Part shown: piece after piece, positions 1 to 64,000 of the stretch
Layout of the letters: each line of letters begins with the position of its first letter
Numbering within the stretch: the stretch's first letter is position 1
DNA from: Okeania sp. SIO1I7
GTDB taxonomy: Bacteria > Cyanobacteriota > Cyanobacteriia > Cyanobacteriales > Microcoleaceae
Assembly: GCA_010672585.1 (NCBI GenBank)
Contig: JAAHGF010000006.1
Location: 242,635-306,634 of the forward strand
Length of the DNA stretch: 64,000 nucleotides
Direction of reading: 5' to 3'
Notes under the pieces: model-generated
The model's input: the letters and a program-made list of their open reading frames with translations, nothing else
Databases searched by the model: none
Told to the model about the DNA's origin: nothing
Program-made: the position numbers and the translations under genes

Positions 1-290
<290 letters not shown>

Positions 291-324
291 TTTCTAGTTG
301 ATTGATTGAATTTTAAATTACTCA

Positions 325-356
325 AAAAACCCCTCCCTTTGGAGGGGTTTTTTTTT
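325..356 (+). terminator. Rho-independent terminator of psbA
   Basis: A GC-rich hairpin (AACCCCTCC, loop CTTT, GGAGGGGTT) runs straight into an eight-T tract about 35 bases after the psbA stop codon. This is a textbook intrinsic terminator. Confidence 0.92.
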
Positions 357-397
357 GATTTCTTTGATGGAAAATTCAAGATGAAAGTTAGATAAAT

Positions 398-790
398 ATG
401 AAAATTACTAATACAATCACAAAGCCAATATTTGTTAGTTGCACAGCTCTGGCATTAATATTTGGGTCTTTGACTAAAGAAGTAAATGCACAAAATGTAA
501 CAGAGGCTCCAGGAGGTAGCACAGGTTGGGAGCCTGTTTCTTCTACTACAAATGAGTCAGATTGTGCAGCTAAAGCAGGGCAAAAAATGAGCAGTTTAGT
601 AGCAACAGGACTAATCAAAACTGTGACTGGTGCCTCTTCACTATATGCAAGAGGAAATGCGGTGTTTAATATTGTTTGTCATAAAGATGGTAAGTATGTT
701 AGGGTTGATGTGATATGTTTTGGTGCTTGTGTAAATGACACTTATGACATTCGTTCCCAGATAGAAAAAATGCTGAGAAATGCTTGGTAA
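398..790 (+). CDS. Small secreted protein of unknown function
   Basis: The 130-residue product starts with a signal peptide: Lys at position 2, a hydrophobic stretch around residues 10-24 (IFVSCTALALIFG) and a likely cleavage near VNA-QN at residues 30-32. The mature part is Gly/Ser/Thr-rich at first and carries four cysteines (about residues 56, 94, 107 and 111) that could form two disulfides in the periplasm. I do not recognise a family. The gene stands alone downstream of the psbA terminator and 893 bases without genes follow it. Signal peptide, spaced cysteines and codon use make a real gene likely; function is unknown. Confidence 0.7.
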   Translation: MKITNTITKPIFVSCTALALIFGSLTKEVNAQNVTEAPGGSTGWEPVSSTTNESDCAAKAGQKMSSLVATGLIKTVTGASSLYARGNAVFNIVCHKDGKYVRVDVICFGACVNDTYDIRSQIEKMLRNAW

Positions 791-1683
791 ATCAAACCTT
801 CATCTAAATTATTCCAAAAATCAAATTTTCTTAGAATTTAGCTTTTCCAACGCTTCAAATATTATTGCTTTTAAATAACATATAATTGAACTATAAATAA
901 GACTTAAACAAAAACACTATATAGTATAGTTAGTAATAAATTAAAACTATAACGTCTTATATCTGTAGTGTTTAGAACTAAAAAATAGTTAAACTCTCTG
1001 TACATAGGGCTTGCTGATTAAATATAAAAGCATTGATAGATAAAAAATAAAGCCTTTTTTTAGTTGAAAAAAGTGCCATATGTTTAGCCAAAAAACCTCA
1101 AGAATTTAGCATAAAAGGCAGAATAATTGCAGAAAAATCACTCTGACAAATATATCCGAATACTTCCTCTATAAATTCTATTCTCCTTTGCTCCTAACTA
1201 CTCCCCTTTTCCTTAAAAAAGACTTTTTCAGCAAACCTTACATAAGTTTTCATGTGGGTAGACCAAAATAGGGAAGCTACATGAAATGTCCCTACTGGGT
1301 TTTAGCTGTTATACCAATTTGATAAATGTTTGCTACAAATAGCTACCGAATTTTTTAGGAGTCAGGAGTCAGGTAGGGGAGCCATCGGTAGGGCAACGTT
1401 TGGAATGAATAGCTTCGATGCCATTTCTTAGTTTATAACTTATCTTATTAGTCAAAGGGACATTTCTTATAAAGTCTTTTTATCGCCCTGATTATTCGTA
1501 ACATTATTTTTTCAAATTGGTATTACTTGAGGTCATCTTTGAGTTCTAGACACTACATATCTATAACGTTATAGTTTTTCAACATAGAAATCTATGAAAA
1601 AACCAGGTTTTCGGGTTCTCCTACCGAAGTCCTGATTCAGTTTATTATAAAAAAAAGATACTAAATATATAAACTGAATTTTT
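791..1683. other. Intergenic region, 893 bp
   Basis: No gene is seen here. It holds a 234-bp miniature element with 4-bp target duplications (1006-1239, listed separately) and low-complexity AT-rich sequence. A short block resembling the 'aggagtcaggagtcaggtagggg' simple-repeat fillers common in this genome lies near 1359. Confidence 0.6.
1006..1239 (+). mobile_element. Miniature element, family 2 (4-bp TSD), copy D
   Basis: The element begins AGGGCTTGCTGATTAAAT and ends TTTTTCAGCAAACCTT, so its ends are inverted repeats of the type AGGGYTTGCTGA. It is flanked on both sides by ACAT (1002-1005 and 1240-1243), a 4-bp target duplication. It is non-coding, 234 bp, and shares its left end and internal organisation with the copies at 2730, 4443 and 35327. 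Confidence 0.8.
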
Positions 1684-2667
1684 ATGGAACCTGCTGTCAA
1701 TATTCCCACTGAAGCTAAGAAACCAGAAAAATTGCCAGTTGTGCAAACTACTAATTTAGGCAAATTTTACCGCACTGGTTTTTGGATGAATCAAAAGATA
1801 GAATCTCTTAAAAACTGTACTTTGACAGTTTATCAAGGAGAAACTTTTGGACTTTTGGGACAAAATGGTGCAGGTAAAACTACCCTACTTAAAACTTTAT
1901 TAGGAATTGTACGCCCTACATCTGGATCGGGAGTTTTATTAGGGCAACCAATAGGCGATCGAATAATTAAAGAAAAAATTGGTTATTTGCCAGAAAATCC
2001 TTACTTTTATGAATATTTAACTGGATGGGAATTTCTAGAATTTGTAGCAGGATTATTTCAAATACCAGTATCAATACAAAAACAAAGAATTCCAGAATTA
2101 CTTGACCTAGTGGGATTGTCTAAATCCACAGCTATAAGAAAGCAATTACGTCAATATTCTAAGGGAATGTTGCAAAGAGTTGGTATGGCGCAAGCTTTGA
2201 TTAATGACCCTGAGTTAGTATTTTTGGATGAACCAATGTCAGGTTTAGATCCAATGGGACGTTATCAAATCAGAGAAATTATTATCTCGCTCAAAAAACA
2301 AGGGAAGACTATTTTTTTTAATAGTCATGTTTTGTCTGATGTGGAGAAAATATGTGACCGTATTGCTATTCTTACACAAGGAGAATTAATTTGTATTGGT
2401 ACTTTAGATGAAGTATTAGGAGCTAATGAAAGCTATTATGTTAAGGGTAAAAGTGGTAATCTTGAGATACTCAAACAATGGATACCAGATTTAGAATTTG
2501 AGCATAATTTTTGGCAAGGTCATTTACAGGGAGACCCTAAAGAATTTTTAGTTAGTTTGGGATTAATGAGAGCTACACTAATGACAATGAATATAGAAAG
2601 ACTTAGTCTGGAAGAGTATTTTATGCAGCAATTACGAGAAAAGGGAATTTTTTCTAGTAGAGAATAG
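1684..2667 (+). CDS. ABC transporter ATP-binding protein
   Basis: This 327-residue protein is a stand-alone ABC ATPase that would power a membrane permease not found in this window. The Walker A motif is GQNGAGKTT near residue 60, the signature region is QYSKGMLQRVGMAQAL near residue 160, and Walker B is LVFLDEPMSGLDPMG followed by the switch histidine in FFNSHVLSDVEK. The C-terminal 90 residues form an extra regulatory-type domain, as in CcmA/NatA-like ATPases of ABC-2 exporters. Substrate is unknown. A 5' AT-rich region precedes it and a miniature element starts 62 bases after its stop. Confidence 0.9.
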   Translation: MEPAVNIPTEAKKPEKLPVVQTTNLGKFYRTGFWMNQKIESLKNCTLTVYQGETFGLLGQNGAGKTTLLKTLLGIVRPTSGSGVLLGQPIGDRIIKEKIGYLPENPYFYEYLTGWEFLEFVAGLFQIPVSIQKQRIPELLDLVGLSKSTAIRKQLRQYSKGMLQRVGMAQALINDPELVFLDEPMSGLDPMGRYQIREIIISLKKQGKTIFFNSHVLSDVEKICDRIAILTQGELICIGTLDEVLGANESYYVKGKSGNLEILKQWIPDLEFEHNFWQGHLQGDPKEFLVSLGLMRATLMTMNIERLSLEEYFMQQLREKGIFSSRE

Positions 2668-3255
2668 GGTAATATCATGTGTCCCCTTTGGGGGAGCTAC
2701 GCTATCGGTTGAATACTTATAAATAACTTAGGGCTTGCTGATTAAATCTAAAAGTCTTTATAGATAATAGTGTTAGCCTTTTTAAGTATCAAAAAGTGTG
2801 AGGTTTTAAGTGGTAATGTTTCAAAAATTGAGGATTTTGGTCAAGATTTGGGCAGAACAATCTTGGGACAAAACGCCCGCTCCTACCTCCTCGCTCATTC
2901 ACCGTTCCTCCCCTCCTGGGAGGGGCGAGGGGTGGGTTGTCTCCAGTATAGCTGTCTCCTACTCCTACTAAAAGACTAGTGAAGCGCAAACCCTATTTAT
3001 ACGACATCTTTTAGTGTGAAGTTGGAATTTATATATATCATTTTACATAAAACTGTATGAATTATACCATTTTGAAAAAAGAATGTTACAAATAATAAGG
3101 GTGGTTTTACTCCTAAGAAATAACCTAGCTATTTGTAGCAAAGATTTATAAAATTGGTCTTGCATACTTTTTTATTTAATAAAAACATCACATATCTGTT
3201 CTCTTTACAAATAGTTTCGTAATCTTCTTTTATATTGATATAGAAATCAAGAAAA
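2668..3255. other. Intergenic region, 588 bp
   Basis: No gene is seen. The convergent ABC ATPase and GT2 genes are separated by a miniature element (2730-2994) and by AT-rich DNA without evident signals. Confidence 0.6.
2730..2994 (+). mobile_element. Miniature element, family 2 (4-bp TSD), copy A
   Basis: The ends are AGGGCTTGCTGATTAAATC and GCGCAAACCCT, matching the other family members. The flanks ACTT and ATTT agree at three of four bases, so the target duplication is slightly eroded. The inner part contains the GC-rich block CCCCTCCTGGGAGGGGCGAGG, which can fold into a hairpin. Open frames inside it on both strands are not considered genes. Confidence 0.75.
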
Positions 3256-4194
3256 TTAATTGATCAAAACTTTTTTCCTTAAATTTTTATTGTCTTTTTT
3301 CAGTTTTCTAGCAATAGTAACTGCTAAAAAAATTTTCCAGGCTTTTAGAGAAAAAACTGCTGGCAATAATATATTGATAGCTGTTAATAGTTTTTTTTGT
3401 TTGACAGCTACTATACCCCAATGTAAATTCATATATTGTCGTATATTCTCAATATCTGGCATTATATTACGATACTTTTTATTAACTCTAGTATAAATTT
3501 TTTCTTTAACTAAAATATTTGTATTGCAACGTTTTTTTAAAGGAATTTTTCGGTCATATCCTCCCTTCCAAATAGTACGACAAACTAAACACTGGTTGAG
3601 AAAAATAGCATCACCAAGTTCAGCAATTCTAATCCAAGAATCAATATCATCGCAACTCCTAAAATTATTATCCCATCCTCCAGATTCTAAAAAAGCATCC
3701 CGACGAAAAGCAACTTGAATAGGAGTACCAAATGGCACTGATTCTAGTAACATCCCATAGTGAATATCTTCTTGGGGAATATAAAATGCCGTTCCAGGTC
3801 CTGTTTTACGAGTCCGACTAATTTCTACTTCATTAGTATCAACTTGTGCTGCTTGACAAGAAAGAATCACTGCTTGAGGATGAAGAGTGATTGCTTTAGT
3901 CATTTCTTCAATACAATTAGCTGCCATATAGTCATCATCATCTAAAGGTTTTATCCAATCTCCTTGAGCATTTTGGACTCCTAAATTCATTGTAGCTGCA
4001 TGACCTTGGTTGGAAGAAGTACAATAGTAAATGACACGACTTCCTAAGCTATTGACATAGTTTTTTGTATCGTCTATTGAACAGTCATCAACTACTATTA
4101 TTTCACATTCAACTGTTTGTTCAAACGCCGAGTTAATTGCCCGTTTTAATAAATCTAAGCGATTATAAGTTGTAATTACAATACTAAATTTCAT
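3256..4194 (-). CDS. Glycosyltransferase family 2
   Basis: The product (312 residues from the ATG at 4194) is a GT-A fold sugar transferase. The N-terminus FSIVITTYNRLDLLKRAI is typical of family 2, the nucleotide-sugar contact VVDDCSIDDT is near residue 38, and the DXD-type metal motif lies in KPLDDDDYMAAN near residue 95. A second acidic stretch, RSCDDIDSWIRIAELG near residue 185, would hold the catalytic base. The C-terminus is basic. The acceptor is unknown; cell-surface polysaccharide or protein glycosylation is likely for this family. A TTG two codons upstream is an alternative start, but the ATG is preferred. Confidence 0.88.
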   Translation of the reverse strand: MKFSIVITTYNRLDLLKRAINSAFEQTVECEIIVVDDCSIDDTKNYVNSLGSRVIYYCTSSNQGHAATMNLGVQNAQGDWIKPLDDDDYMAANCIEEMTKAITLHPQAVILSCQAAQVDTNEVEISRTRKTGPGTAFYIPQEDIHYGMLLESVPFGTPIQVAFRRDAFLESGGWDNNFRSCDDIDSWIRIAELGDAIFLNQCLVCRTIWKGGYDRKIPLKKRCNTNILVKEKIYTRVNKKYRNIMPDIENIRQYMNLHWGIVAVKQKKLLTAINILLPAVFSLKAWKIFLAVTIARKLKKDNKNLRKKVLIN

Positions 4195-4253
4195 TAGCAA
4201 ATTTTTCTCTCTAATTTGATTAATAAGCCAAGAATATTAACTGCTATTTATAT

Positions 4254-4800
4254 TCAAACAATGCTGGAAAACACGACAATTTTTATTGACATTATAGCAA
4301 AAAAAACTACTGCTACACCAATGACTTTACCTGTATAAAGAACTGCTGTTTGTAATCGATCTGCTGTTAAGTATAACTGAATTAGTAATATTGCTTCCTC
4401 TGCTGAAAAATCTTCAATATAACGAAATTTATGTAGATAAGTAGGGCTTGCTGATTAAATCTAAAAGTATTTACAGATAAAGGTAAGTGTCTTTTTGGGG
4501 CCTTGAAAAAGTGCAAATTTTTCAGCTCTTAACGCTCATGCGTGTTAATATTTTAGGCGCATAGTTGGGCAGAAAAATCATTCTTACAATTGTTACTCCT
4601 ACCTCCTCGCTCCCAAGCCATTTCTCCTGTCTCCTGTCTTCCCCTCCTGGGAGGGGGAGGGGCGAGGGGTGGGTTGTCTCCTACCCTCACCCATAAAACT
4701 TTTGAGCGCAAACCCTAAGTACAAGCATTACAAGCTAATTTTAATGTTTTTTAATAATTTCAATGGATTTTCATCTCTTCTGAATTCAATGAAGTTTGTA
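4254..4800 (-). pseudogene. Remnant of a membrane-protein-like gene split by a miniature element
   Basis: On the minus strand, bases 4442-4254 read open to a TGA stop, encoding a stretch like YIEDFSAEEAILLIQLYL and then a hydrophobic tail. Removing the element 4443-4716 and one copy of its AAGT duplication joins this frame to about seven codons encoding KLACNACTY upstream. It is then closed by a stop, with further possible codons in another frame. I infer an old gene disrupted first by insertion and then by frameshifts. No family is recognised. Confidence 0.35.
4443..4716 (+). mobile_element. Miniature element, family 2 (4-bp TSD), copy B
   Basis: The 274-bp element begins AGGGCTTGCTGATTAAATC and ends GCGCAAACCCT, with perfect AAGT duplications at 4439-4442 and 4717-4720. 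It contains the same GC-rich CCCCTCCTGGGAGGGG hairpin as copy A. It interrupts a minus-strand reading frame that becomes continuous over the junction when the element is removed. Confidence 0.82.
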
Positions 4801-5481
4801 GTGAATTTTCAAATAATTCTGATTTTACAGAATTGTACAGTATTAAATTTAAGATGACAGTTATACTTATATTTGAATCTTGACAGATTATTTTCATCCC
4901 ATTCTCATAGTTTGAATATCAAAGATATATATTTAGCAGTTATTTTTGATCGTTCATCAGTCATCCGTTAATATTTTAAACAGGTTCGTTGAAGACCCTC
5001 ACCCCTCTGGTTAAAAAACTTATGGTATATATTGATGGCGGGTTGCTCATTTCCATCAGATACTTGTTCACACAGTTATGACCCAGGAGGCTAACTGTTC
5101 ACTTTTGACTGATTCAAATTACTCTTGTACAAACAACCTAACGTATATCAACTGCTTCTGATAATTAGTTAGGTTTTTGTAGAAAATAAGATGCTGTTAG
5201 TTTTAAAATCTAGCTTACTTAAACCTACATCTATTAATATCTGAAAATTATAAGTATCTAAGTTTGATATTGTCATCTTAGTTGATAATTATGTTTTCAA
5301 ATTGTATCAAAGAGTTTAGTAGTCAAGATTTATGATTCATTAATCATAATTAATAGTGGTTTGATGAAATTGTAGATATTACTTAAATACCCTCTCAAAC
5401 TTACGAGATTTTAAATATTTTTTGATCGACAGTAGTCAACTCATACATGATATCTATAAAAGTGTGATACTTTTTATACAC

Positions 5482-5570
5482 AGGACTTACGCAAAGGCAC
5501 TATTTATAGAGTAAAGTAACTGTTGGACAATAGTTTTGAGCGCTATATATAGCGTATCTGCGTAAGTCCT
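5482..5570. mobile_element. Miniature hairpin element, family 3 (89 bp)
   Basis: The 89-bp unit starts AGGACTTACGCA and ends TGCGTAAGTCCT, a perfect 12-bp terminal inverted repeat. The centre contains CGCTATATATAGCG, itself a palindrome, so the whole unit can fold on itself. Three further copies of 89, 89 and 90 bp lie in the tandem array near 48.2-48.8 kb. Confidence 0.75.
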
Positions 5571-5587
5571 AATACATTTAATTAATG

Positions 5588-5766
5588 ATATCAAATCCGT
5601 TTTATTGGACATAAAAAAAATCTCCAATCGTCATAACTACACTCATCTTTGTAATTCTCTCTCCTCCTGACTCAGTCCCCCTGACTTCCCCTCCACCGGA
5701 GGGGTTAGAGGTGGGTTGACTCCTCCTAACTTAACCATTCTATGGCTGTTTAACCGGATTTGATAT
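5588..5766. mobile_element. Miniature element, family 4, copy 1
   Basis: The 179-bp unit is bounded by ATATCAAATCCG and its inverse CGGATTTGATAT. The inside shares TTTATTGGACATAAAAAAA, then TCTCCAATCGTCATAACTAC, with the copy at 12392-12540. No clear target duplication can be read. Confidence 0.65.
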
Positions 5767-6261
5767 GATACCCCTATCATGCTGGCTTTTCTGGCCGGAT
5801 AGGGAGATTGAGATAAAATATATATACATAAACTTCGCTACAGTTTCAGGAAATAGGAAATAAAAACTGTCTATGAGGGTTTACAAAAAAACACTTTATA
5901 GAACTTAAAAACTAGAGTACTCCACTATATGTGGAGTTTATAACTGAAAAATTTGTGAATCCTACTCTATGAGTGTATATTTTTCTTTGATCGTTAAATG
6001 ATTGTAAAAGATAGTTAAGAATTAAGTGTTTTGGCTAGTACAAGCAAGTATGATGGAGTATAAAGCCAAACTAAAAGTGAACAAAAATTAGTAAGCCCTT
6101 GGATGAAATTAACACCCAGGAATAAAGAAGCGAATAAGTTAAACTCTCGAAGGAGTTACATCAGCAAGAAAAAAAGTTATTGTCACAAGATTTATTGATA
6201 TTAATAACTTGTGACCTAATTTAAAAAGTAATTTTAACTTTAAATTTAGGAGAAAAAATTA

Positions 6262-7629
6262 ATGGCGATCGCTACAATTAATCCAGCAACAGGAGAAACA
6301 CTAAAAACTTTTGAACCAATCACAGATGCAGAGATAGAAACAAAACTAGAACTAGCAATAACAACCTTCCGTCAATATCGTCAAATTTCCATGACTCAAC
6401 GTGGGGAATGGCTATTAGCAGCAGCAGACATATTAGAGAAAAATGCTGAAAAATTTGCTAAAATAATGACCCTGGAAATGGGCAAAACTCTGAGTGGAGC
6501 GATCGCCGAAGCTAAAAAATGTGCCCTAGTCTGTCGCTACTATGCAGAAAATGCAGCAAAATTTCTCGCTGACGTACCAGCACAAACTGACGCCAGTAAG
6601 TCCTTTGTCCGTTATCAACCATTAGGTCCAGTGCTAGCTGTCATGCCTTGGAATTTTCCCTTTTGGCAAGTTTTCAGATTTGCAGCACCAGCTTTAATGG
6701 CAGGAAATGTAGGTTTATTGAAACACGCCTCTAATGTTCCCCAATGTGCTTTGGCCATTGAAGAAATATTTAAAGAAGCAGGTTTCCCAGAAGGAGCATT
6801 TCAAACCCTATTGATAGGTTCCGATAAAGTAGCAGGTATCATGGCAGATGACCGAGTCAAAGCAGGAACTTTAACTGGAAGTGAACCAGCAGGAATGGCT
6901 TTAGCAGCAATAGCAGGTAAATCAATTAAAAAAACAGTTTTGGAATTGGGAGGTAGCGATCCATTTATAGTATTAGAAAGTGCTAATTTAGAACAAGCTG
7001 TGTCTACTGCTGTTACAGCTCGGATGTTGAATAATGGCCAATCTTGTATTGCAGCCAAACGCTTTATCTTGGCAGAAACCATCGCTGAAGAATTTCAACA
7101 GCGCCTAGTAGAAAAATTTGAGGCTTTGAAGGTAGGAGACCCTATGTTGCCAGATACAGATATTGGTCCTTTAGCAACTCCATCTATTCTTCAAGAGTTA
7201 AATGCTCAAGTAGAAACTTCTGTTGAGAAAGGAGCAAAAGTTCTAACAGGAGGTAATCTTTTATCTGACAGTCCCGGAAATTTTTACCCTCCTACTATTT
7301 TGGCGGAGATTCCAGTAGATTCCCCTGCTTATGAAGAGGAGTTTTTTGGTCCTGTTGCCTTAATATTTCGGGTTGCTAATATTGATGAAGCAATAGAACT
7401 GGCCAATAACACTCCCTTCGGATTAGGTGCAAGTGCATGGACTACAGATACAGCACAGACAGATAGGTTAATATCAGAAATAGAAGCAGGTGCAGTTTTT
7501 ATTAATGGTTTAGTCAAGTCTGACCCGCGTCTGCCTTTTGGTGGGATTAAACGCTCTGGGTATGGTCGAGAACTGAGCAAAGAAGGAATTCTAGAATTTG
7601 TCAATATTAAGACAGTTTGGATTAAATAA
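6262..7629 (+). CDS. NAD(P)-dependent succinate-semialdehyde dehydrogenase
   Basis: This 455-residue aldehyde dehydrogenase most likely oxidises succinic semialdehyde to succinate in the cytoplasm. Family marks are the catalytic glutamate motif VLELGGSDPFIV near residue 229, the nucleophilic cysteine in NNGQSCIAAKRF near residue 263, PWNFPFWQ near residue 129, and FINGLVKSDPRLPFGGIKRSGYGRE at the C-terminus. Its length matches the short cyanobacterial type described for Synechococcus PCC 7002 A2771 and slr0370. A good ribosome binding site (AGGAGAAA) precedes the ATG. The ThDP decarboxylase 1.4 kb downstream on the same strand would supply its substrate from 2-oxoglutarate. A broader aldehyde specificity is possible. 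Confidence 0.9.
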   Translation: MAIATINPATGETLKTFEPITDAEIETKLELAITTFRQYRQISMTQRGEWLLAAADILEKNAEKFAKIMTLEMGKTLSGAIAEAKKCALVCRYYAENAAKFLADVPAQTDASKSFVRYQPLGPVLAVMPWNFPFWQVFRFAAPALMAGNVGLLKHASNVPQCALAIEEIFKEAGFPEGAFQTLLIGSDKVAGIMADDRVKAGTLTGSEPAGMALAAIAGKSIKKTVLELGGSDPFIVLESANLEQAVSTAVTARMLNNGQSCIAAKRFILAETIAEEFQQRLVEKFEALKVGDPMLPDTDIGPLATPSILQELNAQVETSVEKGAKVLTGGNLLSDSPGNFYPPTILAEIPVDSPAYEEEFFGPVALIFRVANIDEAIELANNTPFGLGASAWTTDTAQTDRLISEIEAGAVFINGLVKSDPRLPFGGIKRSGYGRELSKEGILEFVNIKTVWIK

Positions 7630-9046
7630 TTAAGTATTTGGCGATAAGATAAATAAAGTTAATCTTTTCTACCGACTTAATAGCTGTTAAGAGTTATAGC
7701 AATTACTTAAAATATTGTCATACCTTAGATTTAATATTTCTCAATCCTAGAAGTTGAACTGAGTGCTGAGTATGTAATAACTGTTATTCTTTTCAGGGTG
7801 ATTTTTACAGTCTAAGCTAGATAGTGCTGCTTCTAAAAGTTGGTCTTAGATGTGATATAAAATATGTTTGTACAGTTATAAAAAAACCCGATTCTATAAC
7901 TGAATTAGTAGGGGGTTTTACGTGGAACCTGCCTACATCTTCTCACTATAGAATCCTAACTTCTAATACCATTTATTATTAATTAGTGCTACCCTTGGAA
8001 GGTAGCAAAAATCAGCATAAACTAGATACTATTTAGATGTAGAAAATTCAAGCATTGCAAATTTTTTGAGCATTGGTATAACTTCTAACCCCTAACTTTT
8101 AATTCCTGGCTTCTAAATCATCAAATAACTAATTACCGGGATTTGATGTGAAGTATTGTTGAGCTAAGTATAGTTTTGGTATCTAAATAATTCCGAATCT
8201 ATTTGTAACACTTTCCCAATTTCAGGAGTATTTACTGGAGATTAGATAACTTTCTGATTACCGTAAGTATTCAGCTATTAGCAGTCAGCTAGCCTCCTTC
8301 GGAGGAACTACGTTAACAGCAATTAATAATGAATAATTACTTCTCAGGTTGGGGAAGGAAACTTTGACAGTAACTTTTTGTTCAAACTCAATTTCAAAGG
8401 TTGCTTTTACCTTTCCCAACATTAATAGCTGAATTGCGCAGTTCCGACCATAGGAGGCTAGCTAATAGCTGACGGCTGTTTGCGCAGCAGTCCGCAGGAA
8501 ATGCTTAGTGATTACCTACTAACAACTTTTAAAACATCCTCTTAGATTCAATCTAAAGTAGGCAGGAAAAATAATTTTTATATCTACTAATCAGATATAT
8601 TTTTTACTTTATTTTGCCGATTTTAACCAAATAGAAAATTTATTTCCCACAAATACTTAATTACTTGGAAAAAAAAATTAGATAGAGGTTTAATTTATCT
8701 TGACTCCGGAAAAGAAAAAATAATAATTTATATAATTTGTGTTTGAAAATTAAGTATCATATTTCAGCCTGTAATTTAGAGAAATACCGGATTAAATTAT
8801 AGCAGTCGAAGCAGAGCTTAGGACATTCCTAAATGCTCAAACCCAGTTATAGATTACTTCTGACTTCTGACTTCTGTACGTCGCCAATCCGACGGCTCCC
8901 CTATCTGACTTGCGCGTAGCGCTATATCCGGTGTCTACAGGAATTTAAACCCAAGCTTATAGCTCAAAGCTCTTAACCTAGAGCTAGTTAAAGTTAAAAC
9001 TTTAGATTTAGTTTTCTACCACCTTTAATCAAAGGAGAAAATAGAA
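7630..9046. other. Intergenic region, 1.42 kb, with miniature element
   Basis: No gene is seen between the two central-metabolism genes. A family 1 miniature element (8263-8508) and several short simple-repeat fillers fill part of it. The last 60 bases carry the ribosome binding site AAAGGAG of the next gene. Confidence 0.6.
8263..8508. mobile_element. Miniature element, family 1 (8-bp TSD), copy 1
   Basis: The element starts GTAAGTATTCAGC and ends AATGCTTAG, with perfect TGATTACC duplications at 8255-8262 and 8509-8516. Its right terminal repeat is split by a 21-bp insertion (TTTGCGCAGCAGTCCGCAGGA) between GCTG and AATGCTT, a nested small dispersed repeat. Confidence 0.85.
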
Positions 9047-10684
9047 ATGAACACTGCAGAATTATTGGTAAAATGCCTCGAAAATGAAGGAGTCAAATAT
9101 GTATTTGGACTGCCTGGAGAAGAGAATCTGAATATCTTAGAAGCTCTCAAAGATTCCCCAATTCAATTTATAACTACCCGACATGAACAAGGTGCCGCTT
9201 TTATGGCAGATGTCTATGGTCGTTTAACAGGAAAAGCAGGAGTTTGTTTATCAACATTAGGTCCGGGCGCTACTAATTTAATGACAGGTGTTGCTGATGC
9301 TAATTTAGATGGCGCACCTTTAGTAGCAATTACAGGTCAAGTTGGTACAGATCGAATGCACATTGAATCTCACCAATATTTAGATTTAGTGGCAATGTTT
9401 GAGCCAGTAACTAAATGGAATGCTCAAATTGTTCGCCCTAGTAATACACCAGAAATTGTCCGTAAAGCATTTAAAGTAGCTCAACAAGAAAAGCCTGGTG
9501 CTGTTCATATAGATCTACCAGAAAATATTGCGGCAATGTCTGTGGAAGGGCAACCTTTGAATCGTGATAAGCGAGAAAAATCTTATTCTGCTTATCAAAG
9601 TATGACTGAAGCAGCAGTGGCAATTTCTAAAGCAAAAAACCCTGTAATTTTAGTCGGAAATGGAGTAATTCGGGCTAATGCAAGTGAAGCTTTAACAGAG
9701 TTTGCGACAAAATTAAATATTCCTGTGGCTAATACTTTTATGGGTAAAGGTGCGATTCCCTACACTCATCCTTTATCTTTATGGACGACAGGATTACAAC
9801 AACGAGATTATATTAGTTGTGCTTTTGAGCAAACAGATTTAGTTATTGCAGTTGGTTATGACTTGATTGAATATTCACCAAAAAAATGGAATCCTCAAGG
9901 CAAAATTCCAATTATTCATATTGGAGCAAAATATGCGGAAATTGATAGTAGTTATATTCCGATAGCTGAAATAGTGGGAGATATTTCTGATTCTTTGAAT
10001 GAAATTTTACGACGTTCTGACCGAATGAATCAAGTAAGCCCAATTGTATCAGAAATTAGAAGAAATCTCCGCTCTGAATATGAGGGGTACAGTAAAGATA
10101 ATGACTTTCCCATCAAGCCTCAAAAACTAATTTATGATTTACGTCAAGTAATGGGGCCAGAAGATATTGTCATCTCTGATGTTGGCGCTCATAAAATGTG
10201 GATTGCTAGGCATTATCATTGTGACCGTCCTAATACTTGTTTGATTTCTAATGGGTTTGCGGCAATGGGTATTGCGATTCCTGGAGCGATCGCTGCTAAG
10301 TTAGTCCATCCTGAGCGTAAGGTAATAGCTGCAACAGGGGATGGTGGGTTTATGATGAATTGTCAAGAGTTGGAAACAGCTTTACGGGTAGGTACTGCTT
10401 TTGTAACTTTAATTTTTAATGATGGTGGTTATGGTTTGATTGAATGGAAGCAGGAAGACCATTTCGGTAAGTCGTCTTTTATTAAGTTTGGTAATCCAGA
10501 TTTTGTTAAGTTTGCTGAAAGTTTTGGTTTGAAAGGTTATCGAGTTGAGTCTGTTACTGATTTAATTCCTACTCTGAAAGAGGCTCTTGCTCAGGATGTT
10601 CCGGCTGTAATTGATTGTCCTGTTGATTATCGAGAAAATGCTCGTTTTACTCAAAAGTCAGGTGGTTTAAGTTGTTCTATTTAG
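9047..10684 (+). CDS. ThDP-dependent enzyme: 2-oxoglutarate decarboxylase / acetolactate synthase-like
   Basis: The 545-residue protein has the three domains of the acetolactate synthase fold. The N-terminal pyrimidine-binding domain carries the catalytic glutamate in TTRHEQGAAFMADVYGR near residue 48. A middle domain follows, then a C-terminal diphosphate domain with GDGGFMMNCQELETA and the metal motif ending in FNDGGYGLIEWKQ. It is about the size of Synechococcus PCC 7002 A2770, shown to decarboxylate 2-oxoglutarate to succinic semialdehyde. The adjacent dehydrogenase gene supports that role, with acetolactate synthase as the alternative. No regulatory (small) subunit gene lies beside it. 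The AAAGGAGAAA ribosome binding site supports the start. Confidence 0.87.
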   Translation: MNTAELLVKCLENEGVKYVFGLPGEENLNILEALKDSPIQFITTRHEQGAAFMADVYGRLTGKAGVCLSTLGPGATNLMTGVADANLDGAPLVAITGQVGTDRMHIESHQYLDLVAMFEPVTKWNAQIVRPSNTPEIVRKAFKVAQQEKPGAVHIDLPENIAAMSVEGQPLNRDKREKSYSAYQSMTEAAVAISKAKNPVILVGNGVIRANASEALTEFATKLNIPVANTFMGKGAIPYTHPLSLWTTGLQQRDYISCAFEQTDLVIAVGYDLIEYSPKKWNPQGKIPIIHIGAKYAEIDSSYIPIAEIVGDISDSLNEILRRSDRMNQVSPIVSEIRRNLRSEYEGYSKDNDFPIKPQKLIYDLRQVMGPEDIVISDVGAHKMWIARHYHCDRPNTCLISNGFAAMGIAIPGAIAAKLVHPERKVIAATGDGGFMMNCQELETALRVGTAFVTLIFNDGGYGLIEWKQEDHFGKSSFIKFGNPDFVKFAESFGLKGYRVESVTDLIPTLKEALAQDVPAVIDCPVDYRENARFTQKSGGLSCSI

Positions 10685-11071
10685 TTAGTAGTAGGTTTGA
10701 GTAGGAGATTTTTCAGCAATTTATGATTAGTTATGGCTTGGTTGCTGAAAAATCATCGGAAGTTGGAAAGTTTCTGTATCTTCAGGAGTTAAGTAGAGTG
10801 GGAGTAAGCATTCAGCTATTAGCCATCATCTAGCCTCCTCCGGAGGAACTGCGGACTTCAGCAATAAGACCTTGTGCTTAAGGAGGAGGTTTAAATGAAT
10901 ATAGACTTTGGAGCTGACTTTTAGCCAGATTTTTCGTTTCTTAATTAAATATTGCTTTTAGTGAGTGATAAAAGCAATAGCTGATAGCTGATAGCTGACG
11001 GCTGAATGCTTACGAGTGGGAAATATCAACTTTTCAGTCACCAATGAGGAAAGAATTAGAGAAAACTTACG
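10685..11071. other. Intergenic region with miniature element
   Basis: The 387-bp gap is mainly occupied by a family 1 miniature element (10804-11013). Nothing else is recognised. Confidence 0.6.
10804..11013. mobile_element. Miniature element, family 1 (8-bp TSD), copy 2
   Basis: The 210-bp element is bounded by GTAAGCATTCAGC and its exact inverse GCTGAATGCTTAC. The flanks are GAGTGGGA on both sides (10796-10803 and 11014-11021), a perfect 8-bp duplication. Internal sequence is non-coding with repeated GATAGCT units. Confidence 0.9.
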
Positions 11072-12211
11072 ATGAAATACCAAGCTTTTTTCTACAATTT
11101 AGCTATAAGTTACATCCTAATTTTAACTCCTACTAAATTAGGATTAGCTCAAGCAACTCCTATTTGTAATGATGCACAAATTCAAGATGAGTATAACAGT
11201 AAATCTAAAAAGTATCAAAGTTACAAAGTAGAGAATGAAGTTTGTTCTACTAATAATTCTTTTTGTGCTAAAGATTTTGTTTATTCAACAATGTTGAGCC
11301 AAACTCAATTTATTGCACCTGTAGATAAAGCAGATGAAAAAGCACCAGTTATAAATTGTAAAATCACTAATCTTGATATTATACCAGGACCTTTTGGAAA
11401 AGACTCCATAAGAACTTCCATCAACTGGGATGAACACTCTATCACAAACTATACAAGAAAAAACCATGCTTTGCATCCTGGTAAAGTTACCAGAATTATT
11501 ATTGAAAGAGAATCAAAAATTATTGTTGTTACTAAAGGAGAGGGAGAGGGAAATTTCCCAAGAAAGAATGAAAACGAAGCTCCTGAATTATGGTCTAATG
11601 TTGATAAAAAATTGATTAAAGAAGTCAAACTAATTCTGGCGCAGAATCCCTGTAAATCAAAACCTTATCTGGGAAACCAATCTACCATGAATTCTTGCGT
11701 TTCATGGGAATATCAACAAGCAGATAACATTCTAAATCAGGTTTATCAACAATTAAAATCGCAATTACCAGTCAGTCACAAACAATTATTAGACGCCGTA
11801 CAATTGGCTTGGATTGAGTTTAAAAAAAAGGAATGCCTTTTCACACGCATGAATATTAGAGGAGGTAGTGGTAGCATGGGGTATGGCCTTCAAACATCCT
11901 GTGCTTTAGATTTGATTGAAAAACGTACCGCAGACTTAAAAGCTTATATTCGCGGTGAAATTCCTTCATCTAATAGTGGTAGTGAAAATTATCAAGCTGC
12001 AGACCTCCTTCTCAACCAAATTTATCAAAAAGTACATTCTTCTGTAGGGGCACAACAACAACTTCAATCTACCCAAATTGCATGGATAGATTTTAGGGAC
12101 ACCAGTTGTAAGTTTGAGAATTCTCAGTTTTCTAGCAACGATAATACTTGCCTGACTCGTATCACTGAACAACGGATTGAACGATTATCAAGATTGCTGC
12201 CACGCAATTGA
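11072..12211 (+). CDS. Exported protein with two LprI (DUF1311)-type domains
   Basis: The 379-residue product begins with a hydrophobic signal segment (residues 8-28, ending near GLAQA). Two copies of the lysozyme-inhibitor LprI/DUF1311 pattern lie at about residues 190-295 and 305-375. Each has a CxxW/EYQxADxxLNQxYQ start, an AWIxFR/K core and paired cysteines. The first repeat includes the family's GGSGSMG loop. The N-terminal 170 residues contain further cysteines and no recognised domain. Such proteins act in the cell envelope; inhibition of a lysozyme-like enzyme is only an inference from the family name. Confidence 0.78.
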   Translation: MKYQAFFYNLAISYILILTPTKLGLAQATPICNDAQIQDEYNSKSKKYQSYKVENEVCSTNNSFCAKDFVYSTMLSQTQFIAPVDKADEKAPVINCKITNLDIIPGPFGKDSIRTSINWDEHSITNYTRKNHALHPGKVTRIIIERESKIIVVTKGEGEGNFPRKNENEAPELWSNVDKKLIKEVKLILAQNPCKSKPYLGNQSTMNSCVSWEYQQADNILNQVYQQLKSQLPVSHKQLLDAVQLAWIEFKKKECLFTRMNIRGGSGSMGYGLQTSCALDLIEKRTADLKAYIRGEIPSSNSGSENYQAADLLLNQIYQKVHSSVGAQQQLQSTQIAWIDFRDTSCKFENSQFSSNDNTCLTRITEQRIERLSRLLPRN

Positions 12212-12643
12212 TAATGCTCTCAACGTCCTAAGCTGCTAAATTGAAATATATTTTCCCTATAGTTTTATATTTTTAGGAGTCAGCTAACTTTTTTAGTGTA
12301 TAGTCATTCCAGTTAAAATTGAGACAAGGGTTTCTTGCCTTGAAAGAGTTTCAGCTGAAAAAGTGTTCCAGTCTTATTCAGAATGACTATAATATCAAAT
12401 CCGCTTTATTGGACATAAAAAAATTCTCCAATCGTCATAACTACGCTCATCTTTGTAATTCTCTCTCCTCCTGACTCCTGACTCCTGACTCCTCTTGTCC
12501 TGAGTTAACTATTCTATAACTGTTTAACCAGATTTGATATAATGTAGCGAAATTAACAGCACTTTTGCCTATGATCACCTAAAAATTTATATACCTCCAA
12601 AAAGTTATAAGTTATCAATAAAAACTATAGTGCTAGAGTAAAA
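12212..12643. other. Intergenic region with miniature element
   Basis: The 432-bp gap contains the second family 4 element (12392-12540) and otherwise no signal that I can name. Confidence 0.6.
12392..12540. mobile_element. Miniature element, family 4, copy 2
   Basis: The unit runs from ATATCAAATCCG to AGATTTGATAT and matches the copy at 5588-5766 in its first 80 bases and in its last 40. The two differ mainly in a variable simple-repeat centre (CTCCTGACTCCTGACTCC here). Confidence 0.65.
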
Positions 12644-13162
12644 ATGACTATTATTACAACTAGAGAAGCAGCTTTTTTATTGGGTATCTGTTGTCAACGA
12701 GTCAGAGTTCTACTTTCTCAGGGAAGAGTAAAAGGGGCTTATAAACATAAAGGATTTTGGCGCATTCCTCTTTATGGCCAAATGCCTGTTGTTATACCAG
12801 GTACTAGAGGCCCTGAAGGTGTTTGGTGTAAGAGACTGCGACAAGCCCCCACAAGAATTCATGTCAATCAAAAGAAAATTCAAGCCAATGGTAAGAGAAT
12901 CAACACAGATCCTCAAATGACTCCCGATCAATTAATACCAGTAGTTTCGATGAAACAGGGGAAACATAATTATTTGGGTTATCAGATGGAGATTCATGGT
13001 CCTTGTCGTATCGTATATAAACCTTACCACCCCTTAAGTTGTGGTGCTCATTTATGGATTGAGACTTTTGAGCCAGTGCAGTTTGTGGATACTCAGTTTA
13101 AACCTGCGACGGCGAGGCGAAGCTATAAAGATGTTGAAAACCACTATAGAAGAAAATTTTAG
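12644..13162 (+). CDS. Helix-turn-helix protein, MerR/excisionase-like N-terminus
   Basis: The first 45 residues form a winged-helix/HTH of the excisionase type, with TTREAAFLLGICCQRVRVLL and then a GRVKGAYKHKGFWRIPL wing. The remaining 125 residues are basic and contain no domain I recognise, including a Cys/His-containing stretch near residues 120-145 (GPCRIVYKPYHPLSCGAHLW). It probably binds DNA. It lies just outside the Dnd island, convergent with dndD, and might regulate neighbouring genes, but nothing in the sequence proves it. Confidence 0.72.
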   Translation: MTIITTREAAFLLGICCQRVRVLLSQGRVKGAYKHKGFWRIPLYGQMPVVIPGTRGPEGVWCKRLRQAPTRIHVNQKKIQANGKRINTDPQMTPDQLIPVVSMKQGKHNYLGYQMEIHGPCRIVYKPYHPLSCGAHLWIETFEPVQFVDTQFKPATARRSYKDVENHYRRKF

Positions 13163-13735
13163 CTATTCTTAATCGGTTTGTTTATTGAATAAGATTGCTA
13201 TTAATTTATTTTGTATAATACCTACTGTAAAACTCTGGTATTTGACTTTAACAGAGAAAAATTATGATGATTTGATTAAGCTGTGAGTATATAGCAGGGA
13301 ATAGGGAATAGGGAACAGGGAACAGTTGGAAAAACATTTTCTAGTCTAAGATTCGTCATTCGCATAAGTCCTAACTAATTCTTTCTTAGCTATAAATAAA
13401 ATTTTGCCTTACGAAAAATAGCTGATTTTTAGATTAGTTTGATTTTTTAAAGTACATCCGAAAACCTTTGCTATGAATCACAAAAAATATATTTTTAGCC
13501 GTCACTAAAAAAGCTAAATGGTTTGGTAGAGAAATTTTCTACCCCTGTGTGAGTAACTTCAGTTGAAGAGGTAGAGGGAAAAAATTTTACTTACTTACCA
13601 AAAATATCTCATTTCCAGATTAGTTTGATTTTTTTGAGCATCATATTTGACTAAATACTCACATGGATAAAAAAATTTTCTACCCTTGTGTGAGTAACTT
13701 TAGTTGAAGTGACAGAGGAAAAAATTTTACTTAAC
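13163..13735. repeat. Intergenic region holding a tandem duplication of the dndD 3' end
   Basis: Bases about 13533-13665 repeat bases about 13674-13806 with a period of 141. The second copy includes the last codons of dndD, and the first copy preserves those codons and the TAA (for example EMRYFW followed by stop, against EMGYFW in dndD). A third, more eroded copy of the inner part lies near 13410-13480. No independent gene is seen. Confidence 0.75.
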
Positions 13736-15718
13736 TTACCAAAAATATCCCATTTCCAGATTTGTCTGATTTTTTTGAGCATCATATTTGAGTAAATATT
13801 CGTGAGCGATCGCCTCTAAATTACGCAAATTTTCTACCTCTAATTTACCAATTTCAGTATCAGTAGATAAAAGAATAACTTGATGACTAGCAGAAGGGAA
13901 ATAACGTTCTACTAAATTCTGACGATGGGATGAATCTAATCTACCCAAAGGTGTATCAATAGCAACGGGTAAATGTCTACCAGAAACCCTTGCTAAACCC
14001 CATAAAAAAGAAATTGCCAAAAGCTGTTTTTCTCCCGCAGAAATACGATGTTTAGGAACAATTTGCCCTTGATTATCGTAGAGAGAAAGAGCAAAGTTAT
14101 TAGTATCAATAGCCACGCGATGCACCAAATCTGATTTATGCAAAAGATAGCGGAAACATTCAGTAACTTCCATCTCTAGTTTATTCAACTTTTTCAAAGT
14201 TAACTTCTCCTTAAATAACTGCAAAGTTTTCTTCACTTTGCCAGAAGATTCAATGATATTTTGAATATTGTGACGTTCGATAGTTTCATCAGTATAACTA
14301 AATAATTCCTTCTTAGTTTGAGTAATAGCATCCTCCAACTTTTTACAATCGCGATCGGTATTTTCACAAGCAATCTGTATCCTAGCTAACTCAGTTTGTG
14401 CCTCCTGTAAAGCAGTTTCCAAAATTTCATAAGCTTCCGGAGATGCCGCACTTACCAACTGCTTTTCCAGAATATTAATTTCCACTTCAAAATCTTTGAG
14501 ACGAGTTAAATTTTTCCGAGCATTTTTCCGACAATTTTCAATCTCATAGCGCAACAAATTTTCTAGTAAAGTTAATGCTTTCTCATCTGCCAATAACCAA
14601 GATTCATCACTTTGATTAATATCCTCTTCAATCATCAGATTTTCTTGATGAAGAAACGTTTTAATTTTACTAATTTTGCCAGCAGGAATAGACAACTCAT
14701 TCAGATAATTAACTAAACGTCGGTCTCTTTCCTGAAAAGCATCCAAAGCTATTTCTGCTTCATGGCGTAAAATCTCTACATCACCCTGAGAACTTACTTG
14801 TTCCAAAAGAGGAGAAATTAAAGCCAGAGGTAAAGCTCCCGCAGCAAGTTCAATCATTTCCTGACGAGCATTTTCCATATCTAACTCTATATCTTTAAAC
14901 TCTTGTTCTAACTGACTTCTTTCAGCAGCAATTTTTCCCCCTTCCGAAACAAATTTTCTCATGGCTTTTTGCTGTTTTTGTTCAGCCTTTTTTAACTGCT
15001 TTCGCAAATCTTCTAATTTTTCCGTAGCAACTTCCAAATCTGTCTTTTGTTGATGCAGTTTTTGTTCAATTTCCTCTAAATTTTTTAATTCTGTAGTTTT
15101 AGCAATTTGTTTCTTTTTCCGAGTCACTAAAATATCTAAATCTGTTGCCAGACGTTCAGCTAATTCCAGTCCTAATAATGATTGAATTGCATCTACAACC
15201 AAAGGTGGAGGAATTTCTAGTTCAGCCAACTCTTTTACCTGTTCTCCATCAAATAGAAATAAGTTAGAAATTCCCAAAGGTAAGAGATTTTCTATATATT
15301 CATCCCAGGCATTTGCTAAGTAAGAATCAGGCCATTCACCATCAAGAATTCCCAAACTATCTTTGCCATCTTTAGGATTTTTTTCCCAGGTACGAACTAC
15401 GCGATATTCTACAAGTTGGTCGTCTTGAATATGTTCAAAAGCTAATTCAATACGAGTTTTTTCTGTAGGGGGAGTATTGCGGTTTACACATTGAGAAAGA
15501 AAGTCGCCATAAGTTAAATTTCCCCTAGTTGAACATTGGGCGCGATGACCGTAAAGTGCGAGGCGAATAGCATCTAAAAGAGTAGTTTTTCCTCCTCCAT
15601 TCATACCTCCAAATAAGATGATAGGGCGCGGGCGATCAGTAAGGGTAGGGCGGAGATTTATTGTTTGTTTACCGGAGTAGGGTCCGAAATTTTGTAAGAC
15701 GAGTTCTAGGAAAATCAT
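13736..15718 (-). CDS. dndD: DNA sulfur modification protein DndD (SMC/RecF-like ATPase)
   Basis: DndD is an SMC-like ATPase needed with DndA, DndC and DndE to replace a non-bridging phosphate oxygen in DNA by sulfur. The 660-residue length is usual for the family. Walker A is GGMNGGGKTTLLDA near residue 37; the DndD hallmark LFLFDGEQVKELAE lies near residue 154. A long charged coiled coil covers about residues 195-520. The signature SAGEKQLLAISFLWGLAR and Walker B PVAIDTPLGRLD are near residues 565-600. The ATG at 15718 is followed directly by the family start MIFLELVLQNFGPYSG. It would be cotranscribed with dndC but is now separated from it by an IscB element. The 3' end is tandemly duplicated downstream. 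Confidence 0.92.
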   Translation of the reverse strand: MIFLELVLQNFGPYSGKQTINLRPTLTDRPRPIILFGGMNGGGKTTLLDAIRLALYGHRAQCSTRGNLTYGDFLSQCVNRNTPPTEKTRIELAFEHIQDDQLVEYRVVRTWEKNPKDGKDSLGILDGEWPDSYLANAWDEYIENLLPLGISNLFLFDGEQVKELAELEIPPPLVVDAIQSLLGLELAERLATDLDILVTRKKKQIAKTTELKNLEEIEQKLHQQKTDLEVATEKLEDLRKQLKKAEQKQQKAMRKFVSEGGKIAAERSQLEQEFKDIELDMENARQEMIELAAGALPLALISPLLEQVSSQGDVEILRHEAEIALDAFQERDRRLVNYLNELSIPAGKISKIKTFLHQENLMIEEDINQSDESWLLADEKALTLLENLLRYEIENCRKNARKNLTRLKDFEVEINILEKQLVSAASPEAYEILETALQEAQTELARIQIACENTDRDCKKLEDAITQTKKELFSYTDETIERHNIQNIIESSGKVKKTLQLFKEKLTLKKLNKLEMEVTECFRYLLHKSDLVHRVAIDTNNFALSLYDNQGQIVPKHRISAGEKQLLAISFLWGLARVSGRHLPVAIDTPLGRLDSSHRQNLVERYFPSASHQVILLSTDTEIGKLEVENLRNLEAIAHEYLLKYDAQKNQTNLEMGYFW

Positions 15719-15865
15719 TTCAGTTTTTTTAGGGAGTGGGGAATAGGGAATAGGGAGTAAGAGGAAAGGTAGTGGGTTAACTAACTCAGAAGTTTCTACG
15801 GAATGCTCCGCAAACAGAAGTCAGGAGTCAGAAGTTATTTTTGTAACGAGGATTTGAGATCCGCT

Positions 15866-17182
15866 TCAAAAATATTGCGCCTTAAAAGGCGAGGTTTTAG
15901 ACCCATAAACATAAGCGTAGCCATCCTTTTTGTGAATATGTTGACAATATTTGTGGCTAATTCCTTGTACTAAACCATTCTTGGTTTTGATGTTGAAACT
16001 GCCTGTAGTGCGTACAGCAACTCTCCCTACATAGACGCCTTGTTTCTTACCTTTAGTCACAATAGCTTTGACGATATCCCCTGTTTGATATCCTTTAATA
16101 AACTTGAACCGGGGGACATAACGAACTGGAAATCCATATTTATCAGTACGACACATCTGACGTGAGCCATGTCCTGTGGCGATGACAATTAAAGGTTTTT
16201 TTACCTCCTTGATAATTAGCCGTTCAGGAGTAGAAATACCTACACAAGCTGCATCTAACCAATGAGTTTTAGGCAGGTTTTGACTACACCTATTGAATTT
16301 TGTTAACCCACCACTACCTACTTCTACAGGTAGTTCAGTTAACTTTAATTCGTTGTACAACTTCCACCGAGTTGCATTTACGGCTGCTGCATCAGCGAGT
16401 GGCTTCTTAGCTTGAGATAAAATCCGTTGCAGAACATTGGGCTTTCTAGATAAGAACTGTTCAATTTCTTGATTGGACTTGGCCTGATTGCAACTATGAC
16501 AGGAAATAGCTAAATTAGAAACTCGATTGGAACCACCTTTAGATTTAGGAACAATGTGTTCTATTTCTAACTGGGTATCCGTCGCACCACAATAAGCGCA
16601 TTTACGATGCCATTTTTCTAGTAAATATTCCCGAATTTCGTAACCAAAAAGTGTACCTTGTTGATACTCAACACCTGAAATTTCGGGGTTTTCTAATTTC
16701 TGAGTGTCGAACCTAACTAACTCTTGAGATATACCTGTAATTGGACATAATTGAGTTAGCTTTTTAACCCAAGTCAAGATATTTTGTATTCTTGACATTA
16801 AACTAGGGGGTAACCACCCGGACGACCTTTTTCTATTCAAGAATCTTGGCTGACGATAACGAGTTTTGCGATTTCTACGAGAACGTCTTAAAGTTCTACG
16901 TTTGGTTAAACTATCTCGAATTTGAAACCCTCTGTGAGTGAGTTCAGCTCCCCAGATTATTCTGTTGCTTTGAACAATTGCTAAACCAGTTATTTTTGCT
17001 CCGGGGTCTATTTTTAGTTGATGGTTGTGAGTAATTGGTTCACTTACCTCCTCAGTCAAAATGATTGTTAAGGGGTATCGACGTAGAACTTTAGCTTTGC
17101 CAGTCCTGAGTAAAATTCTAGCTCTGGCAGGCTTGCAGGGGTCTAAAGGTTGTCGATTTTTATTAAGTACAAATACACGCAT
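15866..17182 (-). CDS. iscB: IscB RNA-guided HNH/RuvC endonuclease
   Basis: IscB is the transposon-encoded ancestor of Cas9 that cuts DNA guided by an omega RNA. This 438-residue copy looks intact. An N-terminal PLMP-type domain (residues 1-42, MRVFVLNKNRQPLDPC) is followed by RuvC-I with Asp59 in IDPGAKITGLAI. An arginine-rich bridge helix lies at about 88-115. A zinc-bound HNH domain (CAYCGATDTQLEIEHIVPKS then CHSCNQAKSN) is at about 192-240. RuvC-III is KTHWLDAACVG near 310, and the C-terminus is basic. Just upstream lies a structured leader that fits the HEARO RNA. No transposase gene is present. The element sits between dndC and dndD on their strand. Confidence 0.93.
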   Translation of the reverse strand: MRVFVLNKNRQPLDPCKPARARILLRTGKAKVLRRYPLTIILTEEVSEPITHNHQLKIDPGAKITGLAIVQSNRIIWGAELTHRGFQIRDSLTKRRTLRRSRRNRKTRYRQPRFLNRKRSSGWLPPSLMSRIQNILTWVKKLTQLCPITGISQELVRFDTQKLENPEISGVEYQQGTLFGYEIREYLLEKWHRKCAYCGATDTQLEIEHIVPKSKGGSNRVSNLAISCHSCNQAKSNQEIEQFLSRKPNVLQRILSQAKKPLADAAAVNATRWKLYNELKLTELPVEVGSGGLTKFNRCSQNLPKTHWLDAACVGISTPERLIIKEVKKPLIVIATGHGSRQMCRTDKYGFPVRYVPRFKFIKGYQTGDIVKAIVTKGKKQGVYVGRVAVRTTGSFNIKTKNGLVQGISHKYCQHIHKKDGYAYVYGSKTSPFKAQYF

Positions 17183-17440
17183 AATTGGTGTGTTCTCCTA
17201 TTGCTAGGGTAAAGTTCGCTTTGACAATGTTTTAATCGCTTGTGAGGTTAGCCACACTTTCTTAACCCTCTAAAAATGTTTAATGACTAACGGTAGAGCT
17301 ACAGACTAGCGACGCATCCATAGGTACCATGACGATAAAAACGTAGGAGATTTTACTCCTGAGTCTGGTCAACTAGAGCTTAAAAAAGCCCACGCTATAT
17401 TCCTTGATAATTAGCGCTGGGTTGTTGACAACTTTCTAGT
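17183..17440 (-). ncRNA. HEARO/omega RNA of the IscB element, with 5' guide
   Basis: The 250 bases upstream of iscB show no gene but several stem-loops expected of a HEARO RNA. They include a long first stem at 17388-17421 (CCCAGCGCTA pairing with TAGCGTGGG), AGGAG/CTCCT at 17345-17360, and GTGTGG/CCTCAC at 17241-17256. The 3' end runs into the ribosome binding site TAGGAGAACA of iscB. In this system the guide lies at the RNA 5' end. Here it would fall within about 17422-17440 (minus strand TAGAAAGTTGTCAACAA region), inferred rather than mapped. Confidence 0.72.
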
Positions 17441-17496
17441 CATTTCTAACTTCTGACTTCTGACGCGCGTTAATTCTCCCCCACTCCCCCACTCCC

Positions 17497-19053
17497 TTAC
17501 TCAATATCTGCTGAACTTTGACGAGAAAATTTCATATTTGCCCAACTTAATTGTTTAATTTTTTCTGAGACTTTTCCTTGTTCGACAGCTTCTTTGAGGT
17601 CTCTTTTATTATGAGCGTTTTGAATAGCTTCTTCCTTGGAACGAGAACTTGTTTCAAAACATTGTTCGAGACTTTCGTAAATCTTATATCGGTGAGACTT
17701 AATATAATATTGCCTCTCTGTATCTAACAGTTTTGCCATAAGTTCAAGGTGCATTTCATCCCCATTACATATTTCTTCTAATACTGACCATTCATCACTA
17801 CCTAAAAGACTTATTCCTGCACCAGGACGACAGTCTTCAAATTTCTCTCCTGTTACTTCTTCATATATACGAGGTAAACTATCATCAAACTCGTGTTTTT
17901 CTTCTAACCAAATGCGTCTAATTTCACTCAATTCTTCCAGAGAAATGAGAGTAATATCTCGCATATTTTCTGGAGCAGTTTCACGAATTTTTGTTTGAGC
18001 TTCTAACAGTTTTCTCAGTAAAGTATCTCGCCATTCTTTTTTGTACGGACCGGGTATTGGTTCTACAGAAACTTCACCATCTACATTCCGTTCAAATAGT
18101 TGAACTGTCCCCCAAATTCGCCTAAAATCTCTTTTATCTCTATCGGAAATATCTAGTTCCCGACGCAAATCTACAAGAGGTTGTAACCATTCTTTTTCTT
18201 CATCATTTTGAATCATTGCTGACATAGATTTATCACTATCTACTAAGGTACAAACCCAGCATCCAAAACGAGAACTTCCACAACTAGGAGTAGAAGTATC
18301 AACTACTAACGGACATTCATTATCTTCCGTTGCACCTCGATACATTGCTAGTAAATCTTTATTACTATTTCCCCAAGGATTTTCCCACTGCATTAAATAC
18401 AGCCAAACTTCATCAGTTCGCCAGTCTTCAATAGGGGAATAAATTAAAGAATTAAGTAAATTGGCATTAGGACTAAGGCGTTCCCGAACTCGTTTTTCTT
18501 CTAGTCTTTTCATTGTTCTAGCGCGGTTAACACTTTCAGCTTTACGAGTACCTAAAACTAGGATAACTTCTCCATTAGTTCGTACAGCATTACGAATAAA
18601 AAGATTAGATGGTTCAATTTTTAAACGTCCCGTACACCATCTAAATTTCAGACGGGGTGCAGGATAACCTTTACCAATTAAACCTACCCAATATGTATAT
18701 TCAATATCTGGTTGTAGAAGGTGAGTTTCTATTGGCATTTTCTGTTCTTGGGCAACTCTATCAATGTTTTTTAGAGATTGTTTAACCCAAGCAGAAACAT
18801 AAGGATTTTCTACTCGTGTATCAGTGGTAATTACATAGATTTTTTTAGTTCTTTTTTCTACTGGCAAACCAGCGATCGCATTCCATATAAGTTGTAAAAC
18901 TGCGGTACTATCTTTTCCTCCAGAATATCCAACAATTAAGGGAATTTCATCAAGGCAATATAATTCTTGAATTTCTATAGTTAGCTTTTCTATATCTTTG
19001 ATTAGTTCAGCAGTTGTCCGCTCTGGAAAAAGAGATTTTTGTATTCCTACCAT
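17497..19053 (-). CDS. dndC: DNA sulfur modification protein DndC (PAPS-reductase-like Fe-S protein)
   Basis: DndC belongs to the PAPS-reductase/ATP-pyrophosphatase superfamily and activates DNA for sulfur insertion. The P-loop SGGKDST is at residues 44-50, after a helical N-terminus. The Fe-S cysteines are visible as WCTGRLK near residue 144, an ECPLV segment, and PSCGSSRFGCWVC near residue 270. The 518-residue length is usual for the family. The ATG at 19053 lies 1.36 kb from the divergent dndB. Downstream on the same strand come the IscB element and dndD. Confidence 0.93.
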   Translation of the reverse strand: MVGIQKSLFPERTTAELIKDIEKLTIEIQELYCLDEIPLIVGYSGGKDSTAVLQLIWNAIAGLPVEKRTKKIYVITTDTRVENPYVSAWVKQSLKNIDRVAQEQKMPIETHLLQPDIEYTYWVGLIGKGYPAPRLKFRWCTGRLKIEPSNLFIRNAVRTNGEVILVLGTRKAESVNRARTMKRLEEKRVRERLSPNANLLNSLIYSPIEDWRTDEVWLYLMQWENPWGNSNKDLLAMYRGATEDNECPLVVDTSTPSCGSSRFGCWVCTLVDSDKSMSAMIQNDEEKEWLQPLVDLRRELDISDRDKRDFRRIWGTVQLFERNVDGEVSVEPIPGPYKKEWRDTLLRKLLEAQTKIRETAPENMRDITLISLEELSEIRRIWLEEKHEFDDSLPRIYEEVTGEKFEDCRPGAGISLLGSDEWSVLEEICNGDEMHLELMAKLLDTERQYYIKSHRYKIYESLEQCFETSSRSKEEAIQNAHNKRDLKEAVEQGKVSEKIKQLSWANMKFSRQSSADIE

Positions 19054-20411
19054 TTTTCAATACTCCTAAAATTTTTTTTAATTTATTCTGTATGTTTATG
19101 TTTATGTTTATGAGATAAATACATTTTGGCGATGCTATTGTCAAGCTTCTATTCTGGGGAAAGATTCTTTTTCATTTGGCATATGCTAAATTTTTTTCCC
19201 TATGTAATTCTTGATTTCCACTCATTTATAGCACTAGCTAAAACATCTGTATTTTCACTATTTATTTCTGATAAACCAGTAGATTGAGTAAATAGGTAGG
19301 CAAAATTAAATCTAAAATAACTATCAAAGTTAAATTTACCATAACTATTCTAATTTCTCCTTTTTTAACTAGCTATCAGCTATTAGCTATCAGCCTAAAA
19401 ATTTGTGCATAGACTTCTATAATTTGTTTAATTTGATGAGGGGTTTAAATCCCCTTCTAAAAAACTGATTGCTGAACTGCTATTTGCGGAGCATTCCGTC
19501 AGGAAACGCTTTTTAAATGGCAAAATTAAGTTGATTAGTTTCTCAGTTATACCTGCTACTTTCATTAATTGATAATGGATAATGAATAATGGATAATTAC
19601 CTCTGGTTAAAACAGTTACGAAATTGAATATAAGCAAATTTGATTTCTTCACAGGAGTCGATTGGATATGGTTAGGAAACCCATCAATCCCACCCTTCGA
19701 GAAGCTCCAAAGAGAGAACTCCGTTCCGCTGTCGCGTTTCGCGTCAGCGTTGCGTTACGCCAGTTTTGCGAAGCAAAAGCAAACGACCGCTTTTTTATCC
19801 TTCAAAGGAGAGGCTTTAAACCTAAATTCGATTAATTATCAATTATCCATTTTGATCTTATACTTATACAAAATAAATAAGTTTTTAATCCCTTTTTTTT
19901 GCAGAAAAAAATAAACTGTATATTAGATACTATTTCTATTTTCAGTAAGGATGTATTCGTCAACTAAAATAGCTGATATTCAAATTTATTAAGTAGTAAG
20001 TTTTAGGAAAAATACTAATAAATTATTCATTTTTCTCTAAACACTATGCTCTGTGAAAACTAGCTGTTAATAGCTGAATGGCTATTATTTTGATGGTATA
20101 GCACTACGCATTAAAATTAGGACAGCTAAGAAACTTCAAAATATTACAGTTAAAATTTTTGACTCTAGCTGATAGCTGAATGTTGTTTGCGGAGCATGAC
20201 AAACGGAAATGCTTATAGCTATAAAAAGACATCAATATTCATGCCTCATGTTCCATCGGTTAGTATTGACATAATAAATAGTATATGATAAAAAAATCAC
20301 TATACAATTAACAATTATACTGACTCAAAAGTTTTTAAAAACGTTTGTTGACAAAAATTTATATATGTAGTGATTTTCAAAAATTATTAAAAATATTTCC
20401 CCAAATCAGTG
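19054..20411. other. Divergent intergenic region between dndC and dndB, 1.36 kb
   Basis: The promoters of both operons must lie here, although no convincing -35/-10 pair can be singled out. It contains small dispersed repeats of the TTTGCGGAGCATTCCG type at about 19478 and 20186. Fragments of the family 1 terminal repeat (GATAGCTGAATG) occur near 20170, with simple repeats elsewhere. I see no gene, including no DndE-like frame. Confidence 0.55.
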
Positions 20412-22013
20412 ATGAAAAAGACCAATAAACCCACATCAGAAATAGCAAAAGAAATTTTAGAAAATGATAATCGAGAAAGAGAAGCGATCGCTATCCTTTT
20501 AGACAAACATATAGGCAAAGATGACAGACTTTTAGTACAAAAAACCATGATGGGAAAAACGGAAGCTTACATCGGTTCTGTCACTCTAGAATGGTTAGAC
20601 AGTCGTGTACGTTTTGCCTCTCAACTACCATTATTTCGGCAAAAATTTGATGTAGAAACAGATAATATAATTCGTGACGCAGAAACAATAGATGAAATTC
20701 AACAACGTCCCCTAGATTGGTCTCGTCAAGCTCCATTAACCCTATATTTAGCAACAAGAAAAGCACATAAATTTCCAGCAGTATTAGTAGTAATTAGCCC
20801 CAGTTGGGTAGATAATCCCAAGGCAGAAGAATGGAATAAAAATGGAGAAGCAAATAAATCTGCCACTGATTTTTTACCCCTAGATTCAGCCGGAAAAGTA
20901 GGATTATTAGACCTACGTTTAGAAGTAGCAGTATTTGCCCTAGACGGTCAACATCGACTGATGGGAATTCAAGGTTTAATGGAATTAATCAAAACAGGTA
21001 GGTTGCCTAGATATAACAAACAAAAAAAACCAGTAGGTGCAGCTATTAACATTGATGATTTAGCGGAAACCCATCATATTGAATTGCCAGAATTACAAAA
21101 ATTAGCTTACGAACAAATAGGTATAGAATTTATTCCGGCAGTAGTAAAGGGAGAAAGTAGAGCACAAGCACGACGGAGAGTTAGGTCAGTTTTTGCTCAT
21201 GTAAATTTGACTGCTGTAAAATTAAGTAAAGGGCAGTTGGCATTATTAAATGAGGATGATGGATTTGCCATTGTGGCTAGAAAAACAGCAATTTATCATC
21301 CTTTATTAAAAGAGAAAGATGATAGAAATCCACGAGTGAATTGGGATAGTGCAACTGTGGCAACTAAGTCTACTGTTTTAACAACTCTTCAGGCAATTCA
21401 AGAAATGTCTGAAAGATATTTAAAACCTCGTTATCCTCATTGGAAACCTTCAGATAGAGGTTTAATTCCCATGCGTCCTGAAGAAGAAGAATTAGAAGAG
21501 GGGCTAGAGGAATTTATGTTGTTTTGGAATTATTTATCTAATTTACCTAGTTATTCAAGACTAGAAAATGGTGCCGAAACTCCAGAATTGAGAAGATTTA
21601 GTTTTGAAATAAAACCAGGAGAAGGTCATGTTTTATTTCGCCCCGTCGGACAAATTGCTTTTGCTGAAGCTCTAGGAATTTTAATATACAAAAAAGGATT
21701 TTCTCTGGAGGAGATTTTTCAGAAATTAAATAAGTATGATGTGGATGGTGGTTTGAGTGGAATAGAATTTTCTGACTCTATTTGGTATGGGGTTTTATAT
21801 GATTTTAATCGGAAGCGAATGTCGGTAGCTGGGAGAGATTTGGCTATGAGATTGTTTATCTATATATTAGGTGGAATTTCTGACAAAATGGAACGAGCAG
21901 AAATTCGTCGAGAGTTGGCAGAAGCAAGGAGAATTGGGGATAATCAAGCTGTAGATTTTCAAGGTAAGTTTGTGGAATTAAAAAAGGTAGGGTTGCCAAA
22001 AATTTTGTCTTAG
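20412..22013 (+). CDS. dndB: DNA sulfur modification regulator DndB (DGQHR domain)
   Basis: DndB restrains DNA phosphorothioation and is thought to act as a regulator of the dnd genes. The DGQHR hallmark is ALDGQHRLMGI near residue 178 of a 533-residue product. It is followed by FIPAVVKGE, an arginine-rich QARRRVRSVFAHVN segment and a C-terminal helical part ending in EMAR/RREL-type charged helices. A GTG three bases before the ATG is an alternative start. It is transcribed away from dndC, the arrangement expected for a regulator with its target operon. Confidence 0.9.
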   Translation: MKKTNKPTSEIAKEILENDNREREAIAILLDKHIGKDDRLLVQKTMMGKTEAYIGSVTLEWLDSRVRFASQLPLFRQKFDVETDNIIRDAETIDEIQQRPLDWSRQAPLTLYLATRKAHKFPAVLVVISPSWVDNPKAEEWNKNGEANKSATDFLPLDSAGKVGLLDLRLEVAVFALDGQHRLMGIQGLMELIKTGRLPRYNKQKKPVGAAINIDDLAETHHIELPELQKLAYEQIGIEFIPAVVKGESRAQARRRVRSVFAHVNLTAVKLSKGQLALLNEDDGFAIVARKTAIYHPLLKEKDDRNPRVNWDSATVATKSTVLTTLQAIQEMSERYLKPRYPHWKPSDRGLIPMRPEEEELEEGLEEFMLFWNYLSNLPSYSRLENGAETPELRRFSFEIKPGEGHVLFRPVGQIAFAEALGILIYKKGFSLEEIFQKLNKYDVDGGLSGIEFSDSIWYGVLYDFNRKRMSVAGRDLAMRLFIYILGGISDKMERAEIRRELAEARRIGDNQAVDFQGKFVELKKVGLPKILS

Positions 22014-22319
22014 AGTGTGAGAAAAAAAGGCAAGTTCAACAATTAATAATTAATAATTAATAATTACCTCTCCTTGAAAAGAAGAAGATTGACTAAGGTG
22101 AAACTTCAATTATTAAGTAATTAACACAAGCGCAATGACATTTTTGATCATTAGCACACCAGTAGCGTATTAATATACTTCTCCCCCACTCCCACACTCC
22201 CCCACTCCCCCACTCCCCCACTCCCTTCCATCTCCGTGTATCCGTGCCATAATCAGTGTGAGCCACTCCCCTACTCCCCTACTCAAGAATCAGTAATACT
22301 ATGCGACAGAATACTATTT
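22014..22319. repeat. Intergenic region with heptamer and CCCCACT repeats
   Basis: This 306-bp stretch holds a run of the heptamer TTAATAA near 22040-22066 and a run of CCCCACT units at about 22180-22230. Both are short tandem repeats of the kind common in filamentous cyanobacteria. No gene is seen. Confidence 0.6.
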
Positions 22320-22580
22320 TCAACCATTACTCAATAAGTACTTTTCTAAATACTGCCAATGTTGATTTCCGTATTCTTCTCGTAGTAAATCTTTCACATC
22401 AGCATTAATCACTAATTCTCCATCTTGATTATCTTGGAATAGTAATCTGTGAGTAAGTACCTCTTGTAGATCGGTGAGAGTATCTATTAAATTGGCGATC
22501 GAATAATGTTCTTCTACCCATTCAACAGGACTAGGTATTTCAGAATTAACATTTATTGGATTATTAGTAGTAAATTCCAT
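22320..22580 (-). CDS. Small acidic protein of unknown function
   Basis: The 86-residue product is acidic, with a predicted helix-rich body (SIANLIDTLTDLQEVLTHRLLFQ) and a C-terminal EYGNQHWQYLEKYL segment. I do not recognise it. It contains GCGATCG-like octamer sequence and normal codon use. It is transcribed towards the dndB 3' end, so it is convergent with dndB. A role in the island cannot be inferred from sequence. Confidence 0.5.
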   Translation of the reverse strand: MEFTTNNPINVNSEIPSPVEWVEEHYSIANLIDTLTDLQEVLTHRLLFQDNQDGELVINADVKDLLREEYGNQHWQYLEKYLLSNG

Positions 22581-23335
22581 AATTTAATATCAGTAAAAAC
22601 CCTGAATTTTAATCAATTGTTCAACCTTAATATATCATGTGATTATTCATACCATAATTTCAGTGAAGCTAGTCAAGATTTTATTGTGACAAATTTTTCT
22701 GCCTTTTGTGATCGAGATCAATTGGATAGTATGACCTCTTGTGGAACTACGGATGTTGAAGAAAATAATTGGAGCTATTTTAACAATTAATAATTAATAA
22801 TTAATAATTAATAATTACCGAATAATTAAGGTACAATTCCTCTCCTTTAAAGGAGAAACAATGAATTAATTTTCCTTTTATTCAATCCTCTTCCTTTTAG
22901 GGAGAGGTAATTATCAATTATCAATTATCAATTATCAATTATTGAACTCTCCTTGAAAAGAATTTGTACATCATCAGTATGGGAATTGCTATATATAACT
23001 AGCCTATAATAACTGGATTTAGCATGAGTCTACCGATGGTCTGATTTGCGCTATCTAAAGTAGTAATAAGTTAAAAAAGCGGTCAGCAGTCAGCAGTAAA
23101 TGTTTAGAAGGGGACTGTTACCCCTCCGCACACCTTCCGCTTTATAGAAACCTGGGATTTAAACCTAAGTAGGGCCGAATGGCCATTTACTAACGTAGAG
23201 CTGCCGAATGGCGTCCCTACAAGCTGTTAACGCAGTTCCTCTGCGGCTAGCTGTTTGCGGAGCATTCCGGTACGGAAATGCTAAAAGCTAATAGCTAGTT
23301 AAACAATATAATTAAGATGAATATAAACAAATTTT
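22581..23335. repeat. Intergenic region with heptamer repeats and small hairpins
   Basis: A block at about 22782-22945 is built from TTAATAA and TTATCAA heptamers on either side of CTCTCCTTTAAAGGAG, so it is an imperfect inverted repeat of a miniature element type. A small dispersed repeat (GTTTGCGGAGCATTCCGGTACGG) lies near 23250. No gene is seen. Confidence 0.55.
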
Positions 23336-24226
23336 ATGGATAGCATTTTTATTCAAATAGTTGCCTATCGGGATTTAGAATTAGTCCCAACAGTAGAAGA
23401 AGCGATCGCCCATGCTAGTCATCCGGAACGCCTCACTTTTGGCATTTGTTGGCAGTATGGTACGGATGAGGAAAAGGATTATATCAGTAAACTTAAAGGT
23501 ATTAAAGATTGTCGTATTATTGCAGTGCCTGCTTCTGAAGCTCGTGGCGTAGGTTGGGCGAGGTCTTTGGTACAAAAGTTGTGGCAAAAGGAACGTTATA
23601 CTCTACAAATTGATGCCCACATGAGATTTTTGCCTGGCTGGGACATAGAATTGATTAAAATGCTGGAAATGTGTCCCAGTGAAAAACCTCTTTTGAGTAC
23701 CTATCCTCCTGCTTACAGACCCCCTAGGGAATTGGTTGGGGATACGCCAAGTCGGTTAGAGGCAAAGGGGTTTGGAGATCCTGGTATTTTAAGTTTGAGA
23801 GCAATAGGCGATTTGAGTAAATGTAGTATTCCACAATTAGGAGCTTTTGTTGCTGCTGGGTTTATTTTTGCAGATGGGTTAATTATTGAGGAAGTACCCT
23901 ACGACCCGGAGATTTATTTTACTGGGGAAGAGGTATTATTTGCTGCTAAAGCTTGGACAAGGGGATGGGATATTTATCATCCTAATCTTAGTGTTTGTTG
24001 GCATTTTTATAATACTGGTAAAAAGCGGGTTGTACATTGGGAAGATCATCAAGATTGGTGGGTACAAAATAAGATATCTGAATCTCGTTTTCGTCAGATT
24101 TTGGGAATGGAAACTGCTACGGAAGATTTTGGCATTTATGGTTTAGGAAATGTCAGAAGTTTGGCAGATTATGAGGCGTTAGCTGGTGTGAGTTTTAAGG
24201 AACGTTGGTTTATTCGTTTTATTTAA
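23336..24226 (+). CDS. Glycosyltransferase (GlcNAc-transferase, Skp1-type family)
   Basis: The 296-residue protein matches the family of GlcNAc glycosyltransferases (Pfam 'Glycosyltransferase (GlcNAc)'). The start IFIQIVAYRDLELVPTVEEA is followed by LTFGICWQYGTDEE, the metal-binding LQIDAHMRFLPGWD near residue 95, and FTGEEVLFAAKAWTRGWD near residue 200. The catalytic region closes in the typical LSVCWHFYNT. The acceptor is unknown. It lies within the Dnd-type island but may be unrelated. No neighbouring polysaccharide genes are seen. Confidence 0.85.
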   Translation: MDSIFIQIVAYRDLELVPTVEEAIAHASHPERLTFGICWQYGTDEEKDYISKLKGIKDCRIIAVPASEARGVGWARSLVQKLWQKERYTLQIDAHMRFLPGWDIELIKMLEMCPSEKPLLSTYPPAYRPPRELVGDTPSRLEAKGFGDPGILSLRAIGDLSKCSIPQLGAFVAAGFIFADGLIIEEVPYDPEIYFTGEEVLFAAKAWTRGWDIYHPNLSVCWHFYNTGKKRVVHWEDHQDWWVQNKISESRFRQILGMETATEDFGIYGLGNVRSLADYEALAGVSFKERWFIRFI

Positions 24227-24404
24227 GGAAGGAAGAAGGAAGAAGGAAGAGGGAAGAAGGGAGAAGTCAGAAGTTAGAAGTCAGAAATTAGAAGGAAGTT
24301 AGTCAAGTATAAAGGTGAAAATTTTTAGCTTTGCTGGAAATATGATTTTCTCCTGACTTCTACCCTGACCAAAAGACTTTTTCACAGCAAACCGTAATTA
24401 ATTC

Positions 24405-24635
24405 TCAAGCTAATAAATCATCTACTGCCACATTAAAACCTATTAAAATTTTTTGAGTAGTAACAACCTGACCACAAGTAAACATTAAACCTTGATTTTC
24501 AGTAACTATTATTATCCATTTACTCTCAGGAAAAACTAACCAAACTTCTTCACCACCAGACTCTAAATATTCCTGAGCTTTTAAAAAGACATTTTCAGCT
24601 AAATCTGTAGGGGAAATAATCTCTGCACTTAAAGG
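24405..24635 (-). pseudogene. Truncated Uma2-family (DUF820) nuclease-like fragment
   Basis: The minus-strand frame carries the C-terminal half of a Uma2/DUF820 protein. LSAEIISPTDLAENVFLKAQ is followed by YLESGGEEVWLVFPESKW, which corresponds to the family's LSPSD... KxxEYLxAGVxxVWxVDP core. The N-terminal half is missing, and low-complexity GAAGGAAGAAG repeats take its place upstream. No proper start codon exists. It is therefore a remnant. Confidence 0.7.
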
Positions 24636-24812
24636 AAAACTCTTTAAGAAGGAAGAAGTAAGAAGCAAGAAGCAAGAAGGGAGAAGTCAGAAATTAGAAG
24701 GAAAAAGGAAGAAGCAGGAAAGAAGAAGGAAGAAGTAAGAAGCAAGAATATGAGATTGTATTGATAGTCGAGTTTCGCATCAATACCCAAATCAAATTAT
24801 CAAATTATTGTG

Positions 24813-25739
24813 CTATTTTTCATCTTTTTGTCGCTCCTGCTTAAAAGAACTCCTAACTATATCTCCAATTGATATACCTGAATCCTCTATTTTTGAATCT
24901 TGTATATTTATGTTGTACTTAGCTCTTGGATTTTTACTTATTTGAAAAGGCAATATTAGAAGCTCTGCAATTTTTTTAGAAAAACTACCTATGTCTCGAA
25001 TAATAAATACAAATATAACTAATTTTGCTAAAAAAGCTAAAGTTTTACCCCAATCTGGAATCAATGCCAAGATTTGTGGAAGAGTAAAAAATAATATCAA
25101 GAAGCTGACAAAATTCATTATTCTAGAAATTTCATCCCTCTCACCTTTATATGTTCTTGGAATAAGTTGAACTTTACTACTATCTTGATTTAAAACAAAT
25201 AATTTTGGTACTTCATTTTCCTGAGTTCTTCTTCCTGACAAAAATCGAAATCCTACTTGATTTTTCGGTAAAATTTCCCTGATTAAATATCTTTTTTTTA
25301 CTTCATCTTGCTTGATATCCTCTATCTTAATTTCTTTTACACCCATTGAATTATCATTCAAAGGTGGCTCGAAAAATTGTTCTAAAATTCCAACGTTTGT
25401 ATAAAGAAGCTCAAAGGTAATTTCTTGATTTTTAATTACTTTTCTACCAGTATTTTCAATATCGCAAGATATGAGATACAAATCTGCAAGCTCATAATTT
25501 TCACCATAAAGGATACTAATATTTTTCTGACCTATATCTTTTTTGAACTCTAAAACACTCAATATATTTGTTGTGTAGGAAAGCTCCATTGCTTGGTCTT
25601 GACGTTGCTTGTTTGATGAGAAGTAATTAAATAACGCTACTGAAAAGGCTGAGATAATAGCAATAGCAACCTTTTGCCAGAAATCATTATTCTCTAATAG
25701 TGCTTGAATTATTTTCGGATATTCATTTAAGTTATCCAT
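24813..25739 (-). CDS. Membrane protein of unknown function
   Basis: The 308-residue product has a hydrophobic segment at residues 21-38 (VAIAIISAFSVALFNYF) and two adjacent ones at about 208-255 (FVSFLILFFTLPQILALIP and TLAFLAKLVIFVFII). A soluble domain of about 150 residues lies between them. I recognise no family. The region is A+T-rich and has no operon partner. Its position in the island would fit an effector or a generic accessory protein, but nothing supports either. Confidence 0.7.
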   Translation of the reverse strand: MDNLNEYPKIIQALLENNDFWQKVAIAIISAFSVALFNYFSSNKQRQDQAMELSYTTNILSVLEFKKDIGQKNISILYGENYELADLYLISCDIENTGRKVIKNQEITFELLYTNVGILEQFFEPPLNDNSMGVKEIKIEDIKQDEVKKRYLIREILPKNQVGFRFLSGRRTQENEVPKLFVLNQDSSKVQLIPRTYKGERDEISRIMNFVSFLILFFTLPQILALIPDWGKTLAFLAKLVIFVFIIRDIGSFSKKIAELLILPFQISKNPRAKYNINIQDSKIEDSGISIGDIVRSSFKQERQKDEK

Positions 25740-26769
25740 CTGATAATCTCCTTATTTTTTTTAATAACAATGGGGTGCATCTCATATTTGCAAAAATACT
25801 TTTTTCTTATTCCCTATTCCCTGTTTCCTGTTCCCTAAAAGCGATAATTTTTTGGCTTGATTCAAAATTGAAAAGCACCTAACAATGATTAATTTTATAC
25901 CAATTTGTTAAAGAGATGGAAGAGTTTTATCCCCCCAAACCACCCTTGGAAAGGGGGGATAATAATTAAGGTTTATGTCATAATTTTATTAAAATAGTAT
26001 GAGTTTCCAAATTTGTAATATTCAGCTCTCCCATTTTAATTAAATCGTAAGCATTCAGCCGTCAGCTATCAGCTATCAGCTATGAGTTATTAGCTCATTA
26101 TCAGCTCAAAAGAGGATTAGTCTCCAAGGATAATTAAAACTTATAAAAAAAATGTCTTCAGCTAACCTTAGTAATTTCTTGAATATGTTCAAAAGCTGAT
26201 AGCTGAATGCTAATAGCTGAATGCTTACATTAAATCTGATGAAATTCGCTATAGCTGTTAACTATTAACTGCTAACTAATAACTGTTAACTGATAACTGA
26301 TAACTGAATAAATGGTATGAGTTTCCAAATTTGTAATATTCAGCTCTCCCATTTTAATTAAATCTGATGAAATTCGCTATAGCTGACAACTATTAACTGC
26401 TAACTAATAACTGTTAACTGATAACTGATAACTGAATAAATGGTATGAGTTTCCAAATTTGTAATATTAAGCTCTCCAATTTTAATTAAATCTGATGAAA
26501 TTCGCTATAGCTGACAACTGTTAACTGCTAACTAATAACTGTTAACTGATAACTGATAACTGATAACTGAATAAATGGTATGAGTTTCCAAATTTGTAAT
26601 ATTAAGCTCTCCAATTTTAATTAAATCTGATGAAATTCGCTATAGCTGACAACTATTAACTGCTAACTAATAACTGTTAACTGACAACTAACAACTATTA
26701 ACTGTTAACTGTTAACTAACAACTGTTAACTATTAACTAATAACTGATAACTGATAACTGAATAAACTG
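25740..26769. repeat. Tandem array of about 130-bp repeats, the first copy split by a miniature element
   Basis: A unit starting GGTATGAGTTTCCAAATTTG is repeated four times, at about 25996, 26314, 26442 and 26577 (periods 128-135, plus 320 in the first copy). The 320-bp interval is explained by a 182-bp element with an 8-bp duplication, leaving about 130 bp. Each unit ends in runs of the heptamer-like TTAACTGATAACTGA. The array continues to about 26775, just short of the PfkB gene's 3' end. No gene is seen. Confidence 0.85.
26047..26228. mobile_element. Miniature element, family 1 (8-bp TSD), copy 3
   Basis: The element GTAAGCATTCAGC...GCTGAATGCTTAC lies between perfect ATTAAATC duplications (26039-26046 and 26229-26236). 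The following tandem repeat copies show the same site empty (AATTAAATCTGATGAAATTC), so the insertion boundaries are proven within the window. Confidence 0.93.
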
Positions 26770-27627
26770 TTAACTGATTATCCACTGTCTCGTTCCGAAA
26801 TATTTACAAGAATGAGCAGCAATATTAACAGCATTTGCCAAAGCTTCTGTAAATTCCCCATCAAAAATATAGTGACAAAATGCTCCATGAAAAATATCAC
26901 CAGCACCTAAAGTATCAACAGCATTAATTTTCGGAACTTCCACATTACCAAACTTACCTTGACTCAAATATTTAATAGGTTTTTCTCCTTGAGTTATAGC
27001 AATATGTGGAATATTTTGATTCGCTAAATAAGCAAAAACTTGCTCTTGACTCTCACAGTTAGGAGGATAAAAATTAGCAGAACAAATAGCATAATCAACA
27101 AAAGGTAAAATTTCCTCAAATCCTGGTTTCCAACTACCCCCATCTATAACAATAGGAATATTTTTTGACTTAGCAAGTTGAGCAACTTTTAAACTAGCTG
27201 CCATTTGATGACCGTCGATTAAAACAATATCAACATTATGAATAATTTCTGGGTCAATCAATTCTTTTGAGATTTGAGACTTAGTAGCATTGATAGAAAT
27301 AACTGCGCGATCGCCTGTATTTTGAGTAGTAATAATTGATGAAACTGGTGGAGGTTCGGAACGATTTTTATCTAAGTCTTGTATTGTGACATTCTGCTTT
27401 TCTAAATCAGCTCTAATTAGGTGAGTTATCGGATGATTTCCTAACCCACAGATAATAGTTGTTTGATTACCAAAATAGCTAAATGTTACCGCTGCATTTG
27501 TCGCAGGTCCCCCTGCTGTAATAATATAATTGGCAGCAACAATTTTTTGATTTTTTTCGGGATAAGTTGTTGTGAGATAAACTAAATCTAAGGTAATTAA
27601 TCCGACAAAAAGTCCGGTTTTAGTCAT
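26770..27627 (-). CDS. PfkB-family carbohydrate/nucleoside kinase
   Basis: The 285-residue enzyme is a ribokinase-like sugar kinase of the PfkB family. It has the substrate-side glycines in TAGGPATNAAVTF near residue 38 and the C-terminal catalytic motif AVDTLGAGDIFHGAF near residue 240, with the base Asp and anion hole. Catalysis would transfer the ATP gamma-phosphate to a sugar alcohol group. The substrate cannot be told. A start ATG at 27627 begins TKTGLFVGLITLDLVY, normal for the family. It has no obvious operon partners. Confidence 0.88.
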   Translation of the reverse strand: MTKTGLFVGLITLDLVYLTTTYPEKNQKIVAANYIITAGGPATNAAVTFSYFGNQTTIICGLGNHPITHLIRADLEKQNVTIQDLDKNRSEPPPVSSIITTQNTGDRAVISINATKSQISKELIDPEIIHNVDIVLIDGHQMAASLKVAQLAKSKNIPIVIDGGSWKPGFEEILPFVDYAICSANFYPPNCESQEQVFAYLANQNIPHIAITQGEKPIKYLSQGKFGNVEVPKINAVDTLGAGDIFHGAFCHYIFDGEFTEALANAVNIAAHSCKYFGTRQWIIS

Positions 27628-28049
27628 AATAAAAGGGGGAATAGGGAATAGGGAACAGGAAAGAATAATTGATAATTGATAATTAATCCCCAGAGGTTTA
27701 AGGTCTCTGCTTTTAAATGTCTAATTGATAATTAGAGATAGTTTTCATTATCAATTATCCACAGAAAAGAGGGAATAGGGAACAGAAAATAATAATTTAA
27801 ATTGATAATTAATCCCCAGCATTCAGTCATCACCTATTAATTGGAAGAGGAGGTCATTTCAGTTATCAGTTATCAGTTATCAGTACCTCTGCAATAAGGA
27901 GGCTTTAAATAAGGAATATGCTCTTTTTTTTATCCCCTTAAAAGGGGGAGGCGCATACCCAAAATTTTTCGGTAAAAGCAATTGATAAATTGAGAAATAA
28001 TTATAAATTTAATGCTTGAAGTAAGCTTCTTTAACCGAATGCTGAATGC
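27628..28049. other. Intergenic region, simple repeats
   Basis: The stretch contains runs like GATAATTGATAATTAATC and fragments of the family 1 terminal repeat (AGCATTCAGTCATC near 27819). No gene and no clear promoter are seen. Confidence 0.5.
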
Positions 28050-28973
28050 TTAAAAACGTTTCTCTAACCAAATTTGTAAATCCTCCAAACTATTAAAATC
28101 TAAAATATCCTCGGTTAAACTTTCCAAATCATCTAAAACTAAATCTTCAATCTGATTAATTATTGTGGCTGGAATTTCTCCAAAACGCTTTTTTAGTAAA
28201 CGCATAATTAGAGCGATCGCTTCTTTTCAACGTCCTTTTTCTTCTCCTTTTTCTTCTCCTTTTTTTTCGGCATACATTATGCGCCCTCTTTCATCTTGCA
28301 TTGCTATTGCTCGACGCTCAACTATATCTAATTCTTCTCTACTTAGATTGATTCTATTAGCAATATTTAAAGCCTTTTCTATTTCAGAAACTTCCCCGAG
28401 ATTTTCAGGGATACTATCCAATTTTGTCGCATCTTTGAGAAAATATATCCATTTATCAGTCAAACTATTTAAGTCGGATAAAACTTTCTTAAATTTTGGT
28501 AATTCTACGAAAATTAATCGCAATTGTTTGTCGAGGCATTCAAAGTTTTTCGTCTCCTCCTTAAACAAAAATTTATTGATAAAATTATTAGGTTTTTCAA
28601 ACAGAACAAAATCTGTAATTGTGACGGCGATAGCTGGATTTAGCAGAAGATAATCTTCCCCTGTTTCTAACTGATTTGCATAAGCTTTAGCTAGGTTGTA
28701 AGCTACTTGTTTGTTGAAACCTGACATTCTGGCAACTTGCATTTCAATAACTACAATTGAGCAGTCTACTAAAACTGCTTTAATATCTAAATATGTATCT
28801 TTTAAACTGATTAATTGACCGGGATTATAGGGGTTCAGGATTGTTAGAGATTGAATTACTTTTTTGCCTCCATAAATTATGGCATTGAGAAAGCTAATTA
28901 AGATGTCTTGACTTTGGTCGGAACCAAAAATTTTTTTGAAGGCATAATCGACTTTGGGATTAATAAATTTCAT
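28050..28973 (-). pseudogene. Rpn-type PD-(D/E)XK nuclease/transposase with in-frame stop
   Basis: The main frame (28227-28973, 248 residues) belongs to the Rpn/PDDEXK_2 'recombination-promoting nuclease' family. It starts MKFINPKVDYAFKKIFGSD, with the active-site core DTYLDIKAVLVDCSIVVIEMQVA near residue 58, which keeps the D...ExQ pattern. It stops at TGA (28227-28229) after the charged GEEKGEEKGR. The same frame continues open for 59 more codons (KEAIALIMRLLKKRFGEIP..., ending ...LEDLQIWLEKRF) to a stop at 28050-28052. This tail is the C-terminal domain such proteins normally carry. I therefore infer a nonsense mutation; a shortened active nuclease remains possible. Confidence 0.75.
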
Positions 28974-29529
28974 AATTATTTCTATTTAATTTTATTTATA
29001 TTTGTAGATTTTTTATCCAAATTCACTATTAGTTAAGTTTAGCAAATATTGTATTTGTAAACATTTAGCATTCAGCCGTCAGTTTTTAGTGAGTGATAAA
29101 AGTTTTATTAATTGAGCTAGAAAAATTTTACTATAGAACCACTGAGTGGCATCTCTAAAAATTTGTACGCTCCTATTACTTAACTTAAGCATATATCTTT
29201 TCGGAGAAAGATATTTCCAATCATCAAAAATCAAATCAATTATTGTAGATAAATCATCAATTATTCCTCTCCTGGGAGGGGGAGGGGCGAGGGGTGGGTT
29301 CCCTACTCCCTACTCCCTACTCCCTCTTTTCTGGAGAGAGCTAAAAGATACGATCGGGGGTTCTATAAAAGTCAAAAAGTCAGCTATAAAGTTTATATTC
29401 ACTTAAAACCTATCCTTAAACATAGGGTATTATTGCTGATAGCTGACAGCTAATGGTATAACGATATTTGTTGGCATACTGTTTCTCAAATTACTACTCC
29501 CTACTCCCTACTCTCTATTCCTTAAAAAA
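28974..29529. other. Intergenic region, 556 bp
   Basis: It contains fragments of family 1 ends (AGCATTCAGCCGTCAG near 29068), the GC-rich CCTCTCCTGGGAGGGGGAGGGGCGAGG hairpin used in family 2 (near 29272), and TCCCTACTCCCTACTCC simple repeats. No gene is seen. Part must hold the promoter of the helicase gene. Confidence 0.5.
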
Positions 29530-30918
29530 ATGAATATATTAGTAGAAAATATAGGCATTCCTAAAATACCATCTAATTTAAAATTACGACCCTATCAAGA
29601 GCAAGCTATTAATAATTGGTTTACAAATAGAGGTAGGGGAATTTTGAAGATGGCAACAGGTAGTGGAAAAACAATAACTGCCTTAGCGATCGCTACTCAA
29701 CTTTATCAAAAAATTGCTTTACAAGCATTAATTGTGATTTGTCCTTACTGTCATTTAGTAACTCAATGGGCAAGAGAATGTGAAAAGTTTAATCTTAAAC
29801 CAATTCTCGCTTTTGAGAATGTACATACTTGGCAAAATCAACTTTCTACTACACTTTATAATATTCATTCTGGCTATGAAGAATTTATTACTGTTATTAC
29901 TACAAACTCTACTTTTATTTCAGATAGTCTCCAATCTCAGATTAAATATTTTCCTGAAAAAACTCTGATTATTGGGGATGAAGCACATCATTTAGGTTCG
30001 CCCAAGTTAGAGAAGAGTTTACCAAAAAATATTGGTTTAAGACTTGCTTTGTCTGCCACGCCAGAAAGATATTTTGATGACCAAGGAACTACAGCGATTT
30101 TAGATTATTTTGGTGAAGTATTACAGCCTGAATTAACTTTAGCTGATGCTATTAGACAAGGTGCTTTAGCTCGTTATCTTTATTATCCAGTTTTAGTAGA
30201 ACTAACCGAAGCAGAAAGTCGCGCTTATGCTAAATTAACCTCGAAAATTGGTTGGGCATTATTATTATCAGAGAAAGAAAATGTAGAAATAGAAAAAGAA
30301 GATTTAACAGCTTTATTAATTCAGCGTTCCCGTTTAATCGCTGCAGCAAAAAATAAATTAACAGCATTAAAAACATTAATGGCAAACCGTTTACAAACCA
30401 GTCATACTTTATTTTATTGTGGGGATAGTTCGGTAGAAACTGAAGATATTTCAAATTTAAGGCAAATGGAAGCGGTAGTAAGAATATTAGGTTATGAATT
30501 AGGTTATCGAGTTAATACTTATACTGCTGAGACTCCAATTAAAAAAAGAGAAAAATTAAGGCAACAATTTGAAAGTGGAGAATTGCAAGGTTTAGTCGCA
30601 ATTAGATGTTTAGATGAAGGAGTAGATATACCAGCAATTAAAAATGCAGTTATTTTGGCAAGTAGTCAAAATCCACGACAATTTATTCAGAGAAGAGGAC
30701 GAATTTTACGACCTCATCCAAGTAAAGAAAGGGCAACTTTATTTGACATGATTGTTTTGCCTCCAGATATGGGTAGAAGTACATTGGAAGTAGAACGAAA
30801 TTTACTTAGAAAAGAGTTGAAAAGGTTCTTAGAATTTGCAGATTTAGCAGATAATTCTGGAGAAGCTAGGAGAAAGTTATTAAAAATTCAAAAAAGATAC
30901 GGATTATTAGATATTTGA
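29530..30918 (+). CDS. Dnd-type restriction helicase (DEAD/DEAH family)
   Basis: The 462-residue SF2 helicase resembles the family tied to DNA phosphorothioation restriction ('dnd restriction' type 1 family in cyanobacteria). The start PYQEQAINNWFTNRGRGILK is followed by Walker A MATGSGKTITALAIA near residue 44. The DEAH box is IIGDEAHHLG near residue 150, motif III is LALSATPER, and motif VI is QFIQRRGRILRPHPS near residue 395. The island contains the Dnd modification genes, so a role in cutting unmodified DNA is plausible. No nuclease domain is fused. It starts at ATG 29530 after an A-rich leader. Confidence 0.85.
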   Translation: MNILVENIGIPKIPSNLKLRPYQEQAINNWFTNRGRGILKMATGSGKTITALAIATQLYQKIALQALIVICPYCHLVTQWARECEKFNLKPILAFENVHTWQNQLSTTLYNIHSGYEEFITVITTNSTFISDSLQSQIKYFPEKTLIIGDEAHHLGSPKLEKSLPKNIGLRLALSATPERYFDDQGTTAILDYFGEVLQPELTLADAIRQGALARYLYYPVLVELTEAESRAYAKLTSKIGWALLLSEKENVEIEKEDLTALLIQRSRLIAAAKNKLTALKTLMANRLQTSHTLFYCGDSSVETEDISNLRQMEAVVRILGYELGYRVNTYTAETPIKKREKLRQQFESGELQGLVAIRCLDEGVDIPAIKNAVILASSQNPRQFIQRRGRILRPHPSKERATLFDMIVLPPDMGRSTLEVERNLLRKELKRFLEFADLADNSGEARRKLLKIQKRYGLLDI

Positions 30919-32523
30919 ATTTGAAAAATTAATGGATTTTGTTGAAGCGTATTGTAAGCATTCAGCCATCAGCTATTGCTTCTTTTTAGTTTTAGATAAA
31001 AGCTTTACTAATTGAGTGAGAATTAAATTTTACGCTCTCTAGCTGGCTTTAAAGTCTATATATTAAAATCCGCTTATAAGAGCTGAGAGCTGACAGCTAA
31101 GTAGAGCAGTTTAAAAAAAAGATGTTGCATTTTTAATCACAAAACTCCTAAAGAGAATTAATATAAACTTTTGAGCTAATTTACAATTTGATAGATAGCC
31201 CCCCAAAATTACCATGTTCTACTTAATAGCTGAATCCTTACACCGTATTATAGCTGCGCAAACAAACTTCAGATTTCTGACGAATTGAATACCAGATGAA
31301 TTTTTGAACAATCAAGTTAAAATATTTAGTCAAATATCCCTCTGTCAATTCTAGTAGAAAGATGAAAAAGCTTGAAATTTTAAAAAGTTATTGATTCTTT
31401 TCAATTACAGCAGTTTTAGATTTGATGAAGTACATATTTATAGTGCTTTATCGAAATACTTAATTGAAAATAGAGAATATGGAATAGAGATTAAAGTTAG
31501 ACTTTACCTGAGCATCCTTAAAAGTATAGTCAGCTAAGTTCTATCTATTTTATTTACCCAATTTTTATGATTAATTTATTTACAAACTCCGATAACAGTT
31601 CTATAGCAATCCTAAATTAGTTGTGAAAATTTTTATAATAGTTAATTTCAATTGAAAACCTTTAAAATTCTGTACGTCGCCAATTCGACCGCTCCCCTAC
31701 CTGACTCCTAACTACCACCAAAATATTAAAACTTAAATAGGATTGCTATATCTTAAGTACCTAAGCAAAATTAATTGTATATTTCTAATCTATTTTATGA
31801 ACGTTAAATCTCCTACTATATCTAGACTGCCACTATTTTTTATTAAAATTAAAATCCACTGGTTATTTTGTGTACCTACTTATAGCAAACAAAATTCACA
31901 GGAATTTGATTACAGATTAATATGTAATTCCTGCCTACAACCAAACAGTTTAGACCTCCTAGTAATTGTAAAAATTTAACTTTTTTTCCCCCCTTTTTAT
32001 ATACCTCTCTTTCTCTATTCCCTATTCCTATATCTGGCGCTACCGTATTCCGTGACTTAGGATTGCTATATGTATCAGTCGAGCTTACTTTTTTCTTATA
32101 TCAAGTCCGTCAGTATTGTAAAGTAAGGGTCAGGAAGAAGGAAGAGGGAAGAAGGCTTAAAAACCTGAAAAAAACTTAAATTTCCTGTAGATATTCACGC
32201 TAACTTTTACACAAATGATAAAGTGCGGATATGATATTACTTCCTTGTTCAAGAAATTGGTATTAGTTTGTAAAATATCTACAGAATTAAGCAACAACTC
32301 ATATAACAACATGGGCAAAAATTTCATACTTGTCGATCTATTGCATGGATTTTTGACAAATGATTTAGGATTGCTATATATATTGATGGAGCTGATACCA
32401 TATTAATAAAGTTATAGTAGAAATTATAATCTAGTAGCCTCCTTTTCCAGGGTAGTGGAGCGATCAAGCTCTTTCATATCTTTAATAAATTGATATTACT
32501 TCTTCCTTCTTACTTAAATAAAA
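30919..32523. other. Large intergenic region, 1.6 kb
   Basis: No convincing gene is present. A miniature element-like unit bounded by TATAGCAATCCTA and TAGGATTGCTATA lies at 31602-31750. Single GGATTGCTATAT ends recur at about 32059 and 32369. A degenerate family 1 left end (GTAAGCATTCAGCC at 30954) lacks a matching right end. Confidence 0.5.
31602..31750. mobile_element. Possible miniature element, family 5
   Basis: The 149-bp segment is bounded by perfect inverted 13-mers TATAGCAATCCTA and TAGGATTGCTATA. Isolated copies of the end sequence recur downstream. No target duplication is evident, so this call is weaker than for families 1 and 2. Confidence 0.5.
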
Positions 32524-32769
32524 ATGACTCTAGAATACTCAGACAAACCAACCACAACAATATCAAGAATTTTTTCAGAAAAGCATTCAAAGTATGACGT
32601 TAAAACTCAAGCAAAACTGAATAATATTCAAGAACCAATTACTACTTCACCCCCAGAAGTCAAGCAAATTATTGGGCGAGTATTACAACTAGAAAAAGAC
32701 CGACTTTATAAAAAAACTCCTCGAATTAACGATGATATTCTCAAAATTATTAAAGAAGCGGTGCAATGA
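32524..32769 (+). CDS. Small partner protein of the second SMC-like ATPase
   Basis: The 81-residue product has a Thr/Ser-rich N-terminus and a lysine-rich C-terminus with a predicted helical segment (PEVKQIIGRVLQLEKDRLYKK). Its stop overlaps the start of the next gene (ATGA at 32766-32769), a sign of translational coupling. I do not recognise the family. It is plausibly a DNA-binding or adaptor subunit of the ATPase it is coupled to. Confidence 0.75.
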   Translation: MTLEYSDKPTTTISRIFSEKHSKYDVKTQAKLNNIQEPITTSPPEVKQIIGRVLQLEKDRLYKKTPRINDDILKIIKEAVQ

Positions 32770-34832
32770 AATTAATCTCAATTATATTGTGTAACTTTCG
32801 TCAGTTTTACGGCAAAACTCCAGAAATAATTTTGGCATCAGGCCAGAAAAATACAACAATAATTCATGGCAATAATGGTGCAGGTAAAACTACCATAATG
32901 AACGCCTTTACTTGGGTACTTTATGAAAAATTTAGCGCCGCTTTTGTAGTAGAAACTCAACTGGTAAATAAACGAGCAATTACAGAAGCAAAACTTGGTA
33001 AAGCCATAGCTTGTTGGGTAGAAATTGTATTTGAACATGATAATAAACGGTATCAAGCTAAACGTTTATCACGAGCTTATCGGAATGAAAAAAATGAAAT
33101 TGAACATGGTAAAAGTGAGTTATATATGCAAATAGCTGGAGATGACGGACGTTGGTCTCCACCCCCAGAACATCCTGATGATATTATTGGTAGAATTTTG
33201 CCAGAAAGTTTACATAGATATTTCTTTTTTGACGGAGAAAGAATTGAGTATATTGTTAGGGATGACCGGAAAAGTGAAATAGCAGAAGCGACGAAAGAAT
33301 TATTAGGAATTGAAGTATTAAATCGTTCTGTTAGACATTTAGGAGAGGCAAAAAAATCCTTGGAAACTGATTTGAGATTAATTGGTAATCCTGAAACTAA
33401 AAAGCTGCTGAAAGAAAAAAATCAAATTGAACAAGAGATTAATAAATTATCAAAACGCCAAACAGAGATAGAGAAAGAATTACAAAATCATCGAGCAGTT
33501 AAGAAAGAAATTAGTAGTCGTTTAGTAGAATTTAAAGGTGCAGAAGGATTACCCCAACAAAAAGACCAATTAAATCTCCAGATAGTATCAATCAAAGAAC
33601 AAATATTACAAGCTCATCAGGGGTTAAAAAGAGCCATATCAACTCGTGGTTATATGGTTTTCTTGTCAGATGCCATAGAAAAATTCCGAGAAATTTTTGG
33701 TAATTTAAAAGAAAAAGGAGAGTTACCCATAGGAATAAAAAAACAGTTTGTACAACAATTATTAGAAAAACAACGTTGTATTTGTGGAGCTGAATTAACT
33801 ATAGATTCCCAAGGGAGAAAATCAGTAGAAAAATGGATGGAAAAAGCCGAAATTGCTGATGTAGAAGAAACCGCAATTAGAATGAGTATACAGATAGATG
33901 AAATTGACAAACAAGTACTAGAGTTTTGGGATGAAGTTGATAGACAACAAGCTAATATCGAAAAATTGCGTTATCAACTTTCACAGGTTGAAAATGAATT
34001 AGAGTCAGTTCAAAAAAAACTACGAAATTATCCAGACGAAGATATTCAGCAGTTACAAAAACGGTTAGATGAAATAGAAATTAAAGTAGGAAACTTAAAT
34101 AGAGAAACTGGTTCAAATGCTCTACAGCTAGAAACTTTAAATAAAGAAATTAAAATCTTAGATAAACAACTTGATAAACAACAAATGAATGAATTAAAAC
34201 AAGTTTTAGCCCAAAGGCGAATTTCAGCTACTCAAGATGCTATCAATAGATTGATAGAAGTCCGAGGGCGTCTAGAAAAACAGTTTAGAGTCTCTTTGGA
34301 AAAACGAGTACAAGAATTATTTTCAGAAATTTCTTTTACTCCCTATATTCCTAAATTAAATGAAAAATATGAATTAACTTTAGTAGAAAATACTGGTGGA
34401 GAAGACGCCTTAGTTGCCGCTTCTACAGGAGAAAATCAAATCCTCAGTTTGGCATTTATTGGTAGTATTATTGACGAAGTAAGAATCTGGAGTCAAAAAA
34501 ACACTTTAATGGGACCCGATAGTAGCACTTTTCCCATAGTAATGGATTCCCCTTTTGGCAGTTTAGATGAAATTTATCGCAGACAAATTGCCAATATTAT
34601 TCCTCAATTAGCAAATCAATTAGTTGTATTAGTAACTAAAACTCAATGGCGAGGAGAAGTAGCTGAAGAAATGACTAATTATATTGGTAGAGAATATGTG
34701 CTTTCTTATAATTCTCCAAAATTAGATTGTGAAGAAGATGCTATTCAGTTAAGTGGAGAATCTTATCCTTTGGTAAAACGTAGTCCCAATGAATTTGAAT
34801 ATACAGAAGTGCTTGAAGTAGATTATGATTAA
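32766..34832 (+). CDS. DndD/RecF-like SMC ATPase, second paralogue
   Basis: The 688-residue protein is an AAA/SMC-like ATPase distinct from dndD. Walker A is HGNNGAGKTTIMNAF near residue 38. A FFFDGERIEYIV segment near residue 152 parallels the LFDGEQ motif of DndD. Coiled-coil stretches lie at about 205-460. They hold a central CICGAEL pair near residue 338, in the manner of a zinc hook as in Rad50. The ABC signature STGENQILSLAFI is near residue 555 and Walker B IVMDSPFGSLDE near residue 595. It is coupled by 4-bp overlap to an 81-residue gene and follows the Dnd-type helicase, so it probably belongs to a second defence or Dnd module. Confidence 0.83.
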   Translation: MKLISIILCNFRQFYGKTPEIILASGQKNTTIIHGNNGAGKTTIMNAFTWVLYEKFSAAFVVETQLVNKRAITEAKLGKAIACWVEIVFEHDNKRYQAKRLSRAYRNEKNEIEHGKSELYMQIAGDDGRWSPPPEHPDDIIGRILPESLHRYFFFDGERIEYIVRDDRKSEIAEATKELLGIEVLNRSVRHLGEAKKSLETDLRLIGNPETKKLLKEKNQIEQEINKLSKRQTEIEKELQNHRAVKKEISSRLVEFKGAEGLPQQKDQLNLQIVSIKEQILQAHQGLKRAISTRGYMVFLSDAIEKFREIFGNLKEKGELPIGIKKQFVQQLLEKQRCICGAELTIDSQGRKSVEKWMEKAEIADVEETAIRMSIQIDEIDKQVLEFWDEVDRQQANIEKLRYQLSQVENELESVQKKLRNYPDEDIQQLQKRLDEIEIKVGNLNRETGSNALQLETLNKEIKILDKQLDKQQMNELKQVLAQRRISATQDAINRLIEVRGRLEKQFRVSLEKRVQELFSEISFTPYIPKLNEKYELTLVENTGGEDALVAASTGENQILSLAFIGSIIDEVRIWSQKNTLMGPDSSTFPIVMDSPFGSLDEIYRRQIANIIPQLANQLVVLVTKTQWRGEVAEEMTNYIGREYVLSYNSPKLDCEEDAIQLSGESYPLVKRSPNEFEYTEVLEVDYD

Positions 34833-34878
34833 ACCTCTGGCAAAAGTGTTAATTAAATCAATTCAAGACTATGAAATA

Positions 34879-35100
34879 GTAAGCATTCAGCTGTCAGCTA
34901 TCAGCTATCAGCTATGAGTTATGAACTTACTATTACACCGAAAGAGGAATTAGTCTCCAAAAAGAATTAAAACTTATGTTTGCGTAGCATTCCGCAGGAA
35001 ATAAAAAGGTCATTAGCTAGCTTTAGTAAGTTATTAGATTCAAAAGCTGTTTGCGTAGCATTCCGCAGGAAAAGCTGACAGCTAATAGCTGAATGCTTAC
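34879..35100. mobile_element. Miniature element, family 1 (8-bp TSD), copy 4
   Basis: The 222-bp element (GTAAGCATTCAGC to GCTGAATGCTTAC) is flanked by perfect ATGAAATA duplications at 34871-34878 and 35101-35108. Two internal small dispersed repeats (GTTTGCGTAGCATTCCGCAGGA) lie at about 34979 and 35047. Confidence 0.92.
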
Positions 35101-35326
35101 ATGAAATAAACAATTTCATCTCCCTATTTCCTATTCCCTATTCCCCGACTTCTGCAAGAAGTATTTTAAACTCTAAATAGTAGAATATATAGCAATCAAA
35201 GGAAAGGTTAGAACATATCAAAAGTTTAAAACTCAGACAACGCAAGATTGTCCCTTCTTACTTCTTCTTTCTTCCTTCTGCTATAACTATACAGTTTCAC
35301 AGAAGTCATCCATCAATTGCCTAATT

Positions 35327-35580
35327 AGGGTTTGCTGAAAAAGTCTTTTAGTAGGGGTAGGAGACAGGAGAAAACCCACCCCTCGCCCCTCAGGAGACAG
35401 GAGGAATGGGAATGAGCGAGGAGGTAGGAGCGGGGGTTTTGTCTCTCAATTTTTCTGCCCAACTCTTGACCAAAATCCTGAATTTTTGAACCATTAACAC
35501 CTAAAACCTCGCACTTTTTGATACTTAAAAATGCGCTCAACCTTTATCTGTAAATACTTTAGATTTAATCAGCAATCCCT
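35327..35580 (-). mobile_element. Miniature element, family 2 (4-bp TSD), copy C
   Basis: The element has ends AGGGTTTGCTGAA and GATTTAATCAGCAATCCCT with AATT duplications at 35323-35326 and 35581-35584. It is in reverse orientation relative to copies A, B and D. It is 254 bp with internal GC-rich repeats. Open frames inside it are not considered genes. Confidence 0.8.
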
Positions 35581-36127
35581 AATTATGAGAAAAACTTTCC
35601 TCCGGAAATACTATGCAAACAGCTAGGTAAGATACACTCAAGACAGTCATCCTTTAAAATTGCATGAACACCTAAACTTTGATTGAAAATAATTTCAAAT
35701 GATTATTTCACGTCATTAGATATGACCGAAAAATTTTGGTCTCAAGGTTCCCTTTTTAAGGGGATAAAAAGAGAAGATTCAATATTTAAAGCTTCTTGCT
35801 TTCCTACGGAATGCTGCGCAAACAGCTAGAGATACTATTAACGCAGTTCCTCCAGCAGGAGGCTAACTGATAACTGAAATTACATTATTTATGTGAATTA
35901 GTATTAGTAATATCAACTCAAGTTTTTAAGTGGAGATATTGTGGAATAATCTCACCCTTTTTATCTTGCATTTATACATAGATTATTCCCTGACCGCTGC
36001 TCTCCTTTGTGCAGCATGACAAACGGAAAGTCAGAAATAGGAACTCACCAAGTCAGAAGTTTTTTTGCACGATTATTTTCGGTAATAAAATCTCTATTTT
36101 TAGACGGAGAAATAGGGTGACGCGACC

Positions 36128-36191
36128 ACCGCTATAAATTTTATTTTAGCGGTTGAAAATTAGTGGTGAGTAACAATCTCTCACTAATTTT
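36128..36191 (+). promoter_or_regulatory. Two stem-loops in the leader of the DUF4332 gene
   Basis: ACCGCTA at 36128 pairs with TAGCGGT at 36147-36153, and AAAATTAGT...GAG at 36156 pairs with CTCACTAATTTT at 36180-36191. The two hairpins sit within 180 bases of the DUF4332 start. They could be a 5' regulatory element or a terminator of a short transcript. No known riboswitch is recognised. Confidence 0.3.
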
Positions 36192-36304
36192 AACTTCTAA
36201 CTTTCAGTCCGAATGCTCCGCAAACACACTTCTGATTTTTGACTTCTTGAATATAGCTCCTCGGAAAGAGGTAAAATAGTCAAATGTTAAATAGGAGAGA
36301 AATT

Positions 36305-36769
36305 ATGATACATAATATTCAAGATATTGAAGGTATGAATTCTGTATATGCTGAAAAATTAATAGGAGTAGGTATTACTAATGTTGCAGAACTATTAGAA
36401 AAATGTTCTTCTCTCGCAGGAATAGAAGAATTGGAGCAAGCTACTTCTATTGAAAAAGACCTGATTATTCAGTGGGTAAATTTTGCTGATTTATCACAAA
36501 TTAAAGGAGTAGATCGGGAATATTTTTCCCTATTATCAGCTTTGGGAATACATACAATTTCTGAATTAAAAAATCGGTTTCCTGAAACACTCCACTCTCA
36601 GATGATGAAGCTTAACCTTCAAAAACAACTCGTGCAACGCTTGCCTAGTTTAAGTCTTGTTAGAAGTTGGGTTGCTCAGGCAACAAATCTTCAAAGAAAA
36701 ACTGCCCATAACAATGTGCCAACTACTAAATTACCATCAAAAAAATGGTCTATAGATTGGTCTGATTAA
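36305..36769 (+). CDS. DUF4332-type protein (helix-hairpin-helix-like)
   Basis: The 154-residue product contains two repeats of the helix-hairpin-helix-like DUF4332 pattern. DIEGMNSVYAEKLIGVGITNVAELLEK is near the N-terminus, and QIKGVDREYFSLLSALGIHTISELKNRF about 60 residues later. In this family the pattern suggests binding to DNA or protein. The ATG at 36305 has a good AGGAG ribosome binding site. A possible upstream ATG at 36284 has none. The long tandem array begins shortly after its stop. Confidence 0.78.
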   Translation: MIHNIQDIEGMNSVYAEKLIGVGITNVAELLEKCSSLAGIEELEQATSIEKDLIIQWVNFADLSQIKGVDREYFSLLSALGIHTISELKNRFPETLHSQMMKLNLQKQLVQRLPSLSLVRSWVAQATNLQRKTAHNNVPTTKLPSKKWSIDWSD

Positions 36770-38233
36770 GAAAAAAGGTAGTGGTAAACAAATAATAATT
36801 TTTGAAGCTTAACTCCCAACAATTAAAGGAATATACTAACTAATATCCTGATATCTTTAGGACTAAGAGAAAAAACAGCAACCCTACAACTTAAAGTTAA
36901 AAAAAATCTAGCGAGAAACCCCACAATTTTTCATTCTGTGAAGCACCAAAACGCCTAGGTTTTTGCCTTGCATTGCTCAAATAATTGTGAGAGAATTTAA
37001 CTATAGGGGTTAACTCGCCTATACACTTGACTTTTTATTCAATCAAGAAATATGTATGAAATACTCAACACTTACTGCCACAAAAAGTCTAGAGAAATAC
37101 CAGAGATAACCAGATTTGAGGTAATTTTTATTAGTTATCTTAGTTATCTATATAGAAGCGATCGCTAATCAAGAAAAATCCCACAAATTATCATTCTGTG
37201 GAGCACCTAAAAAACGCCTAGGTTTTTTGCCTTGCATTGCTCAAATAATTGTGAGAGAATTTAACTATAAGGGTTAACTCGCCTATACACTTGACTTTTT
37301 ATTCAATCAAGAAATATGTATGAAATACTCAACACTTACTGCCACAAAAAGTCTAGAGAAATACCAGAGATAACCAGATTTGAGGTAATTTTTATTAGTT
37401 ATCTTAGTTATCTATATAGAAGCGATCGCTAATCAAGAAAAATCCCACAAATTATCATTCTGTAGAGCACCTAAAAAACGCCTAGGTTTTTGCCTTGCAT
37501 TGCTCAAATAATTGTGAGAGAATTTAACTATAAGGGTTAACTCGCCTATACACTTGACTTTTTATTCAATCAAGAAATATGTATGAAATACTCAACACTT
37601 ACTACCACAAAAAGTCTAGAGAAATACCAGAGATAACCAGATTTGAGGTAATTTTGATTAGTTATTGATTGATAGCGATGTAACTACTGCACTTGCTCCG
37701 CCAACGCTCTACTGAGAATCCCCACCAATACTTCATTCTGTGAAGCACCTAAAAAACGCCTAGGTTTTTTGCCTTGCATTGCTCAAATAATTGTGAGAGA
37801 ATTTAACTATAAGGGTTAACTCGCCTATGCACTTGACTTTTTATTCAATCAAGAAATATATATGAAATACTCAGCACTCACTGCCACAAAAAGTCTAGAG
37901 AAATACCAGATATAACCAGATTTGAGGTAATTTTGATTAGTTATTGATTGATAGCGATGTAACTACCGCACTTGCTCCGCCAACGCTCTACTGAGAATCC
38001 CCACCAACACTTCATTCTGTGAAGCACCTAAATAATCACCAAGGTTTTTTTGCCTTGCATTTCTCAAATAATAGTGATACAGTTCTTATATTAGGAGTTT
38101 TTCGCCCCTGTGCATGACTTTTTATTCAACAAAAAAATGTATTTCACACAAATATAAATTTTTATTCGTTTTCAATTAGAAGGAATTTAAATAGCTCTCC
38201 TATGAAAAATCCAGCTATTTAATTGTCATTTTG
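36770..38233. repeat. Large tandem array of 260-280-bp units (four full, one partial)
   Basis: Four nearly identical units beginning TCATTCTGTG start at 36931, 37191, 37455 and 37733, and a fifth diverged copy at 38012 (periods 260, 264, 278, 279). Each unit shows GCCTAGGTTTTTTGCCTTGC, then CTCAAATAATTGTGAGAG, then TTAACTATAAGGGTTAA. It ends with a TTGACT box (37027-37032 in unit 1) 18 bases before a weak -10. Units 1-3 have GCGATCGC in their linkers, while units 3-4 carry a different linker (GATAGCGATGTAACTA, ...CTGAGAATCCCCACC). No reading frame is conserved across units. Confidence 0.85.
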
Positions 38234-38998
38234 TCAAGAAACATCAGACTTTTTAAACACTAGAAAATGTTGTTGTGGTAAAAAATCATCAGTCTCTTGC
38301 CAAACCAAACCCACAGCATTCATTTCTTTTTTCACCTGTTTCTCAGTCATCTTGTGCAAACCCTTAATCATAATCATCGGATTTTCACCCCGATATTCCA
38401 ATAAAATAACCCGCCCACCAGACTTCAAAGCAGCAACTATTCCCAACATCATTTCTCGCGGATATTCAAACTCATGATAAGCATCAACTAACAAAGCAAT
38501 ATCAACAGTAGAAGGAGACAACTTAGGATTATCTACATCCCCTAAAACCGTCTCAATATTAGTAATATTTTCCTCATTTTTAACAAAATTAATTAACTCC
38601 AACATCTCCGGTTGTATATCTACCGCAATTACCTTACCTTGAGGAATCAAAGGACTAATTCTAAAAGTAAAATAACCAGTACCAGCACCAATATCTGCCA
38701 CAACATCTGTAGATTTTAAATCAAGACGATCGATAGCATTTTGAGGATTTTCTCTATAACTTCTGCTAGGTCTTTCTAACCAAGCAGCACCTTCATGACC
38801 CATAACTTTAGCTATTTCTCGACCTAGATAAAATTTCCCAATACCTTCCGGATTATGGATAGTTTTATATTGATAAACTCCATCTGAACTAGCAACCACA
38901 TTAGCTTTTATAGAACAAGCATTTAAGAGTAGACTTAGAATAGATATAGATAAAATTATGCCTACATTTGTCAAATAGTTGATGAACAATTTATTCAT
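38234..38998 (-). CDS. Lipoprotein-like SAM-dependent methyltransferase
   Basis: The 254-residue product has a Rossmann methyltransferase domain with motif I VVADIGAGTGYFTFR near residue 100 and VIAVDIQPEML about 25 residues on. A post-I motif LLVDAYHEFEYP is near residue 168. Its N-terminus is unusual: a hydrophobic stretch (residues 11-27) ends in LLNAC, a lipobox-like sequence with cysteine 28. This suggests export and lipid anchoring. Cytoplasmic SAM is not available outside, so either the enzyme is membrane-anchored facing in or has another cofactor source. Substrate unknown. Confidence 0.78.
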   Translation of the reverse strand: MNKLFINYLTNVGIILSISILSLLLNACSIKANVVASSDGVYQYKTIHNPEGIGKFYLGREIAKVMGHEGAAWLERPSRSYRENPQNAIDRLDLKSTDVVADIGAGTGYFTFRISPLIPQGKVIAVDIQPEMLELINFVKNEENITNIETVLGDVDNPKLSPSTVDIALLVDAYHEFEYPREMMLGIVAALKSGGRVILLEYRGENPMIMIKGLHKMTEKQVKKEMNAVGLVWQETDDFLPQQHFLVFKKSDVS

Positions 38999-39257
38999 AG
39001 TTAACTAGGATTAAATAACTAGAATAATCTTATCATATTCCACCAAATTAGTAAGTAAAGCCAAAACAAAATTTAGTTATAACTACTTTCCTGATCCTCG
39101 CCTTATATATCTGCAATCCTCTTCTTTTCAAAAAGAGGGAATTATTAATAATTAATAATTAATTGTTGAACGTATTGGTATATATTTTAAGTTGAGATAC
39201 AGTAGTTTATATCAATTCAAGCAAGAAATAACAATTAGTTGGTAAAGTCATACAATT

Positions 39258-39593
39258 ATGCCTCAAGAATATAATAAATTAGTACGCGATCGCATTCCCG
39301 AAATTATCCGTAAAAGTGGTTTAGAGTGTGAAACGATCGCTCTCTCAGAAACAGAATATCGCCAAGCATTACGAGAAAAACTTATTGAAGAAGCCCAAGA
39401 AGCAGCAACAGCAAGTAACGCCGATTTAGCCATAGAAATAGCCGACTTATTAGAAGTAATAGATGCTTTACTCAAAAGTTATAGCATTTCTCATAATCAA
39501 ATTACACTCGAACGAGACCGAAAACGCGCAACTAAAGGAGATTTTGAGCAGAAAATCATGTTATTGTGGACAAAAGAAAATACTACTAAATAA
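39258..39593 (+). CDS. MazG/HisE-like NTP pyrophosphohydrolase
   Basis: The 111-residue protein belongs to the all-alpha NTP-PPase superfamily (MazG/phosphoribosyl-ATP pyrophosphohydrolase-like). It has the metal-binding EExxE...ExxD pattern: KLIEEAQEAATASNADLAIEIADLLEVIDAL near residues 40-70. The start YNKLVRDRIPEIIRK is typical of the 'house-cleaning' type. It may hydrolyse damaged or signal nucleotides. Members occur near defence genes; here it precedes the Dnd-associated gene by 206 bases on the same strand. Confidence 0.82.
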   Translation: MPQEYNKLVRDRIPEIIRKSGLECETIALSETEYRQALREKLIEEAQEAATASNADLAIEIADLLEVIDALLKSYSISHNQITLERDRKRATKGDFEQKIMLLWTKENTTK

Positions 39594-39720
39594 TTAATAA
39601 TTAATAATTAATAATTAATAATTAACAATTAACAATTATTTTCAAGGAGAGGATTGAGGCTTGAGGAATTTTTTTTCTTGTTTCTCCTTTAAAGAAGAAA
39701 CTTTAAACCTTAATTATTCG
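39591..39720. repeat. TTAATAA heptamer repeat and hairpin
   Basis: Seven-base TAATTAA units run from about 39591 to 39640 and are followed by CTCTCC/GGAGAG-type pairing. The block lies between the MazG-like gene and the next gene and matches the composite found at 22782-22945 and 63700-63870. Confidence 0.6.
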
Positions 39721-39799
39721 GTAAAAACTTCATAGCTTAAATCTATAATTTTGAAAATTTCACACATCTCAAACAGATGAATATATTTAATTTTTAGTG

Positions 39800-40264
39800 A
39801 TGAATAGAATAAGAATTGCCAGAGATAAAGCAGATTTAGTCAAAGCTTTAACCGAGTCAGAAGAAAAAACAGGTCCTTTTAAAACTTATGCTGATGTAAT
39901 GGTATTTGCCGCATCTTTAGCCATTAAGAAAAACCACCGAGTTCCACTAACAGAAATTTCTCAAAGAGAACCAGGTCCAATTAGTATTGAAGTATTTTGG
40001 TCTAGAGGATATGACAGTATTATTAAATTAATCGCGATCGCCGACACAAAAGATAAACAAATTCTCTCTCCAACAAATGAAGAAATAGAAGAAAATTACA
40101 TTAAAATATTTGAAGAGTATGCCAATGGAGGGTTAGAAATATTACGAGATGAAATGCGGGGTGCAGTAGATTATTCAGAACGACTTTTATTAGTCTTAAT
40201 TTCCCAGAGATATCAAAAACCTCAGACAGAAGCAGAATTTGATTTAACTAAATTTTTGAAATAA
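39800..40264 (+). CDS. DNA phosphorothioation-associated protein 4
   Basis: The 154-residue product resembles the Dnd-associated protein 4 family (dnd_assoc_4). The start RIRIARDKADLVKALTES is followed by a GPFKTYADVMVFAASLA segment and EEYANGGLEILRDEM near residue 112. Its exact activity is unknown, but the family is found with dnd genes. The ATG at 39800 is preferred over a GTG three bases earlier. With the MazG-like gene upstream it may form a small operon. Confidence 0.75.
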   Translation: MNRIRIARDKADLVKALTESEEKTGPFKTYADVMVFAASLAIKKNHRVPLTEISQREPGPISIEVFWSRGYDSIIKLIAIADTKDKQILSPTNEEIEENYIKIFEEYANGGLEILRDEMRGAVDYSERLLLVLISQRYQKPQTEAEFDLTKFLK

Positions 40265-40954
40265 ATAAAAAAGTTCAAAAATTAACAATTTATTTGAGGC
40301 AATAGGCAACAGGAAACAGGCAACAAGCAAAAGTGGGAAAAGCATTTCTAGTGTTTTATGGTTCATCATCAACATAAGTCAAACACCAACTAATTCCTTG
40401 CCATAACAGCCATAACATAAGGCAGAAGGAAAAATATTACGTTGTCTGAGTTTTAAGCTTTTTCCTTCTTGTTTCTTTTGATATAACGCAATACGGTTCA
40501 GTTAAGACGAAAACTACTATGATATGGAACCATTAGATAGGCTTTTCAAACTACAGAACTGCAAAAAAAATCCTTAACTGAAGCGTATTGTGCTATAATA
40601 TAAATTTTTCTCAAATTATAGCAATGAGCGCTGGTATATTTACAAATTCCAGCAGATGCCAAATAGCTAAAAGTCTTATATTATCGGCAATTTATTTCCC
40701 CTGTTGCCTCACAGGAGTGCGCATTCCCTCTCTTGGTCAGCATTCCGCTTGCGTCTATCGCCGACGCGGGGTCGCACCGCTGTTGCCTGTTGCCTTTTGC
40801 CTGCGCTATAGATTCTCATCAAATCAAATAACTCTTCTTTAACTTTTAAATTTTGACTTTTAAATTTTGACTTTTGACTTATAGTCTAGGTGCGCCCATA
40901 CAGGTATGATTGACGATATTGAGCATCAATGAAGGGAACGCAAATTAAAGAATC
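40265..40954. other. Intergenic region, 690 bp
   Basis: No gene is supported. The first 60 bases have AGGCAACAGG-type simple repeats, and a stretch near 40680-40800 has higher GC with repeated CATTCCGC/GTTGCCT units. The glgA promoter must lie in the last part. Confidence 0.5.
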
Positions 40955-42370
40955 ATGCGAATTTTATTTGTGGCAGCTGAAGTAACTCCTTTAGCCAAAG
41001 TTGGTGGTATGGCCGATGTAGTTGGAGCCTTACCCACAGTGCTACGGGCCATGGGTCACGATGTCCGTATCTTTATGCCTTACTATGGCTTTCTAAGCGA
41101 CAAAATGGAAATTCCAGAAGAACCAATCTGGGAAGGAAGCGCCATGTATCAAAGCTTTAGTATTTATGAGACAGTACTACCAAAAAGCGACGTGCCGTTG
41201 TACCTATTTGGTCATCCTGCTTTTTGGCCACGTCGTATCTACTACGGAGATGACGAAGACTGGAGGTTCACTCTATTTGCCAATGGAGCGGCTGAGTTTT
41301 GCTGGAATGGCTGGAAACCAGATATTATTCATTGCAATGACTGGCACACAGGCATGATACCAGTTTGGATGCACGAAACCCCAGACATTAAAACCGTATT
41401 TACTATTCATAACCTAGCTTATCAAGGACCTTGGCGCTGGTTATTAGAAAGGATTACTTGGTGTCCCTGGTATATGGAGGGACATAATACAATGGCTGCT
41501 GCAATACAGTTTGCCGACCGGGTCACTACTGTTTCTCCTACTTATGCAGCTCAGATCCAAACACCAGCTTATGGCGAACGCCTAGATGGTTTAATGTCTT
41601 TTATTAGCGGTAAGTTAACAGGTATTCTTAATGGTATTGACCTAAACTTTTATAATCCAGCTAATGACAGATACATTGCTCAAACTTATACTATCGATAC
41701 CTTAGAAAAACGTGATGCTAATAAAGTTGCTCTCCAAGAAGAGGTAGGTTTTGAAGTTAATAAAAACACTTTTTTAGTAGGAATGGTCTCCCGACTGGTA
41801 GATCAAAAAGGACTTGATTTAATGCTGCAAGTATTAGATCGGTTTATGGCTTACACCGATAGTCAGTTTATATTGTTAGGCACAGGCGATCGCTTCTATG
41901 AAACCCAAATGTGGCAGATAGCTACTCGTTACCCTGGTCGTATGAGTGTCCAACTTTTATATAATGATGCCCTATCTAGGCGGATCTATGCAGGTACTGA
42001 TGGTTTTTTAATGCCTAGTAGGTTTGAGCCTTGTGGTATTAGTCAATTGTTGGCCATGCGTTATGGTAGCGTACCGATTGTGCGTCGCACAGGAGGGTTA
42101 GTTGATACAGTATCTTTCCATGACCCAGTTAACAATGCTGGTACTGGCTATTGTTTCGATCGCTATGAACCACTAGACTTCTTTACAGCAATGGTTAGAG
42201 CTTGTGAAGCTTTCCGCTTTAAAGATCAATGGCAAGAGTTACAAAAACGTGGCATGAGAGAAAACTTTAGTTGGGACAAATCAGCTAAGGAGTATATTAA
42301 AATGTACAAATCAATACTTGGCTTACCTGAGGAAGAAACAACAACAGAGAAGGAGCCTGAATTAGTTTAG
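40955..42370 (+). CDS. glgA: Glycogen (starch) synthase GlgA
   Basis: The 471-residue GT5 enzyme elongates alpha-1,4-glucan from ADP-glucose in the cytoplasm. The N-terminal [13 protein letters not shown] carries the ADP-glucose-binding lysine motif. Other hallmarks are [12 protein letters not shown] near residue 127, TIHNLAYQG near residue 148, and [10 protein letters not shown] near 268. The C-terminal [33 protein letters not shown] contains the second catalytic Glu motif. Length and start ([18 protein letters not shown]) are normal for cyanobacteria. A hairpin after the stop may end transcription. Confidence 0.97.
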
Positions 42371-42387
42371 TAAAACCTAATTTTTAG

Positions 42388-42426
42388 AATAGGAATTGAG
42401 TTAAAACACCCAATTCCTTATTTCTT
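42388..42426 (+). terminator. Possible terminator of glgA
   Basis: AGGAATTG (42391) and CAATTCCT (42411) form an eight-base stem with a 12-base loop, followed by TTATTTCTTG. The T-run is interrupted, so this is a modest intrinsic terminator. Confidence 0.5.
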
Positions 42427-42538
42427 GATTATAGAAAGCTTGTACTGAAATGTATCAGTTGTCAGCTTTTTTATTTCCCCGAACGTTTTGCTTTTAAAGC
42501 TAGTTAATTTACTAAATTAACATCAAAAATGCTTTTTT

Positions 42539-42967
42539 TTAAGTAAATAAATCTAGCGGTAAATGACCATAAGTTCCATTAACTCCTGTATCTTCAGCAG
42601 ATTGACAAGATACTAATACCCCTCTATATTCTCCGGTATAGGATTCAAGATGATATGACTCTTTCATCCCATTAAATTTTATATAAACTGAACCTTCAAT
42701 TGTTCTAAAATTAGAGTCATCAATTAGGGTAGTATTATATCCTAATGCCCCTAGATAGCTTTCTAAAGCAGATAAAGCCTCAGTAGTTGATTCGGCACAA
42801 ATTCCCAACATTTGATAGTCAGACAAATTAGCTAATAGCAAAATTGCTGCTTGAGTCATAGCTTTTTCCTCTGGTGATTCTAATAACTTAATGTTTTGGC
42901 AGGTAAATTTATGGAGGATTTTTTCAGCTTGAGCAATGGTAAGATTCTGAATATTTTGAGTAGACAT
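42539..42967 (-). CDS. DUF1824 family protein
   Basis: The 142-residue product (from ATG 42967) has the cyanobacterial DUF1824 features, ending VNGTYGHLPLDLF, with the central YLGALGYNTTLIDD and a YIKFNGMKESYHLESYTGEYRGVLVSCQS block. It is a small cytoplasmic protein of unknown function, conserved across cyanobacteria. A further upstream in-frame stretch has no good start, so the ATG is chosen. Confidence 0.85.
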   Translation of the reverse strand: MSTQNIQNLTIAQAEKILHKFTCQNIKLLESPEEKAMTQAAILLLANLSDYQMLGICAESTTEALSALESYLGALGYNTTLIDDSNFRTIEGSVYIKFNGMKESYHLESYTGEYRGVLVSCQSAEDTGVNGTYGHLPLDLFT

Positions 42968-43812
42968 ATAATACTGCAAATTGTATGACGATAATATTTG
43001 TAATATTGGTGGGATAACAGGAGTTTTATAAAAATTATACAATTTTAAATAACTCAACTAAGTACAGTTAATGAATGACAGCCTAATATTACATCTATCA
43101 TATTGTCCATATTGTCCAAGGTAGAAAATTGATAATAGTTAACTGAGAATCAGAAAACATAATAATGTACTTCACCTGTATTGATGAAAAATACTATAGA
43201 AGACCAGCCTATTTTTATGCTTCTTACTCTCCAACCCCTTAAATAATTAGCTATCTCAAGATATCGGGGTTAATACTTACTTTTGAACTTTCATGTAATA
43301 ATTGACAGGAAGCTTTAACATGAGTTATTATCACTCTTGATAGAGTATAGCTATTTTAGCTCAAATATGAACATTAATTACATATCAAAAGAATTAACCC
43401 TTAGTATTTAGATAACTAACATTTGTTCAAAACCTATAACTATAACTATTTAGGACAGTTATATTATTTAAAGAAAAGCATTGTATGGAACAATATTTTT
43501 TATGATGAACTACAAGTGTAGTCAAATTTATTATTGTATAGATAAACTAGAAAAAATTGCCATCTATAAAATAAAATAAAAAAAATAATTTCTGACTATA
43601 TTCACAGGTCTTGAATTTGAGCAGAACTTTTGAAATTTATCCATTAAACTAACTCCTCCTATTTTTATTAAAAAATATCACACAAACAAAATCTATAAAT
43701 AGGGATATATAATGAAATTGCTCAAGAACTAATTGCTAAATCAAGTAAATAATCCTTAGGTCAAAGAAATAAAATTAGAATAGAAGTAGTAAACTCAGGA
43801 AATAAATCATCA
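42968..43812. other. Intergenic region, 845 bp
   Basis: AT-rich DNA separates the divergent DUF1824 and glycosyltransferase genes. No repeat family or RNA gene is recognised; the promoters of both genes must be here. Confidence 0.5.
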
Positions 43813-44982
43813 GTGAAAGTATCATTAGTTGTTAGTGATTTATCAAGTAGTGGTGTGGGTAGATGGGGAGGCGCAGTTCGTCCTTTCTTATTATCTCAAG
43901 CATTGAAAAAACTACAAGTAGATGTAGAAATTGTTGGCTTTATTAGTGGAGAAAAACAACAACTAGCAACTAACCAGGAAAATTCTATTATTGCCATAGA
44001 TAGCCACAATTACTATCCCAAATTTTTATTATCAGCCAAAAAACTTCTAGATCAAATAACAGGAGATATAATTTACGCCTACAAATTAAAACCTACAAGT
44101 CTAGGTTTATCTCTAATCAGAAAAATGCAAACCCATCGCCCAGTATTTTTAGATATTGACGATTGGGAGTTAAGCTGGCATGGAGGAGATAGCTGGAAAT
44201 ATCATCCCAGTCTGAAACAATTAGCCAGAGATATTTTGAAACCAGAAGGAGCATTACGACAACCAGACCATCCCTTTTATTTAAAATGGATAGAAAGTTT
44301 CGTCTCCAAAGCAGACAGGGTAACTCTACACAATCAATTTCTCAAAAAACGCTTTGGTGGTACTTATTTACCAAATGGAAAAGATACAACTTTATTCGAC
44401 CCAAACAAATACGATCCAGAGGTAAGTAGAACTCGTTATGGCTTGAGCGATTATAAAATTTTAATGTTTCCAGGGGCACCACGACCATATAAAGGCGTAG
44501 AAGATGTTTTAATAGCCCTAGAGAATATCAATCAGCCAGATTTAAGATTGGTAATTGTCGGAGGTAGTCCTTATGATGATTATGACCGTCAACTAATGGA
44601 AAAATGGGGACATTGGATAATTAAAATGCCAAAATATCCACCTACAGTGATGCCAGAAATTGTAGCGGCCGCCCATATAATAGTAGTCCCCCAGAGAGAT
44701 ACTCCAGAAGCCCAAGCACAGTTTCCATTAAAACTAACTGATGGCATGGCAATGGCCAAACCAATTATTGCCACAAAAGTAGGGGATATACCAAAAATTG
44801 TAGGCGATACTGGCTATTTAGTCAATCCTAGTTCTCCTGAACAAATTGCAGCACAAATTGAATTAATATTTAACGACTTAGCCACAGCAAATACCAAAGG
44901 CATGAAAGCCAGAGAAAGATGTATTAAATATTATAGTATTGATGCTATGGCAAGCATTTTATCAGAGTTAATCAAAATTTAG
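43813..44982 (+). CDS. Glycosyltransferase family 4 (GT-B)
   Basis: The 389-residue GT-B enzyme has a Rossmann-like N-terminal half (KVSLVVSDLSSSGVGRWGG) and the C-terminal donor domain with FPGAPRPYKGVEDVLIALENI near residue 218. An acidic EAQAQFPLKLTDGMAMAKPIIAT segment near residue 299 keeps the family's E-x7-E spacing loosely. It starts with GTG at 43813, with a CAGGA box 10 bases before. The ABC exporter gene follows by 72 bases, so both probably make and export a glycoconjugate, as in heterocyst envelope or exopolysaccharide clusters. Confidence 0.85.
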   Translation: MKVSLVVSDLSSSGVGRWGGAVRPFLLSQALKKLQVDVEIVGFISGEKQQLATNQENSIIAIDSHNYYPKFLLSAKKLLDQITGDIIYAYKLKPTSLGLSLIRKMQTHRPVFLDIDDWELSWHGGDSWKYHPSLKQLARDILKPEGALRQPDHPFYLKWIESFVSKADRVTLHNQFLKKRFGGTYLPNGKDTTLFDPNKYDPEVSRTRYGLSDYKILMFPGAPRPYKGVEDVLIALENINQPDLRLVIVGGSPYDDYDRQLMEKWGHWIIKMPKYPPTVMPEIVAAAHIIVVPQRDTPEAQAQFPLKLTDGMAMAKPIIATKVGDIPKIVGDTGYLVNPSSPEQIAAQIELIFNDLATANTKGMKARERCIKYYSIDAMASILSELIKI

Positions 44983-45054
44983 CTAGAAAGTATTAAGAGT
45001 AGTAAAAATTGAGGCGCAATACAACTAGGCTATTCAGACAAAAGGAAAATAGAA

Positions 45055-47073
45055 ATGTCTACAAAAGAATTTATTTTAAGATTTATTCGGCGTTATCCTT
45101 TCCACATAATAGGAAATATTATATTAGGTTTTGCCGGAGGATTATTTAATGGAGTTAATACAGCCCTAATAGTACCTATACTACTGCAAATTTCTGGGCA
45201 AGAAATTGAACTGAAGGGTTCTCCACCTATAATTAAGTTTTTATTATCTCCTTTTGACGGAGTTCCAGAAAAGTATCGTCTTGTGGTGATGCTTTTAGCA
45301 GTGATATTAACTATTGTTCTGAAAAATTTAACCACATATTTAAAGAGTTTGTTATCAGTAGCTTTTACTCGTAGCCTCACAAATAGTATTAAATCCGAAA
45401 TGATCCAAACATTAATGGATAGCGATTTAGACTTCTTCACGAAAGTAAAAGTAGGAGATTTAACAAAACGTTTAGGCTCAGATACAGCTCAATGTACGCA
45501 AACTATTAATGCTTATATTAATCTAGTAACTCAATTAATAACTATTTCATTATTTGTCAGTATACTAATTTCTATCTCTTGGCAGCTTACTTTAATTTCT
45601 ACTCTATTGGTAACTTTAATAGCAGGTATTAATCAATTATTTATCCGTCGTTCAAAGAAATATGGAGCTTTATTGAACCGGGAACAAAAAACTTATGCCA
45701 TCAAAGTAATTGAAACTCTCAGTGGTATCCGGTTAATTAAATCAGTAAGTAGCGAAAATAGAGAGTATAAACAGTTAAGAAAATTAATGCTGTCCTTAGA
45801 AAATATAGCACTGAAAGCCAAAATGAATTCAGCATTAATCCCACCAGTTAATGAAGTGACCAGCATAATTACGGTAATCAGTATTTTATTATTAGGTAGA
45901 ACTTTATTTGCCGATCAAGTCGCAAACCTCTCTACTATCCTACTTACCTATCTTTTAGTTCTATTTCGTTTACTGCCAATGATATCAGGAATTAATGGTA
46001 CCCGTAATCAAATTGCCAAAGGGTCTGCTAGTTTTGATATGGCTGTAGACTTATGGAGAAGAGATAATAAACCAATTATGAAACCTGGTTCAATACCTTT
46101 TCAAAAAGTTAGGAGGAAAATTCATTTTAATAAAATTTCTTTCTCTTATCCAGGTAACAGTAATTTAGTCCTCAAAAATGTTGATGTATCTGTACCTAAA
46201 GGTAAAACCTTAGCATTAGTGGGAGGTTCGGGAGCAGGTAAGTCAACATTTGCTGACCTACTACCAAGATTTTATGACCCTATCTCTGGTTCCATTACCA
46301 TAGATGGCATTGACTTGCGTGAGTTTGATATTACCAGTCTCAGAAGAAAAACAGGTATTGTTAGTCAAACTACTCATTTATTCAACGACACAGTCAGAAA
46401 TAATATTTTTTATGCTCGTCCTGATGCCACAGAAGATGAAATGATTCAAGCAACCAAACAAGCTAATGCTTATGATTTTATTATGGAATTGCCAAAGCAA
46501 TGGGAGACAGAAATAGGCGATCGCGGTGTTATGCTTTCGGGAGGCCAACGTCAACGGTTAGCTATTGCTAGGGCATTATTGCAAGATCCAGAAATATTAA
46601 TCTTAGACGAGGCCACAAGTGCCCTTGATACTGTTTCTGAGCGTTTGGTGCAGGAGGCCATCGATAAATTAAGTCGAGACCGAACAGTTTTAGTTATTGC
46701 CCACCGTCTCTCAACAATTCAAAATGCAGACCAGATAGCTGTTTTAGAGCGTGGAGAATTAGTGGAAATTGGCACTCATTTAGAACTTCTACAAAAAGAA
46801 GATGGTTACTATCGCCGTCTCTATTCTATACAGTTTGGCGACCAATCTAAGGCAGATAGTTATATTGACCACCAACTTTTGACTAAAGCTTCTTATGAAG
46901 CTCGTGGTTCTCTCAATCAAATTATTGGTTCTTTAAGACTATTAGCTGATGAAATAGTTGATACACCCGAAGAACAAACAGAACTTACTGAGGAAGCTTT
47001 TCAGTCTGCAATTTCTTTGTTAAGAACCCTAGAAATATTTGAAAATCAAATGGTAAACAAGAAGAAAGCTTAA
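45055..47073 (+). CDS. ABC exporter, fused permease-ATPase (HepA/MsbA-like) with C-terminal extension
   Basis: The 672-residue half-transporter has a six-helix exporter domain (residues 1-320) and a nucleotide-binding domain (about 355-590) with Walker A VGGSGAGKSTFADLL, signature LSGGQRQRLAIARALL and Walker B ILILDEATSALD. It resembles HepA/MsbA-type lipid or glycan exporters. About 75 residues follow the ATPase: SYEARGSLNQIIGSLRLLADEIVD and then LTEEAFQSAISLLRTLEIF. These look like the helical dimerization part of a histidine kinase with the histidine replaced by tyrosine. The AAAGGAAAA site supports the ATG start. Partner: the upstream GT4 gene. Confidence 0.9.
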   Translation: MSTKEFILRFIRRYPFHIIGNIILGFAGGLFNGVNTALIVPILLQISGQEIELKGSPPIIKFLLSPFDGVPEKYRLVVMLLAVILTIVLKNLTTYLKSLLSVAFTRSLTNSIKSEMIQTLMDSDLDFFTKVKVGDLTKRLGSDTAQCTQTINAYINLVTQLITISLFVSILISISWQLTLISTLLVTLIAGINQLFIRRSKKYGALLNREQKTYAIKVIETLSGIRLIKSVSSENREYKQLRKLMLSLENIALKAKMNSALIPPVNEVTSIITVISILLLGRTLFADQVANLSTILLTYLLVLFRLLPMISGINGTRNQIAKGSASFDMAVDLWRRDNKPIMKPGSIPFQKVRRKIHFNKISFSYPGNSNLVLKNVDVSVPKGKTLALVGGSGAGKSTFADLLPRFYDPISGSITIDGIDLREFDITSLRRKTGIVSQTTHLFNDTVRNNIFYARPDATEDEMIQATKQANAYDFIMELPKQWETEIGDRGVMLSGGQRQRLAIARALLQDPEILILDEATSALDTVSERLVQEAIDKLSRDRTVLVIAHRLSTIQNADQIAVLERGELVEIGTHLELLQKEDGYYRRLYSIQFGDQSKADSYIDHQLLTKASYEARGSLNQIIGSLRLLADEIVDTPEEQTELTEEAFQSAISLLRTLEIFENQMVNKKKA

Positions 47074-47210
47074 CGATAAAATTTTTCTTGGTTCAATTAT
47101 TATTATATAAATACACTTGAAGAGTATTTAATAATTAATAATTTTTGAGTTAGTATATCGAAAATTAGTTAATTTTATAGAACAAAGTTTGTCATACCAA
47201 AACATTAAAC

Positions 47211-48092
47211 TTAGTTTGATTGCCCTAGTTTTTCCAATATCCACTTTTGCAAAATAGGATTGACTAATTCCGGTGCTTCATCTTGAGGACAATGACCAAC
47301 ATTAGGTAAAGGAATAAACTTTTCTACTGTTTCAAACTTAGCAAATTCCTTTGCCAATTCAATATTTTCCCAGGGGTCTTCTTCTCCCCATAAAATTAGA
47401 GCCGGACATGGTAATATTGGCAATAAATCTTCTGGTAAAGGTCCTTGGGAATAACCAGTAAAAGCTACAAAAACATCAACTGCTCCCTCATCTTTTGCTG
47501 GTGTTAAAAGTATATCTATTAATTCATCAGTAACAGCTTCGGAACGTTTATAAGCTTGCAACAATACTCGCCTGACTGTTTTCTTTGTTGCTAACTGATT
47601 AAAAAATATTTGACTTATCCACTTGACTTTTAGCACTTTTTGTACTAAATACGCCCCTTGACTACGATACCAAGGAAGAGTAGCTCTTTTCCGTTCGTGC
47701 AAAAGTCGCAAAGAACAATTGATAATTCCTATACCCAAAGAAATATCTGGATAATCCACTGCCGCCTGCATCACCGCAATACAACCAACAGAATTTCCGA
47801 CAAGAAAAGCAGGGGTGCCAACTATTTCTCTACAGAAATCAGAAATTTGTTGACTCCAGGTTTCAAATGTATAGGTAACATCTTTGCTTGGAGTTGGTTT
47901 AGCTGAAGCACCAAAACCAAGTAAGTCAATAGCATAACAGCGACAACTGGTAGCTAGTACAGGGATATTTTTGCGCCAGTGTCCCCAGGAAGCACCAAAA
48001 CCATGTACTAATACTACAGAAGGGCCTTTTTCTCCTTGGCTTTGGTAGCAAATAGGCCAACCTCGCCATATCCAAGTTTTAGTGGTAGTCAT
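47211..48092 (-). CDS. Alpha/beta-fold hydrolase
   Basis: The 293-residue enzyme has the alpha/beta hydrolase landmarks. The oxyanion loop is LVHGFGASWGHW near residue 29, and the nucleophile elbow LVGNSVGCIAVMQAA carries Ser near residue 100. An acid lies in ILWGEEDPWE near 235, and the catalytic histidine in NVGHCPQDEAPE near 265. The substrate is unknown; similar cyanobacterial proteins are annotated near pheophytinase or esterase families. It is transcribed towards the exporter gene's 3' end. Confidence 0.9.
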   Translation of the reverse strand: MTTTKTWIWRGWPICYQSQGEKGPSVVLVHGFGASWGHWRKNIPVLATSCRCYAIDLLGFGASAKPTPSKDVTYTFETWSQQISDFCREIVGTPAFLVGNSVGCIAVMQAAVDYPDISLGIGIINCSLRLLHERKRATLPWYRSQGAYLVQKVLKVKWISQIFFNQLATKKTVRRVLLQAYKRSEAVTDELIDILLTPAKDEGAVDVFVAFTGYSQGPLPEDLLPILPCPALILWGEEDPWENIELAKEFAKFETVEKFIPLPNVGHCPQDEAPELVNPILQKWILEKLGQSN

Positions 48093-49295
48093 CAGATTTA
48101 AGATGTATTTATCATTAAGTTTGATTATTTTACCTGAATTTACCTTGAGGAATTTTCTGTAGTTTGCGATCTAATAATAATTTTCATCTTCAACCTTCAG
48201 GACTTACACATTTTTCCGACAAAACGCTATATATACCATAGTGCTATAGTTTTTATCTACTATATATAGTACCTTTGCGTAAGTCCTGACCTTGAAAAAA
48301 TGAGTAATTTATCTCAATAATTATCTTCTAAATTAGATTCATTATTCGATTATTTTACCTGAATTTACCTTGAGGAATTTTCTGTAGTTTGCGATCTAAT
48401 AATAATTTTCATCTTCAACCTTCAGGACTTACGCATTTTTCCGACAAAACGCTATATATACCATAGTGCTATAGTTTTTATCTACTATATATAGTACCTT
48501 TGCGTAAGTCCTGACCTTGAAAAAATGAGTAATTTATCTCAATAATTATCTTCTAAATTAGATTCATTATTCGATTATTTTACCTGAATTTACCTTGAGG
48601 ACTTTTCTGTAGTTTGCGATCTAATAATAATTTTCATCTTCAACCTTCAGGACTTACGCATTTTTCCGACAAAAACGCTATATATACCATAGTGCTATAG
48701 TTTTTATCTACTATATATAGTACCTTTGCGTAAGTCCTGACCTTGAAAAAATGAGTAATTTATCTCAATAATTATCTTCTAAATTAGATTCATTATTTGT
48801 TGATATATATAGCGTTTCTCAAGTTACTGAGGTACAGTTGTTTTTCTTATTTTCTATTACCTATTTCCCGAATTATACAATTTATGAATAGTAATGCTAT
48901 GTTTGATTAGCATCTCCCTATATCACCATTACAAATAAAAGATATATAGCAAGCTTTTTGAGATTTGGTATTACTACTCCCTACTCCCTAAAACAAACAA
49001 ATTTTGTATCTCACACTTCTTGGGAATTCCTGTAGCAATCATTAGTTGTGTAGAAAATATCTACAGCATTAATAAATAGTAGGAATAGTTTTAGAGCTTT
49101 TATATAAAATAAATTTTTATATTAGCATTGTGATTTTTATACTTATAGTTTTACTTTGTTGTCAAGTATAATTACCATTAATCATTAATATGAAAAACTT
49201 TATAATATTCTAAACTGAAAATTTACAATAACCATAACCATTAAAATTTTGCTAAATGTTAAATTATTCAACTCTAGAATACTAAAATATTAAAA
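48093..49295. other. Intergenic region, 1.2 kb, mostly a tandem array
   Basis: A 225-bp unit tandemly repeated three times (48123-48797) fills the first half; each unit contains a family 3 hairpin element. The rest is AT-rich with no gene seen. Confidence 0.6.
48123..48797. repeat. Tandem array, three copies of a 225-bp unit carrying 89-bp hairpin elements
   Basis: The units begin GATTATTTTACC at 48123, 48348 and 48573, exactly 225 bases apart, and are nearly identical. Each includes AGGACTTACGCA...TGCGTAAGTCCT (48199-48287, 48424-48512, 48649-48738), the same family 3 hairpin as at 5482. The first copy has one changed base in the left end (ACACA for ACGCA). The array thus arose by duplication of a unit that had already acquired the element. 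Confidence 0.9.
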
Positions 49296-50207
49296 ATGTC
49301 AGCAACTTACCCTACATCAACCCTACCATTTATCGGTTCAGAAATTGAACCAGACTACACCACTGCCAAAGTAGCAATTTTACCAATTCCTTATGAAGCA
49401 ACTACCACTTATAGAAGGGGTTGTGTTAATGGTCCATCAGCAATATTAGATGCGTCTCAACAGTTAGAATGTTATGACGAAGAATTAGACCGGGAAACTG
49501 GTTTAGAAGTTGGCATATATACCCACGAATCTATAGCAGATACTGGTAATGGAAAAAAAATTTTACCATTAGATATGCTAAAAGTAACCCAAGAAACAGT
49601 AGAAAAATTAGTGAATGATGGAAAATTTGTCATTGCTATAGGTGGGGAACATAGTATTACAAATGGGATTGTTAAAGCTTATCAAAAAATATATTTGGAT
49701 GAAAAATTCACAGTAATTCAAATAGATGCTCATGGGGATTTACGTTATGAATATGAAGGTTCAATATATAACCATGCCTGCGTAATGCGACGGATAATTG
49801 AAATGGGATTACCAACAATACAAATCGGTATTCGGGCAATTTGCAAAGAGGAAGCAGATTTAATCAAAGAGAAAAATCTTACAGTTTTTCGTGCAAGAGA
49901 AATAGCTATTCAGCCAGATTGGATAGAGAGAGCGATCGCTAGTATTCAGACTCAACGAGTTTTTTTAACAATAGATTTAGATGGAATTGACCCAACATTA
50001 ATTCCTGGAGTTGGTACGCCAGAACCGGGTGGAATAAATTGGTATTCTTTAACTGCATTTTTGCGGAAATTATTTGAATTACACGAAGTAATAGGTTGTG
50101 ACATTATGGAGTTAGCTCCGATAGTGGATTCTGTAGTATCTGAGTTTACAGCAGCTAAATTAATCTATAAACTTATGGGGTATCAGGCATTAGCTCAAGG
50201 CTGGTAA
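49296..50207 (+). CDS. speB: Agmatinase (ureohydrolase)
   Basis: This 303-residue enzyme hydrolyses agmatine to putrescine and urea, or a related guanidino compound. The manganese/nickel ligands are seen in IGGEHSITNGIV near residue 116, QIDAHGDLRYEYEG near 142, and LTIDLDGIDPTLIPGVGTPEPGG near 226. The C-terminus CDIMELAPIVDSVVSEFTAAK is normal. Some cyanobacterial relatives act on guanidine, so the substrate is not certain. It is followed by the peroxiredoxin-like gene by 65 bases. Confidence 0.93.
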   Translation: MSATYPTSTLPFIGSEIEPDYTTAKVAILPIPYEATTTYRRGCVNGPSAILDASQQLECYDEELDRETGLEVGIYTHESIADTGNGKKILPLDMLKVTQETVEKLVNDGKFVIAIGGEHSITNGIVKAYQKIYLDEKFTVIQIDAHGDLRYEYEGSIYNHACVMRRIIEMGLPTIQIGIRAICKEEADLIKEKNLTVFRAREIAIQPDWIERAIASIQTQRVFLTIDLDGIDPTLIPGVGTPEPGGINWYSLTAFLRKLFELHEVIGCDIMELAPIVDSVVSEFTAAKLIYKLMGYQALAQGW

Positions 50208-50272
50208 AAATATGGGATATTATAGAAAAATATTTGTTCTAAGTAAGGGAATTTTTTACAGGTAATAGAGAT

Positions 50273-50842
50273 ATGAGTTCGACAGAAATGACAGGAACAG
50301 AAATTGATAATTATGCTCCAGATTTTGAATTGCCAGGAGTAGATGGTGAGGTTCATCATTTAGCAAGATATTTAGAAACTTTTAAAGTAGTTTGTGTGAT
50401 ATTTTTGAGCAATCAATGCCCAGAAGTAGATTTATATATTGAACGCATTAAGCAACTACAAAAATATTTTCAAAACCAAGGAGTAATCATAATTGGAATG
50501 AATGCTAATGATGCGATGATTTCTCCCACAGATAGTTTTGAAAAAATGAAAGAATTTGCAGCAAATAATCAACTAAATTTTCCCTATATTCGGGATGTAA
50601 CTCAAGATGTAGCAGAAAGCTTTGGGGTTGACAAAACACCCGAGGCTTTTTTATTGGATCGGGAAGGTAAGTTACGATATCGTGGTCTAATAGACGATAA
50701 TGTTAATCAGCCAGAAGCAGTAAAAATTGCTTATTTACATCAGGCAATTGCCCAACTTCTTCAAGATGAAGAAGTAACCAAATCTTACACAGAAGTCGTT
50801 GGTTGCTCAATTAAATGGCGTTGTTCAACAATGAATAATTAA
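50273..50842 (+). CDS. Peroxiredoxin-like redoxin (AhpC/TSA family)
   Basis: The 189-residue protein has a thioredoxin fold of the AhpC/TSA redoxin superfamily. The start APDFELPGVDGEVHHLARYL is followed by FLSNQCPEVDLYIERI, where Cys at about 46 is in the position of the peroxidatic cysteine. The SFGVDKTPEAFLLDREG cis-proline region is near residue 120. A CSIKW tail adds a late cysteine near 183. It likely reduces peroxides or thiols. It is downstream of speB, perhaps in one transcript. Confidence 0.85.
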   Translation: MSSTEMTGTEIDNYAPDFELPGVDGEVHHLARYLETFKVVCVIFLSNQCPEVDLYIERIKQLQKYFQNQGVIIIGMNANDAMISPTDSFEKMKEFAANNQLNFPYIRDVTQDVAESFGVDKTPEAFLLDREGKLRYRGLIDDNVNQPEAVKIAYLHQAIAQLLQDEEVTKSYTEVVGCSIKWRCSTMNN

Positions 50843-51459
50843 TAATGAATAATTAATAATTACCGAATAATTAATAATGAATAATTAAATAATTCAGGTT
50901 TAAAGCCTCTCCTTTTAAGGGGAAAAAAGTAGTCGAGAGATGGCGAGGTCTCCTCGCTGTCCGACCATCGACCAAGATAAGAAATAATATTTCCTTATAT
51001 TCAATCAAAGACGGTTTTAACCAGAGGTAATTATCAATTATCCATTATCAATTATCAATTGTTGATAGTTTCACTCCCACAGGAAATTTATATGAATCTG
51101 CCAAGAATGATGAAATTTATAGCGCGTAGTGCTAGGGACTAGGGAAGAAGAAAAAACGAGTACATAAGAATTAAGATAACTGCTATATTCTATACTTCAA
51201 AGAAACACCTCAATTCTCACATCTGATTCGGTGATTGCTATATTAGACATATCTAATAATAAAAAATCAAATCAATTATCACACATAAATCATCAATTAT
51301 TTCTCCCTACTCCCTACTCCCTACTCCCTATTTTTTAGAGAAGTCTATTATTCTATGTAACTTCTTATAAATTTATTATCAAGAATAAAATAGTGGAAAA
51401 AAGCCGATCGACTGGTATCGTATTGTGGAAGCAACTTTAGTTGAGAAAAGACTCACAGT
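50843..51459. repeat. Intergenic region with heptamer repeats
   Basis: A composite block at about 50828-51062 contains TAATTAATAATTAC and TTATCAATTATCC heptamers around an interior with the TCTCCTTTTAAGGGGA hairpin. TCCCTACTCCCTACTCC simple repeats lie near 51300. No gene is seen. The pyrH promoter must be at its end. Confidence 0.55.
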
Positions 51460-52182
51460 ATGGGGACAGTTGATCAACGGGTTTTGCTGAAATTGAGCGG
51501 CGAATCCTTGATGGGAAGTCTGGGCTATGGCATAGATCCGGCAGTAGTCCAAGGAATTGCTCAAGAAGTGGCCGAAGTAGTGGCCACAGGAATTCAAATG
51601 GCAATTGTTGTTGGGGGCGGTAATATTTTTAGAGGTGTAAAAGCAGCCTCAAAAGGAATGGACCGAGCAACAGCAGATTATGTTGGTATGATTGCCACTG
51701 TGATGAATGCCATTACCTTACAAGATGCCCTCGAACAAGCAGGAGTACCGACAAGAGTCCAAACAGCGATCGCTATGCAAGAAGTAGCCGAACCTTACAT
51801 TCGCCGTCGAGCCATTCGCCATCTGGAAAAAGGCCGAGTGGTAGTTTTTGGCGCAGGTTCTGGTAATCCATTTTTTACCACTGATACTACTGCCGCTCTC
51901 AGAGCAGCAGAAATTGACGCAGAGGTAATTTATAAAGCCACTAAAGTTGATGGGGTCTATGATTCTGATCCAGAAAAGAATCCACAGGCCAAACTATATG
52001 AGTCCCTAACTTATGGGGAAGTATTAAGACAAGACTTACGGGTAATGGACAGTACGGCGATCGCCCTTTGCAAAGAAAATAATATCCCGATTATTGTATT
52101 TAATCTTTCGGTTACGGGTAATATTCGTAAAGCCGTTATGGGAGAAAAAATTGGAACTATCGTCAGAGGTTTTGATGAATGA
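51460..52182 (+). CDS. pyrH: UMP kinase PyrH
   Basis: The 240-residue UMP kinase makes UDP from UMP and ATP. It shows the family features: [12 protein letters not shown] near the start, the [13 protein letters not shown] motif near residue 47, [23 protein letters not shown] near residue 128, and [12 protein letters not shown] near residue 162. It is intact. Its TGA overlaps the frr start by 4 bases (ATGA), so the two are coupled as in most bacteria. Confidence 0.97.
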
Positions 52183-52727
52183 ATATAGAAGAAGCTGAAA
52201 AGAAAATGAAAAAAGCAGTTGAAGCTACTCAAAGTTCCTTCAACACAATTAGAACTGGAAGAGCTAATGCTTCTCTTTTAGACAGAGTAATAGTTGAATA
52301 TTATGGAGTTCCAACTCCACTCAAATCTATGGCAAATATTGGCATCCCAGATGCTAGTACTATTACTATTCAACCTTTTGATAAAAGTAGTCTGAGCTTA
52401 ATTGAAAAAGCAATTAATATGTCAGATGTTGGTTTAACTCCCAACAATGACGGTTCTATTGTACGGCTAAATATTCCCCCACTCACAAGTGAACGTCGTC
52501 AGGAAATGGTCAAGTTAGCAGCTAAACTGGCTGAAGAAGGGAAAGTTTCTGTCCGCAATATTCGTCGTGATGCTGTAGATTCAGTTCGTAAACAAGAAAA
52601 AAATAGCGATCTTTCTAAAGATGAATCACGAGATTTGCAAGACAAAATTCAAAAGAAGACAGATAAATACGTAGCAAAAATAGATGAGTTATTAGCTGCT
52701 AAAGAGAAAGATATTACTACAGTTTAA
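52179..52727 (+). CDS. frr: Ribosome recycling factor
   Basis: This 182-residue ribosome recycling factor splits the post-termination ribosome with EF-G. It shows the normal start with the [23 protein letters not shown] motif near residue 22. The [19 protein letters not shown] block is near residue 104, followed by [12 protein letters not shown]. The length is standard. It overlaps pyrH by four bases. A TnpB element follows directly after its stop. Confidence 0.97.
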
Positions 52728-52739
52728 CCCAATGTCGCA

Positions 52740-52775
52740 AGAATTCCCCACCCTATAGAGGGATGGGGATGAATT
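52740..52775. other. Left-end hairpin of the upstream TnpB element
   Basis: The region GAATTCCCCACCCTATAGAGGGATGGGGATGAATT folds as CCCCA and TGGGG arms with an inner CCCT/AGGG stem. It lies 13 bases after frr and is a candidate left terminal hairpin of the IS200/IS605-type element that carries the first tnpB gene. Confidence 0.5.
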
Positions 52776-52865
52776 GCCACCAGTGGATAATCTGCAGGAG
52801 CGACCACTTTGAGCAAATCTTGTGCCATAATAATTTATTGTCAACCTGAGCTTTTTTGTCAAATT

Positions 52866-54095
52866 TTGTACAGAGCCATCAAAGTTAGAATTTACCCATC
52901 ATCAGAGCAATCCCAAAAACTAACTCAAGTCATGGGGTGTGCTAGATGGTGGTGGAATTATGCTTTAAACCTGTGCAATGAAACTTATCAACAAACAGGC
53001 AAAGGATTAAGCCAAGTTGCTCTAAATCAAGTTTTGCCCAAGCTTAAAAAATCTGAAGAAACTGGATGGTTGAAAGAATGTTATTCTCAAGTTTTGCAGT
53101 CAACAACCCTCAACTTAACCAAGGCATTTAAGAACTTTTTTGAAAAAAGGGCTAAGTATCCGAGATTCAAATTTTATCATGGGAAACAATGCTGTCAATA
53201 TACTCAAAACTGTCAAGTAGTTGAAAATGGAGTGAAAATCCCCCAAGTCGGGGTAATTAAAGCCTCAATTCATAGATTGTTTGACGGTCAATTAAAAACT
53301 GTAACTATTACTAAAACACCCACTCGAAAGTATTATGCCTCATTATTGTTCGACACTGAACAAGAAACTTCTGAAGTGGTGTTAACTGGTAAGGTTGTTG
53401 GTATCTATCTGGGATTAAAAGATTTCTGTATTACCCATGATGGTAGTAAAACTGCAAAATATGCTAACCCGAAATACCATCAAAAACATCAGAAAAACTT
53501 AGCCAGAAAACAAGCTAAATTAGCTCGTAAGAAAAAAGGAAGTATTTCAAGACAAAAAGCACGCAAGCTAGTGGCTAGAATTCACGAACGTATTAGTAAT
53601 ACCCGTCAAGACTTTCTACACAAATTATCCAGAAAAATAGTCAATGATAATCAGGTAGTAGTCGTTGAGAATTTGAACATCAAGGGTATGGTTTGTAATC
53701 ATAAACTAGCTAAAGCAATATCTGATGTCGGATGGGGAAGATTTGTCAATTTCCTTGACTATAAACTACAACAAAAAGGTTGTTTGTTAGTAGAAATTGA
53801 CAGATGGTTTCCTAGTTCTAAAACTTGCTGTAATTGTCTTTACCAAATGTCAGAAATGCCATTAGATATGAGAGAATGGAATTGTCCCAGTTGTGGCACA
53901 CACCATGATCGGGATGAAAATGCCAGTAAAAATATTAGAACAGAAGGCATCAGACAATTATCGGTCTTGGGAACCAGGACTGCTGCTGTTCGCGCAGCGT
54001 CCCGTAGGGAAGGAGGGGAAGTAAGACCAAAAGGTGGACGTAAGTCTGTCTTGAGGCATTCCCCTGTGAGTAAAGATGCCCCAACTTCAGTCTAG
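52866..54095 (+). CDS. tnpB: TnpB-like protein lacking the RuvC-I aspartate
   Basis: The 409-residue product (TTG start at 52866, where the conserved YRAIKVRIYPSSEQSQ begins; other starts further upstream encode unrelated residues) is a TnpB/IS200-IS605 OrfB protein. RuvC-II VVVENLNIKGM keeps its glutamate. The zinc finger CCNCLYQ then CPSCG and RuvC-III HHDRDENASKNI keep their key residues. RuvC-I is GIYLGLKDF instead of GIDLG: a TAT codon at 53406-53408 (residue 181) replaces GAT. The enzyme should not cut DNA. The rest of the frame is intact. A terminal hairpin follows the stop. No tnpA is seen. Confidence 0.9.
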   Translation: MYRAIKVRIYPSSEQSQKLTQVMGCARWWWNYALNLCNETYQQTGKGLSQVALNQVLPKLKKSEETGWLKECYSQVLQSTTLNLTKAFKNFFEKRAKYPRFKFYHGKQCCQYTQNCQVVENGVKIPQVGVIKASIHRLFDGQLKTVTITKTPTRKYYASLLFDTEQETSEVVLTGKVVGIYLGLKDFCITHDGSKTAKYANPKYHQKHQKNLARKQAKLARKKKGSISRQKARKLVARIHERISNTRQDFLHKLSRKIVNDNQVVVVENLNIKGMVCNHKLAKAISDVGWGRFVNFLDYKLQQKGCLLVEIDRWFPSSKTCCNCLYQMSEMPLDMREWNCPSCGTHHDRDENASKNIRTEGIRQLSVLGTRTAAVRAASRREGGEVRPKGGRKSVLRHSPVSKDAPTSV

Positions 54096-54115
54096 CAAGT
54101 TGGGGTAGTTCACCT
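54060..54115 (+). ncRNA. Right end of the TnpB element: probable reRNA/omega RNA 3' end
   Basis: GCCCCAACTTCAGTCTAGCA is followed by AGTTGGGGTAGTTCAC, a stem-loop of CCCCAACT with AGTTGGGG at the 3' edge of the tnpB gene. This is the usual position of the guide RNA scaffold end, with the guide beginning after TAGTTCAC (about 54113). The upstream RNA limits cannot be set by eye. Confidence 0.5.
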
Positions 54116-54168
54116 TTTTCCAATTCGACGAATTATTAAAAATCAAGTTATCTAAAAAATTAGAAAAA

Positions 54169-55284
54169 ATGTTTGATTGTATAATTGTAGGAGCAGGTCC
54201 AGCAGGAGGTACAGCAGCTTATCATTTGGCAAAGAAAGGACGTTCTGTTTTAGTCATAGAAAAAGAATCTTTGCCTAGAAATAAAGCTTGTGGTGGTGGG
54301 GTATCTCCAGCTATTGCCCAGTGGTTTGACTTTGATTTCACTCCAGCCATTTCTCTCAAGGTCAAAAAAATTTGCTATACATGGAAATTAGAAGACCCCG
54401 TAGAAGCAGATTTACCTTCTGCAATGTGGATGGTTAAACGGGATATTTTCGATCATTTCCTCATCCAAAAAGCTCAAGCAGAAGGTGCAGAATTAAGAGA
54501 TAAAACAGAAGTTACAGGTATTGAATTTAAAAGCGATTGTTGGGAAGTTAAAACAAACGGAGAACCTGTTACAGGTCGTTATTTAATTGCGGCTGATGGA
54601 GCAAAAGGTCCAATGGCTAAATGGTTAGGTTTTAAAGAGTCTAAAAAACGACAAAGTTTGGTTTTTGAAGCAGCATTAAAAGACCAAAATCAACAAGTTA
54701 ATTTTGAATTTGGCTCAGTTAAAAATGGCAATATCTGGAGTTTTCCAAAAGCAGATTCTTGGTCAATTAATATTGCTACTTTTAGAGGTGGGGAACCCAA
54801 AAATTTATCCAAAGATTTGATGGAATATGCACAAAAAATTGGTATAAGTGCAAATCAAAATGAATTATTAGAACATCCTATTTCTCTATGGGATGGAGAT
54901 AAAAATCTCCACACAGAAAATGCAGTATTGGCAGGAGAAGCAGCAAGTATATTAGATCCTTTATCTGCTGAAGGAATTCGCCCTTCAATTTTCAGTGGTG
55001 TTAAAGCTGCTGAAGCTATAGATGAAGCATTAGGAGGTAATGGGGATGCTCTGAAGAAATATACTCAGGTAATAAATGAAGAATGGGGTGCAGATATGGT
55101 TTGGGCCGGTCGTTTAGCAGGAGCATTTTATCGGTTTCCCAAAGTAGCTTATAAAATGGGAGTTAAACTACCCGCAGCTACCGAAGTAATGAGTAAAATT
55201 CTTTGTGGAGAATTGCGTTATGCAGATATTGCTAACCGGGCAATTAAAAAACTCAGTGGCAGTTTTTTACCAGGAAGGGGTTAG
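54169..55284 (+). CDS. Geranylgeranyl reductase-family FAD-dependent oxidoreductase
   Basis: The 371-residue flavoprotein has the FAD-binding start FDCIIVGAGPAGGTAAYHLAK and the family marker LPRNKACGGGVSP. RYLIAADGAKGPMAKWLG is near residue 143, and the third FAD motif LAGEAASILDPLSAEGIRPS is near residue 261. Such proteins reduce the geranylgeranyl chain of chlorophyll or lipids, or related unsaturated substrates. It is not the canonical ChlP and the true substrate is unknown. It follows the TnpB element directly. Confidence 0.86.
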   Translation: MFDCIIVGAGPAGGTAAYHLAKKGRSVLVIEKESLPRNKACGGGVSPAIAQWFDFDFTPAISLKVKKICYTWKLEDPVEADLPSAMWMVKRDIFDHFLIQKAQAEGAELRDKTEVTGIEFKSDCWEVKTNGEPVTGRYLIAADGAKGPMAKWLGFKESKKRQSLVFEAALKDQNQQVNFEFGSVKNGNIWSFPKADSWSINIATFRGGEPKNLSKDLMEYAQKIGISANQNELLEHPISLWDGDKNLHTENAVLAGEAASILDPLSAEGIRPSIFSGVKAAEAIDEALGGNGDALKKYTQVINEEWGADMVWAGRLAGAFYRFPKVAYKMGVKLPAATEVMSKILCGELRYADIANRAIKKLSGSFLPGRG

Positions 55285-55495
55285 TTAAATAACGTTATGC
55301 TTGAAGTTTCCAGTTTATACAAAAATAAATTTTGATAATCAAAATCACAGATTAAAACTATGCTTTTACTGGCATAACTTTACTGTTTTGTTTAACTGGA
55401 AATTCTAAATTTAACGGCTGAAATTTTTGACTGTTATTTAGGCAGAAAAGCAAAATAAGATGTAACTATACTTTATTTATACTTGTATAGTAGAT

Positions 55496-56803
55496 ATGCC
55501 TAAGAAATTGCACGGCATAAGAGCAAAAGCTTATGATGTCATCGTAGTAGGAGCTGGAATTGCTGGTATTTGTACTGCCTTAACTCTTGCTGAAGCAGGT
55601 TACCACGTACTACTTCTTGAAAAAAAGCATGATGTTCTTGAGGGAACTAGCAATGTTACACCCGGTAGGATGAGCTTGGGAATTCATTATCTTGGCGATT
55701 ATCCTACTGCTGAGTATAACCTATATAAAACTCTCGAATTTATCAAAAAATTTAGGAATTACTTTCCTGATTGTTTTATCAGAGGAAGTACCAATGAGAA
55801 TTGGCACTTTGGTCTTTATGCAATTGTTGATAATTCACTTATACCTTCAAATCAAGTTTTACATTTTATTGGATGCTTGAAGGAGCGCTATAGAGAAGTT
55901 ATTAGACAACCTGACTTTAATTTTCTCACCGAGTTTTATGGTCATCCTTACGAGTTCTATGAAAAACTCAGGATAGATAACTATGATTCTATAGATTTTA
56001 GTCGCATATCCTTATTGTTAAGAACCAAGGAAATGCTTTTAAATTGGTCAAAATTCAAAAAAATTCTTAAGTTTAAATTAGAATCAAACATATTAATTGA
56101 TACTTTAAATCATGCAGATGTAATTAATATTAGTGATAGTCACCAATCTTATAAACATGAAGTATACTATCTAGATATTTACGGTGAAAAGCAAAGTGCT
56201 TTGTCAGATTTTGTTGTTCTTTGTGCTTGGCAAAACATTGAAAAAATTAATGAATGTTCGGGAATAAAAACATCTGCTGTTACGAATAGAATCAAAATTT
56301 TGGTAACTATTCAACTACCTGAAAAACTTTTCTCACATCCCTCTACTTTCTTCTGTATAGGTCCTTTTGCTATATTTTCAAACATGGGCAATGGCACAGC
56401 TAAGATTACCTATGCTCCAAAAACTAACTACTTTATATCTACCTCTAAATCTTCTTTTTTTAAAGAAAATAAAAAAATTATTTTCAATCAGGATGAATTT
56501 GTCAGCGATGAGAAACTCAAACAAATAGGACAGGATATTATTCTAGGTCTTTCTGAATATATGCCTGATATTAATAAAGCCAAGCTCCTAGATGTAAAAT
56601 CAGGAATCGTGAAACAAATAAATCAGAATAATCAAGAGTTTTTTGACCTAGATAATAGTACGAGCAATCATCATAAAAGAGCTTACAGTGGTGTTGAAGT
56701 GAAGAATAAAGAGAAAACGGTGATTAATAATTCTGCAATTAAGCTAATGTATGCACCTTCTAATGCTGCTAGGGTTTTGGAGATTATAAATAGTGTATCT
56801 TAG
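55496..56803 (+). CDS. FAD-dependent oxidoreductase (DAO type)
   Basis: The 435-residue product begins with a DAO-type FAD-binding motif, VIVVGAGIAGICTALTLAEAG near residue 14. LEKKHDVLEGTSNVTPGRMSLGIHYLG follows around residue 40. The C-terminal half contains a VLCAWQNIEKINE segment. The closing glycine-rich motif expected for the family is not obvious (YAPSNAARVLEI), which makes the activity uncertain. It is a soluble flavoprotein of unknown substrate, 211 bases downstream of the other flavoprotein and possibly co-regulated. Confidence 0.78.
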   Translation: MPKKLHGIRAKAYDVIVVGAGIAGICTALTLAEAGYHVLLLEKKHDVLEGTSNVTPGRMSLGIHYLGDYPTAEYNLYKTLEFIKKFRNYFPDCFIRGSTNENWHFGLYAIVDNSLIPSNQVLHFIGCLKERYREVIRQPDFNFLTEFYGHPYEFYEKLRIDNYDSIDFSRISLLLRTKEMLLNWSKFKKILKFKLESNILIDTLNHADVINISDSHQSYKHEVYYLDIYGEKQSALSDFVVLCAWQNIEKINECSGIKTSAVTNRIKILVTIQLPEKLFSHPSTFFCIGPFAIFSNMGNGTAKITYAPKTNYFISTSKSSFFKENKKIIFNQDEFVSDEKLKQIGQDIILGLSEYMPDINKAKLLDVKSGIVKQINQNNQEFFDLDNSTSNHHKRAYSGVEVKNKEKTVINNSAIKLMYAPSNAARVLEIINSVS

Positions 56804-56854
56804 AGCTAGGATTGGAGCTTGCACAAAAGAGACAATCCAGTTTGATAATTATCA

Positions 56855-57745
56855 CTAAATGCTGAAAAAACTCTGAATATCTTTCATGTTATTATCCCAT
56901 ATTTGTCGCATTTTTTCCCTAGTTTTATCCCCATCAGTATCTTTGATAATCCAATATTCTTGATCAAGCTTTTCCCAGTTTTCTTTTGAAATTTCATAAT
57001 CACTTAATATGGATCGAGTAATTAAAAGATTATTAGGTCCCCATGGATATCGAATAGATATACCTGAAAAAATCTGTTCTCTTCCAAAGTTTGTTAAAGC
57101 TGGATAAATTTCAATCATTGGCTCGTCTAGTCCAGAACTTTCCTCTATCAAAAGAACAAAATGTTCTCCCCAATAACTTGCTTGAATATTATAAGAATAG
57201 GAAGTATTTTGATTATTTTTGTACTCAATACTAGCATTTACTCTCTTACAGTCATCAGATAGATTAAAACTTAGTGGCTTCATTCTCCATTCCAAGTTAC
57301 TATCAGAATTCAAAGTTTGAAAGTAGCGATAATATTGCTTCTGATCGATCCGTTTTAGGCGATTTTTGGAAGTATCGCTATCGTCACAAGAAATTCTAAC
57401 CTTTTCTTGAAAATCCTTAATTAATTTAGTTTGTTCTTTGGATAAATTTTCAATATATTTCGTTATATCTTCCTTATTTGTTTGAAGAGTATTATTTACA
57501 TCTTTTTCAAACTTTTCAAATGAATCACCAACTTTCTCCAAGGGGTCTAGATTAATATAACCAGTAATACCAGTACTAATCAATGCACCTCCAACTGAAC
57601 CAGAAATTGTTGCAACAGCATTCACAAGAAAATTTTTGTTTAGCAAGACTAGGATAGCTGCAATAACTATGAGTAGACCTCCAATTACTGCTATTAGAAA
57701 GTTAGTTCGCTTTTCTACCCTATCTAAGAAGCGTTTGTTAGTCAT
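56855..57745 (-). CDS. Membrane protein of unknown function
   Basis: The 296-residue product (from ATG 57745; an earlier TTG would add 47 residues) has two membrane helices at about residues 17-56 (FLIAVIGGLLIVIAAILVLL, then AVATISGSVGGALIST). A charged, likely coiled linker with EKFEKDVNNTLQTNKEDITK follows, then a C-terminal soluble domain of about 170 residues. I do not recognise a family. It resembles in layout single-gene membrane-anchored effectors but no enzyme motif is visible. The gene is convergent with the flavoprotein and unlinked to an operon. Confidence 0.65.
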   Translation of the reverse strand: MTNKRFLDRVEKRTNFLIAVIGGLLIVIAAILVLLNKNFLVNAVATISGSVGGALISTGITGYINLDPLEKVGDSFEKFEKDVNNTLQTNKEDITKYIENLSKEQTKLIKDFQEKVRISCDDSDTSKNRLKRIDQKQYYRYFQTLNSDSNLEWRMKPLSFNLSDDCKRVNASIEYKNNQNTSYSYNIQASYWGEHFVLLIEESSGLDEPMIEIYPALTNFGREQIFSGISIRYPWGPNNLLITRSILSDYEISKENWEKLDQEYWIIKDTDGDKTREKMRQIWDNNMKDIQSFFSI

Positions 57746-57946
57746 AACTAGGGATTTCCTTATGTGTAGTCGTACAAATTCGTAGTTCGTAATTAACCCT
57801 ATTCTAAGAAACATTTCTGTTTCTTTAAATCCATAGGGAATGGGATAGCTTTCAAGGAAAGCTTTTATCAGTTTGGGTAAAAGCAAAAGTTGTACTTTTT
57901 CTTAATTAATATCAGATAACTCTGTTAAACAAAAAAACAAAAATAA

Positions 57947-58714
57947 CTAAAATGCCAACCTTAATAAAGAAGGAAGTAAAGAACCAATAGCGTGTACAAA
58001 TTGATTAGACTTTTTTGGTTCAGGAGGATTTAAACGTAGGTCAATAACTTCAACCAAATATTCTGATAATTCTTCACCCTCTTTACTACCTTTAGAAACA
58101 AAAATATCACGAGATTTTTCTGCATCTGCAAGAGCCGCTTCAAGATTTCCTAAGTCTGCAAGAGCCATACTTCTAGCAAAATAAGCAGCAGCTAAATCAG
58201 ACTTCAAACTAATAGCTTGGTTATAATATCTAACAGCATCTTTATAATGTCCAGCCTTTGCTTCAGCAATTCCTAATCGATAAAAATCTTCAGCTTCACC
58301 CACATTAGATGGCATTCCCACAGCACCCAACAAAAAAGCATTTTTGAGGTCAACATCACTTAAATTAGCACCAGTTAAATAAGCACTTCTTAAATCGGTA
58401 CCAGCCAAATTCGCCCCAGTTAAATTCGCCCCAGTTAAATTAGCACCAAATAAACTTGTACCAGCTAAGTTAGCACCACTTAAATTTGCCCCAGTCAAAT
58501 TAGCACGGCTGAGATTTGCCCCACTCAAATTTGCCCCTTTGAGATTAGCTCCTTGAAGATTAGCTAATACTAGGCCAGCACCACTTAATTCACAATTTGG
58601 ACATTGTTTACTAGATAGTAACTTTTGTGTATGTTGGATATTTTCAGCAATAGCTGGAACAAGAGGGCAAACTGTACTTAAAACTAAAATAGCAGAAAAG
58701 ATTTTGAGTCTCAT
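57947..58714 (-). CDS. Secreted pentapeptide-repeat and TPR protein
   Basis: The 255-residue product begins with a signal peptide (MRLKIFSAILVLSTVCPL, cleavage near AIAEN). About 16 pentapeptide repeats follow (ANLSGANLTGANL and the like), forming a right-handed beta-helix between residues 45 and 125. A TPR pair (GIAEAKAGHYKDAVRYYNQA and ALADLGNLEAALADAEKS) follows near residues 140-205. A periplasmic or thylakoid-lumen scaffold role is probable. The ATG at 58714 is preferred over the TTG 15 bases earlier. GC is higher in the repeat part. Confidence 0.85.
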   Translation of the reverse strand: MRLKIFSAILVLSTVCPLVPAIAENIQHTQKLLSSKQCPNCELSGAGLVLANLQGANLKGANLSGANLSRANLTGANLSGANLAGTSLFGANLTGANLTGANLAGTDLRSAYLTGANLSDVDLKNAFLLGAVGMPSNVGEAEDFYRLGIAEAKAGHYKDAVRYYNQAISLKSDLAAAYFARSMALADLGNLEAALADAEKSRDIFVSKGSKEGEELSEYLVEVIDLRLNPPEPKKSNQFVHAIGSLLPSLLRLAF

Positions 58715-58729
58715 CTTCAAATCTTCCAA

Positions 58730-59127
58730 ACTTAAAGATTACATTTTGCTGTTATGTTAGCACTCAATTATTGACATAGTTAGGTCACAGAGATTCTCCT
58801 GAGACCAAAATTCTTGGTTTGCGTTCCACAAGACTATGTCAGCACTGAGTCCACTTCAACTAATTACCAGGCCATATATAGTCCAGAGATGGTTCTCTTC
58901 CCAAGCATTTGCTCTATTCCTAGAACCTGTAGACCTATTTTTGAGGATAACCATTATTGTATGAGAAATAAAACATTTAATTATAGCAAGATTTAGAGCA
59001 ATTTTGATAATTTGATAGTTTCCCAACTGGGTGAATTTTAATTCACTCAATTGGGTGATGCTGCTAATCAGTTATTAGTCATAAGCTTAAATTAAAGTTA
59101 AAAATTTCAAATTAAGTTAAGTAGAAT
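58730..59127. other. Intergenic region, 398 bp
   Basis: No gene is supported; short reading frames on both strands lack homology or a start signal. A palindrome-like ATTCACTCAATTGGGTGAATT sequence lies near 59030-59060 (AACTGGGTGAATTTTAATTCACTCAATTGGGTGA), which might be an operator or a terminator. Confidence 0.4.
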
Positions 59128-59349
59128 ATGAACAAGATACAAGGCTCTGAGAGTTTACTTCAGAAACAACAAGCCTCATTAAGAAAAACTCTTGACTGTA
59201 TTTCGACAAAAGGTATAATCACTCAAAGTGATAGACAAAAACTATTATCTTTTCTAGTATCTAATCCACTGCTTATTTCTGAAGATATCCAAAGAATTAA
59301 TGAAACTATCTTTCAAATAGAATCTGGAATCTTAAAAGTATTAAGTTAA
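59128..59349 (+). CDS. Small helical protein, unknown
   Basis: The 73-residue product has an amphipathic helical pattern: LLQKQQASLRKTLDCI, then DRQKLLSFLVSNP and DIQRINETIFQIESGIL. No family is recognised. A ribosome binding site is weak. Its codon use resembles that of the neighbouring genes. I give it a moderate chance of being real. Confidence 0.45.
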   Translation: MNKIQGSESLLQKQQASLRKTLDCISTKGIITQSDRQKLLSFLVSNPLLISEDIQRINETIFQIESGILKVLS

Positions 59350-59711
59350 AGATATTTTTCCTATTATTTAAAATCTTAGTTTTTTTCTGCTATTGCTAAT
59401 ATTAAATAAAGCAGTAAATTAATATCTCAGACATTGAAATAGTTTCATTCTGTTACATTACATTAGACTCGCAATAGTTTTAAAATAATTCTTTATCCAG
59501 ATTGAAATGAGTTTTGTAATCAATACAAATCAATATATGAATAAGAGCTAGCTCCATAATGCCATGCCAATTATCTGAAACATCAAAGAATGGAAAACCA
59601 TATTTAACACAGTCTTTTTCGATCGCTTGGCTGAATGAAATAAAACTTTTCACCGAAAAATTGGGTTTGAAGCCTCCCCCTTATAGGGGGACTTTTATTT
59701 TTTTCTTTGAT

Positions 59712-60986
59712 AAGTATGCTATAATATTGTTAGTTTAGAAATGCAATTATGAAAGCTAGATATAAGTATCGCGTCTATCCAACACCGGGACAAAAACACC
59801 AATTAGCCAAATTATTTGGTTGTGTTCGTGTAGTTTGGAATGATAGCCTAGCTTTCTGTAAAGAACAATATAAATTAGGTACAAAGAAACCAAGTAATTC
59901 TGAACTACAAAAACAGTTTATTACCCAAGCTAAAAAGACTGAAGAGAGAGAATGGTTATCTGATGTGTCAGTTGTACCATTACAGCAATCTTTGAATGAT
60001 TTAAACCAGGCTTATCAAAATTTCTTTACTTCAACTAAAGGTAAGAGAAAAGGTAGAGCTATAAAACCTCCGCGATTCAAAACTAGAAAGTCAAGACAGA
60101 CTGCTAGGTTTACCTTGAGAGGGTTTAAACCACATCAAGATAGTGTGTATTTAGCTAAAATTGGAAAGTTAAAGATAGTTTGGTCAAGAGGACTACCTGC
60201 TGCTCCATCATCAGTAACAGTAATTAAAGATTCAGCCAATAGATATTTCTTGAGTTTTGTAGTAGAAATAAAACCAGAAGTTTTGCCTAAAACTGACAAT
60301 TCAGTAGGTATAGATTTAGGAATTAAAACTTTTGCCACTTTGAGCGATGGTACAAAAATTGATGCTCCAAAACCATTAAAGAAAAGAATCAAGAAATATC
60401 GCAAGTTAAGTAAATTCTTATCCAAGAAAACCATAGGCTCTAAAAGGTATGAAAAGGCTCGTCTAAGGATAGCAAAATTTCATGCCAAACTAAAAGATAC
60501 TCGGACAGATTTTTTGCATAAACTATCAACTCAAATAATTCGTGAAAACCAAACAATTATTTTAGAGGATTTAAACGTTTCTGGTATGGTAAAAAACCGG
60601 AAATTATCTAGAGCGATTTCGGATTTAGGATGGCGACAGTTTCGGACTTTACTCGAAGGGAAAGCCGAAAAATATAGTAGAGAATTTAGAGTCATTGATA
60701 GATGGCTGGCAACATCTCAAATCTGCTCAAATTGTGGGTTCAAAGGTGGTTTCTTAGACCTTTCGATTAGGGAGTGGGAATGCCTGAACTGTGGCCGTAG
60801 ACACGACAGAGACCACAATGCAGCAATAAATATATTAGTCGCGGGTGGGCAATCCGAGACATTAAACGGACGTGGAGGCAAGCAGAAGACCACCGCCAAG
60901 GTGGCAGCAGCCTGTGAAGCGTCAACCCGCCGAGGAGCTACGGCTCGGTAGGAATCCCCGTGCCTTTAGGCCGGGGAGGATGTCAA
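59712..60986 (+). mobile_element. IS200/IS605-type tnpB element (no tnpA)
   Basis: The element starts right after TTGAT (59707-59711), the known target motif of ISDra2-like elements, and ends at GATGTCAA. The minus-strand kinase frame becomes continuous when 59712-60986 is removed, which fixes both ends to within a base or so. No duplication is produced, as expected for this single-strand transposition family. It carries only tnpB. Confidence 0.8.
59749..60951 (+). CDS. tnpB: TnpB RNA-guided nuclease
   Basis: The 400-residue product has intact TnpB motifs. RuvC-I is VGIDLGIKTFA with Asp at residue 189, RuvC-II is IILEDLNVSGMVKNRKLSRAI, the zinc finger is CSNCGFKGG...CLNCG, and RuvC-III is HDRDHNAAINI. 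The N-terminal helical/REC-like part (KARYKYRVYPTPGQKHQLA) is normal. It should be a guide-RNA-directed endonuclease. It is the only active-looking TnpB here. The reRNA scaffold lies at its 3' end. Confidence 0.95.
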   Translation: MKARYKYRVYPTPGQKHQLAKLFGCVRVVWNDSLAFCKEQYKLGTKKPSNSELQKQFITQAKKTEEREWLSDVSVVPLQQSLNDLNQAYQNFFTSTKGKRKGRAIKPPRFKTRKSRQTARFTLRGFKPHQDSVYLAKIGKLKIVWSRGLPAAPSSVTVIKDSANRYFLSFVVEIKPEVLPKTDNSVGIDLGIKTFATLSDGTKIDAPKPLKKRIKKYRKLSKFLSKKTIGSKRYEKARLRIAKFHAKLKDTRTDFLHKLSTQIIRENQTIILEDLNVSGMVKNRKLSRAISDLGWRQFRTLLEGKAEKYSREFRVIDRWLATSQICSNCGFKGGFLDLSIREWECLNCGRRHDRDHNAAINILVAGGQSETLNGRGGKQKTTAKVAAACEASTRRGATAR

Positions 60987-61002
60987 GGTTTCTAGTAATT
61001 CT
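60850..61002 (+). ncRNA. Probable reRNA (omega RNA) of the intact TnpB element
   Basis: The 3' end of the tnpB gene continues into AATCCCCGTGCCTTTAGG and CCGGGGAGGATGTCAA, a strong CCCCG/CGGGG hairpin. By analogy with ISDra2, the guide RNA overlaps the gene's 3' end and its guide starts after the element end (60987, GGTTTCTAGTAATTCT). The 5' limit given is an estimate. Confidence 0.55.
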
Positions 61003-61452
61003 AAATCTTCCATTTGATGAGACCAACAGTAAGGATCGTCATCACTTATTAGCGATCGCTCTTTTCCCTAATCATACCTTAATTCAGCAACGCCCTTTAC
61101 CCATATTACGAATAGCTTTCACCAATACCGTATCACAATAATCTTGAAATATCTTCTTCTCTCTAGGAGTAAGTATGGGAGCAGGATAGTTATTGCGAAC
61201 AGCGTTGAAAAATGAGTCTAAATGCACAACAGTACATCGGGTTTGTTGAAAAACGAGATTAGCGAGTCGAGACTTACCAGCACGACTAATATCATGTCCG
61301 GTTGAATACTTACACTTTGGAGGAAGGAAGGCAGGAGGCAGGAGGCAGGAGGCAGAAGGGAAGAAAAGGCGCTTACGAGAAAAAGTTTTTTCATCACTAA
61401 TTATCCGGATATGATATAACACCTCCAATAATAACTGGACCAACACTCTCAA

Positions 61453-62531
61453 TCTTTTTGTTCACGACTACTCCAATAAGTTATACCACATCCAGTTTTC
61501 ATACATCTGTCAGGAATTTTTAGGAAGAAAAAAGCTAGCGATCGCCTAATATAAGCAGGTACACAAAATTAATTACACACTTTTTCGGAATTAATCCCTT
61601 ATACTGTATGCTTTGTATCAAATTAGGTTAGGTATAGCGCTACGCGCAAGTCAAAAGTCAAAAGTTAAAAGTTAAAAGTAATATCTGGCGCTCGTTTGAG
61701 CATTTATAAATGTCCGCACCCTATTTGCGTAGTGCTATAAATAATTTTGTTTAGGTTTAGGTGCTTACAAAAGCTCTATAATTTAGAAATTACAAAGTAA
61801 CGATTCAGGTCAGAGCGATCGCTCTCTACTCATTTTATTTTTGATATTAGAAAACAGCGCTGTAACTCCACATCAGGGATGGTTCCAAGAAAAGAAATGC
61901 GTACAAAAAGACAGAACAAAAAATATACTTAAGTCATAAACATGAAAATAATTTGGCTTGACTACTTAATTATTTCATCTAATTGCGATCGCATCACCTT
62001 CTATTTAATTGAATTAATACAGCATACATAATTTGAAGAGACAGTCAATCTTGTTACAAATTATTAGAATTAGAGTTATTTTAATTATTATTAAATAAGC
62101 TTAGAAATAAACTAGCTGCTTTGTATTGATTAATACAGCTAATTAAATACTAAAGCTTTGAAATGTATATTGTTATCAGTACAGAAACAGATAACTTAAT
62201 GTTAACTAATTATTAGGTATATAAACTCTTGTAGATATAGCAATAGATAAGTAGATTAACTTGTGCGGATAACAATCCGAATCAGAGGAAATTTTCCCAC
62301 TGTTCCCTGCTATAAATCTCAGGAAGCCCGGTCTCATAAAGATTTGCGATCGCTCTTAGCTATTTATTGACAAAAAGTATGCAATATGCTATCCTTAATA
62401 TCTTAACAAAAAACTTTAATACTGAGTTCATTGTTAAGTAATAATTAAGGATTCATAGTATAAAATCACAGTTCCTCTACGCTTCATCAACCATTTACAG
62501 CCAAAAAACTATATAATAAGGAAAAAAACCC
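61453..62531. other. Intergenic region before the sigma factor, 1.08 kb
   Basis: No gene is seen. The region is very AT-rich and carries several GCGATCGC octamers (near 61540, 61815, 61985 and 62346). The promoter of the sigma-factor gene must lie here. A small AAGTCAAAAGTTAAAAGTTAAA simple repeat is near 61650. Confidence 0.5.
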
Positions 62532-63686
62532 ATGAAAATTCTACTTACAGAGAATTCAGGTAAGCATAAAGTCGAATTTCCAGCTCCCACTAATAACCCG
62601 GAAATGGCAGCTCAAATGCAACAAATGAGTTTGATGATTGCCGAATCACTACATGAAGAAGATCAATATCAGGAGGACTCTAGTATGAACATACAGGCTG
62701 TAACTCTCCCATTATCAGAAAATTCACAAGACATAGATGATGCAGTAGGAGCATTATTTAAGCAAATGTCTCGCTATCCTCTTCTCAGCCAAAAAGAAGA
62801 AGTAGAATTAGCCAGGTTGATCCAAGAATTACTTATCTTTGAACAACTGCCAGAAAAACTAACAGATGACTTAGGACGAAAGCCTACAAAAGGCGAAATA
62901 GCAGCAGCAGCAGGTTTAACAGAAGCACAACTATCTCATCGCCTACATAAGTGTCGTGCTGCCAAACGCCGAATGATTAGCTCCAACCTCCGTCTAGTAG
63001 TTTCCATAGCCAAACGTTATCTCAACCGAGGAGTACCTTTTCTAGATTTGATTCAAGAAGGAGCATTAGGACTAAACCGTGCCACAGAAAAATTTGACCC
63101 AGAGAAAGGTTACAAATTTTCTACCTATGCTTATTGGTGGATTCGTCAAGGAATAACTCGTACTATTGCTAATCAAGGGCGTACTATTCGTTTACCAGTT
63201 CATGTAGTTGAACAGATTAACAAACTTAAACGAGTCTACCGCGACTTACGACGGAAACTAAATCGTATCCCCAGTGATGCCGAAATTGCTCAAGCACTAG
63301 AAATTTCTCACCAACAACTGCGTAACCTCCAACAAATTCGCCGGAAAACTCTTTCTCTCAATCATCGTTTAGGTACTGACGAAAATAGCGAACTGCTAGA
63401 CTTCTTAGAAGATAATGAAAATAGCACTCCCGAAGCGCAAATGAATGATATGATGATGCGCCAGGATATCTTAGAAGTCTTAAATCATGTATTGAGCGAT
63501 CGCGAACAAGATGTGATTACTCTCCGGTATGGTTTACTCACAGGAGAACCTCATACTTTAGATGAAGTGAGCCGCATGGTTAATTTATCCCGGGAGCGAG
63601 TCAGGCAAATTCAAGCTAAGGCCATGCGGAAATTACGTCGTCCTCAAGTAGCTGAACGTTTGAAAGAATGGTTAAATCGATTTTAA
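62532..63686 (+). CDS. Group 2 RNA polymerase sigma factor (sigma-70)
   Basis: The 384-residue protein has regions 1.2-4.2 but lacks most of region 1.1, as in group 2 factors. Landmarks are RMISSNLRLVVSIAKRYLNRGVPFLDLIQEGALGL near 150 and FSTYAYWWIRQGITRTIANQGRTIRLPVHV near 195 (the 2.3/2.4 core). The HTH region 4.2 (TLDEVSRMVNLSRERVRQIQAKAMRKLR) is near 345. It probably works in stress or nutrient response. The SigB/SigC/SigD subtype is not decided from this sequence alone. The N-terminal extension of about 90 residues is unusual. A TAATAAGGAAA ribosome binding site precedes the ATG. Confidence 0.92.
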   Translation: MKILLTENSGKHKVEFPAPTNNPEMAAQMQQMSLMIAESLHEEDQYQEDSSMNIQAVTLPLSENSQDIDDAVGALFKQMSRYPLLSQKEEVELARLIQELLIFEQLPEKLTDDLGRKPTKGEIAAAAGLTEAQLSHRLHKCRAAKRRMISSNLRLVVSIAKRYLNRGVPFLDLIQEGALGLNRATEKFDPEKGYKFSTYAYWWIRQGITRTIANQGRTIRLPVHVVEQINKLKRVYRDLRRKLNRIPSDAEIAQALEISHQQLRNLQQIRRKTLSLNHRLGTDENSELLDFLEDNENSTPEAQMNDMMMRQDILEVLNHVLSDREQDVITLRYGLLTGEPHTLDEVSRMVNLSRERVRQIQAKAMRKLRRPQVAERLKEWLNRF

Positions 63687-63699
63687 TAAAATGTAATAG

Positions 63700-63870
63700 G
63701 TTTCATTAATGGATAATTGATAATGGATAATGGATAATTACCTATCCCTTTTAGGGAGAGGATTGATTCTTAAGGAAAAAATTTATTTTTTTCCCCTTGA
63801 AAGGGGAGGCTAATAAAGCTGAATTATTTAATTATTAATTATTAATTATTAATTATTAATTATTTGGTAA
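63700..63870. repeat. Heptamer repeat composite
   Basis: ATAATGGATAATTGATAATGG and, 100 bases on, TTAATTATTAATTATTAATT units flank a TTTTAGGGAGAGG...CCCCTTGAAAGGGGA core. It matches the composites near 22.8, 39.6 and 50.9 kb and looks like an inverted repeat. Confidence 0.6.
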
Positions 63871-63883
63871 TAGCGATTAAATT

Positions 63884-64000
63884 ATGTCTTTAGATGAACT
63901 AAAATTGCGTAGTGCTACGCCAGCAGATGTACCTGTAATATTTGAGTTAATTAAAGCACTAGCTGAGTATGAGAAATTATCTCATGCTGTTACAGGTAGT
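63884..64000 (+). CDS. GNAT acetyltransferase, N-terminal part (partial)
   Basis: The last 39 codons start at ATG 63884 and encode LKLRSATPADVPVIFELIKA, followed by LAEYEKLSHAVTGS. This is the usual start of a GNAT N-acetyltransferase of the diamine/spermidine type (LAEYEKL is a family mark). The gene runs off the window. Confidence 0.8.
   Translation, partial: MSLDELKLRSATPADVPVIFELIKALAEYEKLSHAVTGS

What the first reader, a model, noticed from the sequence alone, without database searches (positions are those of the whole stretch)
13736..19053. RNA-guided IscB nuclease inserted between dndC and dndD
The minus-strand order is dndC, IscB with its HEARO RNA, then dndD. dndC and dndD normally stand side by side and are both needed for DNA phosphorothioation. 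Here a 1.6-kb OMEGA element sits between them in the same direction, with intact RuvC and HNH residues. Either it is a recent neutral insertion that lets read-through continue, or an RNA-guided nuclease has become part of a modification-restriction locus. Seen: order, strands, intact motifs. Inference: functional link.
Basis: partly seen in the sequence, partly recalled or inferred. Interest (0 to 1): 0.8.

Follow-up and report, generated by a model that had tools for sequence, protein, structure and literature searches.

The report
Gene-cutting hitchhiker stuck between dnd genes
A mobile RNA-guided nuclease landed in a repeat array between two DNA-modification genes of a marine cyanobacterium and later lost one of its ends; its guide still matches the repeats that sister strains carry at this spot, so it looks like a stranded selfish element rather than a working part of the modification system.

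Summary
On the minus strand of an Okeania-like genome lie dndC, a HEARO/omega RNA, iscB and dndD, all with strong family matches. The proposed functional link is not supported. Of 47 family relatives with both dnd genes on one stretch, none has iscB between them. In three of four congeners the interval is mostly a non-coding array of ~136-150-bp repeats. The 15 bases just upstream of the omega RNA (the presumed guide) match this repeat exactly, and in relatives the match is followed by ATGA, the motif next to which related elements insert. So the element most likely inserted into a repeat unit.

A deletion removed the element's right end and the native iscB stop, so the protein now runs 13 residues into an interspersed repeat. 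And the array is gone: this genome has no guide+ATGR site with two or fewer mismatches except the element's own flank, while three congeners have 3, 16 and 9 at the locus.

Most likely this is a stranded, still guide-bearing OMEGA element whose RNP, if expressed, would cut sister alleles of the dnd locus and not its own. Cutting and self-driven array loss are inferred, not shown.

The parts
13736..15718 (-). dndD, 660 aa
   Evidence: TIGR03185 701 bits; 59 of 61 family genomes have a match at E<=0.001
   Evidence: a copy with its start lies at the same place before dndD in Okeania hirsuta L040; end at 15777 read by eye
15866..17182 (-). iscB ORF, 438 aa = native 425 aa plus 13 aa read from the interspersed repeat
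15906..15907 (-). deletion junction: element ...GTTTA joined to ...TATGGG, two shared bases (TA); the native stop, right end and motif are lost
   Evidence: L122 alignment and interspersed-repeat alignment
17209..17429 (-). HEARO/omega RNA scaffold; 17429 is the left end of the element (GTCAACAACCC)
   Evidence: RF02033 156 bits; left ends of 18 related loci shown beside it; L122 homology begins at 17432-17429. Single-sequence fold only slightly better than shuffles, z -1.65
17430..17445 (-). presumed 16-nt guide; 15 of 16 bases (17430-17444) identical to the dndC-dndD repeat unit of sister strains
   Evidence: guide length recalled
17446..17496 (-). residual left flank after dndC, with a fragment resembling the inverted tail of the interspersed repeat; no further array sequence found
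   Evidence: resemblance read by eye
17497..19053 (-). dndC, 518 aa
   Evidence: TIGR03183 692 bits
20409..22013 (+). DGQHR/DndB-like gene, divergent from dndC
   Evidence: PF14072 46.9 bits; TIGR03187 188.7 bits

Best explanation
An OMEGA (IscB/HEARO) element inserted into one unit of the tandem-repeat array between dndC and dndD, directly 5' of an ATGA motif, in the orientation set by that motif. The bases just left of the insertion became its guide. Later deletions removed the array on both sides. On the right the deletion took the element's right end and the native iscB stop; on the left it ended 15 bases before the omega RNA, so the guide survived. The element is therefore probably immobile, but it still encodes a full omega RNA, a guide and a nuclease with its catalytic residues. 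If expressed, the complex should cut chromosomes or incoming DNA that carry the unoccupied array (sister strains; other chromosome copies at the time of insertion) and not its own locus. Shown: gene order, family identities, guide match, motif in empty sites of related elements, dnd interval without iscB in relatives, missing right end, absent array. Inferred: that the array was once there and was deleted, expression, cleavage, homing, and the cause of array loss. It is not part of the Dnd pathway.
For: No iscB in the interval in 47 of 47 relatives with both genes. Pattern guide15+ATGAAA at <=2 mismatches: 38 hits in 4 of 60 family genomes, none in this genome; compared with the dndD coordinates, all 38 lie in the dndC-dndD interval; backward-read control 2 hits. 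17 of the 38 are exact. For a related element (L124, 69% protein identity to ours) the joined flanks match uninterrupted in 17 of 60 genomes, and 8 of 10 fetched such loci show guide|ATGAAAG at the junction. For the closest copy, three congeners and the window's own genome show the unoccupied site ...TCTGT[A/T]|ATGGCA, so the motif is ATGR as far as seen. The closest copy ends GTT TAA after residue 425, while ours runs into an interspersed repeat. dN/dS between the two is 0.21. In 388 order genomes, at two scored candidates per genome, only one other, G043, holds a copy above 90% DNA identity; the next is 74%.
Against: The 13-residue tail or loss of the right end may have killed the protein or RNA; no expression data. 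The right flank of the window copy no longer shows the motif, so the motif at this site is read from relatives only. The closest copy's own right side does not match its unoccupied site. In 9 further genomes the flanks of the L124 site match as two pieces 0.1-0.45 kb apart, not examined. A 15-base match to an AT-rich array is not out of reach alone: random 68-base pieces of the window reached 14 in 2 of 200. One of the four congeners, G043, has no exact array unit, so absence of the array need not be a loss. Array absence could be a mis-assembly; reads were not available.
Confidence: 0.82

Rival explanations
1. Co-option: IscB with its omega RNA has become a functional part of the dnd locus, for example a guided nuclease coupled to phosphorothioation.
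For: Same strand and order; catalytic residues kept; the guide is the only array sequence found on the left flank; loss of the right end would fix it in place.
Against: 0 of 47 relatives share the arrangement. Guide15+ATGA has 0 exact hits in the viral contigs. dN/dS of 0.21 covers the whole history of both copies and says nothing about this site.
Confidence: 0.06
2. Dead remnant: the nuclease is inactive because of the altered C-terminus, or is not expressed, and everything here is decay.
For: Right end and native stop lost; the closest copy is broken by a 1.35-kb insert.
Against: Full-length ORF; full HEARO model at 156 bits, against 146 bits in the closest copy; all 425 native positions present.
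Confidence: 0.3
3. The array loss is unrelated to the nuclease: arrays here change length freely and the interspersed repeats recombined, or part of the array never existed in this lineage.
For: Interval length varies widely without IscB (23-2384 bp); congener G043 has no exact array unit either; both breakpoints touch interspersed-repeat-like sequence. By dndC, G042 (88.4%) is further from this genome than G043 (92.2%), so the relatives do not fall into one simple order.
Against: By dndD the three congeners with target units, G040, G041 and G042 (93-96%), are closer than G043 (91.6%), and they hold 3, 16 and 9 units with <=2 mismatches; this genome holds none.
Confidence: 0.55

Closest known systems
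IscB/HEARO OMEGA elements (Rfam RF02033, NCBIfam NF040563)
   Same: HEARO RNA 5' of the ORF on the same strand, presumed guide just outside the left end, RRXRR + HNH protein, insertion next to an ATGR motif
   Different: Right end and native stop deleted; 13-aa tail from a host repeat; guide derived from a tandem-repeat unit present 3-16 times at this locus in three congeners
Copy in genome G043 (L122), same genus
   Same: 94% DNA identity over the omega RNA and ORF
   Different: Different locus; iscB split by a 1.35-kb insert; native stop kept
TnpB/IS200-IS605 retention and gene drive (PMC11870625, passages read)
   Same: Guide records the insertion site and targets copies lacking the element
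   Different: Shown there for TnpB in plasmids; here IscB, chromosomal, multi-copy target, no activity data
Cyanobacterial dnd systems (PMC8569181, passages read)
   Same: dndC and dndD present, gene order loosened; that paper reports various configurations and no dndFGH in Cyanobacteria
   Different: No IscB in the cluster is mentioned in the passages seen

Membership tests
IscB nuclease | Full-length match to curated IscB model | tested here: met
   NF040563 483 bits vs cut-off 175, model 1-314 of 314; PF14239 RRXRR 251 bits, HNH 49.5 bits
IscB nuclease | RuvC I-III and HNH catalytic residues | tested here: met
   D59, E154, H209, H307, D310 align with the same residues of a solved IscB, 11hx (two alignments shown); catalytic roles are recalled
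IscB nuclease | HEARO/omega RNA directly upstream, same strand | tested here: met
   RF02033 17209-17429(-), 156 bits
IscB nuclease | RNA-guided cleavage | not testable with these tools
   needs biochemistry
Mobile OMEGA/IS200-IS605-type element | Intact left and right ends | tested here: not met
   Left end conserved; right end deleted at 15906/15907
Mobile OMEGA/IS200-IS605-type element | Y1 transposase in the element or in trans | tested here: inconclusive
   No second gene in the element; 10 Y1_Tnp matches, some partial, elsewhere in the genome. Few HEARO nucleases sit beside TnpA according to PMC9755519 (passages)
Dnd phosphorothioation system | dndC, dndD and dndE present | tested here: met
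   dndC, dndD; dndE on another contig, 138 bits, cut-off 71.85
Dnd phosphorothioation system | DndFGH restriction module | not tested
   Not searched genome-wide. 10 other window proteins were scanned: no DndF/G/H in the rows shown (for one protein 25 of 58 rows shown); two matched PbeA and PbeC
Dnd phosphorothioation system | Phosphorothioate in DNA | not testable with these tools
   needs mass spectrometry

The most novel reading that the evidence does not exclude
A self-purging landing: an RNA-guided nuclease that inserts into a tandem array gains a guide matching every other unit, cuts them on all chromosome copies, and selects for deletions that erase the array and strand the element. What remains is an immobile IscB that excludes or converts the dnd alleles of sister strains, a locus-specific homing agent at a DNA-modification locus.
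Probability: 0.2. Interest if true: 0.65.

Novelty: new member of a known kind. Interest (0 to 1): 0.4.

Why it matters
It shows how a chance neighbour of a defence-type locus can look like a new system. It also gives a natural case where the guide of a chromosomal OMEGA nuclease has many matched targets at the allelic site of sister strains and none at home, which makes the homing and retention idea testable for IscB outside plasmids.

Tried and rejected
Phage targeting: exact guide15+ATGA against viral contigs gave 0 hits; inexact matches were not searched there. Recurrence: a DNA search of 388 order genomes found only G043 above 90%; whether IscB sits in dnd loci outside the family was not tested. 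The idea that the element inserted at dndD's own ATGA start was rejected, because the guide is not the sequence before dndD. The idea that the 90-bp repeat was the element's right end was rejected: it has 39 further places in a capped list, the six with flanks fetched (L003-L008) show no iscB within 1.5 kb, and O. hirsuta carries it at the same place before dndD without iscB.

Literature: nine of ten searches concerned IscB or HEARO. One search (Okeania + IscB) found 0 papers. One search was badly posed (a word stem with whole-word match) and was repeated, which listed 3 papers with both IscB and phosphorothioation; I saw only titles and abstract starts and opened none. So I cannot say that IscB in a dnd locus is unprinted, only that these listings did not show it. 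Of PMC8569181, PMC9755519 and PMC11870625 I saw passages. Weinberg 2009 and Altae-Tran 2021 were not seen here; guide length, the role of the motif in IscB cutting and polyploidy of filamentous cyanobacteria are recalled.

Full report
Observation. The window lies in a genome of 9.48 Mb in 109 contigs, in one genus with G040-G043, whose contigs agree in length with records named Okeania. Minus strand, 5' to 3': dndC 17497-19053, HEARO RNA 17209-17429, iscB 15866-17182, dndD 13736-15718. The three proteins pass curated NCBIfam cut-offs and the RNA passes its gathering score. The IscB aligns with a solved IscB across RuvC and HNH; residues D59, E154, H209, H307 and D310 are kept (catalytic roles recalled). 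The divergent gene 20409-22013 is DGQHR/DndB-like. dndE is on another contig, in line with the various cyanobacterial configurations described in PMC8569181 (passages read).

Relatives. 59 of 61 family genomes have a DndD match at E<=0.001. I examined the dnd stretch of 57 of the 60 other genomes; the three left out had no match (G001, G036) or only weak fragments (G015). 47 held dndC and dndD on one stretch; 0 of 47 had iscB between them; the interval was 23-2384 bp. In the other 10, dndC was not on the stretch held (9) or dndD was too short (1). In the four congeners the interval is 882-2384 bp without an ORF of 100 residues; in three of them (G040, G041, G042) it is mostly a tandem array with periods of about 136-150 bp. 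So dndC and dndD are already far apart in this clade, and a same-strand insert need not disturb them.

Where the element landed. The closest copy, in G043, is 94% identical from 17432 down to 15906, and the common left end is GTCAACAACCC at 17429. The 15 bases just upstream, AATGACTAGAAAGTT, match the array unit of G040, G041 and G042 exactly, and there they are followed by ATGAAA in most units. With up to 2 mismatches, guide+ATGAAA has 38 hits in 60 family genomes: G040 3, G041 16, G042 9, G056 10; by their coordinates all lie in the dndC-dndD interval; the backward-read control has 2 hits. 0 of 20000 shuffles of the 15-mer occur in the three arrays, although random 68-base window pieces matched the G041 array by 14 bases in 2 of 200 cases.

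The motif. In the 10 related elements with a CCAA[A/G]GGGG right end shown, the DNA after the right end begins ATGA in 10 of 10 (read by eye; the pattern search finds the same number). For one of them (L124), the joined flanks match uninterrupted over at least 285 of 300 bases in 17 of 60 genomes; in 9 others the flanks match as two pieces 0.1-0.45 kb apart, which I did not examine. Of the 10 uninterrupted loci fetched, 8 show guide|ATGAAAG at the junction; 2 were not resolved by my simple search. For the closest copy, three congeners (G040, G041, G042) and the window's own genome show the unoccupied site with ATGG after the guide; G043's own right side has been rearranged. The motif is thus ATGR as far as seen. 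The array unit has this form, so it is the unoccupied target.

What happened afterwards. The closest copy ends ...DGYAYV-stop, 425 residues. In the window, sequence homologous to the element stops at 15906, within two bases (TA) shared with an interspersed repeat that has 39 further places in this genome in a capped list. The ORF runs on 13 codons into that repeat. O. hirsuta (L040) has the same repeat at the same place before dndD but no iscB, and G042 and G041 lack it there. The simplest account is that a deletion removed the element's right end, its motif, the array to its right, and the first bases of the repeat. On the left, only the 15 guide bases remain of the array. In this genome no guide+ATGR site with <=2 mismatches exists except the element's own flank, which lacks the motif; 20 sites have 3 mismatches. 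The congeners also have a few such sites off the locus with 2 mismatches: G040 2, G041 2, G042 1, G043 3.

How it most likely works. OMEGA nucleases record their insertion site in the guide and cut copies that lack the element; PMC11870625 (passages read) shows a gene drive of this kind for TnpB in plasmids and describes the activity as akin to homing endonucleases. By the same logic this IscB would cut the unoccupied dnd interval of sister alleles, at up to 16 places (<=2 mismatches), and spare its own. Landing in an array means that the flanking units are targets too, so deletions that remove them would be favoured. This fits the clean absence of the array in the one genome with IscB, but it is inference: arrays also vary without IscB, and G043 lacks exact units.

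Functional link with Dnd. Against: no recurrence, no exact viral target, orientation set by the motif. For: only the retained guide and intact catalytic residues. dN/dS of 0.21 (44.5 synonymous, 35.5 non-synonymous differences) reflects the nuclease's past selection as a mobile element, not this locus.

Limits. One genome, no reads, no RNA data; the array absence could in principle be an assembly fault. The motif at this site is taken from relatives. IscB near dnd genes outside the family was not examined.

Noticed in passing
Loci L086, L088, L089, L091, L093, L097, L105: In 10 related elements where the CCAA[A/G]GGGG right end is followed by ATGA, that ATGA opens a frame of at least 100 codons in 7, against 92 of 630 ATGA sites in the same loci: the element seems often to sit right before a start codon, with a Shine-Dalgarno-like GGGGGAAG supplied by its right end (by eye). 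Over all 31 loci scanned, 14 had such a frame near the right end, against 117 of 1240 random 150-base stretches.
   Followed up: partly
L134, L023, L022, L058 and L135, dndC-dndD intervals: In other genera the dndC-dndD interval can hold a same-strand Y1 (IS200-like) transposase ORF of about 150 aa (four sequences read, Pfam run on one) or a PDDEXK_3 ORF of 187 aa (one read and run), so this junction has taken in other genes too.
   Followed up: partly
window 29530-30918 (+) and 32766-34832 (+): A PbeA-like helicase (557 bits) and a second DndD/PbeC-like ATPase (1073 bits) lie 10-16 kb from dndC: a possible restriction partner. A distant DndD paralogue also lies 9-12 kb from dndD in L131, L133, L135 and L136.
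   Followed up: no
window 13598-13660: The 3' end of dndD (residues 640-660) is partly duplicated in tandem just downstream; some relatives carry more copies (e.g. L041).
   Followed up: no
L044 2389-2517: A C-terminal iscB fragment lies about 0.4-0.55 kb downstream of dndD on the opposite strand in a Trichodesmium MAG.
   Followed up: no
L122 (G043 C62): The closest iscB copy is split by a 1.35-kb insert; its bases in the output look TnpB-like (by eye).
   Followed up: no
G016, G017, G020, G022, G025-G027, G034, G035: At the point where the L124 element sits, nine other genomes have 0.1-0.45 kb of extra sequence between the same two flanks, as if this motif is hit repeatedly.
   Followed up: no
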